A stretch of 64,000 nucleotides of DNA from Owenia fusiformis (lineage: Eukaryota; Annelida; Polychaeta; Sabellida; Oweniidae), in contig CAIIXF020000003.1 of NCBI GenBank assembly GCA_903813345.2, positions 15,700,931-15,764,930 of the forward strand. The letters run 5' to 3'. A model generated the notes under the pieces. The model ran no database searches. It was not told where the DNA came from and saw only the letters and a program-made list of their open reading frames with translations. The position numbers were made by a program, and so were the translations under genes. This document shows positions 1 to 64,000 of this stretch, piece after piece; the stretch's first letter is position 1, and every line of letters begins with the position of its first letter.

Positions 1-1118
1 TGGTGACAAACCCTGGATTTTCGCTATTTATAGTTTATCAACACCTGGACGCATGCGCATTTTATAGTTTATCGGGCACTTTAAAGCACATGATTCAATG
101 AATAGTGGAAGCTTCAATTCACTTATGTCATCTAGTCTAGGCTTTGAATTTGGACTACCACCCTCGTTCATAGTCTAGAATCAGGACATATGTTAAATTT
201 AATCATCTACAATGCATTGAGTCATTGGCTTAAATCCTATAATATAATATGCCTATCAAAATAATATGTAATTATTTAAGTATCATCTCAATGCTTTAAT
301 TTTAATAGAATTATTTTAATATTTTACTAACTGTATAATATGTAGTTTGCATTACTGTTGATAAATAAATAAATGATTGCACTGTTCAGTAAAGAAATAT
401 AGCAATTGTATTATTTAAACTGACTATACACTATAGAAATGATTTTCATTGAAAAATCAAATCAGTACCAAAATTATGGTTACCCTGTAGTAGTGAAAGG
501 CACATTAGAAATGAATATCACCCCCTTCAATCTATTTTTACAGGTTTTTATGATTATTTCAGATTTTTCTATAGTTTGCGTAACCAGGACGGTGAATTTT
601 CTTCATTTTTCATCAAACATTTCGTCTTACAAATATTTATTATATCTGTCAATTTTATCAAAATCGCGCCGCTACGTTTGAAAATAATTCAAATTATGTA
701 GTTTTTCCCATTGAGCTCCATTATAAAAATGGAATTTTCAAACTTAATATTTTAAAATTCTACGTGGTGAAAAGTTGCATATTGAGTAGTTAGTTAATGT
801 TATGGTGTTAAAAATTCAAAACAAAAAGGAATAAAGAAAAAATGCCACAGAGCAGTCTCAATAGAGTATCTTTAAGCAAATTCTAAGTATAAACCAGTCG
901 TAAGAAAAATATACCCTATTTTCCTAAACCATTGTCCAACGTGTAAAGAAATAAAGTCTAACATCCCCTTCCCCCTCCAATTAAGAAACGGTATCTCGAT
1001 CTAGGATCATAACACCAACGGGCACTTCATTCATACTAGAAACTTTTGAGAATGAATTCATGGATTTTCACGAGAATGATTACACTGAACGAAGTTAAAT
1101 TCAATTGCATCACCCGAT
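1..1118. other. AT-rich intergenic DNA, no gene seen
   Basis: No coding pattern, structured RNA or repeat boundary is recognised. The one small open frame at 439-681 has biased, low-complexity composition and matches nothing I know. Confidence 0.5.
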
Positions 1119-2096
1119 TTGAGAGAAGACATACGATATATATATCCTATTTTTAAATATATATATAAGCCACCTTGTGTTGATGTGTTACAATTTAATA
1201 GTGACTTAGGTGATTATATGAATAAAATAGCAGATGAGGGTAAATTATCTTACATCATGGGTGACTTCAACATTGATTTACTTAAGGTTGAATCTCATGA
1301 ACCCACACATGATTTTCTGAACCAGTTTTATTCATTCAATCATGTCCCACTAATATACAGGCCGACAAGAATTACTGACAAGACTGCAACTCTTATAGAT
1401 AATATTTTTACTAATTACCCTAATATTGATGGATGTGGTATCATCATAGAGGACATTTCTGATCACTTTCCAATTTATTCTATTTCACATTATGATACTA
1501 CCAAATCTAAAAAAACATTAAGCAGTTATCGTAATTTCAATGACTCTAATAAGCAATCATTTCTTGAGAAACTCTCAAATGTCGACTGGACCCCTTGCTA
1601 TAAAAGTCAAGATGTAAACATTGCATTTAATATCTTCATTAACTTGTTAATGGAACAATATGATTCTTCATTTCCACTCAAATCCAAATTTATCAAGGTT
1701 AATCATGATCCTAATAGACCCTGATTGACTTTTGGCATCTTAACTTCTGCCAAAACTAAGAATAAGCTATATACCAAATATCTGAAAAATCCCTGTTGCA
1801 AAACAGGAAAAGCTTACAAGTCCTTCAACCATAAACTTAAGCACATAATTAAATACTCAAAACGTACATATTATCAAAATAAGTTTGCCGAAGTAAGTGG
1901 TAACATTAATTAGTCTTAGTCTATTATTAATGAACTACTTGGAAAAAACAAAAGAGCTGCATTGCCATCTAAATTCACTATAAATGGAAAGGAAACAACA
2001 GATCATGAAATAATTTCTAATGGATTTAATAATTTTTTTGCCAATATTGGTAAAAAATCTAGCCAAGGAGATTCCAAAATCCAAAAAATGCTTTAA
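1119..2096 (+). pseudogene. LINE endonuclease (C-terminal half) and linker, broken
   Basis: The frame shows GDFNIDLL, then TLIDNIFTN and SDHFPI. These are the late motifs of an exonuclease-endonuclease-phosphatase fold endonuclease, including the final catalytic SDH. The same frame continues after a TGA at 1722-1724 and TAG codons at 1911-1913 and 1917-1919 to a TAA near 2096, reading a typical LINE linker (GFNNFFANIG). Overlap with another frame from about 2020 marks a frameshift. Such an enzyme nicks target DNA to prime reverse transcription; this copy cannot make it because the N-terminal half is missing and stops interrupt it. Confidence 0.85.
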
Positions 2097-3586
2097 TGAA
2101 TACCTAGCACGAGCTCAAAAAGTTCAACCATCTATTAATCTCAAAAAGACCTCAAAAACTGAGCTTGAATTAGAAATGTGTCTTCTAAAATCTTCCTCGC
2201 CTGAACCTGATTGGATTCTACCATCACTTATTAAGTCTGCAAGACAGTTTTTAATTGATCCACTCTTGTATATATTTAACTTATCTTTTAAATCTGGTAT
2301 TTTCCCAGAAGCCCTGAAATTGGCCAAAGTAACACCTGTATTTAAAAAAGTTGTCACTACAAATCCTTCTAACTATAGACCAATTTCAGTTTTATCGGTA
2401 TTTTCTAAATTGTTAGAAAAGCTCATGCACGCCAAACTCACTGTTTTTTAGAACGTTTTGAAATTATTTTTACTTATCAATTTGGATTTCAGAAATTCAA
2501 TTCTACCTACATGGCCATTTTATATTTCATTGAACAAATTCGAAAATCAACTGATTTGGGGAAAACGAGCATTGGCATAACATTAGATTTTTCCAAGGCC
2601 TTTGACACAATTAATCATGACATTTTGATACAAAAACTTGAATATTATGGCATCAGAGGAATAGCTAAGTCCTGGTTTGAAAGTTATTTAAAAGACCGCA
2701 AACAATATGTCACCATTAACAATTATGAATCTAAACAATCATCTCTAAATTGTGGTGTTCCGCAGGGCTCGGTACTTGGACCCCTATTATTTATTCTTTA
2801 CATAAATGATCTGCCTTTTGTTGCCCCTAATCTAAAATTCATTATGTTTGCTGATGACACCAATCTTCTTGATAGTGATTATGATTTAAATGAACTTATG
2901 ACTAGAACTAATGCAAACTTGAATTCAATAGATGACTGGATAAAAGCAAACAAACTTTCACTTAATATTTGCAAAACCAATGCTATTCTATTTGGACCCA
3001 AAAAAATCAAACAAATCTGAATCCGGGAAAAATTGACTTTCTTGGAATTATTATTGATAAAAACCTGAAATCTAAAGAGCACATAAAATCTGTTGAAACG
3101 AAGATTTCTCGCGTCATTGGTTCTCTTTATCACATTAAACATCTACTTCAATTAGACAGTTTCAAAACAATTTACTACTCATTGATACACTCTCAATTAA
3201 ATTATTGCAACATTATCTGGGGTAACACATTTAAATCATTTTAAGATCGTCTACATAAACTGCAGAAACAATTCTTAAGGCTAGCTTTAAATAAGGATAG
3301 ACTTTCTCACTCCACTCCCCTATTTAAAGATCTTAAAATATTAAATATTTTTGATGTCAACAGATATTGTACTGGTCAGTTCATGTACAAAATCTTTAAT
3401 AAGCACCCCAGTCTTCCAAAAAATCTATTTCAAGACTTGTTTGATATCAACATTAATATTCATCATCATTACACAAGACAATTGCATTATTTTCATATCC
3501 CTAAATGCTCTAAACTTTCCCTTCGCTATCTAGGTCCTAATCTTTGGAATGCTCTACCACATGATATTAAAAATGCTCCACTCTGA
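2020..3586 (+). pseudogene. LINE reverse transcriptase, frameshifted
   Basis: The RT begins in one frame (2020-2451, with the KVTPVFKK and NYRPISVLS block). It shifts to a second frame for the palm (2511-3020: LDFSKAFDTINHD, GVPQGSVLGP and the catalytic FADD box), then to a third for the thumb and C-terminal region (2969-3244 and 3383-3586; PNLWNALP near the end). A TAA at 3242 also interrupts it. Order and spacing match an intact LINE ORF2, so this is one decayed gene. At least three frame breaks make it inactive. Confidence 0.9.
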
Positions 3587-3912
3587 ATATTTTCAAATCT
3601 TCATATAAAAAACTACTCATCTATCGATAATGTATAATACCAATCAGATCATACTGTATTGTTGATTTTATACTGGTACCTGATTTTTTGTAACATTTTT
3701 ATATTGTACATCCTTAGATAAATTGTTAATACCATTTTTATATACCTACATGTAACATAATATAAGTGTTTTATTTTATATGTAGTCTAGATGTCATTTT
3801 GATAATTTCTGTTAAACCGAAACATATACCCACTAGGGTGTCTAGCGGCTTGTTTTTTATAGTGTATATTATATAAGAATTATGAAATAAATAGAATTGA
3901 ATTGAATTGAAT

Positions 3913-4597
3913 TATCAATGATAATATTAATCATCAACGGACTTACCTTCCAAACGAGTTCGTATCTTTACTGGAAAGCTACAAACAACTTTCGATCCTG
4001 GCGAAATTACATTAATTACAACAACTGTATCAACATAGACGATGAATGTACCATACTTTGTTATTTACAATATGTTGATTATGTGTATATTTTATTGTAA
4101 TGTTCTTTTGTTCAATGTTTATGAAAACGTTACTGTCTGACAACTTACATTGAATCTGCCATAATGAAAATGGCGATTAGCTGCACACAATTACCACTTT
4201 ACATATCATAAATCCTTAGAACTGAGCAGGCAACGTGTATATTTTATTAAATCACTATGACTGAGTAATTTTGAAAAAATATTTTATCAAATCACTATGA
4301 CCGAGTGATTTTCACGATCAAATTATTTTATCAAATCACTATGAAAAAATAATTCTAAAAGAAATACAAGCAAAACAGTGATACTTCTTGGAATGTCTTT
4401 ATTATTTCATTTAATTTAACTTATAACCTCCAATATCCTCCATCATACATTCAATACTAGTCCTACTAGACAAAATTTTATGACTATCTATTGAAGTTGA
4501 GATCGAAAACTTTTGAATACAATGGACGCTGGTTGACATGTCTTATGATAAATTTGAATGTACCATACTTTGTTATATAGAACCATGCCATCTAATA
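3913..4597. other. Intergenic; short direct repeats
   Basis: No gene is seen. About three degenerate ~43 bp repeats built on AAATCACTATGA occupy 4245-4345. A 22 bp exact direct repeat starts at 4043 and again at 4555, the second copy ending about 20 bp before the left arm of the large inverted repeat. Confidence 0.55.
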
Positions 4598-5968
4598 ATG
4601 AGAGTTGGTTGTATTTTATTGGTTGTGCCTGAGTGTGTTGTGTCAGTTTGACAGTCGTTATCTCTATGTGTTTTTTGTCTAGTATTGGTTTTGTGTCAGA
4701 TTGTGCCCCGTTGCGTTGTTAATTCTATCATGGGCTGTGTTCTGTTGTTATCATGTAGTGCTGGTTGAGTAACAGGTTGTGCCTAGTCGGATGAGGTGGT
4801 TGGTAGTGTCTGATTGTGTTCTGTATTTGGTAGAAAGTCTTTACCGTCCTAAAATGAACTCAGAAAGACCAGTTTTGATCAACGCATACCCTTCGATGGC
4901 CATAATTATTAACAGATATTTGCTATATTGGAACTTTCAATAAATCTTGGCAGATTATTAAAATGTTACCTTATTTTTCTAAAAAACAGATTAATGGGGT
5001 CCATCCATTAATCCGAAACTTAATAGGCCTTCTCTAAGAAATTAAGCTAATTATTAGAAATACCTTTATCTACATTTTACCAGAACTAAAACAAACCTTT
5101 AGCAATATTTTCGCAGATTGACAACATTTAGTAGATTTTTTGTTATTCTATAAAATAGTTGACCACATTATCAACACACCATTAGAAGGCTTGTCCATTC
5201 TTCTTCTTAAATCTTATTTTAAACAAATGTTTGTTGTATGTGTAGCTAAATTAAAATCATGAAAGCGTCCGTAAAATCATCTATCTGTCATGTCAGTTCA
5301 ATGAATATCGCTATCCAAACGTCTGATTCAAATCTCGTATGAACAAGAAAGAGGACGGTATACTTTCTCAATGATGCGCTGTATTATGTTGCTATCTATT
5401 TCAAATTGTCCAAACTGTATGTCTGAGGAAAATATTTCGTGATTTCTTTCTAAAGTTCTATACGTTAGACTTGTTTTTTTTAGTTTCTAAATGTTTCATT
5501 AAACTATGCCATAAAGGAGATTGAAGTTCCGCGTAAATGTATATTTTCTTTCTTTCTTATTTCACTACATGTTTTACTGATCTTTTCTGTTTTTGAGTAC
5601 TTTAACTAAAGGAAAATAAACAAAATTAATTAATATGCGCTGTCTTTAGAACTTCATTAGGAATCGCCATTGTAAAATTGTCATCTCCTGCCGTGGAAAG
5701 CCGCTCCTTGTCCATCTCCGCCTTAGGGACGCTATGTAAACTGTATACGTTATTCTCACAAAGTTTAATTGATTTATCTAACTGAGTATTGTGTTCCGTA
5801 GAATTCGGTTTCACACTAATCATGGGTTTTCGAGTATTGGGCTTCGAAACGTTGAGGACGGAGGGGGGGGGCGTGCATCGTCGGTTCGCACGCTCAATCA
5901 CTACGTGAGGATACATGTAGGTCCGAAACTTGATGAAGCAAGATGGGGGGCGTGCTCTCCATATGAAA

Positions 5969-6770
5969 CTAGATAAGGGCAACTCCGCGTAGTAGCAAAT
6001 CCCAACGAACAAAATATCAATTACCGATTCCAATCAATTATACTCATTACTTTGGTTAAAATTGAAAAAAATTAGATTTTAGAATTGCGAATTCCTGCAA
6101 AGTTGCCATTTTGAATTTTCTGAGGTACAAATCTGAAAAATAATACCATAATTGTGATCTACTCCAAAATTCCTTCAATTTGAGTATAATATAGCCATAC
6201 TTTGAAGGGATCGAAAAATTATTGCGAAATCGTACATTAGACGGCCATTTTGAATTTAACGAGGCTCGAATCAGAAAAAAGATACAATATTTGCAATCTA
6301 CTCTTAATTGCCTTTCATTTGAGTAAAATAAAGCTATACTTCAGAAAGATCTAAAAATTAGCGAAAATTTCTGTTTTCCTGTCCCCCCATACACCGCCCC
6401 TGGGGGTCAGGATGAAAAACACGGAATACATGTGAAATAGATAAATGTTATGAATATACTACCAATTTTTCAAACAATAATATTAATTACTTTGGTTTAG
6501 AATGAAAAATTTATGATTTTTGCCAAAAGTCCCGTCATTTTTAAAGCGGCAGCCATCTTGAAAAATTTTTTTTTTGCGTAAAACTATTTACCAATATACA
6601 TCTTTCCACTAAATATGAAGAAAATCCGTCTACTAGTATTTGAGTTATCTTCCGGACGGACGGACGGACGGACGGACGGACTGACTGACTGACGGACGGA
6701 CGGACGGACGGACGGACGGACGGACGGAGGGCTTCACTATATCCCTACCGAACTTCGTTCGTTGGAATAA
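5969..6770 (-). mobile_element. HINE/Helentron-like non-autonomous element, copy 1
   Basis: The other arm of the inverted repeat lacks exactly this segment, giving an empty site (GAAA/TTAAAC). Read on the minus strand it starts TTATTCCAACGAAC, carries a tetranucleotide block, then the inverted sub-terminal word GTTCGTTGGGATTT, a short stem-loop (GCTACT...AGTTGC), and ends CTAG about ten bases later. It has no target duplication. This is the architecture of DINE-1/HINE elements, mobilised by Helentron rolling-circle transposases. A second copy is at 20471-21252. It has no coding capacity. Confidence 0.65.
6652..6727 (+). repeat. (GGAC)n microsatellite inside the HINE element
   Basis: About 18 units of GGAC with a few GACT variants. 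The matching position in the copy at 21145-21205 is a shorter, degenerate version. Confidence 0.95.
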
Positions 6771-7183
6771 TTAAACACACAATGGAAGATCATACCACCG
6801 TATTCACAAATGACATTTAAGTTTTGTGAAAATAACGTTCCTTACAAGTATTTATTACTGGTCGTGTAGACCATTGTTGCGTGATTTATAGCAAAAACAT
6901 TGACTTTTACACGTTGGTAACAATATATGCCCTTTTATCATATCTCAGAAGCGTATCATTTCAAACAAAAAATCCTAGAATGCCTTGCACATTTTACTAC
7001 ACCGTGCGCCTATTCATTTTGCAATTCAATCGTAAACTTTCCTTAAAAAATAAATCTTCCAGATGTGTTGAATTTTGCAGAAATTCCGGCATCACCTCCT
7101 CCGTTCATTCTATGCGATCATAGGAGGTGATTCATTATCTAACGCTCGAGAGAGAAGGCTGTGTCGATCACGACTTAGCTGAT

Positions 7184-9854
7184 GAATAAGGTCTATGCAG
7201 TGTTAGACAGAGTTGTCCTAGGTGTCCCGAAGACACTATTTTGTAAAGAAATCTGCCTAACACAATCTATGTTCTGAATTAAAAGAACCGCATTTGGAAG
7301 ATATTGTCTCCATATTTATTTTAACGCTAAATGCGTCTGCGACCAAGACAGGGGCCTTCTTAGTCGAAAGTACAACTTTACCTTCACTTGTAGAACACAT
7401 TTAGTAAAAATGTTAATTTCAATTTTTTTCTACCGATTTGCGATGCCAGACTGTCGTGGCATGTTATACAATACAATTTGAAAAAAGACAACACAATAAC
7501 AACACAGTATCAAGCCTAATTTCACCTTCTCTATGATCTCTTCAGTAAAACTAATTTTCAAAGATTGCGCTAATAAAACAGTATTTGTTATATTGCTAGT
7601 CAACTGCCACGAAGTACATGGCAAAAAGTCGTCGACTACGATTTCATTGACGAGGTGCTTCGAGAAACGCAATTTGGAAATTCGTGGACAACACCGTAGA
7701 GAACAAAAATCGTCAATCCGCGAATCGTAATTGACGATATTTTCGAGAAACGAATGCGTTCATAGCGCACTTATTGCACTTAAATGCTGTATACGTAAAT
7801 CATGAAATTAACGGCATAGCTGGAGTTCTACGATTATTCATCGTATTTCATTCTCTGGCATACCAGAATGAGATGGCCTGTCTTTACTGTAATCAAGATA
7901 TGGTACCTAACCGCAGTTATTTTGGTTTTATAACGGGGATATTGCTCGAGCTTGAATATCAAATAAAAGGCATGTTCTTATTTCTGTATTCTGACCTTTG
8001 ATTGTGTATTAAGTTGAGCTGCACGCCAAACGTTAAGATTGTTAAAACGCTTAAAATAAAACTTTATTCCTCTCAATTTACATAAAAATGAAACAGATTA
8101 GATTCGAATCTCAATCACACCAGCACCACTGGTCAAAGGAAGTACAAATATCTATATTAATCAAATGTCTGAGAATTTGATAACTGTCTGGGATCCAGTG
8201 TTAATTTTATTGAAGCAAACTAAGAAAAGTATAAAGATGAATTTTAAACGTTTAGAGGGAAAAGTCAAATATGCATTGTAACCCTAAAAATAATTCATTA
8301 AAGTGTCGTACACATTTTATAACATTTATATAAATAAAACAAATAAAGCACAACCCTATGCCCTATAATGAATTCATATCGGCGCTAAACGGCCCTTGCA
8401 ATAAAAACGCATCGAAGTAGGGAATGCTTGGAAAATTCTTCCGAGACTGACTTTTGTTATTTCAAAATTGAAATATGCTTAATTCCTATGAACACGCGAT
8501 CTTTTTCCCTGGGTTTTACTCTATTTTAGATTTACTAGAAAAATGTTTATATGATGATTGCGTTTGCTTCTCACGAGTTCATTGAAACGTTCAGTCGTAA
8601 AACTTTAGAGATCAAAAGACTAATTAGGCGCCTGATTGCGAAAGTTTGATTGCATTTCGATCGCCGGGATTTTACAAACGTATTGTTTCACTCTACTATA
8701 CCTTGCATTTGGCTTTCATGAGCAACCCATTTAGCTTATTAGTAATGATTATATATTTGTTTTTATTTGTTTGTTCCTTATTAATGGTTTATCGGTTGAA
8801 AGTTAGAAGTTGATAAGGTACTTTCAAAAATATACTAAACAATCCAATTAGACAAACAAAGTATCTTATGCATTTCTAGGTGTTAGGTATAGTAGTGTGT
8901 GTTTAAGTAGCGATCGTGTTCTTGGGATCTTGATAACTTCCTATTTTAAGTTTTGGGTTGAAAGCAATGAGTATGTCGGACTTTCTCAAGTCCACATAAT
9001 GAAACAATATCCCTTTATATTAGTCCAATCGGAATTTGCATAAACGTACCAGTTTTATATTGCAAAAAGAACTGTAATTAATAGCCTACATAAAAGCATC
9101 ATGATGAATAAAACATTAAAGCATATATAAAGCCTATTGTTATCGCACCCATCGCACCCCCCCCCCCCCCCCCCCCCCTCCTGGCTACGCCTATGGATAT
9201 TTTGGCAACTTTCACGTTTACCCCGCCCCCTAATAATTCTTGCGCCCCCTCTAAATATCAGACCCGTCAGGCGTTGAGGCATGGATCAGGATACCCTGAC
9301 TCCCAAGCTGTGCGACTTCTGGCAACCGCTACACCTATATTCCCGGGGAAAACGCTTTTAGAAAAATTGTCAAATATGGTCGTGTGTGGGCAAACACGGA
9401 GGAGGAGGAGAGGGGTGCGTGCATTGTGTGCGACCCTTCATCAGTTGTGTACCTTATTTTTGTATGAATTTCTTCCGAATAGTTATGCTAGAGGGGTTCT
9501 GATATTTACTTCTGTTTTCAAATGAAATAATTTCACCCTTGCCCGACTGACTTGTAGATAATGCACGAATCAAATAGCATGGAGATCAGATAATCAGGTT
9601 GATTCGTATTTTCGCAATCAGATGAATTAACTTATTGTTTTCTCTGATTAGAAGGCGGTTTGAAGCTACTTTTACAGGATTTGTAAATTCGCAATCAGAC
9701 TGGCTTATTTTAATATTTAGTCAGTGCAAGAGGAGGGGACTATAATGTAGAAAATTGTTTTGATTTCGACACTAACTGAATAATTTATCACAATTGCTAA
9801 ATAAGCAAACAGAAACAGGTTTAAAAATGAGAATAGAGGCAAAAGTCTTAAAAG
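7184..9854. other. Core of the inverted-repeat block, no gene seen
   Basis: No ORF here has recognisable domains. A C homopolymer of about 22 bases sits at 9157-9178, followed by CTGGCTACGCCTATGG, the terminal word of a MITE family also seen at 14230-14471, so a degraded MITE end is likely. Confidence 0.5.
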
Positions 9855-10535
9855 CAATTTTAGACTGTTAGATGATCTCTTCTGTAATCAAGGTGATGTT
9901 GGTACACCTCCGCCGTTAGAAAAACAAAGACTAAGACAAAGACTATATAGCAATTAATCCTTTTGTAATCATTAAATGTTAGATTCTTATTATTTTGTTG
10001 GACAATGTTCAGACTTCTGACCAAGATTAAATAATTTATGTTTGTATTTAAAAAATAGTATTTCAATCAGACAGACGTTCTAATGAGTTAGAAAAATACA
10101 TTTGTCCATTTCCTCTCAAGAAGTTTTCAAAGGTAATCAAGTCGATTTGTTTGAGTGTTTAGCATTGTTTTTCATAGCTTGACGCTTCCATGAACAGAAT
10201 GACTTTGAAATGAGTTTTTATAATTTTAGCTTTTATACGGACATGCTTATTGTATATTTCTATATGAACGTTGTAGTTATGTGATGTAACATCGCCCCCC
10301 CCCCCAAAAAAAAATTACAGGTATACAAATTTTGGTCAGAATGCATTAACTTGCAATTAAAAGCAATTTTAGACTGTTAGATGATCTCTTATGCAATCTA
10401 GGTGATGTTGGTACACTTCTGCATTTAAGAAAACAAAGATTAAAAGAAAGAGAACTAAGCAATTAATCCTTTTGTTATCATTAAATCATGGGCTTTCAAC
10501 TAGATTCTTATTTTTTTTATTGGACAATATTAAGA
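9855..10535 (+). repeat. Direct duplication of a ~170 bp segment
   Basis: The segment at about 9855-10020 recurs at about 10361-10535, offset ~505 bp, with substitutions and small indels (shared words include TTTTAGACTGTTAGATGATC and GCAATTAATCCTTTTG). A C/A-rich run (C10 A8) lies between them at 10292-10312. No coding sense was found. Confidence 0.8.
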
Positions 10536-10799
10536 CTTCTGTCTCCGATTGTTATGCAGGTATGTGTATAAAATCATGTGAACAACATTATCGTGGAAAC
10601 TCCCATATTCATTCTCATAATGTCTTACAGCTATTTCGCAAATTACATAATCCTAAACAACATATGGACATAATATTGCAGAACTGAGCGAAAAGAAAGG
10701 TGGAACAAATCAGATTAAGATATTTTATTTTTGAAATGCACAAAGGGCAACAGTTGAAGAACAAAAGTTAAAGGCGTTGTGAAATAGATCATGCTTTTA

Positions 10800-10912
10800 T
10801 ATGATCCCCTTCTATAGTACCCTACCCTTTGCATTTGTTCGACTTCACTTCTTAAATGAGAGTTTCGTCTTCTCGTAGTTTATAATTAGACTCTGCACGC
10901 AGCGTAATAGTG
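10800..10912 (+). repeat. Paralogous empty site for the TTA-flanked MITE
   Basis: This stretch (CCCTTTGCATT, GACTTCACTTCTTAAA, TTCGTCTT, then AGACTCTGCACGCAG) is repeated at 11938-11989 plus 12512-12550, where the 522 bp MITE interrupts it. It is therefore a natural pre-insertion reference. Confidence 0.8.
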
Positions 10913-10955
10913 CCCCTATTATCCATGTTCATGTTCTCATTTGATTTTTCATCAG

Positions 10956-11101
10956 TAATGACTTGGTAACATTTGCTCCGATTTTCATTACGGCGCCCGG
11001 CCGATTGAGTATTTTGTTCAGAATTGAATACAATTTTGAACAAAATACTCATCGGCCGGGCGCCGGTGCTGAAAATCTGAGCAAATGTGACCACGGCATT
11101 A
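10956..11101. mobile_element. Hairpin MITE, TA-flanked
   Basis: The two halves are near-perfect reverse complements (GGCGCCCGGCCGAT ... ATCGGCCGGGCGCC in the stem; outer ends ATG...CAT flanked by TA). It folds into a single ~70 bp stem. Its ends match those of the 1.4 kb element at 34985-36379, so the two belong to one family. TA flanks suggest Tc1/mariner-type mobilisation. Confidence 0.8.
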
Positions 11102-11937
11102 TGAAAGCATACTCTTTAATACACGAACAGATTCAAAATGAGACTTTATCTATCAGAGAAAAATGGAAAATTTGTATTCTGAAAATATTAACTGATGCAT
11201 TGGTTAGTATTCAAATATTAAGTTTTACAGTCGGAAACCTCAAGGGGCGGGGAATTTGATTAAACAAAACGCCGGATTAATATGTGGACAACTTGCAAAT
11301 GAAATGTACTAAGTAACATGACAGAACGAGTATGTACGCCCAATAAATACTTTTAAAGTTTTAATGTACATTCAAAGGACCCCGTTTGTAAAATTGATAG
11401 AAATGAATAGTTTTATTATCGGAAAAAACTGAGAAATATCTACCCGATTCGCCAGAATAGTCATCATCATATCAGTGCGAAAAATTAGCTATATTTATTT
11501 TCTATGCGATATACACCTGATATTGATAGCCTTCCACGATCATGGTCCGTTGACATCATCAACCTTGTGATTTGCCATAAGTGATTAACCAACATTTTTT
11601 AATTAAAAGTCGGGGTTGACGTTTCTTGACTTTTCACACTGACATCAAAACAAAACATAATTTGAAAATAAAAGGCATAAAATGGCCATTAAAAGTACAT
11701 TTTTGAACAAAAGTATCAACTTATATTACACTGCACGCAAATACAAAGTGAAAAGAACGTCTTCCCGGATATTGAAATACGGGTCGGTAAGTCAACAAAT
11801 CTAACTGTTAAATAAACAAGCTTAGCCTATGTCTGCGATTGTTTGTCTGAGTGGCCAGATGTTATCCGTTTCGGATAATAAATTTCTGAGAATACTACTG
11901 ATATCTAGAATACATCTTCCGTGATATTTTTCATAAA
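11102..11937. other. Intergenic, no gene seen
   Basis: Nothing recognisable. Open frames that cross the hairpin MITE are products of its symmetry. Confidence 0.5.
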
Positions 11938-11986
11938 ACTACCCTTTGCATTCGTTTGACTTCACTTCTTAAAAGAGAGCTTCGTC

Positions 11987-12514
11987 TTAAGCCCGGTATA
12001 CACCAATGGGGCAAGTTGGGACCTCCATAGACTTAACATTGCGTGGGACCTCGTGGGACCTTTTGGGATTTTGCCCCATGAAGTCCGTGGGACTCCATGG
12101 GACTCCGTGGGATTTTGCCCCATCTTGCCCCATCGAGTCCCACGAGGTCCCATGAGGTCCCATGAAGTCCCACGTGGGACTCGGTGGGACTCGATGGGGC
12201 AAGATGGGGCAAAATCCCACGGAGTCCCATGGAGTCCCATCGAGAATGAACATGTTCATTCTTTCCATGGGGCATCGTGGGATTTTCGGTCATATGACGT
12301 GTTGTGCGAAGCCCGACATACACCAATGGGGCACGGTGGGATTTGATGGGACTCCATGGGGCTTGATGGGACTCCATGGGGCACGATGGGGCAAAGTCAT
12401 CAAGGTCCAATGGGACTTCGTGGGATTCGATGGGGCAAATTGGGATTCGATGGGGCAAGATGAGACTCGATGGGGCAAGTGGGATTTTGCCCCATTGGTG
12501 TATACCGGGCTTTA
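11987..12514. mobile_element. 522 bp MITE with TTA target duplication (PIF/Harbinger-like)
   Basis: Terminal inverted repeats AGCCCGGTATACACCAATGG at 11990 and its complement ending at 12511 are flanked by TTA on both sides. A 3 bp TTA/TAA duplication is diagnostic of PIF/Harbinger. Almost all of the interior is made of short interchangeable words on both strands (GGGACTCCATGG, TGGGACTCGATGGGGCAA, CCCATGAAGTCCCA). A further internal copy of the terminal repeat starts at about 12309, suggesting a nested or fused second element. It has no coding capacity; several long open frames cross it only because the words lack stops. Confidence 0.85.
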
Positions 12515-12555
12515 GTGTAGTTTAACTAGACTCTGCACGCAGGGTATCATAAAAC

Positions 12556-13997
12556 TATGGTTGGCCTATTAGTATAAAGAATGCATGCGTTGTTTACGGG
12601 TGTATAGGCGTTAATTACGCTCGTGTAGATGTAAAATTACGCCCGTGCTGACGAAAAATTACGCCTGTGTAGGCGTAAATTACGCCCGTGAAGAAGTAAA
12701 TTCTACGGGCGTTCAGAATACATTTACAGGCGTGAACTTACGGCGTTGAAATTATTAATTACGGGCGTTAAGACTGTTATTTTACACGCGCTGAGAAACA
12801 TCTTCACGCCCGTGGAGTTTATTTTTAGCGCCGTAAATTATGAACCAATCAGAACCTTACTTACATGATGATTTAATACATCCTTGCTAAAAGAGCAACT
12901 CCGAGATACTTGCGCTAGTAAACAACAATCAGAAGCCTGCTTACATTTTAGTGTGTTGCATTGAGGTCCTTAAATATTCGTTCAAGATTGAACTAGATTC
13001 ATTTTTTAGAGCAAATCATATAAAAAGGCAAATTGAAGAGACATGTACTGTGTTGGCAGTTATCAACACCCATTGTAGAAACGACAAAATTGCAGAATAT
13101 TTTGAGAAGGTATACATGTTTGGTTTCTAAATACGATGATTTTTGGATAATTCTCCAATCTAGGCGTCGGCTTCAGAGGTAGGCTAGGTAGGGACTTATT
13201 AAGCTCACACGCATTGCAGCTTACAGTCTCATTATACAGTCAGATCGCTAGTGTATCCCTCTAAAGGATGTGTCCAGATACTATAATTATAGTATCTGAT
13301 CAACTGCAAATTGACTCTAGACAATATCCTGCAGATCTGGCATTTTTTGAAAATGTACTGAAAATGTCAAATGAGCCTATATACCTAGCCAACATATGTT
13401 CAAATTTGGTGTTAGGGAGATGTGTACTTTTTGGAATCTTTATGCAGCCGTCTTTATATGTCACATGTTATTTCAAGGAATACATAACTCATTTAATATG
13501 CGATGTACATCTTTCACATTTGCACAAATGGTGCACCGAGATACCCAGAAAAGAAATAATATTTCATATGCCTCCAATTGCAACAGTTGTTCCTGGCACA
13601 ATCATGAGTATGTTATTAACTTGCACAAGGATCTTGGAGTTGTACTTTTAGCTATAATGCATCGTATCATCATGTAAGCAAGATGCTGATTGGTTCATAA
13701 ATCACGGCGCTAAAATGAACTCGACGGGCGTATAGATGTTTTTCAACGGGTGTTAGATACTGTCTTGACGCCCGCTATTGAACATTTTAACGCCGTTAGT
13801 TTACGCCTGTATTTGTTTTAACGCGTATCGAATTCACTTCTTAACGGGCGTAATTAACGCTTTGACGGGCGTAATTAACGCCTACACGGGCGTAAATTAC
13901 GTCTGCACGGGCGTAATTTCACGTCTACACGGGCGTAATTAACGCCTACACACCCGTAAACAACGCATGTATTCTTTATACTAATAGGCCAACCATA
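12556..13997. mobile_element. 1.44 kb TIR element with minisatellite arms
   Basis: TGGTTGGCCTATTAGTATAA at the left and its complement at the right are flanked by TA. The arms extend to about 12885 and from about 13660 (~330 bp each). Each arm contains 8-10 degenerate ~21 bp repeats of the type ACGGGCGTAATTAACGCCTAC. The centre (12886-13660) has open frames of 127 and 93 codons with no domain I can name, so I do not call a gene. Probably a non-autonomous TA-inserting element. Confidence 0.85.
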
Positions 13998-14229
13998 TAA
14001 AACAGGCATCTTAGCTGCAATTTTGAATAATAGCGTAATTCATAGCACAATATAAATTAACCCGCCTCTGTTTAATTTAAATATGCATTACCCTTAAGAT
14101 TTATATACTTAGACACCTTTTCATTCTTGATTCGAATTTTTATCTTGTCTTCATCTAAATTTGTGGATTAATAACAGATTTTAGTATACAAATTGAACAT
14201 ACACAATGTAGCGTATTGATTACACGTTA

Positions 14230-14471
14230 CAGTGGCGTAGCCAGCTTTCAGTCGGGGGGAGGGGGGTGCGATCGTGGCATAAAAAATGTTTTTGAAGATT
14301 TGTTTTGAATTTTACAAAAATTGGTGCAACTTCGTTCAAAATCGAGCTAGAAGCTTCAAATAAAAAGCATTTTAAGACTTTTTTCTTCTATCTAATGGTT
14401 CTATTTTCATTGGTTATGGAGGGGGGGGGGGGTGCGATCGCACACATCACATCCCCCTGGCTACGCCTATG
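14230..14471. mobile_element. Probable MITE with GGCGTAGCCAG ends
   Basis: GGCGTAGCCAG near the left end faces CTGGCTACGCC near the right end, with G-rich tracts just inside both. No clear target duplication remains. The terminal word recalls hAT-type MITEs; family assignment is tentative. Confidence 0.5.
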
Positions 14472-14740
14472 CGCTATATTAATTTTAACAAGGTTATCAT
14501 ATCATGCCAATAGTTAGATGGTTAACTAATATTAACACAAAATAATAATACACGATAATTAAAAAATAAACCTCGGTATTCGGGCCTAAAATCCAAGGAT
14601 ACGTGTACCATTACTTAAGTGTAAGCTGCAATACCATATCGAATACCTGTACCATTACTCAATAATAACCACTAGTAAGACCATAATAACAAGCTTAATA
14701 ACTAGCTTATCGCAAGTTATTTCATACGATTTTGTCTTGT

Positions 14741-14820
14741 GATACTCATAGCATCTTTCTATTTCACCTGAAACATCTCAGGGCTGAGAAGAAATGAGAT
14801 GTCATGGTTTATCATGATGA
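14741..14820 (+). repeat. Dispersed repeat, copy 1 (inverted copy at 54694-54776)
   Basis: About 80 bp including ACCTGAAACATCTCAGGGCT and GAGATGTCATGGTTTATCAT recurs in reverse orientation in a TEP intron at 54694-54776. Confidence 0.85.
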
Positions 14821-14865
14821 TCGTATTTAGCTATAATTTAGCATTTTTTAAATCATACATGGTCC

Positions 14866-15052
14866 ACTGGCGGATCCAGACCAATACCCCCCCCCCCTCT
14901 TCCTGGGCCAAGAAAAAATATTGTAGGGCCCCAAAAATTGTTTTGCTCAAAAATTACATAAGGCCTCAAAAATGGGCATGTTGGCCATAATTTGGCCTTT
15001 TTAGGTCAAATGTTCAAAACATGGGCCGTAAATTTTCATCTGGATCCGCCAG
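14866..15052. mobile_element. 187 bp MITE with CACTGGCGGATCCAGA ends
   Basis: Sixteen-base inverted ends (CACTGGCGGATCCAGA ... TCTGGATCCGCCAGTG) enclose a C-rich run and AT-rich filler. The ends are hAT-like, but I see no 8 bp duplication. Confidence 0.7.
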
Positions 15053-15133
15053 TGTCGTCAACGTTGTTAATTTAAAAAGGACAAATAATTGCAACATTGA
15101 AAGTGCAACTTATCAACGTACATGTTGCACTTT

Positions 15134-15188
15134 CATCAGCTAAGTCGTGATCGACACAGCCTTCTCTCTCGAGCGTTAGATAAAGAAT
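15134..15188 (-). repeat. Inner tip of the right inverted arm
   Basis: Reverse complement of about 7129-7183 (shared TCAGCTAAGTCGTGATCGAC and CTCTCTCGAGCGTTAGATAA). It is cut off from the rest of the arm by the 3.3 kb element inserted at 15189. Confidence 0.9.
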
Positions 15189-18100
15189 AGAGAGGTTTCG
15201 CAAAACGAATTAGCTAAAACGTATCCGCATCCGTATCTCGTTACGTTTACGGATACGTATATCGATAATTTTCGTTTCGCAGTTCGTTTTTTGAAGTACG
15301 TAATTATAAACGCATCTCAATCCGTGTTTAATAGTAGTGAAAACTAGGGTCAAATAAAAGGCTTCATCTGCACTTAGATTTCAAAACACCATTGGGAGTG
15401 TCAGCTTTCAGAATCACAACTCCAAAAGTAATTTTGGTGAGTGCAAAAATACATATTAACCCTTTCATCCCTAAGGTGTCATTTATTAATTTCATGACAT
15501 CAATTTCAAAATGAAGAATATCCTTTAGGCCAGAAAAGATTATTTCTCGGTTTACAATAACCAATTCAGTGTCAAATTATTCTTTTGGGAATATTTAAGG
15601 GTTTGAAAACAAATAGGCTGAATAGTGGTCATTAAGTGACGTGCAGTGACTGCATTATGCCACAAAATGCGTAAACATTTCTAAAATCACTTGCCATACT
15701 GCACATGGACCTTTAATTTCATGTTTTTGCAGCTGTATATTTTTGTAATAATTCAAGATAAAAAAAAATAGCGACTTGGGCAAGGCCAAGGCATTCGGAA
15801 ACCATACGTTTTCACATAAGCCACCCCCCTTTCCTCATACATGGGCTTTAGTTGAAAACCCCTGCCTCATATAAGCTAAGGAGGGGAAGAAAGTAACATA
15901 TTTGATCATAGAAAGCGACACAAATATATCAGTTATGCAATAAACGTATGTTTTGTATGAGAAATCAACAAAAAATATATTATGTAAAAAGATAAATTAG
16001 CATTGTTTTTCTTGAATTCATTGAACAACATGGGACCAGCTCATCAGAGAACGACGCGAAGCTAACGCCTAACATGCCAGTTGAATATCTCACCATCATA
16101 ATACCCTATATCTCCTTTGGGGTCTACATAGAATCAACTGATAAACCAACAACAAATTACCCTAAACCGGCCATTTGTTTCTTATCCCAATAAACACCAC
16201 AGCCTGATCGGACACAGCCCACAACTCGACATATATAACATATTACAACCAAACACAACTTAGATCACCAATCATGCAACAGTACAATAGAACATAACCC
16301 AGTGTCAATATACTCAGAACGCAATATAGCATAACCCGGCACCAAAGCCAGCATGGCGCAACCTGACTTACAACCACCAAAACACAACCAACTGTCAGAT
16401 TAACACAATATGTCACAACCCAATAATAAGACAACAAAGACAAACACAACCAAGTGTTGAATTAACTCAACACCATTTTGCACAATTCAACACTAAACAA
16501 TAAAAACACAATCAGGCACAACCAATAAAACACAACTAAACTAACAACCATGAAAACACATCAAACTGTGAAATTATCACCACACAATTTGGCACAACCC
16601 AATGTTAAACCAACAAAAGCAAACACAGCCCATTGTTCAAGTAACACGACACAATTTTTCAAAACCCAAAACCAAACAATCAAAGCAAAATCAGGCACAG
16701 GCAAAAAAACACATTAAAATTGTAATACCGAGATACACAACTAACTTAACCCAATTGGAGACAACGCTAATCACACAACACAATCAGACAAAACAAGATA
16801 CCTCACCCGACTAGCCACAACAAGCTAGCCAACCAACAGAACATATTCACAAGAGAAATAACCCATTATAAGATTAACATAACACAATGGGACACAACCC
16901 GATACTAAATCACCAGACTAACAACCATCAAAAGAGAACCTAGTCTCAAACGTACACAACACATTTCGGCAAAACCTATACCTACTTGACACTAACCCAC
17001 CATTACACAACCAGGCTTAGTCAAATACTCAATCGATTTACTCAACCCATCAAAACACAATCAGGCACAACCAATAAACCACAACGAAACGTTGATACCG
17101 ATTTACTCAACTAAGTTATTCCAACTGGAGACAACCTCACAAAACAATCGGGGACAACCCTATATCTACTGAATATGTACTTGAATTACAACCTCCCCCC
17201 CCCCTTCCCTATCATCACAAAGCTGCTAATGAAGAACACATCATGGACCACTACCCAAGAGTTAGGAACATCTGGGGCCCCTACCGTGACTCATATGTAA
17301 GAGAGAAGATCCGTTACAGGATCTGGATGTCAGGCCTGTCTTTACAAAAATGAAAATAGGAAATGATACGGTGGTTCGGGGAAGCTTGGACACTAAACTT
17401 TAGGGCACTAGTCTCCCTGGACCCCCAAACGAGGCCGCTTACTATTTGACATAGATCGCATGACTTGATGCGTGTTCAAGTCATACCACGGGAAGAAGCT
17501 ACCTGAAAATCATTCAGTTTTTCATCATACTGAGCACTTCTCGGGAGTTTTAAGCCAAAAAAGCCCCCCCCCCTTGCCACAAGCTGGATACGGGCAAGAT
17601 TGATTCGGGGCGCCATCTTTAGACCCAATATCACATTCATTGTCGAGGTCAGGAACAAGCTACTATACTCAAACTAAGCCCAAGACCCTGCTCTATATGA
17701 ATTCGGAGCGTGACTTAAGGCACAAAATATATATTCAGGTGGCCTAGCTGCTAACCATTGGTTTGATGTCCCTAAGAAATTGACTACGGTATTACTATTG
17801 ACCCCAGAAACGATAGACCTTACATCTGCCTATTAGCAAATGTGACTAAAGCTTTATTTGTAAAAATTGCAGGCCCATCGCTTATAATCAAATTTATCGG
17901 CAGATAAGGTTATTACTTCATCAAAATTAGCACGACACACATGATAACATATGTGTGTTACTAAAATTATACATTTAGGGAAAAATTTATCAAGATTTGA
18001 AGGACAAAATAGATACGGAGACAACTACGCACAGAAAGTGTTAGTTTACGTACTTTCGGTATTGCTGTTGGTATCACAAACGTATTGAATACACTTTTAC

Positions 18101-18498
18101 TCCATCGATGCGTTACGGATTTTGATACGGGTAGCTAAAACGTTGTGCGAAACATGTACACTGTAATTATTGCAATACCATTCCATACAGTGTAAAATGA
18201 ATTGAACATACTATTTGAAAAACTCAATTTATTTCAAACAATAAACAAATTCATTCACCAAATTTTAGTCAAATTATACACAGCACATTGTGGTTGTTCA
18301 TATAGTGATACCTTCAGAACTAAAAACAATATAATCGAAGGGTAAAATCGGATACGTAAATGACCAACGTACAAAAGCCTCATTTTTCGTGTTTTCCGTA
18401 TCATTTCACGTATAAATTGAACTGACTACGCATAAATCTGATAAATACGTTACGGATACGGATCCGTGGAGCTAAAAAACGTTTTGCGAAACCTCTCT
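15189..18498. mobile_element. 3.3 kb TIR element with 3 bp target duplication
   Basis: Perfect 19 bp ends (AGAGAGGTTTCGCAAAACG and complement) are flanked by AAT on both sides; the uninterrupted left arm near 7128 gives the empty site. Inside the ends are repeated words of the type ACGGATACGGATCCG in both orientations (15215-15260, 18350-18475). The middle is the CA-rich tract at about 16050-17290. No transposase-like ORF is present, so it is non-autonomous. A 3 bp duplication fits Harbinger or CACTA-like families; the ends match neither obviously. Confidence 0.85.
16050..17290 (+). repeat. Degenerate CA-rich (ACAACCCAA-type) tract
   Basis: Strongly strand-biased tract of recurring words ACACAACC, CACAACCAA, AATCAGGCACAACC and AACACAATC with irregular spacing. 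Its right end (about 17040-17290) is related to 21253-21420. Similar tracts are at 20000-20460 and, inverted, at 4610-4850. Almost free of G; no coding sense. Confidence 0.8.
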
Positions 18499-20229
18499 AA
18501 TCACCCCCTATGATCGCATAGAATGATCGGAGGAGATGATGCCGGAATTTCTGCAAAATTCAGCAAATCTGGAAGATTTATTTTTTAAGGAAAGTTTACG
18601 ATTGAATTGCAAAATGAATAGGCGCACGGTGTAGTAAAATGTGCTAGGTATTCTAGGATTTTTTGTTTGAAATGATACGCTTCTGAGATATAATAAAAGG
18701 GCATATATCGTTACCAACGTGTAAAAGTCAATGTTTTTGCTATAAATCACGCAACAATGGTCTACACGACCTGTAATAAATACTTGTAAGGAACATTATT
18801 TTCACAAAACTTTAATGTCATTTGTGAATACGGTGGTATGATCTTCCATTGTGTGTTTAATTTCATATGGAGAGCACGCCCCCCATCTTGCTTCATCAAG
18901 CTTCGGATCTACATCCTCACGTAATGATTGAGCGTGCGAACCGACGATGCACGCCCCCCCCCCGTCCTTAACATTTCGAAGTCCAATACTCGAAAACCCA
19001 TGATAAGTGTGAAACCGAATTCTACGGAACACAATACTCTAGTTAGATAAATCAATTAAACTTTGTGAGAATAACGTATACAGTTAACAGAGCGTCCCTG
19101 AGGCGGAGATGGACAAGGAGTGGCTTTCCGCGGCAGGAAAGGACAATTTTACAATGGCGATTCCTAATGAAGTTCTAAAGACAGCGCATATTAATTAATT
19201 TTGTTTATTTTCTTTTAGTTAAAGTACTCAAAAACAGTTAAAAGATCAGTAAAACATGTAGTGAAAATAAGAAAGAAAGAAAGTATACATTTACACAGAA
19301 CTTCAATCTCCTTTATGGCATAGTTTAATGAAACATTTAGAAACTAAAAAAACAAGTCTAACGTATAGAACTTTAAAAAGAAATCACGAAATATTTTCCT
19401 CAGACATACAGTTTGGACAATTTGAAATAGATAGCAACATAATACAGCGCATCATTGAGAAAGTATACCGTCCTCTTTCTTGTTCATACGAGATTTGAAT
19501 CAGACGTTTGGATAGCGATATTCATTGAACTGACATGACAGATAGATGCTTTTACGGACGCTTTCATGATTTTAATTTAGCTACACATACAGCAAACATT
19601 TGTTTAAAATAAGATTTAAGAAGAAGAATGTACAAGCCTTCTAATGGTGTGTTGATAATGTGGTCAACTATTTCATAGAATAACAAAAAATCTACTAAAT
19701 GTTGTCAATCTGCGAAAATATTGCTAAAGGTTTGTTTTAGTTCTGGTAAAATGTAGATAAAGATATTTCTAATAATTAGCTTAATTTCTTAGAGAAGGCC
19801 TATTAAGTTTCGGATTAATGGATGGACCCCATTAATCTGTTTTTTAGAAAAATAAAGTTACATTTTGATAATCTGCCAAGATTTATTGAAAGTTCCAATA
19901 TAGCAAATATCTTAATAATTATGGCCATCGAAGGGTATGCGTTGATCAAAACTGGTCTTTCTGAGTTCATTTTATGTACGGTAAAAACTTTCTACCAAAT
20001 ACAGAACACAATCGTACACTACCAACCACCTCATCCGACTAGGCACAAGCTGTTACTCAACCAGCACTACATGATAACAACAGAACACAGCCCATGATAG
20101 AATTAACATAACGCAACGAGGCACAATCTGACACAAAACCAATACTAGACAAAAATCACATAGAGATAACGACTGTCAAACTGATACAACACAATCAAGC
20201 ACAACCAATAAAATACAACCAACTCTCAT
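18499..20229 (-). repeat. Right arm of the ~16 kb inverted-repeat structure
   Basis: Reverse complement of the left arm (4598-7128, without the HINE insertion). Open frames at 18508-18750 and 18802-19032 are counterparts of frames in the left arm, with frame changes, arguing against a protein. The frame at 19822-20097 is repeat sequence. Confidence 0.85.
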
Positions 20230-20470
20230 CGATCAAATTTGAGATAACACCAGTCACATAGTGGACACAGCCAAATACCTTACCGGACTGGGCACAACCT
20301 GCCACCCGATCAATATAATACAATCACTACACAACCCATTATAAAACTTACGTTTTGCGAACCACAACCTCAACCTATCATTTAACTAAATCATTAGGCA
20401 CTATCTGACACAAACCTACCATAACACAACCAAGCTCAACGAAATACTAAATTTATTATACTCGATTAAA
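20230..20470 (+). repeat. CA-rich tract continuing past the arm
   Basis: ACACAACC-type words continue beyond the outer edge of the arm, so the left arm may simply be a truncated inverted copy of this longer repeat. Confidence 0.6.
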
Positions 20471-21252
20471 CTAGAAAATGGCAACTCAATGGAGTAGCAA
20501 ATCCAAACGAACACTATATAAATGATCAATCTATACAGTCACAATGTAATATTTACCATCTACTCCTTTCCTTCAATAAAATATTAAAGATCATTGTAGT
20601 AAAATGTAACCATACTTTCAAGATAACTCTAAGTAATGGCGAATTTCTGCTCTAGTCATCCATTTTGATTTTCAGAGGCACAAATCAAGAAAATAAGACC
20701 ATAATTGTTATATACTCTGAAATTCCTTCTATTTGAGTATAATAAAGCCATACTTTTAAGAGATCAAAAAATAATTGCGAAATCCCACAATAAAGAGGCC
20801 ATGTTGAATTTTTTAAGGCCCGAATCAGAAACACGCTACAATATTTGCAATCTACTCTAAATTGCCTTTCATTTGAGTATAATAAAGCTATACTTCAAAA
20901 GCATCTCAAAATTAATGCAAATTCCTGTTTTCCCAACCCCCCATTTACGGCCCCTAGGGTCAAGTAAAAAAACGGGATATATGTGAAATATATAGATGAA
21001 AAACATAAGATTTTTGTGAAAAATTCATACCATTTTAAAACTGGCGACCATCTTGAAAAAACTATCCACCTAAACTATTCACCAATATACATCTTTCCAC
21101 CAAATGGAAGAAAATCTGTTGACTAGTATCCGAGTTATCTTCCGGACAGACGGACGGACAGACAAACGGACGAATTGACTAACTGACTGACTGCCGGACT
21201 GACGGACGAAGGGCTTCACTGTATCCATACTGAACTTCGTTCGTTGGGATAA
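20471..21252 (-). mobile_element. HINE/Helentron-like element, copy 2
   Basis: Same order of parts as 5969-6770 and clearly homologous along its length. On the minus strand it starts TTATCCCAACGAACGAAG, has a decayed GGAC block, the inverted word GTTCGTTTGGATTT, a stem-loop (ACTC CATT GAGT core) and ends CTAG. Divergence between the two copies is visible at many positions, so they are not recent. Confidence 0.65.
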
Positions 21253-21923
21253 TCAAACAATCAAAACACTATCAGGCACAACCAGTGGAACACAAAGAAA
21301 CGGTGATATCAGTATATCCAACTAACCTTCACCATAAAGCTCCTGATGAACATATCCTAGACCACAACCAATGCAATGAATGAGCTACACTCCCCTCCAT
21401 AAGTTTGGCAACCTTAGCCCCTCCCCCCATTGAAGTACGTGTCAAAGCCTCTTTACTTTTGAATTTTTATTCACTTAACCTGCGTTGAAATAACTTAATA
21501 TAATAATATAATATTGATCGAAACGTAACTTGACTTTATTTTCAATGCCCTCAAAGTTTCCTAATTTTTTCTTCGATTACACTAGGTCGAAAATTGATGA
21601 TAAAGATGAAATTTTGAAAATCGTCATTCCCATGTAAACCAATGGGAAATGGTAGGTTCGGGACAAATCAGAAATTAGGATATCTATTCAGTAAAAGATT
21701 CAGCAAAAAATATTCTTATATAGAATATTGAATTGTCTAACTTTTTTGTACACTAAGTGTTTAGCTTACATAATGAATACTAAAGTAACAGAGCTTCAAA
21801 GTCATTTTTGAAAATCATTTTTCGCCTCCTGTGTTATTTCAATGGGAGAGGTTTTTAAGTTTGCTGATCCTGAAGAAAGGTATCAATTTTTGTTAAATAA
21901 AGTTAGCAAATTCAATTGCCTAC
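21253..21923. other. Intergenic; repeat-derived, no gene seen
   Basis: 21253-21420 is related to 17040-17290. 21614-21660 is the left half of an inverted repeat completed at 26964-27009, on the other side of the Gypsy element. Confidence 0.6.
21614..21660 (+). repeat. Inverted repeat split by the Gypsy element, left half
   Basis: GAAAATCG-CATTCCCATG-AACCAATGG...GGTAGGTT is mirrored at 26964-27009. The LTR element thus landed inside an older palindromic repeat. Confidence 0.8.
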
Positions 21924-22124
21924 TGACACAGATGACACATTGGGTTATTGTGTTGTGTTTGATTGTGCTCTGAAATGTTTTTTGCTACTTCATGCCATGA
22001 CACACCACATGTATTATTCATATATTATTCAGTCCGTATAATAGAATCAAGATGTAAGATTAAATTCTGTTTTGTTGTGTTGAAATCCAACTGCATCCTC
22101 TATAAAGACTCACAATATACTACA
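21924..22124 (+). repeat. 5' LTR
   Basis: Begins TG, ends CA, 201 bp, reads identical to 26693-26893. TATAAAG at 22101 is a candidate promoter or internal element. Confidence 0.95.
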
Positions 22125-22127
22125 AAT

Positions 22128-22145
22128 TGGCGACGAGGAGAAAGA
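22128..22145 (+). promoter_or_regulatory. Candidate primer binding site
   Basis: TGGCGACGAGGAGAAAG starts 3 bp after the LTR. TGG pairs with the CCA end of a tRNA; I do not assign which tRNA. Confidence 0.7.
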
Positions 22146-22182
22146 ACAATATATTATCTCGATAATAAACCAAATTTTGATC

Positions 22183-23085
22183 ATGGCAACGTACGGTAAG
22201 GTGTACAAGTTTGATATGAAATCAGGCAATAGTTGGGAAAATTACGTGGATCAATTGGAACAATATTTTATAGCCAATGACATTGAGAATGATACAAATA
22301 AGCGTGCTATCTTATTGAATGTATGTGGTGAAGAGGTATATCGATTACTAAGGAATACATTCGCACCTGAAAAACCTGAAACAAAAGACTATGGAGACCT
22401 CGTGAAAAAAGTGAAAGAACATTTAGATCCTGAACCTAATGAGATAATCGCAAGATATAACTTTCACAAGTGTCACCAACAACCAGACGAAACTGTACTG
22501 GATTATTTAGGAAATTTGAGAATTAAGGCAAAAGACTGTAAGTACACTCAATACACTGATCATAGAATACTGGAAGATACCATCAGGGATCAATTAGTAT
22601 TGGGGTTGAAAAAAGAAAAAGTTAGACATAAACTGTTCAGCGAAACGAATCTCACTTTGAAAAGAGCTGTGGAGATCGCCCTTGCATATGAAACTGCAGA
22701 CAGAAATTTGAAGTCTATGGAAGTTGAAGATCAGCCAGATGATAAAGTCAATAGTGTACGTCACGAAGACCGTAATCGTAATTCAAATAGGAAATCTGAT
22801 CAGACAAATCGTATCAAGGAAGTGACTTGTTACAAATGCGGGGAACCTGGACATATCCGTCCAAACTGCCGACTTCCCAAGGATCACAAGTGTACAAAAT
22901 GCGATCGTAGAGGACACAAATTCCCAAATCTTCAAAGAAATCACGTAGAGTATCTTATATGGAAAAGTACTCTGATTCTTCTAGTGGTGAACTTGAATAT
23001 GATTCTGATTCTGATGAATATGCCTATTCTGTATTCAAAGTGGACTATGTTGACAAAGTATATTCTCCACCATCGTATAAGGTGA
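22183..23085 (+). CDS. gag: Gypsy gag (capsid and nucleocapsid)
   Basis: About 300 codons from the ATG at 22183 (an in-frame ATG at 22177 is also possible). The N-terminal part, with WENYVDQLEQYF, is the retrotransposon capsid region. Near residues 213-230 is a CCHC zinc knuckle (CYKCGEPGHIRPNC). A second knuckle begins CTKCDRRGH, but its last position reads Leu instead of Cys. The pol frame, open from 22911, is -1 relative to gag and overlaps it by ~170 bp, so expression would need a -1 frameshift, or gag suffered a deletion near 22925 that also removed the knuckle Cys. I saw no classical slippery heptamer. Confidence 0.85.
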   Translation: MATYGKVYKFDMKSGNSWENYVDQLEQYFIANDIENDTNKRAILLNVCGEEVYRLLRNTFAPEKPETKDYGDLVKKVKEHLDPEPNEIIARYNFHKCHQQPDETVLDYLGNLRIKAKDCKYTQYTDHRILEDTIRDQLVLGLKKEKVRHKLFSETNLTLKRAVEIALAYETADRNLKSMEVEDQPDDKVNSVRHEDRNRNSNRKSDQTNRIKEVTCYKCGEPGHIRPNCRLPKDHKCTKCDRRGHKFPNLQRNHVEYLIWKSTLILLVVNLNMILILMNMPILYSKWTMLTKYILHHRIR

Positions 23086-26000
23086 AATTAAACGTCAACA
23101 ATAGAGCGGCTACAATGCAATTAGATACAGGAGCATCAACCACAATCATGTGTATTGAGGAATTCAATAATTTGTGGCCTGGAGGGCATTATAATAGGCC
23201 TCAAATAAAGGCTTGAGACAAACCACTACGTATGTATACAGGGGAAAAAGTGCCTATTACAGGAATGTGTGAAGTCCAAGTGAGACAGAAGGGTCAATGT
23301 CAGAAGTTACCTATGATCATTGCGGAAGGCAATGGGCCTACTTTGCTTGGCAGAACATGGTTAAATACAATCAATGTGAATTGGGCCCATATCTTCCAAT
23401 CAAATCAACATAAGAATCGTGAAAATGTCAAACATGGAAACAATGTCAATGTCAAACATGGTAACTATGTCAATGTCAAACATGGAAACAAAAATGTCAA
23501 TGTCAAACATGAAAATAAAAATGTCAATGTCAAACATGAAAATAAAAATGTCAATGTCAAACATGAAAATAAAAATGTCAATGTCAAACATGAAAATAAA
23601 AATGTAAATGTCAAACATAAAAATGTCAAGACAAAACCTAATAAAATAGGTCAAGTCAATGATAAACATGAAATCGAAGGTTTGCAAAGCTTGATACATG
23701 AGTTTAAAGAAGTTTTTGAACCAGGCCTAGGTACAATGAAAGGCTACAAAGCAAAAATTCATGTCTCAGACAATGTAAAACCAATATTCAAGAAAGCTTA
23801 TCCTGTAAAATATCAAATCAGAGAGAAAATTGAAGCTGAGCTGAATAGATGGGTCAAACAGGGAGTGATAGAACCTGTAGAATTTTCAGATTGGGCTACA
23901 CCTATTGTACCTATAGTCAAATCAGATGGGGAATCTCTACGAATATGTGGGAATTATAAAGTCACATTGAACAAAGTGACTGAGTTAGAAATATAGCCAT
24001 TGCCATCTGTTGAAGATATCTGTTCTACCTTATCTGGGGGTCAGAAATTCACTAAGTTAGACCTATCTACAGCTTACTTGCAAATGGAACTGGAAGAAAA
24101 GAGTCAAATGTACACGTGTATTAACACACACAAAGGTCTTTTCAAATTCTTGAGAGCACCTTATGGTCTGAAGTCATTACCAAGTATATTCCAAAGGCAA
24201 ATGGAAAATTTGCTCAAAAACATGAAACATGTTTATTGTAGACTTGATGACATCTTAATCACGGGTACATCTGATTCTGATCATTTGAAGAATCTTAGAG
24301 AGGTTTTTCAAAGACTCAAAGAGAAAGGGGTACGTCTTAACAAAGACAAATGCACATTTATGCAAAACGAAATCACATACTTAGGCAGAGTGATCAATGC
24401 CAAGGGTAGTAGACCCACTTTAAAAAATGTGACGGCAATCAAGAATGCTCAAACACCAACTGATATTACTCAGCTGAAAGCATTTTTGGGTGCATTGAAC
24501 CATTACTGTGCATACTTTGATACAAAAGCAGGTAAAGTGCTAGAACCTTTACATGAGTTGTTGAGAAAGGGAGTAACATGGAAATGGGACAAGAGGAGAC
24601 AGAATGCATTCAATCAAGCAAAAGAAATGCTATGTCTAGACACATTACTGGTGCATTATGATTCCTCTAGACCATTGATCATGTATACTGACTCTAGTTC
24701 TAGTGGGGTAGGAGCTGTGTTGTGTCATAAGTCAGACAATCCAAAATTACCCGATCCGCCTATAGCCTATGCATCTCGTACTTTAGCACCAGCTGAAAGA
24801 AATTATGCTGTAGTAGAGAAAGAAGCATTAGCAGTGATATTTGGTTTAGGGAAATTCAATCAATATCTGTATGGTCAACATTTTACAATCATGAGTGATC
24901 ATAAGCCCTTACAATACATGCTTGGGGAAAAACGAGATATTTCTCCTAATGCTTCTGGTCGTATTCAAAGGTGGGCAGTCACACTAGCTGGGTATGATTA
25001 TGAATTCAAATATATTGAAGGCAAGAAAAATAGCATGAGCGATTGTCTGAGCCGATTGCCACAAACACGTACACGTTCACATGAAACTCAGGTGAAACCA
25101 GTAGGTGAAGTAGTCAATTTACTTGAATGTATAGAGAAATCACCTGTGTCTTCAAGTGATATTAGACAGTGGACAACTCGTGATCCTATCTTATCTAAAG
25201 TCAAAAATCATGTGTTAGATGGAAACTGGGACGTAACCAGCACTGATAGTGAATACAAAGCTTATCTTAAGCGGAAAGATGAATTATCAGTGGAAGATGG
25301 TTGTGTTCTATGGGGTTCAATAGTTTGTATACCAAAATGTGGTCATAAATCTGTACTTGAAGAATTACATGATTCACATCCTGGTATCTGTGTAATGAAG
25401 GCTATATCAAGGGGTCTTGTGTGGTGGCCAAACTTAGATTGTGACATTGAAAATTGTGTCAAACAATGCAACATGTGTCAAACAAGCAGAAACAAGCCTG
25501 CTGAATTTCCATTACAACTATGGGAATGGCCTACACAACCTTGGTCAAGGCTTCATATTGATTTTGCTGGACCATTTTTGAACAAAATGTTCTTGATAGT
25601 CATAGATGCTCACTCAAAATGGATAGAGGTTGAAATCATGAACTCAATCACATCTGAAGTAACAATTGAGAAACTACGTAAAATGTTTAGTGTCCATGGT
25701 ATTCCTGATACAGTAGTGTCAGATAACGGTGCAAGTTTCACCAGTGAACTGTTTCAAAATTTTCTAAAAACCAATGGCATCAAACATGTTACAAGTGCTC
25801 CATTCAAACCAGCTTCAAATGGGCAAGCTGAAAGGGCAGTTCAAGTAGTCAAACAAGGACTTAAGAAAATGCAAAAAGGGTCCTTGCAAACAAGACTATC
25901 AAGGTTTTTGTTCAAATATAGAAACAGTCCACACTGTACAACAGGTGTTCCACCATCTCAGTTATTGTTCAAAAGGAAGGTGAATACACCAGTTGATCAG

Positions 26001-26549
26001 ATGAAACCTAATATTCAATCTAGAGTAATCAAAAATCAGAAGATTCAGAAATCTTATCATGATTTACATGCAAAATTGCGAGTATTCCAAGAAGGAACTC
26101 CTGTATATACCTCCCAAGGGAGAGGTCCTATAAACTTACCGGGAAAGGTAACACATAGATTGAATGTTAACATGTACCAAGTTACATTAAATGATGGTAG
26201 AGTAGTAAGAAGACATATTGATCAGATGAGAGAGCGTTATGATAAATCTGATAAATTTGAGCCTGATATGCATGACTCAGATGGATCGTTTCATCCGGAA
26301 GATAAAATCAAAATCAATGATTCTCCGAGATTGAACGAATCATCCAGGTCAAGATCACTAAGTGGAACAGGAACAGGGCAAGTAATTCCAAGTCCTGTAA
26401 TTCAAGATTCATCTATCTCAACTTTTCCTAAGACAGATGTATCTGTCCAGCCTAAGACTGACTTGTCAGTCCAACCTAAGGTAGTTACACCTGTTCAACT
26501 TAGAAGATCAACTCGTGTCAAGAAACCAGTAGAGAGGTTAATGTTATAA
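22911..26549 (+). pseudogene. pol: Gypsy pol: protease, RT, RNase H, integrase, with two stops
   Basis: One frame throughout, interrupted by TGA at 23214-23216 and TAG at 23994-23996. Protease: LDTGAST at about 23124. RT: from about 23780 (RWVKQGVIEPV, KLDLSTAYLQ). The catalytic YxDD box reads RLDD at 24240-24251, so the Tyr is Arg. RNase H: YTDSSSSGVGAVL and EKEALAV. Integrase: an H-x3-H...C-x2-C zinc finger (HDSH...CNMC), then core residues D (HIDFAG), D (VVSDNG) and E (GQAERAVQ), followed by a C-terminal tail. RNase H and integrase look intact; RT and the full polyprotein would not be functional. Confidence 0.9.
23428..23630 (+). repeat. In-frame 27 bp tandem repeat between protease and RT
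   Basis: About six to seven units, each coding a nine-residue motif (NVNVKHENK). The 27 bp period keeps frame. It lies in the linker between protease and RT. Confidence 0.95.
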
Positions 26550-26681
26550 AAGTATCCAAATATTGTTTGTAATTAGTAGTGTACATGGAGCACCCATTGA
26601 AATTTGGAAATTTTCATAATGGTGTTATGATATTATTAAAAGGACAATGAACTTATTATCATTAATGAGTCTCCAACACCT

Positions 26682-26692
26682 AAGGGGGGAGA
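26682..26692 (+). promoter_or_regulatory. Polypurine tract
   Basis: AAGGGGGGAGA abuts the 3' LTR, the expected plus-strand primer position. Confidence 0.9.
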
Positions 26693-26893
26693 TGACACAG
26701 ATGACACATTGGGTTATTGTGTTGTGTTTGATTGTGCTCTGAAATGTTTTTTGCTACTTCATGCCATGACACACCACATGTATTATTCATATATTATTCA
26801 GTCCGTATAATAGAATCAAGATGTAAGATTAAATTCTGTTTTGTTGTGTTGAAATCCAACTGCATCCTCTATAAAGACTCACAATATACTACA
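26693..26893 (+). repeat. 3' LTR
   Basis: 201 bp, same sequence as the 5' LTR by eye; followed by CTAC, matching the CTAC before the 5' LTR. Confidence 0.95.
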
Positions 26894-26963
26894 CCTACCT
26901 AACTTGTATTTTTTTCAAGGACCCAGATCGGGAGTGATGGATATTTTGTCATATGACCTGCGG

Positions 26964-27009
26964 CAAACCTACCATTTTCCATTGGTTAACATGGGAATGT
27001 CGATTTTCT
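26964..27009 (-). repeat. Inverted repeat split by the Gypsy element, right half
   Basis: Complement of 21614-21660 (AACCTACCATTT-CCATTGG...CATGGGAATG). Confidence 0.8.
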
Positions 27010-27215
27010 GGACGAGTTTCTCAATAATCGTATATACGTGCAACTAAGACACGATCGATAATGTTAAAAATGTTCTTAGTTTAGATCTAGCATCATCAAG
27101 GAGCGAGAAATTCACGGTTTTAGTTCCTCGCTTTTGATGCAATAAAACACCTGACCCAAGCTGCAAAAATACTTTTCCATATTATGTCAAGTGATGCAAA
27201 AATACCAATTAATGA

Positions 27216-28191
27216 CAGATTGTTGAACCCCATTATGGGCATTTACAGACTATTAATTTATCAATTGTATAATTTCAAAGAACATAAATCCTCGGGAACA
27301 GATTTGAAATGCTACTGTTAACTAGGGCAACCGAGTCAATAAATATCACTTAACACTTTTCAGGTGATCATGACTCGGAGAACATGAGCTTTCTGACACG
27401 GATACAAGATGAAAAGATGAGGAGCTTTATATAAATCACACCACTTGGTCTGAAATGTTCGCGCCTCATTGAGCAAAAATGAGGACCGGGGTAACAGGAA
27501 TGACGATCCCCTACTCTAGGGATGATTTCCCCCGAACCCTATCCCCCAGGAACGCCACTCCTACGCACGAATATACATATTATTGAGACCGGAGTTTCTA
27601 AGGATATTGGTCAAGGGGAGACAATAATTGTCAAAATACAGTTCAGAGGAGCCATATTTATTACTTCTAAGGGGTTAAAATATAGATAAATCCCCAAAAA
27701 ACATTGTTTATTGTTTTCGACTTATTGCGTCCAATTCTGACAGTTGGTTGTTCTGTTGGTTGTCCTGTTGATTTCTTCAATATATTGGTGAAATTGTGCT
27801 TATCATTTGGCCTCCAGATATATCTGGTAAATATGATGTTTTATGAGCAATTATATTTGGACAGTACTGATTAACCAGAATAGAAATCTGGACGACTGGA
27901 TATCTTTAACAGAATGTGAGATATTTTCAAAATAATGTACAGCTAAACCTTGGTCGCATTTTTTATACGGCTAGCCTGTATGTAATCTACGGTCGGATTA
28001 CGGTCTCCGTATATCATATCCAGTAACTTACAGCCTGTAGTGTCGCCGTACCGTAAAAATTATAACTCGGACTTATAAATGTATTCATTTCTATAATAAC
28101 GGTAGAAGTGAAAACGCCATAGCCGTACGTTTTGCCAATGGTTTTATGACTGCCCTGGGATTTTATGAGTTACAATTGACAATTACAACTG
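27216..28191. other. Interior of the element, no gene seen
   Basis: The right part (27960-28140) is rich in short GC words such as CGGTC, GCCGTA and TACGG in both orientations, like 29070-29560. Confidence 0.45.
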
Positions 28192-29069
28192 TGACGTGTC
28201 GCACAAAGGTCGCGCACGCATTGTTACACATTTTCGCTCTTTAACACCACAGAATATGACGTTTTTTGAGAAAAATGTACACATATTCAAATCCTTTCGT
28301 CCTCCACATTTGCCTCTTTATCTCAAAATATTTAAGGCGAATAACTCTGATATCGTATATGTATTAACAATGGGATAGGAGCATCATAAAACACGAATCA
28401 ATTGATATTTTAGGTGAAATAAATATACGTATGGCTGTGCTTGAAAATAAGCGAATGGCGTAAATTAGCCCTATTTTTAATGAATTTTGAAAACCTTTCG
28501 TCCTCCACTTTTCAACATACAACAGAAAATACATACTTTTGCGAACAAAATAATAAACTAGAGTTTAAGAGCAAAATAATCATGTATGATTTATTAAAAC
28601 TTGATCTCGTATTTTTTGTTTAATGTACACCTGAAAAGTTGAAGGCAACAAAAAATTAGCAAAAAAGGTCGCTGTCAACAGATTCTATTTTTCAAACTCT
28701 ATGACGTCACAATATGGGACGTTTACTAAAATTCATCCTTTGAAATAAAATTTCCATCTTCCTTTATCAAGACGAAAAATAAGTATAAAAGTCATATATT
28801 GTTTGAGTTATGAGCGTTTAAAGACGAAAAATAATTCAAAATGTAACGTGTCAACAGGGGATATTTGCCAGATGTTTTGGTAAAAAACTCTTTTTTAAAA
28901 AAGAACTCGCAAGAATCGTGAACGGAGTGTAGTTGATCTAAAACTTCATCGAAACAGCTTTAAAATGATATATAACTTTAATTAGAATGTTATCTTATAA
29001 TTCAGGGAATCAAAGTTACATTCACGCGATACCCTTAAAAAACATGCGCCACCTTTTTGCGACACGTCA
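28192..29069. mobile_element. 878 bp TIR element
   Basis: TGACGTGTCGCACAAAGGTC at the left faces GACCTTTTT-like CACCTTTTTGCGACACGTCA at the right (imperfect ~25 bp ends). No clear target duplication and no coding capacity. Confidence 0.7.
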
Positions 29070-30079
29070 GTAGTATCGCCATACGTGGCCCCCTCGGCCG
29101 CCTTGTGTCTGCCTAGGCATTTGTCAAGAACGACGCCCGCTGCGAAGACGCCCTATGGTGACTGTCAGTCATAATTTAAAAGGTCGTAAAGCACCCATAA
29201 ATTTTCTGTTTTCACAAAATCAAAATACGACTTCCCAAGCGAATGTGACTGTTAAAATATCTGAACATAAAATTTTCACGGCAGACGTATAATGGCTATT
29301 GGGCGTAAAATGTAAAACCGTGCGGTCGCCGTTGCAAATGTAACTACGGTAGTTTTACGGTTTATGTATGGTGTATCAAGATTTTAAAGGCCGTAGAGTC
29401 CCCGTAGAAAGTCAGAGTTAACCTTTTCTATTCACTTTACAAATAAACAAGCTGCTGACGGACCGTGGAAAGGTCCCGTGGTGGCCGTTGGGCATAGAGT
29501 CGACTTGCGGCTTATCCTAGAGTTTATGGTTTACCCCCGCGACCGCCTTAATTGTAAAATGGTTTTTGACAAGAAAAACTACGCCCTCCATTGAGACGCC
29601 CTTCACTGATGGTGCATTATCATTCAAAGGCATGCGAAAATCAAAATCAAAATACTCCACATGGCTACAGTAGCAAAACTGCAGTAGGAGTGATTGCTAA
29701 AGTATATGCCAACATAAATTCCAAGGCGACCATAGGAATATACGGTCACCGTAGAAAATATGACCTAGGCCTTAAAAATGCTTAAACTTTGTATATAATT
29801 TCCTAAGGCCCTCAATGTAATTAATTTGCTGGCTATGATTTGTACTTCGAATATTTTCTTGCGTGGTGGATTTTCAATTTCAAAACAGGGCATCTCTACT
29901 ACTGGACCATTTTGATATTTGGTTGGTCTACGTGCCATTTTGATACAAATACATTTAAAAGCGGACAAGATGCATTTCATTCAAGGGCCACTGAATCGTG
30001 AGTTTCATTCATGCACATGTAAACATGAATATATGTTTCTAATGAAATTAATTAATACATTATATTGGCGTTTTTGCAT
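29070..30079. other. Interior of the element, no gene seen
   Basis: 29070-29560 has many GTAGTATCGCC, GGCCGTAGAG and GTCGCCGTTG-type words, apparently degenerate sub-terminal repeats of a GC-rich TE. Small ORFs have no recognisable domains. Confidence 0.4.
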
Positions 30080-30176
30080 CAGCTCATTGGTGTTTTTGTA
30101 TCATTGATAATAAACAGAGTGGTATATTTGCATCAAAAGCGAGGAACTAAAACAGTGAATTTCTCGCTTCTTAATG

Positions 30177-30743
30177 ATGCTAAAGTTTAACCGGGGGGTT
30201 TTACCGGTTAAAGTCGGTTAACCGGCGGGAAATTTGAACTGATAATTTCAAATGAAATCTTCATCTTCGATCTTGAAAGTTGAAAAAAATTGGAAAAATG
30301 ATATATCGGCGTTTCTTTTTACGTTCGTCAAGCTTTACTCTATTCTATGTAAGTAAGCGCGGGAAAGCAATGTGGCAGGAATTAAAGTTGCTGATTGGAT
30401 GTTTGTAAGGAATTATCGGACCTATCACATGTATGAGTAGCTCACATGAAACTGACGCTTGAAAAACAAACAGATTAAAATGCAAAGTAAGCGCGGGAAA
30501 GCAATGTGGCAGGGATTAAAGTTGCTGATTGGATGTTTGTAAGGAGTTATAGGACTTATGACATGTATGAGTAGCTTACGTGAAACTGACACCATAAAAC
30601 CAAACGGATTAGCATGCAAAATAAGCGCGGGAAATAACAGAATTATACACGGTCAACTAACCGCCCATAAAAAAAAAGACCGGTCAAGGCATTATCGGCG
30701 GTTAACCGGTTAACCGGTTAATACTTGACACCTCTATGCTAAA
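30177..30743. mobile_element. 551 bp MITE with 8 bp target duplication (hAT-like)
   Basis: ATGCTAAA occurs immediately on both sides (30177-30184 and 30736-30743), and the mirrored left arm near 27095 shows the uninterrupted site. The right end reads ...TTAACCGGTTAATACTTGAC then ACCTCT; the left end has GTTTAACCGG and GGTTAACCGG but lacks the terminal AGAGGTGTC, so the TIR is imperfect. 8 bp duplications are typical of hAT. Confidence 0.8.
30351..30640 (+). repeat. 134 bp tandem repeat, ~2.2 copies, inside the hAT-like MITE
   Basis: AAGTAAGCGCGGGAAAGCAA starts at 30351 and 30485, with a shortened AAATAAGCGCGGGAAA at 30619. Confidence 0.9.
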
Positions 30744-30793
30744 CCAATACTAAGAACTTTTTTTAAATTATAGATCGTGTCTTAAGTGCACGT

Positions 30794-32091
30794 AAACATT
30801 GTGGGATCCACAGCCTTTACTATCCTTTTGGAATAGTTAAAAAGCGTAAGGTATGTAAAGATGGACTCTGATAAATCAGAATGGCACGTACAAATGATTA
30901 TTGAGAGACTCGTCCAAGAAATGGGTCCAAATGGGGAAAACAAAATATCTTCGAAAATCCATCACCGGAAGCGTGGACATCTTCATGCCAAAACACGGTG
31001 TTTTTGCATCACGTTTCTCCCCAGTGATTATGTTGTTGTCTAAAGTATTTTTCGTTAATATATGTTCATTTTCTTGAATATATGACGCTGATATGCGTTT
31101 ATGATAACATGTCGCAGGAATTATATCTTCGAGTGAAATAAGGGAAAAGGAAAACCATACCTTCTAGATCTAGGTTAGAACATTTTGTAACCAGCGTAAT
31201 TGAATGGATCACCAGTGATATAGGTTCTTCAAAAAATAAATGACTGATAAACTTTATACAGCTTATACTTATCGACTCTAAAACATGATAGACATGATGC
31301 ATCGGTCATCTCTGGGTTCTGTTTGTATTTGGTCACTACCGGCAATCACTCGATTAACGGTATGAAATGAAAACTGTTTAAATGGTATTTAACTGATGCA
31401 TTCACTGCATTGTGCAATGCCTCACTTTATTGATTTCAACTAAAGATGATGAGATCTGATCGCGTACGATCGTTGTTTTTTGTCATTTGATTTAATCCTG
31501 GCTCCCTGTTTAAATCAGGAGGAAACATCTTACAGGACGAGAACAGCCAACCTCCTCTTTTTCATAACATTAAGTAAAATAGTTGTGAAACAAATAATAC
31601 GAGCATTTAAATTCAATAGTACACTCGTCCCCGCAAGTGTAGCAACATTTAGCCCCTTCTATTTGACTACAAGTTAAGTCTTTCAGGTTTGAATTGTAAA
31701 GAAAAAAAAACATTTGTAGGGCTGAAGAGTTCAAATCCCTCCCTTTCTGAATTTTCATCATTAACAATAGGTGGGTAATTTCCACGATTCATGTAACGAA
31801 TATCCATCAATCCGAAGTTCTAACAAACATATAAATTAATAAATAGAAAATTGAATTTAACTTTAGTGAACTCAAAATTGATGTTAAAGCTCCTTCTTCG
31901 AAAATACTGGGACAATTCGGAGGCGCAAAAATAAATAAAAGAATGTTGGCAGTTAAGTCTGTCAAACCTTTAAAGGGATGTATGATATTGAAAAATAATT
32001 TATCCCATGGTTACAAGGATATAGATTGAATATCACGTGGAGATATAATTGATACGTGGATGAAGATATCATATTTTCGCAAACATTTCTC
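30794..32091. other. Intergenic; contains a repeat related to 36680-36875
   Basis: No gene. 31080-31240 (AACCAGCGTAATTGAATGGA, TCACCAGTGA) is a diverged direct relative of 36700-36870 (AGCCAGCGTAATCGAGTGGA), so the minus-strand frames at 31099-31302 and 36671-36859 that look alike are best explained as copies of a repeat. Confidence 0.55.
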
Positions 32092-32203
32092 AAACCATCG
32101 AATATCACTTTTGAAACCATCGAATATCACTTTTTGAAAGGTGATATTCGATGGTTTAAAAAGTTATATTCGATGGTTTAAAAAGTGATATTCGATGGTT
32201 TTC
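32092..32203. repeat. Five copies of one 19-mer in two orientations
   Basis: AACCATCGAATATCACTTT occurs twice in plus and three times in minus orientation (one with ATAACTT), spaced ~22 bp, able to fold into alternative hairpins. Confidence 0.95.
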
Positions 32204-32743
32204 ATTTTTTCAATTTATTTATTAATTCAGCAAAACGTTTCTTTATACTTTTATTTATTTTTTGCATCTAGTTTTTACGGCGTTCGCATTAAATACAAAC
32301 CACCCTGTTACGTCACGTTTATGACATTCGTTGGATTATTGCAGATGAAATGGAACTTCCATTGGAAGGCGTACATGTATTAATGTTGAAATAAATCTTG
32401 TTGAAATTTATCTGACTATATCACCCTTGGTATACGCAGCTAACGAAAATTGACCGGTACGGGTCAAAAGCTGGACCGGTACGGGTTAACGGTTTTATTT
32501 GAATTTAAAACAGCCATAACTTGCTCAATATTGACTTTCGCGTGTCTAATTTGAAATATATGATGCCTCCCGATGCTTTTAAGTACCACAATTTTTTACA
32601 GATTTTTAAACGGACCAAAACTCTCTAAATGCGCATTTATGCTCTTTTCTCTCGAGAACGACTGTCTCATTTTCACGATAACTTTTATTTAGTACTTCTA
32701 ACATATAAGATCTATTTTTCCCCACTAAGGTATGATGTAAATT
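32204..32743. other. Intergenic, no gene seen
   Basis: AT-rich; one short direct repeat with ACCGGTACGGGT near 32450-32485. Confidence 0.5.
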
Positions 32744-32879
32744 ATGACGCGGTATCGCCGCCAGAACCGCGCGAATGATTTTACAGTTGCGCGATCATAA
32801 TCAACCAATAGAAAGTGATAATTTATTCGCGCGATTGTTTCTCAAGTCTCAACTTCGCCCGACTTAAATTAACCATTCA

Positions 32880-34230
32880 AAACCATGTTTTCAAAAGAAT
32901 GCCACCATTTTGATTAGAAGTCCGAAATATTCGATTCAACCACTAAATCTTCTCATTCGTTGCTGCTAGGGGTGCCGAATTGAGCAGTTTATTAGAGGAG
33001 TTCGGCGAACAGTTGATAATGCAGCTAGAACCGTTGAAAACGGCAGTTTTGAGATAAATAATGGTATTTACAAGTCTGCTTATTCATAGTACCCATCACA
33101 AAATCTTTACCTAAATACATAGTTAACCAATATTCATTAGTCGTGTTATTTGGTTTTGACTTACTCCATTTGCTCAACTTTTTATTCGGAAATGTTACCA
33201 ACATTTGAAACTACAATCATGTGGTTTAAAAATACTTAGGTATTTGGTTTTGTAAATGTGGAACATTGTAATTAATCATACGCACGGGTTTGCAATCAGG
33301 ATACCAATATCCACTGGATATTGTTCCAGGTATACCACTTTTTGCGGAGAGTATGGACTGGAATTTTAGATTATGGTAGATAACAATATTGAAAACAAAT
33401 GGCGTAGAGTCTATTAAATATGATTTTAATCTCCCTTTATCCCATTTATAACCCAACTGAAATAATTGAATAAATTTTCCCAAGCCCTTGTGCTCCGGGT
33501 ACTAAACTTGAAATTCCTTAGGTTAATTCGAGGAAAGTTTCTAATGATGCATTAATGAACCCCGTCCAAGTCATCCCTTGCAAAAATTAAAACCAAAACA
33601 ACATAAACAGAATTATGTCTAATACATTAAAAGAACAATAAACAAAATTGAATAATATCAAATTCTGTCATTTTTTCTTGTACATCTCTTGAACTGAAAA
33701 ATACTTTTTAATGTTTATCTTTACATCATAAAGTTCCGACTGAGACAAGGCATCATGAGTCGATTTAGAAAAGTGAAAGGGCAAAACCAATTAAACACTG
33801 CGTCAGTGTGCGTTCTACTATCTGTTACCTAAAAATCAGTCCGACGTATTTATATTAAAACATCTAATAGAAATGCATTTTAATTTCACAATTACTGATT
33901 ACTGTATACCTCGCGAAAACGCGAAAATTAGATGTGAAATATAAGTGTAATATAGTATTATATAGCATGCAAAAATGAGTTTTTATAAAATTCCCATGAT
34001 ATAATGATTTATTTCTCCACGATGAGAAAGAATTCCTATCACATTTGTTATCATTAACCCATCTGCTTATTTGCATTGAAAACTAAGTGTTTAACTATAT
34101 AAACCAAAATGAGGAATAACATGTACTTAACACTTATATATACGATAGTATATATATATTTATCCCACCCTAAGTGCTTTATATGATTGTATAATAGCAT
34201 TGTATATCTGCAATATAAAACCAACACTCA
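32880..34230. other. Interior sequence, no gene seen
   Basis: AT-rich; no domain or repeat recognised apart from (TA)n around 34138-34160. Confidence 0.45.
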
Positions 34231-34330
34231 TCGTATACAACTCTTGAGAACGATATACAACTCCTGGATAGCGTATACAACTCCTGGGCAGCGTATACAA
34301 CTCTTCGACTCGATATACAACTGCTGAATT
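34231..34330 (+). repeat. ~19 bp tandem repeat, five copies
   Basis: CGTATACAACTCCTGG-type units differing at a few sites. Confidence 0.9.
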
Positions 34331-34377
34331 TAGATTAACCTTTTATTGATTAAAGATAAGGATGGGATAATAAGATC

Positions 34378-34511
34378 ATATAATGGTTGATTCTGCATAT
34401 CGTTATACTCTCGTGAGTATATGATATATTCACTCGTTCCCTTCAGTCACTCGTGAATATATCATATACACACTTGAGTATAAACACGATATACAGAATC
34501 AACCATTATAT
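34378..34511. repeat. 134 bp hairpin
   Basis: ATATAATGGTTGATTCTG and its complement close an AT-rich stem (inner GAGTATATGATATATTCAC / GTGAATATATCATATACAC) with a short loop at about 34437-34447. Confidence 0.85.
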
Positions 34512-34984
34512 AACCTCATAATATAATCAGTTTTTAACAACACATAACGATATAAACTTCAGTTATATTCAAAAAATTGCATGTACTTTCTTTGAGGGCT
34601 GGAGATAACATGTGGTGAACCTCTTGTCGAGTTGTGACGATGGATTTCATTTGTTGGTATGGCACGGGTGAACTTAACTACATTAGGCCGCATTTTTGTG
34701 CTACCCCATATGGTTGGGTATCATCGGGCGACGGTAACACAATTTTCCGGGCGGATACTAATACAGACGCGCGATTTCTATTGGTTAAAATCAATCGCGG
34801 GAATAAAAAACATTCGCGCGGAAAACATGAATTATTCGCGCGATTGTTCGCGCGGTTCTGGCGGCGATACCGCGTCATAGTAAATGACATGCTATTTACA
34901 TCTTGTGAGTGTCAATGACGCGCGTTTGATTTTATAAAAAAATGCCAAACTTTGTGACAAAGAATTTCATCCTGCTTGTTTTGG

Positions 34985-36379
34985 TAATGCCTTGGTCACA
35001 TAGGCTCCGATTTTCACTACGGCGCCCGGCCGATGAGTATTTTGTTCAAAATCGGCCGGCGAGCCCGGGCATCGTACGGGCGCCGGGCGATGATCGCCAC
35101 TCATCGGCCGATTTTTAGACATCGTACGGGCGCCGGCAGAGTTTTATCGCGGAGATAAAAGTTGCCGATGTCTTGGCGATTTTTTCTCAAGCAAACTCAT
35201 CGGTACCTACCCGGCCGTGTCCCGTCCGGTCATCGTACGATTATCTTACGGCGCCCGGTGGCATCGCACGGTCATCTTGGGATTTTGCGTGCTGATTTGT
35301 TTGATAAATCTTAATAATGATTACTTATAAAGTGATAAAAAGGTTCTAAAAATAATGAGGTAAGGAATTATAATTACTACATACTGTCAGAGATTTTTTA
35401 TAAAACATAAATGGAACGATTAGGCTTACTGTAAGACAATGACACACATCTGAATGGCTGGGTGGGTGGGTTGATCTAGTCTTTCTTATATTGACATTAA
35501 TCGTGTATGTCTGTCATACACATTGAATAGAGTGATACATTTTTATACGTATATTCACTCATGCATATACCATTACAAATCATTTATTTTAAAAATCTTC
35601 TGACTGATTATTGAGTAGTTTTTTGAAGGGTCACAATTTTAATACGAAGTTCACTGTCTCAATAATTACAGTTAATATGCCAAAGGCTAAGGATAGAGGG
35701 GATTAGGCCAATGGGCCATATATAGGTAGACATAGTATTTGTTAATATGAAAGATCTAAAAATGAATTAAGGCCAGGGTGCACTTTGATGAAGACCACGT
35801 GCAGTATGGCAAGTGATTTTAGACGGTCATAACTTTCACCATGAGTACTTTCTGGGCATAAATACAGTGTTTTGATTAAAACAATGTGTTTTCTTTCAAT
35901 TGGAGTACCCATGATAGTAAAAATATCAATAAAACAATTTGAAAATTATGAATAGGGACCCCATGTCAGCATTTTTTTCTAAATATTGAACCTATTTACT
36001 CGAAAAGAGGATCTTCTTTTTCTGATTTTTATTGCATGAAAACATTATTAACCTGGAAGTCCTGTCTATCGAAGTATTTCGTTTTCGAATCTTGCATTCA
36101 CGCCATGTGGAACAGTCATACTGGGTCATACAAGAATTAAGTATAAATCTAGAGGCCTGTAGATCGACCGATGTCCTGGCGGGTGCCGTACGGCCATCGG
36201 CAGATAGCCTTGCGATACCCGTGCGATGTCTTTCAGATTCAATTGATTGCGGGCGCCGTACGATGCCTTTACTAATGTGACCATACTCACGATTAGATCA
36301 AGACATCGGTGAAAAGTCGCCGGCGCCCGGTCGATTTAGCAATCGGCCGGCGCCCGGCACCTATGTGACCCAGGCATTA
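34985..36379. mobile_element. 1.4 kb TIR element, same family as the 10956 hairpin MITE
   Basis: Starts TAATGCCTTGGTCACATAGG and ends with the complement CTATGTGACCCAGGCATTA. GGCGCCCGGCCGAT-type words recur in both sub-terminal zones (35030-35270, 36165-36355). TA lies at both ends. The AT-rich middle shows no gene; about 50 bp near 35800 matches, inverted, 15670-15710. Confidence 0.8.
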
Positions 36380-36385
36380 CAAAAA

Positions 36386-36806
36386 GTCGGAACGTCGAAA
36401 GTACGATTTTTCTTTTTTTCTTATTTCACGCGTTGTAGGCAGAATCCCCACGACGGTTTTTCTCATAACGTGCACCTGTATCATATGTTTTAGAAAATGT
36501 ACATGTTTGTGAAAAAATAGCTCAGAAGACAACAGAATCGTCGATTTACTTCCTCACTTAAGTTACATAAACGGTTTGGGTTAAAAGTGCAGATCTTAAC
36601 TGTTTTTCGAAAAACCGTTTATGTAACTTAAAAGTGAGGAAGTAAATCGACGATTCTGTTGTCTTCTGAACTATTTGTTCGCAAATATGTACAATTTCTT
36701 AAACATATGATGCTGATACACGTTTGTGTTAAAAAATGTCATGGGAATTCTGCCAACAACGTGTAAAATAAGGAAACGAGAAAAATCGTACCTTCGATGT
36801 TCCGAC
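36386..36806. repeat. 421 bp foldback hairpin
   Basis: Arms of ~190 bp are near-perfect complements, most tightly around the centre (CAGAAGACAACAGAATCGTC and AAACGGTTT...). The loop is about 36580-36612. It starts only 6 bp after the preceding TIR element ends. Confidence 0.9.
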
Positions 36807-36911
36807 ATTTTGTTACCAAAACGAACCGTTTTGGTAGCCAGCGTAATCGAGTGGATCACCAGTGAGTGCGTAGGCTATCACGTAGTACTCCTGGTTAACT
36901 GTTAAAAATAA

Positions 36912-38404
36912 CTAGACTTTGGAAATTGAACGAAGTTCAATTTCAGACTCCAGATTTAGTCCTTTTTTAGCCGAGTCATCCAGAATAAGCCGAGTCATCC
37001 AGAATAAGCCGAGTCATCAGGAATAAGCTGAGTCATCCAGAAAAAGATGGATGGATAAAATAGGAAGGTAGGATAGGATAGAATAGGAAGGAACGATAGG
37101 ATAGAATAAGAAAGAAGGATAGGATAGAACAGAATAGGAAGAAAGGATATGATAGGAGAGGATAGGAAGGATAGGATAGAACAGAATAGGAAGAAACGAT
37201 ATGATAGGAGAGGATAGGAAGGATAGGAAGGAGAAAAGATACGAAGGAAGGATAGATAGGAAGGATAGGATAGGATAAGATCAGATAGGAAGGATGGATG
37301 AATTTTTCAATATTTTCTTCTCTACTCTTGACTTTCTATCAGGATGCCATCAGATCGATTTTCCGAAATTTCAAAACACCATAACTTAACCGGAAGTCGG
37401 ATCGAAATTTGATTTAAAGATTCAGATTCCTGACAAAATTCTACCCCTAATTCATAACCCATACGTTAAATTTGGCGAATTTTTATTTTGACCTACTTTT
37501 CGGACACGCCATAACTTCCGAACCGGAAGTCGGATCGAAATTTTGTTTGCAGATTCGGATTCCTGACAAAATTCTTCCCCTAAGTCATAACTCATACATT
37601 AAATTTGGAGAACTTTTTATTTTGACCTACTTTTCGTACACCATATCTCAAAAGTGGGTCAAAATACTTTCTGACGGCAAAAGGCTAACACTATTAGCAG
37701 ACTCTTGGCTACATGTATACACAATTTCGAAGAATATAATTGAAGTGTAGTGTCAGAATCACAAAAATAAGGAAAACCTTTGAATTTGACCTAGATTTTG
37801 ACATAGGAATTTTGGTGTCCAAATTCTGAAGCTAGATGGCTTTTGAGGTCCCCTTCTTTTGAAGCCTTTCATTTAATTAAGCTGAACTCAGTCTATATTT
37901 CATATTTTTCACTTCAAAAAAATCTTTTTTCCCATTGACTTAACATGGGCACAAAATTTAGCAATTTTTGAGTTTTTAAAACGCCATAACTTCCAAACCA
38001 GAAGTCAGATCGAGATTTGGTTTGCAGATTCGGATTCCTGACAAAATTCTACCCCTAATTCATAACTCATACATTGAATTTGGAGCACGTTTTGGTGTGA
38101 CCTACTTTCCGGACACCATATCTCAAAATCGGTTTGGGATATCAAAAAACTAAATCGACCTTAGCTTTCCTACTTTTTTATGAGGAACACAATGAAAAAA
38201 ACCTGGATCGAAAATATTGAAGGACGACTGAGAAAATTGAAAAAAGTGACAAAGTACTGGATTTGACCTAGTTCTTGACCTTTGACCTAGATAAAAAATT
38301 GACCCAATTTCCCAGAAACTAGATACTGGACCTAAATTGACCATATACAGGACTTGACTCAATGTCTTCTAGTTAAGGAGAAAACGTTTGTAGAAGAATA
38401 ATAA
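36912..38404 (-). mobile_element. HINE/Helentron-like unit A
   Basis: Read on the minus strand its 3' end is ATCTGGAGTCT, a perfect stem-loop (GAAATTGAAC TTC GTTCAATTTC), then CAAAGT and CTAG at 36912-36915. This is a Helitron-type terminus. A purine microsatellite (GGATA/GGAAG words, 37055-37300) lies near it. The body is made of ~0.4-0.5 kb sub-repeats, each with a CTTCCGAACCGGAAG palindrome. Its 5' end is not seen: it runs directly into unit B. Confidence 0.6.
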
Positions 38405-40266
38405 CTAGACTTTGGAAATTGAACGAAGTTCAATTTCAGACTCCAGATTTAGACCATTTTTAGCCGAATCATCCAGAATAAGCTGAGTCATCCAGAAAAA
38501 GATGGATGAATAAAATAGGAAGGTAGGATAGGATAGAATAGGAAGGAACGATAGGATAGAATAAGAAAGAAGGATAGGATAGAACAGAATAGGAAGAAAG
38601 GATATAATAGGAGAGGATAGGAAGGAAAAGATACGAAGGAAGGATAGATAGGAAGGATAGGATAGGATAAGATCAGATAGGAAGGATGGATAAATTTTTC
38701 AAAATTTTCGACTTCTCTACTCTTGACTTTCTATCAGGATACCATCAGATCGATTTTCCGAAATTGAGCTTTCAAAACACCATAACTTTCGAACCAGAAG
38801 TTGGATCGAAATTTGGTTTGCAGACTCGGATTCCTGAGAAAATTCTACCCTTAATTCATAACTCACATGTTAAATTTGGAGAACTTTTTATTTTGACCTA
38901 CTTTTCGGACACCATATCTCAAAAGTGGGTCGAAATACTTTCTGACGGCAAAGGCTAACACTATAAGCACACTCTTTCCTACCTGTATACAAAATTTTGA
39001 AGCAAATCATTTAAACATAGTGTCAGAATCCGAAAAAATAAGGAAAAACTATGAATTTGACCTAGATTTTGACCTAGGGATTTTGGTGTCCAAATTTTGA
39101 AGTTAAGTAGCCTTCGAGGTCCCCTTCTTTCATAAGCTTTCATTATTTTAAGCTGTACTTAGTCTATATCTCGTATTTTACACTTCAAAAAATTCTTTTC
39201 TCCCATTGACATAACATGGGGCACCAAATTTAGCGATTTTTGAGCTTTCAAAATGTCATAACTTCCGAACCGGAAGTCGGATCGAAATTTGATTTGCAGA
39301 TTCGGATTCCTGAGAAAATTCTATACTTAATTCATAACTTAAACGTTAAATTTTGAGAATTTTTTATTTTGACCTACTTTTCGGACACCATATCTCAAAA
39401 GTGGGTCAAAAGACTTTCTGACGGCAAAAGGCTAACACTATTAGCACACTCTTGGCTACATGTATACAAAATTTCGAAGAATATAATTAATCTGTAGCAT
39501 CAGAATCGCAAAAATAAGGAAAAACTTTGAATTTGAACTAGATTTTGACCTAGGCATTTTGGTGTCTAAATTTTTATGAAAAGAAGGTTTTGAGGTCCCT
39601 TTCTTTTATGGGCTTCCATTATGTTTAGCTGTGCTTAGTCTATATCTCGTATTTTACACTTCAAAAAAATATTTTTTCCCATTGAATTAACATGGGGCAC
39701 CAAATTTAGCGATTTTTGAATTTTCAAAACGCCATAACTTCTGAACCGGAAGTCAGATCGAAATTTGGTTTTCAGATTCGGAATTCTGAGGAAATTTCCT
39801 ATAAGACTGATATCCTGGACATTGGATTTGGATAACTTTTTTTTGGACCTCGTTTTCGGACACTGATATCTCGAAATCGGTTTGAGATACCACAAAAATA
39901 AATGACCCTAGACTTTCTACTTTTTTATGAGGAACACAATGAAAAAAACCCGGATCAAAAATATTGAAGGATGACCGAGAAAATCGAAAAAAGTGACAAA
40001 GTACTGGATTTGACCTAGTTCTTGACCTTTGACCTAGATAAAAATTTGACCCAATTTCCCACCAACTAGATACTGAACCTAAATCAACTGTATTATGGTA
40101 CTTACTGGATACCTCATAGTTGTTGAGAAAACTTGATCAGTATAAGAATAAGAATAAGAAAAGAGGAAAAAACAATAGACTCCAGATTTCATCTGGAGTC
40201 TAATAAGAATAAAGAAGAATACTGGCAAAAACAATAGACTCCAGATTGACATCTGGAGTCTAATAA
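38405..40266 (-). mobile_element. HINE/Helentron-like unit B
   Basis: Tandem partner of unit A, offset 1493 bp. Same CTAG end, stem-loop, purine tract (38515-38690) and body, with one more internal sub-repeat. The minus-strand 5' terminus TTATTAGACTCCAGATG occurs twice, ending at 40206 and 40266, and is the inverse of the sub-terminal ATCTGGAGTCT at the other end. No Rep/helicase gene. Confidence 0.6.
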
Positions 40267-40681
40267 GAACATAACTTCGACTAGACGGTGAACACCGCCT
40301 CTAATGCGTTGGATTGTCTAATGGACTTGCATAGAGGCGGTGTTTATACTTGTAAATTCATGCCAATCTAAGTTTTTCTTGATTATTTTTGACGGTTCAC
40401 TTTATTTTAATCTTCTGCTTAGAATCTCTGCGTCATTTACAGAGGAATATAAACAAAATGGATACATTGATGATTAATACAAAAAATTACCATTATAGCT
40501 TTAAATTTGTGGTTGTAGAAGGTTGAAATGTGCTAATTTTGTAGCAAAATCGCCGTTTGTCGCTACTGTTCACAAAATCTTTATGGCGTCTTCTATTCTC
40601 ACGAGATTTGACGAGAGTAGCCATTGAATATTGCTGCAATCTATTTAACTATACAGAGTTTATATCATTTATTCGACCATC
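40267..40681. other. Intergenic with one strong short hairpin
   Basis: AACACCGCCTCT at 40291-40302 pairs perfectly with AGAGGCGGTGTT at 40333-40344 across a 30 base loop. The rest is plain and may contain the promoter of the following ORF. Confidence 0.6.
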
Positions 40682-40978
40682 ATGTATTCGATGGAAGAAA
40701 TCAATGATCTCTATTCGCATAACATAAAACCAAAGTTTGGATTTGATTTGAAGCCAGAACAGTTACAAGTGATAACAAACATATTGAATCAAGAATCCAC
40801 TATAGCAGTTTTACCAACTGGTTATTGGAAAACATTACGTTACGTGATCATCAAATTACGTCACGTGATCATCTCACTGATTTATGCAACGCATGCGCAC
40901 TTGAAATTAGGTCAGCGAAAATGTCATGAATACCGGTCGGAAATGCAATTTCGTCTTATCTGCAACGATTACACATAA
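40682..40978 (+). pseudogene. RecQ/DEAD-like helicase N-terminal fragment
   Basis: The first ~50 codons read like the start of a RecQ-like DEAD helicase: FGFDLKPEQ (Q-motif-like) followed by AVLPTGYWKT at the Walker A position. Functional Walker A is G-x4-GK-T/S; here the Gly before Lys is Trp. Past this point similarity is lost in an 18 bp tandem repeat (ATTACGTCACGTGATCAT at about 40836-40873) and the frame stops at 98 codons with no helicase motifs. A broken copy or a single exon of a decayed gene is likely. The assignment rests on a short stretch. Confidence 0.45.
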
Positions 40979-41543
40979 TTACTGTAATAAAGCGAGGCAT
41001 TTATGGGTTCATTTTGAAGATTTTTGGTCCCGCTATACAGTGGTGAAAGAATTTTCAAGATTGAGGTAAGATCTTTGGAGAAAAGTCAAAAACATCAGAT
41101 CCGGACTTTTCAGCATTTCTTAAATTTGATAAATTTACATTGCACGTTATGCACCCCTGGGGCCAACACGATCCTTAGAGACCCAGAGGGTGCATGAATG
41201 CACCTAAACTTCGACATATGAGTGTTACCTGGTGAATGGGACCCTCACGTGCCTTCCAAATGGTAGTAAACGAACTCTAGTGTAACTACATCAGCTTATC
41301 TTTCCGTCCGATCAACAATAAGTGCAGTTATACAAGAAATGTAAACGAAGTGAAAATATTCCCAAAAATTTCCGAAAGGCATGTCATTCCGGAAGTTAAA
41401 ATAAAATATTAATGAATTAGTATAATTGATTAAAAGTTAACGCCAATTTTTTTCACGGTGGCGAACGGTGAACCCACATGACCTAATGTGACAGCTACTT
41501 TATACATTCGTATTTAAGGTATACATATGGGAAGAATACAAAG

Positions 41544-41615
41544 GGCACAGTGACTCTTGAAATGATCTTAATCGATGCCAGACATGAAATGGAAGCATTA
41601 CTTAAAACCTATAAG
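41544..41615 (+). CDS. Unrecognised gene, penultimate exon
   Basis: A 72 bp phase-0 segment with an AAG acceptor side and AAG/GTAACA donor; its reading (MILIDARHEMEALLKTYK at the end) joins in frame to 41979-42179. An upstream start is not identified. No family recognised. It could be a gene fragment captured by a transposon. Confidence 0.4.
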
Positions 41616-41978
41616 GTAACAGAAACATCATTGGATATTCTATATATTGTTGTTGCAAGATATAAACGGTTCAAGTATTTTCATCGCCACACTTTTGGAA
41701 ATTTTCTGAATGCTACAAAGACAGACATTTTTCTAATTGTTTGATGATATTTGTTTGCTATTTGATAGTTTCAAAACAGACGAGAGTGTCTTTTATGATC
41801 GTGTTAAATTTTTAAAGCTGTGGTGGATTGCACGTGTCTTAGCTTGTTGTTTACTTGGAAACCATGTATATTTTTGTTTGTGTGTTTTAGGAATTAAATA
41901 TTGTTTTCAATTTTGTGCATTTTGCAGCACCATCAAGTTACTTACAGTAACAAAAATATGTTACTTCTTTTCTTTTAG

Positions 41979-42179
41979 ATCGATGGTAAAGTGCAATTTT
42001 CTATTCCAATTTCGGAAATCAGAGACGCATCAGGGACTGATCGTAGTCTTTGGTCTTCGTTCAATGAGATTAAATGCATAGCAACTGTAATGGAAGATTT
42101 CACAAATATTGAGCTGTCTTCAGAAGAAATGACAATACCGATACACCGATATATCTATGAGCAACAGTGTATTCCGTAG
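41979..42179 (+). CDS. Unrecognised gene, last exon
   Basis: A pyrimidine-rich stretch and TTTTAG precede an open frame of 66 codons ending in TAG at 42177-42179, with AATAAA eight bases later. Composition is protein-like (acidic, mixed hydrophobic; SIPISEIRDASG, IKCIATVMEDF, IPIHRYIYEQQ). I do not recognise a domain. Together with 41544-41615 it would give at least 90 residues of C-terminus. The helicase-like frame at 40682 might belong to the same gene, but nothing proves it. Confidence 0.45.
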   Translation: MDGKVQFSIPISEIRDASGTDRSLWSSFNEIKCIATVMEDFTNIELSSEEMTIPIHRYIYEQQCIP

Positions 42180-42186
42180 TAATGTA

Positions 42187-42192
42187 AATAAA
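42187..42192 (+). terminator. Polyadenylation signal AATAAA
   Basis: Canonical hexamer just after the stop; the satellite begins about 40 bp later. Confidence 0.5.
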
Positions 42193-42232
42193 TCTAGCGC
42201 CACGGAATTATCACTTGAAAAGGGTATGAAGG

Positions 42233-44445
42233 TATAGTCCTACAAGTAGCAAGAAAAAGGTATGGCATGTATTCAAAATGCATATACATTTATTTACTTG
42301 TAAGTCCTACAAATAACAAGAAAAGGGTATGACATGTATTCAAAATGTATATACATTTATTTACTTGTAAGTCCTACAAGTAGCAAGAAAAAGGTATGGC
42401 ATGTATTCAAAATGTATATACATTTATTTACTTGTAAGTCCTACAAGTAGCAAGAAAAAGGTATGGCATGTATTCAAAATGTATATACATTTATTTACTT
42501 GTAAGTCCTACAAATAGCAAGAAAAGGGTATGACATGTATTCAAAATGTATATACATTTATTTACTTGTAAGTCCTACAAGTAGCAAGAAAAGGGTAATG
42601 CATATATTCAAAATGCATATACATTTATTTACTTGTAAGTCCTACGAATAGCAAGAAAAGGGTATGACATGTATTCAAAATGTATATACATTTATTTACT
42701 TGTAAGTCCTACAAGTAACAAGAAAAGGGTATGGCATGTATTCAAAATGTATATACATTTATTTACCTGTAAGTCCTACAAGTAGCAAGAAAAGGGTATG
42801 ACATGTATTCAAAATGTATATACATTTATTTACTTGTAAGTCCTACAAGTAGCAAGAAAAGGGTATGGCATATATTCAAAATGCATATACATTTATTTAT
42901 TTGTAAGTCCTACAAGTAGCAAGAAAAAGGTATGGCATGTATTCAAAATGTATATACATTTATTTACTTGTAAGTCCTACAGGTAACGAGAAAAGGGTAT
43001 GGCATGTATTCAAAATGTATATACATTTATTTACCTGTAAGTCCTACAAGTAGCAAGAAAAGGGTATGACATGTATTCAAAATGTATATACATTTATTTA
43101 CTTGTAAGTCCTACAAGTAGCAAGAAAAGGGTATGGCATATATTCAAAATGCATATACATTTATTTATTTGTAAGTCCTACAAGTAGCAAGAAAAAGGTA
43201 TGGCATGTATTCAAAATGTATATACATTTATTTACTTGTAAGTCCTACAAGTAGCAAGAAAATGGTATGGTATATATTCAAAATGCATATACATTTATTT
43301 ATTTGTAAGTCCTACAAGTAGCAAGAAAAAGGTATGGCATGTATTCAAAATGTATATACATTTATTTACTTGTAAGTCCTACAAGTAGCAAGAAAATGGT
43401 ATGGTATATATTCAAAATGCATATACATTTATTTACTTGTAAGTCCTACAAGTAGCAAGAAAAGGGTATGACATGTATTCAAAATGTATATACATTTATT
43501 TACTTGTAAGTCCTACAAGTAGCAAGAAAAGGGTATGGCATATATTCAAAATGCATATACATTTATTTATTTGTAAGTCCTACAAGTAGCAAGAAAAGGG
43601 TATGACATGTATTCAAAATGTATATACATTTATTTACTTGTAAGTCCTACAAGTAGCAAGAAAATGGTATGGCATATATTCAAAATGCATATACATTTAT
43701 TTATTTGTAAGTCCTACAAGTAGCAAGAAAAAGGTATGGCATGTATTCAAAATGTATATACATTTATTTACTTGTAAGTCCTACAAGTAGCAAGAAAATG
43801 GTATGGTATATATTCAAAATGCATATACATTTATTTACTTGTAAGTCCTACAAATAACAAGAAAAGGGTATGACATGTATTCAAAATGTATATACATTTA
43901 TTTACTTGTAAGTCCTACAAGTAGCAAGAAAATGGTATGGTATATATTCAAAATGCATATACATTTATTTACTTGTAAGTCCTACAAGTAGCAAGAAAAA
44001 GGTATGGCATGTATTCAAAATGCATATACATTTATTTACTTGTAAGTCCTACAAATAGCAAGAAAAGGGTATGGCATGTATTCAAAATGCATATACATTT
44101 ATTTACTTGTAAGTCCTACTATACAAATAACAAGAAAAGGGTATGACATGTATTCAAAATGTATATACATTTATTTACTTGTAAGTCCTACAAATAGCAA
44201 GAAAAGGGTATTGCATGTATTCAAAATGCATATACATTTATTTACTTGTAAGTCCTACAAGTAGCAAGAAAAGGGTATGGCATATATTCAAAATGCATAT
44301 ACATTTATTTACTTGTAAGTCCTACAAATAGCAAGAAAATGGTATGGAATATATTCAAAATGTATATACATTTATTTAATTGTAAGTCCTACAAGTAGCA
44401 AGAAAAGGGTATGGCATGTATTCAAAATGCATATACATTTATTTA
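42233..44445 (+). repeat. 67 bp satellite, ~33 copies
   Basis: Period measured from successive AAGTCCTACAAGTAGCAAG starts (42301, 42368). Units are highly similar and fall mainly into two types at linked sites: CATGTATTC...AATGTATATAC and CATATATTC...AATGCATATAC. These often alternate, especially at 42800-43950, giving a partial 134 bp dimer. Units of mixed type sit mostly near the ends. One unit near 44118 has a small insertion. Open frames inside are artefacts. Confidence 0.98.
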
Positions 44446-45837
44446 CATGTATATTATTTTCACATGTATCCACATGCATTTTCAATTGCAGAAAATCTTT
44501 ATCATATTTGTCAAAGTAAAAATCATCTTCAAGATAATGGATGAGATCATTTAATTGTACGTGAATTCTGCATTAAAAATATATAATATCCCACCTCACA
44601 TTGGACTACATGCATTTGCAATTTAAAAAATCATTATTTTAATTTCTTCCCTAGGGCTCAAATCACCCTATATTATATTATACACAAGATTCATTCTAAA
44701 AATAAGAAAATTAAAATGCCAAGGTTAGCAATTATTCCTTTCGTTCGAAGATATTAACTACTGTATCAGGACTTTCGAATGTATTTCAGTATGTGTCCAT
44801 GTAAATAAAAGAAATGACAAATCTTCTTGAATCGATGAGCAAAAATATACAGATAAAGAATAAAATACTCAACACTTGATATACTACGTTCCGGTCTCAT
44901 GTAAATGAGGAGGGAAAGTATCGCAACAGATTTGGGGCAGTCATATGTTGGATTTTGGCTATTTTCTGAGGATTATCTCCAGGAAAGGCACTCATAGAGA
45001 TGATGAAATAATTTTGACTTTGAGACAGGGAAGATGAAAACAACCCACCCACATGTTTTTCTAAAATGTTGTCCTGATTTTCAACCCCTTCCACCCCTGC
45101 TTTCTTAATTTTTGTTTCATCAAAATGTTGCATTTTCAGACACAGTTAACCCCTGTAATGGAATAAGTAACTCCTCTTTGATAAATTGGAAAACAATATA
45201 TCCCATGTTATTTTCCCATAGGGAAAATGCATGCGATACATTGCTTTCATCTAATTTTGGTCACCGATAACGAATATCTTTAAAACCCCTGAAGGAGTTA
45301 CAGGTACTTATTCTCTTGAAGGGTTTAATTGTGTGTCAAAATGCAACATATTGATGCAAAAGAATTAATCCTTGATTGGCAATGGCTATGGATAATGGAG
45401 AGCTAAGATGTTCAGTCACCTGGTATTGAAAACTAACATGACCGTTACCGTATCATACATCTCCAGTTACCATAAGCGGTGGAAGTTACAGTTGAACTGT
45501 GGCGCCTACGCATGATATATGAACAAATTATCATACTCCATGGTTCCCATGTCATATAAGTGGGATTTTATTTAAATATCAAAGCATTACGTCAACGATC
45601 AAGTAGTTTAATCCGAGCGCGATGAAAACTAAAAATATCGAAATCGACACTTCCCGTCCACCATCTTTGATGCAAATGTGACGACCATTAGAAAATTACA
45701 CCAGAGTGACCAGACTCATCATAACCATTTAACATTGCTTATCGATACGTATCATTTCACACGATGAAATTTTATGGTGGAAAGTAAACATCATGCGTAA
45801 ACACATGTGCAGTCGAATATTATGCTTTTATTTTGCC
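44446..45837. other. Intergenic, no gene seen
   Basis: AT-rich, no repeats or coding signals recognised. Confidence 0.5.
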
Positions 45838-46005
45838 AAACCGACATGTTAGTAAAACTGACTGACACGTAAGTTAAACCGACTGATCTGTTAGTTGAAT
45901 CGACTGAAACCGACTGATATATTAGTAAAACCGAATGATATATTAGTAAAACCGACTGATATGTGAGTTAAACCTAATCACATACAAGATAAATCGACTG
46001 ACATG
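45838..46005 (+). repeat. ~22-25 bp degenerate tandem repeat, ~7 copies
   Basis: Units of the type ACCGACTGATATGTTAGTAA with variable spacing. Confidence 0.85.
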
Positions 46006-47027
46006 TTTGTTTCATAAACCTTTAGGATAACTTTGATGTTGCTAATACCGAAAGCTTGTTAGATGTTATCCTATTGGAACAAGAAAAGCGCAAAAACGCC
46101 AATCAACCTTTAAGTTATGAATTATTCAAGGGATAGGCCAGAATCTGACAATTGCATGTGAGTCTGGTCGGGAGGATTAAACGATTAATTACGCCGCGAT
46201 TCCCATCCCCGATTACTTAAGAATAGTTTAAATTTATAATGATACGTAATACTTATACATCGTATATTTTTCATGTCTAAGCGATAAAATATTGAGATAT
46301 TGTTTGAATCATTGCTAGTTTAGCCATAAAATATATTAATCTGATATACAATCCGTGTTTTTGTCTAGATTAGCCCACAGGAGCTAGGTGCAGCAGTTAC
46401 AGGATCCAATAAAAGTCATATCAATACAAGTTATCACAATCTGACAATCAGGAAATCATATTTTGTTGCATTTTAATACGGGGAGTTCCCGTCTTTTAGT
46501 TGAAGCTTGACAAATTGTACACTTACAAGTAATTGCCTGTTTTCAAAAGAGGTTTGTGTCCAAGTCTATAGATCTTGTGTAAGTTACGTATCGTAATGTA
46601 TTTGGGTTACTTAGGATGTCAATTTCCACTTCAATAAACAGTGCGCCGTTCTCTTAAATGCAAATGCATAAAAACAACATATATGCTGACATGCATTTAA
46701 ATTAAGTCGATGCAGTTTGATTATTTGCTAACATGATAAATCAGCTTATCCTAGCTTTTGTGAATTTTTAATTTTTTAGGTTAAGACATTCAGTCATATA
46801 ACATTAAGTGGATGACAATTTTGTATCACTCTGTATTATTTGCGATACAACTTGAACCTTAAAACTGCAGACTGTACTCGTATAGACTTCACATATTAGT
46901 TCTATGAATCACACTTTAAACACCGGGACACGGCATAATGTGTAACTTTATACCGTTTTAGAATTTTGTACGGTTTGGCTGATTCAAAAAAAATAAACAT
47001 TAAAGACAGGCTGCTTTGTTAAAGCAA
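46006..47027. other. Intergenic downstream of the TEP gene
   Basis: No gene or clear repeat. Confidence 0.5.
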
Positions 47028-47033
47028 TTTATT
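47028..47033 (-). terminator. TEP polyadenylation signal
   Basis: AATAAA on the minus strand (TTTATT on plus), 54-59 bases after the stop codon. Confidence 0.7.
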
Positions 47034-47086
47034 ACTTGCACAATAACAAGAGTTAAAAGGAGAAGTGTAAAGACATTTGATTCATT

Positions 47087-47424
47087 TTATCTCTTTGTTT
47101 CTAAGGCGCTTATTTCATTCTCCAATTTGCTACATTTTTCTTGTTGCCTCTTCAACCGATCCCTGGCAGTATTCAACTTTTTTTCCATTCGACTCAACTT
47201 TTTGGCCTTATTCCGATTCCTTGCCAATGCCTTGACCTTGTTTGATAGTTTAGCAATATTTTTCTCCAATTTACGTTCCTTAGCTTTACAAGTCGCAAAT
47301 TGCAGTCTTAAACGCTCTAGTCGTTTTCGTCTCCACTTGTCACATCCTTTGCAATCATGACATAGTTCGCAGGGGTGAGGATCCTTTTCTGGTGTTGGAT
47401 CGTACATAACTTCGACCATTTTGT
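47087..47424 (-). CDS. TEP: TEP last exon: Cys cluster plus coiled-coil tail
   Basis: 338 bp including the stop. After a TTTTAAG acceptor it completes an Asp and reads KMVEVMYDP, then a Cys cluster ([10 protein letters not shown]) where scallop/insect-type TEPs end in Cys-rich tails. Then ~80 residues follow that are almost all K/R/E/L/A with heptad-like spacing ([36 protein letters not shown]), predicting a basic coiled coil. No hydrophobic GPI or transmembrane segment follows, so the product should be secreted. Confidence 0.9.
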
Positions 47425-50400
47425 CTTAAAATTAAAGTGATATATATAATGTATATACTATATCATTAATGTGCTGAAACGTGTCACAACATTTATGGAA
47501 TCATATCCTGTGATTCTTTCATTAAATGCGCTTATAAAAATACATTTGATGTTGACTCTTTGACCGAATTTAATCAGTCCATGGAAACAACATTTGTGCA
47601 AGAAGTCGGAGTACTAATTGATCACCTTTTCAAGTGAAACACCGAAGGGCATTATTTTGAAATGTCAGGAACATGCATTTTTGACTTGCGTTTTTGATTT
47701 TGGTCCCATGAACGGAAATCTTAAAGGATGAAACTGAAATTTAGTTGGTATATTGAAGAGTTTACTCCGATCATGAATTGAGGTGTCCTTTTTTCAATTC
47801 TTATCTTAACTTTGATCGAATTGATTTCAAAAGTTTAACAAGCTGAACATTATCAGTCATAATCTGTAGGTTACATTAATATCATTATCACTGTCTTGCG
47901 AGCCCTGTTCCCAGGGTATTAGTTCGAGTTAATTAGAAGGCTGGAGCAATAATGGCGGCCCATAATGGTTGTTTCCGCCCTGACCTGGGCGAATTTGTAC
48001 TTAGTTTTAATTGATGATAGTTATAGCATAATTTCAGACTCTGATCCTTGGACCAACATTTCACTATGCTGCCCTTTGAAATGAGGATATTGCTACATTG
48101 TTGATCAACTAGTCGAAATGTATATTTGTGTTAGATAGCTGGAATAAAGTCCCTCTAGAAATACATCACCCATTCGATAATTTACTAAACCTGGGCTCAT
48201 TTGGATTTATTTATGACCATTATTGACATTCATTTGTGAAAATGCAATGCATTTTAAATGATATGTTTGATGCAGTTTACACATACCAAGATCATAATAT
48301 GAGTAAGCCTTTACTGGAGTTTTCTGTAGGTTTCCAACCGGTGCTACACGCTCCTGTTTAATTATTAAACACAACTCCTCCTGGGGCAGCTAGAAATGAA
48401 GATGATGTGTATGAAAACATTCAATTCAATTTTTCATCTTCCGTTGCATCTCGTTTTATTTGTTTTATTGGTAATATATTCTATAACCAAGCAGCGTCCT
48501 CATAGAGAGACACTATGTGATAGCACAATACACCATAAAAAGCGAACACAAACCTGATCCATATACGCGACTACTTTCTTTCCCTTGGTATCTTTCTCAA
48601 CGTTGGAGAGCACATTATCCTTTGAAATCATTCGTTCAAGCGCTTCAGTGTTAGGTTCATAACCCGATGGACTTCCAATCTCAATCACAAACATCCCTGT
48701 TAGACCGTCCTCTTTATTTCTGAAAATATGGAGTATTGTATGTTTTTTACACAGTCAGACTTTTGGGCATTAGCAATTCTATAATCATAAATACATTTTT
48801 CAACTTGAGAAAGCACAAAGATTTCGACATCAACGCTTTTATCAAATCTTGATCTTATTTTCAAATACTTCTCAAAGAAACAGTGAAGTATTTATCGTTT
48901 CAAACCTAATGTTATCCACCTAAGTCTGATATCTTCAAAATGAGAGAATTGATACTATTCTCTGTATCTTTTCATCAGGTTTAGATGTTTTGCAATAAGA
49001 ATCACATAAGAATAAAATTTTCTTTTGAATCGTTAATTAATGATTTAAAACATATCAAGTAGAATGTTTGCATAACGGACATTGACTTCCACTACACGTC
49101 ACCTAACTTATTGTTCAAATTATAAAACCCCGATTGTTTTGGGATAATGGTCCGATTGTGACCATGGACCATGTACTCTTGCAAGTGTGTCTGTATTCCC
49201 CAGATCGTATATTTCACAGTAATTATGGACCGTCAACCAAGTTTACAAGTGTTACGTATTTCAATTATCGAATACAGACATATAGCAATGTAAAACATGA
49301 CGATTCCATCTAAAATACATGTAAATAAATAAAACACAATATACTTAGCGCAAGTCTCGACAATCATGTTGTTCACATCTATTTGGTTTGTAGTGACAGT
49401 AAGTTTCATTTTATCCGTTTCACTGACAATCTCCTCCTGCTCATTGTATTGCAGAGAAACCTGGAATAAAAGTCAACGGTTACACTGGTCTAGCATTGTT
49501 AAATGTAGAGTATTTGAACTTTGCAATCCTATATATCATAAGCCTAATATCTTGAACTGTATCTATAACTGTATACATGGTGGCTATCACTACAAGAGAG
49601 CTCCCTTCTTGATGTCAAAGCTACAGAAGTTTCGGATTATTCCTATCATGTACAGGGAGGTCCAAAAAATGAACCCCTGCAACAGGCTACATTTTCCTTA
49701 ATGAATGCATGAATTGGCTTAGCCTACATTATCACATCTTGTAGAGAAAGGTCTTAAATTTTGTTGATGCCATAATTTATTCTCATTCTTGAATTTTGAA
49801 GAAATTACAAGACTTAAACAAACATTCCTAAAAGTGTGCAACATTTTACCAATGAATGTGATTCATGGATATTGTTGTAACAGATCGGATGGTCTTTAAA
49901 AAAATCTGAGAAGCACTTCATAATAATATCTTACAAAAATCAAAAGTATATCTAATATTTAGTGTTTTGAGCCATATTTCATTAGAATTGGTCCATGATT
50001 AATGAAGATATTGACATTACAAGACCATACAGGGTATGTTGCGATTTCACTGGAAGATGTTTTCGTCTTTGGAAACTTAGATCATTTCTTAGGATCACAA
50101 TATCTTTGCAACTAACAGAGGTGGGATGCTAAATTTTGCACCGTAATGCGCGAGACTCAAAACCAAACAAAGTCAGAAAACATTACGTTTTCCCGACAGC
50201 AGCTAAAACGTTTTCCATAGGAAGATTGTTAAGGGGTTGAAGAATCGCAAATGTTGACGTTCACATTCTATCAATTTTCAGTGATGTTTGGTTAGGGTTT
50301 ATAATATCTGCAAATTTCAAGACTAAGAGAAATGTATGGTACTAACAAAAAATTAGACCTTCCTCTACAACATGTGAAAATATGATAGGATTCCTGTAGG

Positions 50401-53400
50401 TAATAAGGGAAATATAGCCTGTTCACTTTTTGGACCACCCAGTATAAAGATCATTCACAATTACACCGGGATGGATAACGTCATTACAAAGAACTGAAAT
50501 GGAAAAGGCAATAAAGGAACACGGGGTTCCGAAATATTTTGCAAATTAAAATGACAAATAAGACTCAAAATTAAGAAAATTCAGAAGAAAGATTTCCCCT
50601 ACCACAAAATTATTAGGAAAACATCAAAACTGTGTGAACAGGTCAGGATTAACCCTTTGTATTTTGCAGTACCATATCCTTTTTCCCCGTAATTTTGTTT
50701 TTAATGTAACTTAAGCTCAATGGATTATGTTTTTTGAATTGTGCATAACACTTATTGAAAAAATGATAACGAGTATCTATTAAGGTTATAGCTATTCGTT
50801 TTAGGAGTAGCAACATCCAGTGAATTATATCATATACCTGAAAAGGTGACATAATTTATATATATAACTGCAGTATCTTTGCCAAAAATCTAACTACAAA
50901 TATATTCTTTCTTTAAACCCTACATGTGTACCCGTTACACTACATTTCTACTCGTTAGTTATTATGAATATGCTAGTTTGTTCTCATTTATGATATAATA
51001 TTACCTGAACAAGACAAGCGCCTTCTCCTGACACATTTACTGTAACCACATCGTTGCCTGGGGGAATCTAGAAAACATAAGGTGACACATCTGATAATAC
51101 ATGTTACAATAAAAAGGCTTTGCAACATAGGTTTGAAACCTCGTAATAGCCTCCTGTTCAAATACGATTGTAGACAACTTTCATATTTATTACATCTAAT
51201 TTGATTTTACGACATGCAACATGTAACAGGTAACAACAAGGTAAGAACAATTTTTCTCGTCATATTTGCTGAAAGTGCAATTGTAATCCATTTATGTATC
51301 TGATTATATAGAAATTCTTCTATTCTAACTTAAAAGAATCTAAAATTAAATTTTCAATTTAGTAAAAACAAGATGTTAATATTTTAAAAGTAAGTAACTA
51401 AAATTTAATAACCAAGGAAACAGATTACGTAAATTATTACAAATTTTGAGCTAATCTTTAATCTTAAATTACGTGTTTTTTGTACATACCACAACACATT
51501 GCAGAATGACAGCATTGTCGTTCGTGATCGTATTGAAATTATGAGTGAATGTCCCTGCTGTGACAGACACATCGATACTAAGGTTTCCGGATGATACCAT
51601 GATTCCAAACTCTGATAGTGCCCACAAACCCATAACAGTGTCCTGGAATTTATTTGATATAAAAAATCGATTTCTAGTGCTAAAAGAAAAATGATGTGGG
51701 CTGGTATGACTGGTTATGGTTTTATATGTCTTGTGTCTTTTATAGTTATATTTATATTTATGCTTTATGTTTTTATTAGCCTACGTATGACTCTAGATCT
51801 TTATTTTCAGAAAAGTCATATTTTGTCACGTATTGAGATACCATCCTCCCAATATGCTGTACTTTGTAGCGACCATTGTATACCTGAGTGGATGAAAATC
51901 CTCCCAGGGAATTCCTTTGTTTTGTCAGCCACCTCAACACGCCTAATGCTCTATTCAGGTCATTGTTGGCCACAAATGTAAGTAGGGCATACGAAGCAGT
52001 CTCGATCAAAGAAGCTCCAGCTTGGCGATGATAAGGGCACCAACCTCCTCGGCTACGATCACATGGCGGAGGTTCTTCATATCCCTCTGGTTTCCAGTAT
52101 ACCATACCTCCTAAGATATAGGCAAATGTAATAGTTATTATGAACGATTTTGAGGCAATCTTAATTCAGTTCCTCAAACAGTATACTTTTATCAAAGTAT
52201 ACTATACATCTTGCATATTGTATGATAGGGAACTCATTCACATAATAAAATAAAAAAGCTCAAAATCCCCCTTGCAATATTCCACTACTTCCCCATCACT
52301 GCTAAAGAGGTTATGATGCAATTTTAACCTTCAATGATGTTTCAAGACTCGGAACATTAATTTCGCTTATTTGACCTTCGTCATATTAACCTTATTCATA
52401 CGTGATTCAATTAAATAAAGTAAAACACATTCTACCTCCTGCTGTCCGCTTTGACCATAGTTTGTCTTCACATTCCTGTGCCCTAGATGACTTAGCCACA
52501 CGTAAGGCATACGCCATGATAGCCAACGCATATGGATCTTCTGTTTCATCAATTTGGCCTTCTACAAATCCAACTGCTGTGTCGATAGCAGTATTAGTTT
52601 TCGCCGGAGCCTAAATTGAATAAAACGTTGTAAACAGCAACTCTGTGGAGCATTAAATCCCACCCAACAAAACGAGTTTTAGCGGATCACACATCGGTCT
52701 GAACATAACATTATATAACCAGAAGGTAGAAGTGTTTCCTTTTGCAAAATCTACCACATATATGTGAGATGAAAACAACTTGAGGTATAAACTTAACATT
52801 TTATGAGAAAAATATATGCTATTTTGAATTCAGAAATCATCAGTATATGAAATCTGAATATAAACAGACAAATGGAGTATATTAGTTTTAAAATTTAAGT
52901 TTTATTAGCAAAAGGGTGACGGCGATTTTGAATTGAGGAGTTATACTGGAAATACTTCATAAAACAGGGACCTTATTCCAATAAGAGAGACAAACCGTTA
53001 AATTTGAATCAAAAACAGCAATTTTGAATTCAGTGGCCTGCTTAAAAATTTATTGATCAGAGGTCCCATTATCCATAGGCATCAGCAGATTGCTGATAAA
53101 TGGTGCGGCCAAATTGAAAACAAAGATCATTAATCGAAATCCGTCAATTGGCATTTAAGATAACGTAGTGATGGATAAAGGGACGGACAGGAGGACGGCT
53201 TCTCTTTATCACATTCGAACTTCGTCTGGCACATTTTAAGTGCTTATGATATAGATATGGTAGGACACAATCTTTACCCCTTCAATATCCCGGTTCTCTA
53301 GGAGTGCCAATAGGACATATGACGTCATAGTTACACTTGAAGCGGATCCTCCCTGAAACGGCACAAATTAAAATAACTAGCATCATATCAGAACACCATA

Positions 53401-56400
53401 AGACGCTAACACCGCACAATCAACGGAATTCCTCGCCCTTATCGTTTCCTCATTTTAATCCACTTGATTCTAAAGATTAAGCATTTCACTTTTTAGCATA
53501 CCACCACTAATAGCAGGTTACATTATGTACATAGCATGTACCAATACAAAATATAGAACAAAATAGCGATTAATAAAACAAATATTGCGTTTTAATAAGG
53601 CAGATATCATGTATGTATCTTCAAAAAGTAAGATAAATTGTGATGTGAAGATTAAACATCTAGGTACAAGCCACTTTTGATCCCCGAACAGTACAAAAAC
53701 AGATTATACCTGCATAGCTTTATGACACACTTTTCCATGCTCTGGGAATAAACCCTTAAGCTCCCCACTGGTAGTCTGTTCACTTATTATCCACGCCATT
53801 GCAGCTGTTATTTTCTCATCATCTATGACGTCACTGATGTATCGACGCGCTTGAGCAAATGATCTGATGACAAATGCTGTCAACCTATATGGAAAATTCC
53901 AAATCAGTTGTTTTTAAAGATTTAAGTTATTATTTTCAGTTAAGTTATTTTATGTAACACAGTTCAGGCTAAGGTCGATAGAAATAATTATCTTTAATAA
54001 GAAAAATAAATCAAAAATAAAGATGGTATGGAATATTGGATTCTGGTGCTGCCATCTTTTATCGGCCAAAAACCTATGTGTTGTAAAACACCTGCTTTCT
54101 ATATAGTAATTTAGAATCTTGCAGAGTATTTAACAATGATGATCTTACCACATACTGCCTTTTGGGTCATGATCCCCAAATGCTGAGAATGAGCCAATAT
54201 CACTTTTCTTCTTTTGGTAATTCAACTCTCTTTGATAACCTACATTTAAAAGATACAATTTAGAAAAACCATAATGAGAAAGCATCGATACTGATACCAG
54301 AATATCAGAAATACGAAACAAAAAATTAAAAAGAGATCATCAAGGCTTTAATACGCAATATACGATATAACTTATAATTGTAAATTGACAATTACTGACA
54401 GACTGTCAAAAAAAGCTGCTTTTTCCACTCTAACTCATTTTCGTAATATATAATTATCCAGTCATGGTTTCGTGTACTTTGCAATCTCGGAAGTCTGAAA
54501 ATGCAATATTAGTAAGTAGCCAACACTGGTTTGTGGCGATTCTCTTCTTCACCTTAACTTCATATGAGTTATGGGGCTTCACCTTAACTTGATATGAGTT
54601 ATGGGGCGTTCGAAATTCGCTCTAATGTGCATAGGATTATCGGATTTATATTCAGTATGACAGGGTGTGTGCTTTAACATGAATCTTTTCTGCCATCATG
54701 ATAAACCATGACATCTCATTTCCCCTCAGCCCTGAGATGTTTCAGGTGAACCAGAAAGATGCTATGGGTATCAGAATGCTTTTCTGCTGCTTTAGATACT
54801 CAACCCCTTTGGCAACTGTGCATATGTATAGGTCTAAGCCAGACTTAAACATAAACAACCAAAAATACAAAAAACTGGCAACTGTGCAAATGTATAGGTA
54901 TAAGCCAGCAGACTAAAACATAAACAACCAAAAATACAAAAAATGGCAACTGTGCAAATGTATAGGTATACGCCAGCAGACTGAAACATAAACAACCAAA
55001 GATACAAAAAATGGCAACTGTGCAAATGTATTGGTATAAGCCAGCAGACTAAAACATAAACAACCAAAAATACAAAAATGGCAACTGTGCATATGTATAG
55101 GTCTAAGCCAGACTTAAACATAAACAACCAAAAATACAAAAATGACGTGAACTTTTTATAAATATTTGACATACCAATTTCCATATTCTGTATAGCTTTT
55201 GTTCTGATAACACTCGTGTCACGACCAACAGCTTCAAGGTACTTCAGAACAAAAACATTAGGGACAAATCCTAACATATTCTGTTCGCCACAGCCTGTGG
55301 GAACACGAAGCATTTTACCCAACTTTTCAGGATCCAGAGCAGGTCCCATTATATCTCCTGTAAGAATAAATTCGATTAAATTTAATTAAAGCCACCATGG
55401 CACTTGAAACTTAAAATCAATTTGCAGGACAATTGTACTATAATTAAATAAACGTTATGAAGATGTGACATATAACTCAGATGTGTTCAATTTATCATGT
55501 TCATCCTGAAAGCTAATCAAAGTACTATGAAACAATAATATTTTCTCTTCCTACAACTGCTTCACAACATATTGTGTTCTAAGTTTTCTATAGACATTGA
55601 TATATAATTTCATCATTTTTCTTCCACATTACTGCTTATTGTCATTTCACTCCATAGGGAAGAATTTTTTTCAAATAAAAGATTGCAAAATATCATGTAT
55701 TCAATAATGCTGAAATAAAAGTGAGGATACTGACCGACAATGCAAATCTCTACTCGTTTTGACCCATTGATTGCAGTTGGTGGAACAGAGATGTCAAATT
55801 CCTCTGAAAAATTGCCGTTGGCTAGATCAATGTAAACCATGTTGTTGATATATTTTGTAATACCCTCAGGCTGAAAATAAACATATTATACAAGCTAGGT
55901 CAAACTATAATAATGTATAAGTGCAGACATGTTGAGATATGATAAATTGGATTGGTATATTTCAACCTTGTCTTGATTAAAATTAGGTGTGTTCCTCATA
56001 AAATGTATTTTTAGTCAATGCCATTAGTGCAATGGATTAATCATTTTAAATCATTTAAAGATATTAACAAAAGGGAGCTAGACGCAAGACAGTTATTGTT
56101 TCATAAACAAACTACTATTTATGTAATATTTCTTAACCTCAACTAAAAGTGTCCTTTCAACAGCATCGGCAGCAACGTTTGATTGGGCCATTACTTCTAG
56201 TTTTATATTACCAAGTTCCGTAGTGCATATCCATATAGTCACAGATTTTCCACTGTTAGCTGGTATCTGAAATTGTTATATCGAACCAAAATGATACCAA
56301 TTAATCAGTCTTATGCGATTATGGTTTATAATCTCGTTTTTGAGCAATTTTGAAGTTGTTAAACTGAAATAAACGCTAGAGGCTTTGGTGGAATTTAAAC

Positions 56401-59400
56401 ATACAGATTAGATGATTTCAAGCATTAACAGTTTAGATTTAGGCAGTGTTTATTAGTATATGTCACTGATTGGTACAGGGTGTTCAAAAAACGCAACCCA
56501 AAGAAATCGCTATATCTTGAAAGTTCAATTATGTTAAGTTTTTCAGGAAAGAAAGAAGAGACTGTGTATGTATAGCTCTTGTAGTTGGTTAGTTGTAAAC
56601 ATGATAGATTGGACACTTGCTCAAAAGACAGTTGCACTAGGAATACGAAAAACCCAGTCAAGGGTGACTGCAACCGCAAAAAAACTAAATAACTTCCTAA
56701 TCATCGTGTTTTGGCTCTTCAAATTTGGCACAAATCATCTTCATTCACAGTATGATGAATATCTAAAGTGAAATTAAAATCACTCCAGGAACTTTATACG
56801 AGGGGTGATCCAAAAGTCTTGGACGCCCCGCTCTAACTTTGCTATTTTCTAATATAATTGCACGAAACTTTCAGATAATAAAGATCAACATCTTAACAAC
56901 TCTGTGTATAAGTTTTAACAGAAAATAATATATTTTAGCTTTTAGGTAAAGATTTTTTAACACTGGGTCCCTGCCACCCGGAACGGTATTTAAATATAGC
57001 AAATCACGTCACAACTGTTATAATATGGCAAATACTTTAGGTGCGGGTGCACAACCTAACACCAGTCATTATATGAGAGAATTTCCAATTTTCAGTCTGA
57101 GTGTCATCTGCCATCATCATCTTCACATATTAAGACCTACTTTTCAACATATTTTCCACGAATTTGAACCCCTTTTTCATACCGCTTTACCAATGAATGG
57201 AAGACATTTATGAAACCGCCATTGCTTATGTGATACAAATGCTGCTGGAGTGCCACTCTAAGCCTCATCCAATGAGTAAAAAAACATTTTCTTTCAACCC
57301 TCCTTTCAACTTCGAGAAAAGGAAGAAAATCACATGGAGCCATATCTAGACTGCATTGTGCATATGGTAGCTGCTAAAGGTCAATAATAGTGAAAATATA
57401 TTGTAGTATTCTTTGTTCCACTTTGATTTCTTTCATTTTCTGCATTTCAGCAGCCATTTTGGAGCAAAAATGATACCAGAATGAGGGTTGCTTGTCTTGT
57501 CATTTTCTTAGAATTTGACAGATATGATCATTGTCATATGGGACATTTTAATTAAAACACAATTAGTTGGTTGCCTAGTAAGAAAGGAAGTAAACTAACA
57601 TGATTTAACATTCACAATTCAAAGAAAGACAGTGGTCAAGACTTGCGAAACAAGTCAAATGGCTGCAACATTTAAGGCTGAAAGTTGTCATGTGTGAATA
57701 CCGTTCCGGGTGGCAGGGTCCCCATATTAAAAGCTGTCTAGAAAACTACATAAAACATATCATTTCTCCATGAAATTAATACACAAAGTAGTTAGGTTGT
57801 TGGTCTTTATTATTGGAAAGTTTAAAGTAATTTTATCAAAAACCAACAAAATTAGAGCAGGGCGTCCAAGACTTTTGGATCACCCCTCGTAGTTATGGTC
57901 GAAATGCTTTCAAATTGCAGTCAAACGCCCTGGTTCAGGCAGACTTCAGAAGGCATTTGACTGTGACTGTAAGTTCCTGAAGTGATTTTGATGAAACTCC
58001 ACAAATTCACCACACATTGAATGAGGATAATTTGTGGCAAATCTGAAGTGCCAAAACACTATGGTTAGAAAGTTGTTAGGTTTCATTGATGTGGTAGTCA
58101 CCCCTGACTGCGTTTTTCGTATTTTCCTGGTACAACTGTCTTTTGGGCAGGTGTCCAATGCATCATGTTTTACAACTAACTACAGGAGCTATACATACAC
58201 AGTATCTTCTTTATTTTCCTGAAAAAATAAACATAATTGAATTAGTATTTTCCAAGATATAGCGATTTACAATTCGCGTTTTTCGTATTTTCCTTGTGCA
58301 ACTGCCTTTTGAGCAGGTGTACAAGTCATCATGTTTTACAACTAACTAACAACAGGAGCTAAACATACACTTTCCTCCCTGAAAAAATGAAGACAATTGG
58401 ATAATAATTTTTCAAGATATGGCGATTTCTTTGGGTTGCGTTTTTTTAACACCCTGTATTACTGTTCATAGTGTTCTAAATGTAGACATAGGAATTTCCT
58501 AAATAGATAGACTTACAATAACAATGATAACTACATCCTTGTTTTCTGGCTCCAATTCGTCAATGTCATTACCATGTTTAACCTTGAACTCTGAAGAGCT
58601 TTTCAATGTGATAGTAACCTTAAGAGATAAATGCAATACATTAATTATAATCTTGACAGAATTCCGTCATTTCAAGTCATAGAGGCTTTGTTAAAATACG
58701 ACCAGTCTCAAATTCAATGAATTGCTCATTTTGCTCGGGAACAACACGCCCTTTGGGAAATTCTTATTGTTTCGTTGGGATGCAAGTTTGAATTACCTAG
58801 ACGTATACCTCTACCTCTATATCTACACTCTTAAAAATGAATTACTTGAGTATTTCCCAAGTATTTCCCAAGTATAAAAATTACTTAAAGTTAAATACTT
58901 AGTTTTACTTCATTTTACTTAGGTTTAACTTATATTGTCATTTTGAGTTTATGTAAATGAGTATTACAATTACTACAGTAAGTATTTCAATTTCTCTCCT
59001 TGCATTAGTAAATTCACCATAAATGAATTACTTAAAAATTACTTAAAAATTATTCAGTAGTTCAAGATTATTTAAGTAATTTTTGACTTAAAATGAGTAG
59101 TACAATTTCTCAATATAAGGAAATCCAAGTAATAATTTTTAAGAGTGTATTTATGTTTTGGTGTTACTGAATAACACGCTAATTACTTGACGGTGCTGTT
59201 TCACTAACTTCGTTATTGTCAAACGTAAGAATTTTTTAAATAACTCATATTTAATATTTGAACATGATTTTAGACCTTTACTATACTATGTAATGTACAG
59301 CTATGTACTGTTATACAAAAACAAACCTCCGTCTCGTTATCCATATAGTTGAATACGGTTATAATAAGTCCAAACTCCTCCCCTCTTACTACGCTATATG

Positions 59401-62400
59401 GCAGAGTCAGGGAAATGAAGAATGGTTGGAACACTGTCAACTGGAATAAAAAGATACGCAATGTACCTAACTATACATGTACACTTATATTGATTACAAA
59501 GGAGTAAATAAAACTTGTTAATCAGGAGACACTCTATCGAATATCAATTTACAACCAGAGTTCATTGAAACAATGTCACAAACGTATAGTAGCTAAATCA
59601 GCATGTTCTGTCGTAAGTTATATACACTAATTAATTCTTAATTTACTTAGAGAACAGTCGAGCTAATTGTGTGTAAAATGTGTATGAATGTTTCCTCAGT
59701 CTACGTCTAGAGCAATGAGCATGTTAAGCTTAGCGCTGTCGCCGTGAGTTCGATACACGTCAGCTCCTTGCGTTTTTTATTTAAAAGCATTTTAATTTAA
59801 TAGAACAGTGTATACCTTCGCAGTAGTTGGAGCAACTCCAAGTCCAGCAGTTGGATGGAGAGCAAAAGCACTTGCAACCCATTTAGTAATTGTATCAGGT
59901 ACAGTAGCAGTAACGCTTGCATTTCCATCAGGGCTGAATAGTCAATAAAAATCAGGTTTTACTATTTTCATCATATCATTATCATACAAGATTTTAAACA
60001 TTACTGTTTTCAAATAGTAGGATTTAGTTTCAAAACAAGTTGATGAACAGAAATATTAAATACATAATATGTAATATCTAGAATTGAGACATAACTTCAC
60101 ATTAAATTTATGAGCAATTTATTTCAAGTTAAAAGTTTTCTATAATAAATTAACAACCTATATTTTCACAATCAGTTGAATTCTTATTTAAGAATCCGAA
60201 CATTAAGAAAGACAGATCCAAAACAATAAATAGTATTAATGAAATAAGCATTCTGAATGGTTACCTTTTGGACAAAGAGATGAAAACCATGCAAACGATA
60301 TAGTAGTTTGTTTGTATATTTGACGAGACTTCACATTCCAAAATGGCAAGATAAAGCATGCATGCACCTGTAAGCCTGGCTTAAAAAAATCCACTTTGAA
60401 TTAAGATTTGACCATTGCCACATTGCCATTTGATATTGCCATGATTAACAAAACAAGGTTCTCAAACGAAAAACCTAAAAATCGCGCGATCTAGCGTGCG
60501 ATCTAGCGTAAAATTTAATCCCATTTAAAGGATTAAGTCCAGGGCACGTAGACATTTTTTGATATGCCACGCCTTTACCTTATTATTTCGTACTAGCAAG
60601 TATCTCGAGTGTTACATTTGTAAGTGCTTCGTGAAAAAAATACTTAAGTCGTTAGCTACATGTAGGATATACTTTAGTCGGGAAATATTCAACCTCATGT
60701 TTGCATAAATATTTCAATAGTGCAATCCTGGATGCATATTGGGATAGGTTTTCCAACAAGCAATGTGCTTATTGCAAATCTTGGAAACAGAACCAATACG
60801 GAAAACATTTTAGTTTGACAGTTTAAATGAATCTGAAAATGAAGATGATAATGTACACGATGGTGTTCATTTAAAATTCAAAATCGGTAATTAAGTAATA
60901 AATAACTCTGTGATAAGGACAATATAAGAATAGCAACAAATCTATCATTTCCAATTGAACCCATATTCACTATAGAAACAATGTTGCAACCTTGAAGAAT
61001 TTCTGCTGTTTCTTCTATAAATACAAACTTAGATTAAGATGTGAATATGTTAATCTAGCTGTACATGCGTGAACAACCCTATAACCGAATTCGAGAAAAT
61101 AAGAGGCGACACCACTAACAAATATTCAATATACAAAACTATGATCTAACCTTATGTAACTCGATGTCCAATTTCCCCTCCCCAACTCTTCACAAATAAT
61201 GTGGACACTAGCATTCATACAATACATATTTCAAATAATGTGGAACTGACAATATCCAGTATGTAAGTTGGTAAGACTGCAAAAGGTCAATATCCCTTCG
61301 CTCCGACGTCATAGTCATCAACAAACAAAACTTAAGAATGGCATTTCTTAAAAAGAATGTTTTCTCGTATTTTTCTTTAAAGGGGGTATCTCAGATAAGA
61401 ACAGTCACATTCTTCAAAAACAACGACTGCAATGAATAACACACACTATTTGATCGCTGGGGTGAAACAGGAGAAACAAAAAATCAAAATGCAATAATGA
61501 AGTGCGCTTTTGGAAAAATCATACATACTGAACAGATGATTCAATGGTATTAATATATTTTGAATATTTTTCTTAATTGTGTATTTATACAATGAAAATC
61601 TATGACATCATTTTCCTTTTTGGTATTTCAAAATTCAGCAGCGGAATGAAAAATGGACACCTAAAACAAAAGTGGCGTATGGACTTATTGACAGCCATAA
61701 CACATTTGTACGAATTTAAAGGCAAATATTGCATGGGATTCAAATTATGTCACTGCTTTTCTGGATGTCGAAAAACTGATCCCCTGTGGTATTTCTTGGT
61801 AGCAAAGATTAGTTGGTAGTAAAACAGTATCGAATGGTATTGATTACCATACCTCTATAAAGATCCACATGCCACAAAAAAACTTAATTATTGAATTACA
61901 CAAGCGTTTTGTTTACTAAAATGTTTTAGAAAAATATGATGTTTATATTGTCCATCATATTTACTATACCAAACATAAAATTGAACTCTTAATATTGTGA
62001 AAGTTTAAATAGATCATGTTGGAACTGACAAAACGATGTAATCATGCAGTTGGAAGCCCTATTGGCAATACCCGGTGATAAAGGAGCTCCAAATCCATGT
62101 TTCTGGAAACGTTTTCCTCTTTGTTACTTGCTCTTTAAGTTGCTTTGAGTTACCAGTAATTTGACGTGGAGGTTCAGGCCTTGTAAGTTCCTTTGAAAAT
62201 TCTGCCATTTCCCAAAAGAATCCTTTAAATCTCGCAAATTATTTTGAATGAATACGAAATGTCAACTATGTCCATTTTTATATTGACTTATGCAGACTGG
62301 TTCTTGTTTGACGACAATTTTTTACATTTGTCTTTGAATATTAATGACTCACTTTTGTGTCAAATATTTTGTTTTCGGGTCAGACAATTACTATAAGATC

Positions 62401-63550
62401 TGACATTTAACTTCGTATACAGTATAACGTTATGCTGTATAGGGATCAAATGAGGATCAAAACCAGCCAGAGTTTCTCCTGACGACCATTAACTAATATT
62501 TATCATATGGAATATGGCGTCGGAAATTTCCAAATGGTTATACGTTTTCGGATAACATTTCCAACTTAGAAAAGTTATCCAATGGGAGATCGTTCCCAAA
62601 TTAATGGGTTATATAAACAGATGTTATGAGTGTAGATTTGGTTGGTGTAAATGAAATGCTCAAAACATGAGATTACATTATGGTGATTTAAATTATCTGA
62701 AGATTTACTAAAATTTGTCTTGCTGAAAATAGTTTCAAATGTTCAATGAAATGTTATGAAAAAACCGTCTCTCAAAATCAATGACTCTGGATATCGTTCC
62801 CTCTCTAGATTCAGTAAATGTAAGTAGGTAACCCCAATGGTGACTACACTATAAAATAAGTAAATAATTACCCTTCATATCGTGGACAATACATAGTAGA
62901 GCTTGATATACATATACAGACAGGTGGCCGACAGGTGCCAAAGGGGGAAATACCAGTATATTACCATACACAGCAAGAAGTAAGAGAGTAAGATAACTAT
63001 CAGTTGTTGTATGAATGTCCATCATTTCTATAACTATAAAGAAACAAGCTAACACTCTCATCTTTTAAATGGTATATATTGCATTGGTACCCATGTCCAG
63101 TTGGGATCCTTTGTTACTCATTAAGGAGTGGATTTTAAAGCACTTGTTCACGAGCCAAACATGTAGATTTATACCTTCCCAAGGATCTCCCAAAACGAAT
63201 GCACCAATTAATTTATGTCAATACTGAAATGCCAAGTTTCCAAAGTAAAGTATCAGAAAAATTGTCCTGTTCGATACGATTTGCTTAAATTCATGCACAC
63301 TGATCACACACAATACATTTTGAACAATCATGTATTGTTGATAAAAACAAGTATTGTTTGTAGTACCCAGTGGTAGCTAAAGTCCAAATCCAGGTCTCTG
63401 GAAAAATCGTCCTCGTCGTTACCGGCTCCCTGACCGAGTTGCTCGAAGGTGGTGGGGGACCTGGTGCACCTGGACGGGGTAGGGCCGGTCCTGGTTGACC
63501 AATTGGCCGTAACGCTGCTTCTGGTCTCATTGCAAATATTGGATAAAACG
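47087..63550 (-). CDS. TEP: Thioester-containing protein (TEP/CD109/A2M family), C-terminal part
   Basis: A secreted or surface immune protein of the complement/alpha-2-macroglobulin superfamily. When proteases cut the bait region, an internal thioester bonds covalently to targets. I trace 18 exon positions, all with GT/AG ends and matching phases, giving a continuous ~881 codons plus stop (with the longer bait exon). In order: bait exon (two alternatives), post-bait MG domain with [10 protein letters not shown] and [15 protein letters not shown] region, thioester domain with [10 protein letters not shown], alpha-helical repeats, a His in [11 protein letters not shown] at the position of the thioester-steering His of C3, the receptor-binding domain, and a Cys cluster plus coiled-coil tail. 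N-terminal MG1-MG6 exons lie beyond 64000. Orthology to scallop or insect TEP versus CD109 is not resolved. Confidence 0.95.
48287..48389 (-). CDS. TEP: TEP exon, KAYSYYDL
   Basis: 103 bp, phase 0 in, 1 out; basic strand then [12 protein letters not shown], corresponding to the VYDYY strand of MG8. Confidence 0.93.
48554..48719 (-). CDS. TEP: TEP exon, [15 protein letters not shown] block
   Basis: 166 bp; [18 protein letters not shown] is the conserved MG8 signature (usually G-M-A/V-x-x-E-x-x-x-x-S-G-Y/F). Confidence 0.95.
49345..49460 (-). CDS. TEP: TEP exon, start of receptor-binding domain
   Basis: 116 bp, phase 0 in, 2 out; [14 protein letters not shown] ... MIVETCA. Confidence 0.9.
49651..50444. 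mobile_element. ~0.8 kb TIR element in a TEP intron (mariner-like ends)
   Basis: TACAGGGAGGTCCAAAAAAT at the left faces ATTTTT-like CACTTTTTGGACCACCCAGTA at the right; TA at both ends; CAGGCTA and its complement lie just inside. No transposase seen. Confidence 0.75.
51005..51067 (-). CDS. TEP: TEP small exon, [10 protein letters not shown]
   Basis: 63 bp, phase 0; [17 protein letters not shown], the usual GxGxALVQ-type strand before the receptor-binding domain. Confidence 0.92.
51490..51642 (-). CDS. TEP: TEP exon, [13 protein letters not shown] block
   Basis: 153 bp, phase 0; [13 protein letters not shown] continues FSSTQ across the splice, followed by beta strands of the CUB/MG8 region. 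Confidence 0.94.
51884..52110 (-). CDS. TEP: TEP exon, IETASYALL...GGFSSTQ block
   Basis: 227 bp; MVYWKPEG, a Cys-containing insert ([15 protein letters not shown]), then [25 protein letters not shown] and GGFSSTQ, the end of the TED. Confidence 0.95.
52436..52610 (-). CDS. TEP: TEP exon, [13 protein letters not shown] helix pair
   Basis: 175 bp; [15 protein letters not shown] then [18 protein letters not shown] helices. Confidence 0.93.
52890..53230. repeat. Decayed relative of the GGAC HINE element in a TEP intron
   Basis: GGACGGACAGGAGGACGG followed by TTCACATTCGAACTTCGTC-like sequence resembles the GGAC block and GAACTTCGTTCG end of the HINE copies, with AATTTGAATT words upstream. Heavily diverged. 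Confidence 0.45.
53278..53352 (-). CDS. TEP: TEP exon, [14 protein letters not shown] block
   Basis: 75 bp, phase 0 at both ends; 25 residues [19 protein letters not shown] and RDIEG. Confidence 0.93.
53710..53884 (-). CDS. TEP: TEP exon, [13 protein letters not shown] block with steering His
   Basis: 175 bp; [18 protein letters not shown] ... [13 protein letters not shown]. The His in VCHKAMQ aligns by position with the His of C3 that directs the thioester to hydroxyls (inference). Confidence 0.93.
54149..54239 (-). CDS. TEP: TEP exon, [10 protein letters not shown] block
   Basis: 91 bp; [18 protein letters not shown] then [13 protein letters not shown]. Typical TED helices. Confidence 0.93.
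54694..54776 (-). repeat. Dispersed repeat, copy 2
   Basis: Inverted relative of 14741-14820. Confidence 0.85.
54811..55143 (+). repeat. ~67 bp tandem repeat, five copies, next to the thioester exon
   Basis: Units contain GGCAACTGTGCAAATGTATA and ACATAAACAACCAAAAATAC; the array ends ~30 bp from the donor of the thioester exon. The sequence is unrelated to the 42 kb satellite despite the similar period. Confidence 0.95.
55175..55357 (-). CDS. TEP: TEP thioester exon
   Basis: 183 bp. The GDIMGP start is completed across the splice; [10 protein letters not shown] contains the Cys and Gln that form the internal thioester; then [16 protein letters not shown]. The motif is intact, so this protein should be able to bond covalently to targets. 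Confidence 0.97.
55735..55870 (-). CDS. TEP: TEP exon, CUB second half
   Basis: 136 bp, phase 0 in, 1 out; [16 protein letters not shown] and [18 protein letters not shown]. Confidence 0.93.
56138..56266 (-). CDS. TEP: TEP exon, [12 protein letters not shown] block
   Basis: 129 bp, phase 0; [19 protein letters not shown] then [17 protein letters not shown], a hallmark just before the thioester domain. Confidence 0.95.
56797..57891 (-). mobile_element. 1.1 kb internally deleted mariner (inner)
   Basis: TACGAGGGGTGATCCAAAAG and its complement close the element, TA at both ends, with arms of about 190 bp including CCCTGCCACCCGGAACGG. Inserted in the outer element. Typical mariner end style. 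Confidence 0.85.
57137..57457 (-). pseudogene. mariner transposase remnant
   Basis: The C-terminal part reads [19 protein letters not shown] and [15 protein letters not shown], matching the third catalytic Asp region (APCDF) and end of mariner transposases. An N-terminal-like start ([16 protein letters not shown]) lies at about 57457, with the DNA-binding and most catalytic parts missing between and a frame change. Inactive. Confidence 0.8.
58517..58618 (-). CDS. TEP: TEP exon, CUB/MG linker
   Basis: 102 bp, phase 0; [16 protein letters not shown] and [11 protein letters not shown]. Family fit from position and phase more than from motif. Confidence 0.85.
58824..59149. mobile_element. ~325 bp TIR MITE in a TEP intron, copy 1
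   Basis: CACTCTTAAAAA and complement, flanked by TA; the interior is AT-rich with repeated AATTACTTAAAA words. An inverted copy begins at 63727. Confidence 0.9.
59327..59440 (-). CDS. TEP: TEP exon, [12 protein letters not shown] block
   Basis: 114 bp, phase 0 at both ends; [18 protein letters not shown] then [17 protein letters not shown], the typical MG7 beta strands. Confidence 0.93.
59700..59768 (+). ncRNA. Possible tRNA-derived SINE head fragment
   Basis: CTAGAGCAATGAGCATG then CGCCGTGAGTTCGATACACG resembles degenerate A and B boxes of a tRNA-derived SINE; no cloverleaf or tail is evident. Confidence 0.3.
59816..59933 (-). CDS. TEP: TEP exon after the bait
   Basis: 118 bp. Completes the Gly codon from either bait exon, then [18 protein letters not shown] and [18 protein letters not shown], a strongly conserved MG-domain block of this family. 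Confidence 0.93.
59941..62071. other. TEP intron between bait exon B and the next exon
   Basis: No further FPETWIW-type exon was found on the minus strand in this 2.1 kb; no other gene. Confidence 0.6.
62072..62201 (-). CDS. TEP: TEP bait exon, variant B
   Basis: 130 bp, acceptor ATGGCAG, donor GTATTG; same phases as variant A (1 in, 2 out). It encodes ~42 residues: [13 protein letters not shown], then a Lys-rich stretch ([11 protein letters not shown]) and [13 protein letters not shown]. The basic bait offers trypsin-like cleavage sites that variant A mostly lacks. Splicing A to B would break frame, so one or the other is used. Confidence 0.9.
63367..63550 (-). CDS. TEP: TEP bait exon, variant A
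   Basis: 184 bp, acceptor TTTATAG, donor GTACTA. Enters in phase 1, leaves in phase 2. It encodes ~60 residues: a Pro/Gly-rich, uncharged bait ([18 protein letters not shown]), then [25 protein letters not shown] is the conserved end of the bait region. Homologous to exon B in its start (x-F...RPE) and end. Confidence 0.9.
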
Positions 63551-63726
63551 CTATAAACCATGAAAAGGACATTTCATCATATTATTACATAGACACTAGA
63601 GGTAAATATAGAGACATAGTTATAGTGAGGCGTGTTTTACGTATTGCAGGTATGATCAAAGCATTCTCCGATCACACAGCTTCAAGATCAAGATCTGGAG
63701 GTATCTGGAGGTACGGATTCCGGACA

Positions 63727-64000
63727 TACACTCTTAAAAATTATTACTTGGATTTCCTTATATTGAGAAATTGTACTACTCATTTTAAGTTAAAAATTAC
63801 TTTAAATAATCTTGAACTACTGAATAATTTTTAAGTAATTTTTAAGTAATTCGTTTATGGTGAATTTACTAGTGCAAGGAGAGAAATTGAAATACTTACT
63901 GAAGTAATTGTAATACTCAGTTACATAATTAAGCAATTAAAAAACTCAAAATGACAATATAAGTTAATCCTAAGTAAAATGAAATAAAACTAAGTATTTA
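63727..64000. mobile_element. ~325 bp TIR MITE, copy 2, cut by the window edge
   Basis: Starts TACACTCTTAAAAATTATTA and runs as the reverse complement of 58824-59149 up to the end of the window. Confidence 0.9.

Follow-up and report, generated by a model that had tools for sequence, protein, structure and literature searches.

The host gene and its cassettes

We analysed a window of 64,000 nucleotides from the annelid Owenia fusiformis (C3:15700931-15764930 of the 498-Mb genome); a further 40 kb upstream was also inspected. On its minus strand the window holds part of a predicted CD109/TEP-type thioester protein gene, in the middle of which at least ten intact and tandemly duplicated candidate bait exons (cassettes) lie between two fixed exons (Table 1). 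The array extends over about 18 kb and consists of ten intact cassettes and one degraded relative of exon B. Two of the cassettes, exons A and B, had been predicted from the window as mutually exclusive, and both are present as described, with an AG acceptor, a GT donor and a length of 1 modulo 3. The accompanying claim that the system is reduced to a two-way switch did not survive; the array runs past base 64000, and the window edge had cut it at two. A search for further copies beyond that base, which the original prediction itself had suggested, was the decisive check and yielded eight more intact cassettes, all upstream of A and all with open frames, intact tails and GT donors, together with the degraded one (c9x). 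In the first (3250 nt) and last (2138 nt) introns of the array, no cassette was detected by the motif model.

Table 1. Positions of the exons of the host gene and of the cassettes in its array
Feature	Position	Strand	Remarks
A2M_BRD match	C3:15785054-15785251		upstream of array
A2M_BRD match	C3:15784598-15784717		upstream of array
Exon with putative furin-like site	C3:15784233-15784397		just before last fixed exon upstream of array
Fixed exon before array	C3:15783985-15783928		outside window; ends phase 1 (after one codon base)
Cassette c1	C3:15780677-15780494		intact
Cassette c2	C3:15779577-15779466		intact
Cassette c3	C3:15778609-15778417		intact
Cassette c4	C3:15777265-15777094		intact
Cassette c5	C3:15776412-15776226		intact
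Cassette c6	C3:15773475-15773292		intact
Cassette c7	C3:15771101-15770891		intact
Cassette c8	C3:15769112-15768899		intact
Cassette c9x	C3:15767854-15767707		degraded
Cassette c10A (exon A)	window 63367..63550	-	184 nt, Pro-rich bait, FPETWIW tail; motif match C3:15764314-15764334
Cassette c11B (exon B)	window 62072..62201	-	130 nt, Lys-rich bait; motif match C3:15763019-15763039
Fixed exon after array	window 59816..59933	-	starts phase 2 (last codon base); protein 81% identical to paralogue exon
Fixed exon	window 59327..59440	-	exon joining
Fixed exon	window 58517..58618	-	exon joining
Fixed exon	window 56138..56266	-	exon joining
Fixed exon	window 55735..55870	-	exon joining
Thioester exon, GCGEQ intact	window 55175..55357	-	exon joining, domain search
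Fixed TED exon	window 54149..54239	-	exon joining
Fixed TED exon	window 53710..53884	-	exon joining
Fixed TED exon	window 53278..53352	-	exon joining
Fixed TED exon	window 52436..52610	-	exon joining
Fixed TED exon	window 51884..52110	-	exon joining
Fixed exon	window 51490..51642	-	exon joining
Final exon of joined piece	window 51005..51067	-	exon joining

What the cassettes have in common is their ending, R..FPETWIW....G. The codon pattern FP[ED]TWxW matched 24 times genome-wide (the reversed pattern, used as a control, gave 0 matches), and all 24 matches are confined to four TEP loci. The host gene has 10 of them, its two paralogues at C3:24.717-24.731 Mb and C10:35.325-35.328 Mb have 9 and 3, respectively, and a partial copy of the host gene (C3:15.675-15.677 Mb) has the other 2. 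A and B had been thought to share both ends. The FPETWIW tail proved to be family-wide, but the initial RPE is confined to A and B in the alignment of 24 cassettes; c7 and c8 have MRP in common with A, and the degraded sister of B, c9x, is without RPE. In c9x, NLETWIC replaces FPETWIW and the G ahead of the donor is lost; the frame is still open, and the cassette aligns to B plus flanks (317 bp, 73%).

Across the same alignment the cassettes differ in length and in composition. With the constant tail counted, c2 has 8 acidic residues and 1 basic residue in 36 aa, c8 has 14 basic and 3 acidic in 70 aa, c6 has 17 Thr in 60 aa, c7 has 20 Pro in 69 aa, and A has 14 Pro in 60 aa; c1 contains CRKGKRC. 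To call A nearly uncharged, as had been done, was an overstatement (5 K/R and 3 D/E in 60 aa, compared with 8 and 4 in 42 aa of B, tail included).

Domain and structure searches were carried out with the joined piece of the B isoform (643 aa). It matched the TED domain (PF07678, E 5.5e-88) and the A2M domain (PF00207, E 1.8e-29), and the GCGEQ thioester is intact in the joined exons. The closest solved structure was that of human CD109 (8s3o, 383.6 bits), followed by human A2M (335) and Anopheles TEP1 (256), and we regard the host, on this sequence evidence, as a CD109/TEP-type alpha-macroglobulin. The gene probably extends downstream of the final exon in Table 1. Its introns contain tandem repeats at C3:15765049-15765771 (unit of ca. 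145 bp), C3:15781598-15782488 (ca. 163 bp) and window 54810-55144 (ca. 65 bp).

Reading frame, splice sites and cassette use

Isoforms were built from the upstream fixed exon, one or more cassettes and the 13 downstream exons. All ten single-cassette isoforms are open over the joined exons, among them A alone and B alone, which enter in phase 1, leave in phase 2 and join 59933 in frame, as originally proposed. When all cassettes are skipped, the joined piece reaches a stop after 59 codons, and each of the 45 ordered cassette pairs, A joined to B included, gives an early stop. Every one of the 22 intact cassettes in the three arrays is 1 modulo 3; arithmetically, three cassettes joined together would likewise be out of frame and four would be in frame. 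Because zero or two cassettes bring an early stop, we infer from this frame lock that splicing is mutually exclusive. Frame-locked alternative bait exons in a TEP gene, the core of the original prediction, are thus supported by the sequence through the cassettes, the frame joins and the TEP domains. Frame lock alone accounts only for the failure of wrong products, not for the choice of cassette.

The acceptors had been picked by eye under the frame constraint and are circular with respect to phase. A phase-blind test was made with a matrix from 14 acceptors of the host gene's fixed exons, c9x being excluded. The best AG found in this way was phase compatible in 19 of the 22 intact cassettes (one third expected, p 4e-7) and coincided with the hand-chosen site in 14 of 22. 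The acceptor of B scores lowest among the ten in its array (2.71) and second lowest of all 22, after d1 of a paralogue (hand-chosen acceptors). There is an alternative same-phase acceptor for B at window 62222, which would make the exon 151 nt long; it scores 1.57 and aligns with the acceptor assigned in c9x, and B may splice either there or from the acceptor for 62201.

These observations bear on the possibility that the two-way switch is real after all, with A and B alone in use and the upstream copies mere relics. One upstream copy, c9x, is indeed degraded. However, the other eight have kept frames, tails and donors, retention of FPETWIW would be unexpected in neutral relics, and B, one of the two supposed survivors, has the poorest acceptor of the ten; we consider this explanation very improbable.

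The donors of the array are weak. None of its ten cassettes has G at +5, compared with 7 of 14 fixed exons of the gene (Fisher p 0.0099), and donor scores are lower in cassettes than in fixed exons (Mann-Whitney p 6e-5; consensus matrix from general knowledge). Such donors would fit regulated exons. They are no rule in the paralogues, where 3 of 9 and 1 of 3 cassettes carry +5G. In Dscam, the choice among tandem exons is controlled by docking/selector RNA pairing. For both C3 arrays the first and last introns were scanned for ungapped 16-nt pairing, with reversed introns as the control. Of 8 comparisons, 3 had a best score higher than the control (these were all in the paralogue, with a margin of 1.0 or less), 1 had an equal and 4 a lower one, and the mean score was slightly higher than the control in 8 of 8; this is no clear signal of docking/selector pairing, and the Dscam mechanism has no clear counterpart in the introns scanned.

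We think it very probable that one of at least ten intact bait exons is spliced into each mRNA of this gene; each bait would be cut by different proteases and so trigger a shared thioester domain. One cassette would be spliced between C3:15783985-15783928 and window 59933, and products with zero or two cassettes would stop early and presumably be lost by nonsense-mediated decay. That different baits are triggered by different proteases is plausible: the acidic, basic, Thr-rich, Pro-rich and clustered basic baits would each be cut by a different protease set, the cut would trigger the thioester domain common to all isoforms, and a single gene would equip the cell with traps of about ten specificities. 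Some of the cassettes that look intact may nonetheless not be in use, since the acceptor of B is poor and its sister c9x is degraded.

Alternatively, the peptides may chiefly affect how a complement-like protein recognises its targets or is processed, rather than protease trapping. The closest solved relative is, after all, CD109 and not the tetrameric A2M. Furthermore, RRRRRRSIWWPW, in which six Arg are followed by SIWWPW, is encoded by the exon immediately preceding the last fixed exon ahead of the array; RRRRRR|S, outside the cassettes, is a possible furin-like site whose function is putative. Against this, the alignment with CD109 shows FPETW following a variable segment there too, so that the cassettes, directly before FPETW, stand at the bait position, and they vary in length and composition. 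On balance this alternative seems to us unlikely, although it deserves some weight.

Paralogous arrays and the history of tail and bait

The three arrays (those of the host gene and of its two paralogues) were tabulated as 25 cassettes. Of these, 22 are intact, and the remaining three, c9x, d2 (FPETLIW, without a GT donor) and d9x (stops and a shifted frame), are relics. This count covers loci with FPETW motifs. TEP loci without such motifs lie on C4, C5, C10 (28.27 Mb) and C12, and in the gene at C3:19.11 Mb an exon is apparently contiguous across the cassette border (weak match, 25% identity). Introns of the host gene (window 56478-58449, in pieces) and of its C3 paralogue (C3:24729949-24730630) share a repeat that is probably a transposon. 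PF16915, the haemoglobin linker domain that marks annelids, has three matches at C6:27033687-27048438, in keeping with an annelid source; searches for COX1 and for mollusc haemocyanin, the latter with no positive control, gave no match.

The partial copy of the host gene occupies C3:15666000-15685999, ca. 15 to 35 kb to the left of the window, and is about 91% identical over 5 kb. It includes two cassettes as well as the upstream exon and BRD1, a bait-domain exon. When the next two exons and the thioester exon were sought in its 20 kb, only two weak matches to one of them appeared (E 0.14 and 0.63). The copy looks truncated, and it is either a true duplication or an assembly leftover or haplotype. 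Compared with the gene, it shows no replacement changes in BRD1 (62 codons) or in the upstream exon (19 codons), one by eye (unscored) in BRD2, 5.5 in the 60 codons of c1, and insertions or deletions in c2.

One might also suppose that a single cassette dominates in most tissues, the others being rare or decaying, and that the array is mostly birth-and-death noise. The three degraded copies among 25 and the weak donors are what this explanation would lead one to expect. Yet 22 intact cassettes retain frame, tail and splice sites, and between the c1 of the gene and that of its partial copy the values of dN (0.039) and dS (0.113) over 60 codons hint at constraint, with 10 changes only. We therefore judge the explanation rather unlikely, and continue to prefer use of many cassettes, one per mRNA.

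The less expected part of the finding is an asymmetry between tail and bait. Identities of globally aligned segments have a shuffled background of ca. 0.69 to 0.78, and local scores against shuffles were used instead, for 200-nt flanks, the bait part and the last 66 nt; 15 chosen pairs were run first and then every possible pair inside each array, relics among them (55 + 55 + 3 = 113). Tails were alike (z > 5) in 81 of the 113 pairs (38, 40 and 3 per array), and bait parts in 6. The downstream intron was alike (z > 5) and the upstream intron not (z < 3) in four pairs (c2/c3, c2/c4, c3/c4 and d8/d9x), the reverse held for two (c8/c10A and d5/d6), and both flanks were alike in three (c7/c8, c7/c10A and c9x/c11B). 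The d10/d11 pair is borderline, with z 71.8 downstream and 2.7 upstream in the chosen-pair run and a place in no class in the all-pairs run. Among c2, c3 and c4 (C3:15777094-15779577) the baits are unrelated too (z of 0.5 or less), with a sharp 5′ border of similarity between neighbours. Because the baits of d8/d9x and of d10/d11 are alike, the exchange pattern rests mainly on the c2/c3/c4 family. The partial copy points in a similar direction: around c2, it and the gene are 94% identical in the tail and downstream intron, 80% in the bait part and 87.5% in an upstream piece.

One speculative possibility is that the cassettes consist of two modules with separate histories: the tail (R..FPETWIW....G, donor and downstream intron) would be copied or homogenised, and the half that codes for the bait, together with acceptor and upstream intron, would be exchanged. 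Recombination at the border between bait and tail would in that case diversify the arrays: baits would be shuffled in the germline and, through splicing, supplied to three paralogous traps with 22 intact baits between them. Recombination or conversion at that border would explain the asymmetry; fast change of baits combined with differing duplication breakpoints would do so too. Because the 113 pairs include four alike downstream only, two upstream only and three on both sides, we hold germline shuffling to be a tentative and on the whole doubtful proposal. The tree of cassettes is weak (2 of 23 inner branches starred, d9x omitted); in it the three C10 cassettes cluster (93/87), and those of the two C3 genes are intermixed.

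Known bait-exon arrays and significance

Bait-exon arrays are already known, and that of the host gene joins them, larger than the window showed. The account of Biomphalaria glabrata BgTEP2 in PMC7016707 gives 12 mutually exclusive tandem exons over 30 kb with transcript support, and these resemble the present cassettes in their varied length and composition, conserved C-terminal part and bait-like position. The snail array comes with transcripts, whereas the ten intact cassettes here, in an annelid, are predicted from genomic sequence and are accompanied by paralogue arrays of 9 and 3. For BgCD109 of the same snail, that account gives 8 predicted alternative exons in the cleavage region, 4 of them seen in transcripts; we liken it to the host gene by type, as a CD109-type TEP with such exons. 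Fewer bait exons than the ten found here are given for Chlamys farreri CfTEP (six, mutually exclusive, with seven isoforms and expression reported to depend on sex and pathogen; PMC7016707). The array likewise exceeds that of Drosophila Tep2, for which the sources describe five isoforms by alternative splicing of a hypervariable region, exon 5 (PMC5489563, PMC7016707). Six variants are listed for shrimp A2M-2 (PMC7016707) and twelve A2M isoforms for one fish (PMC6650032), and tick A2M bait variants are on record. The tandem mutually exclusive arrays of Dscam, an immunity-linked gene (PMC4244043, PMC2685406), are similar in arrangement and belong to a protein unrelated to the TEP host. Among the literature matches listed, we noticed no title on a bait-exon array in annelids.

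The present array probably places one of nearly Biomphalaria size outside the molluscs. If its cassettes are used, a single gene would yield about ten protease traps that share an effector domain; in the genome as a whole, three such genes have 22 intact baits between them, and the seemingly truncated copy has two more. Given the asymmetry between tail and bait in three cassettes, the way in which new baits originate can be tested among individuals, and the arrays would offer a natural bait library for mapping the proteases that trigger TEPs.
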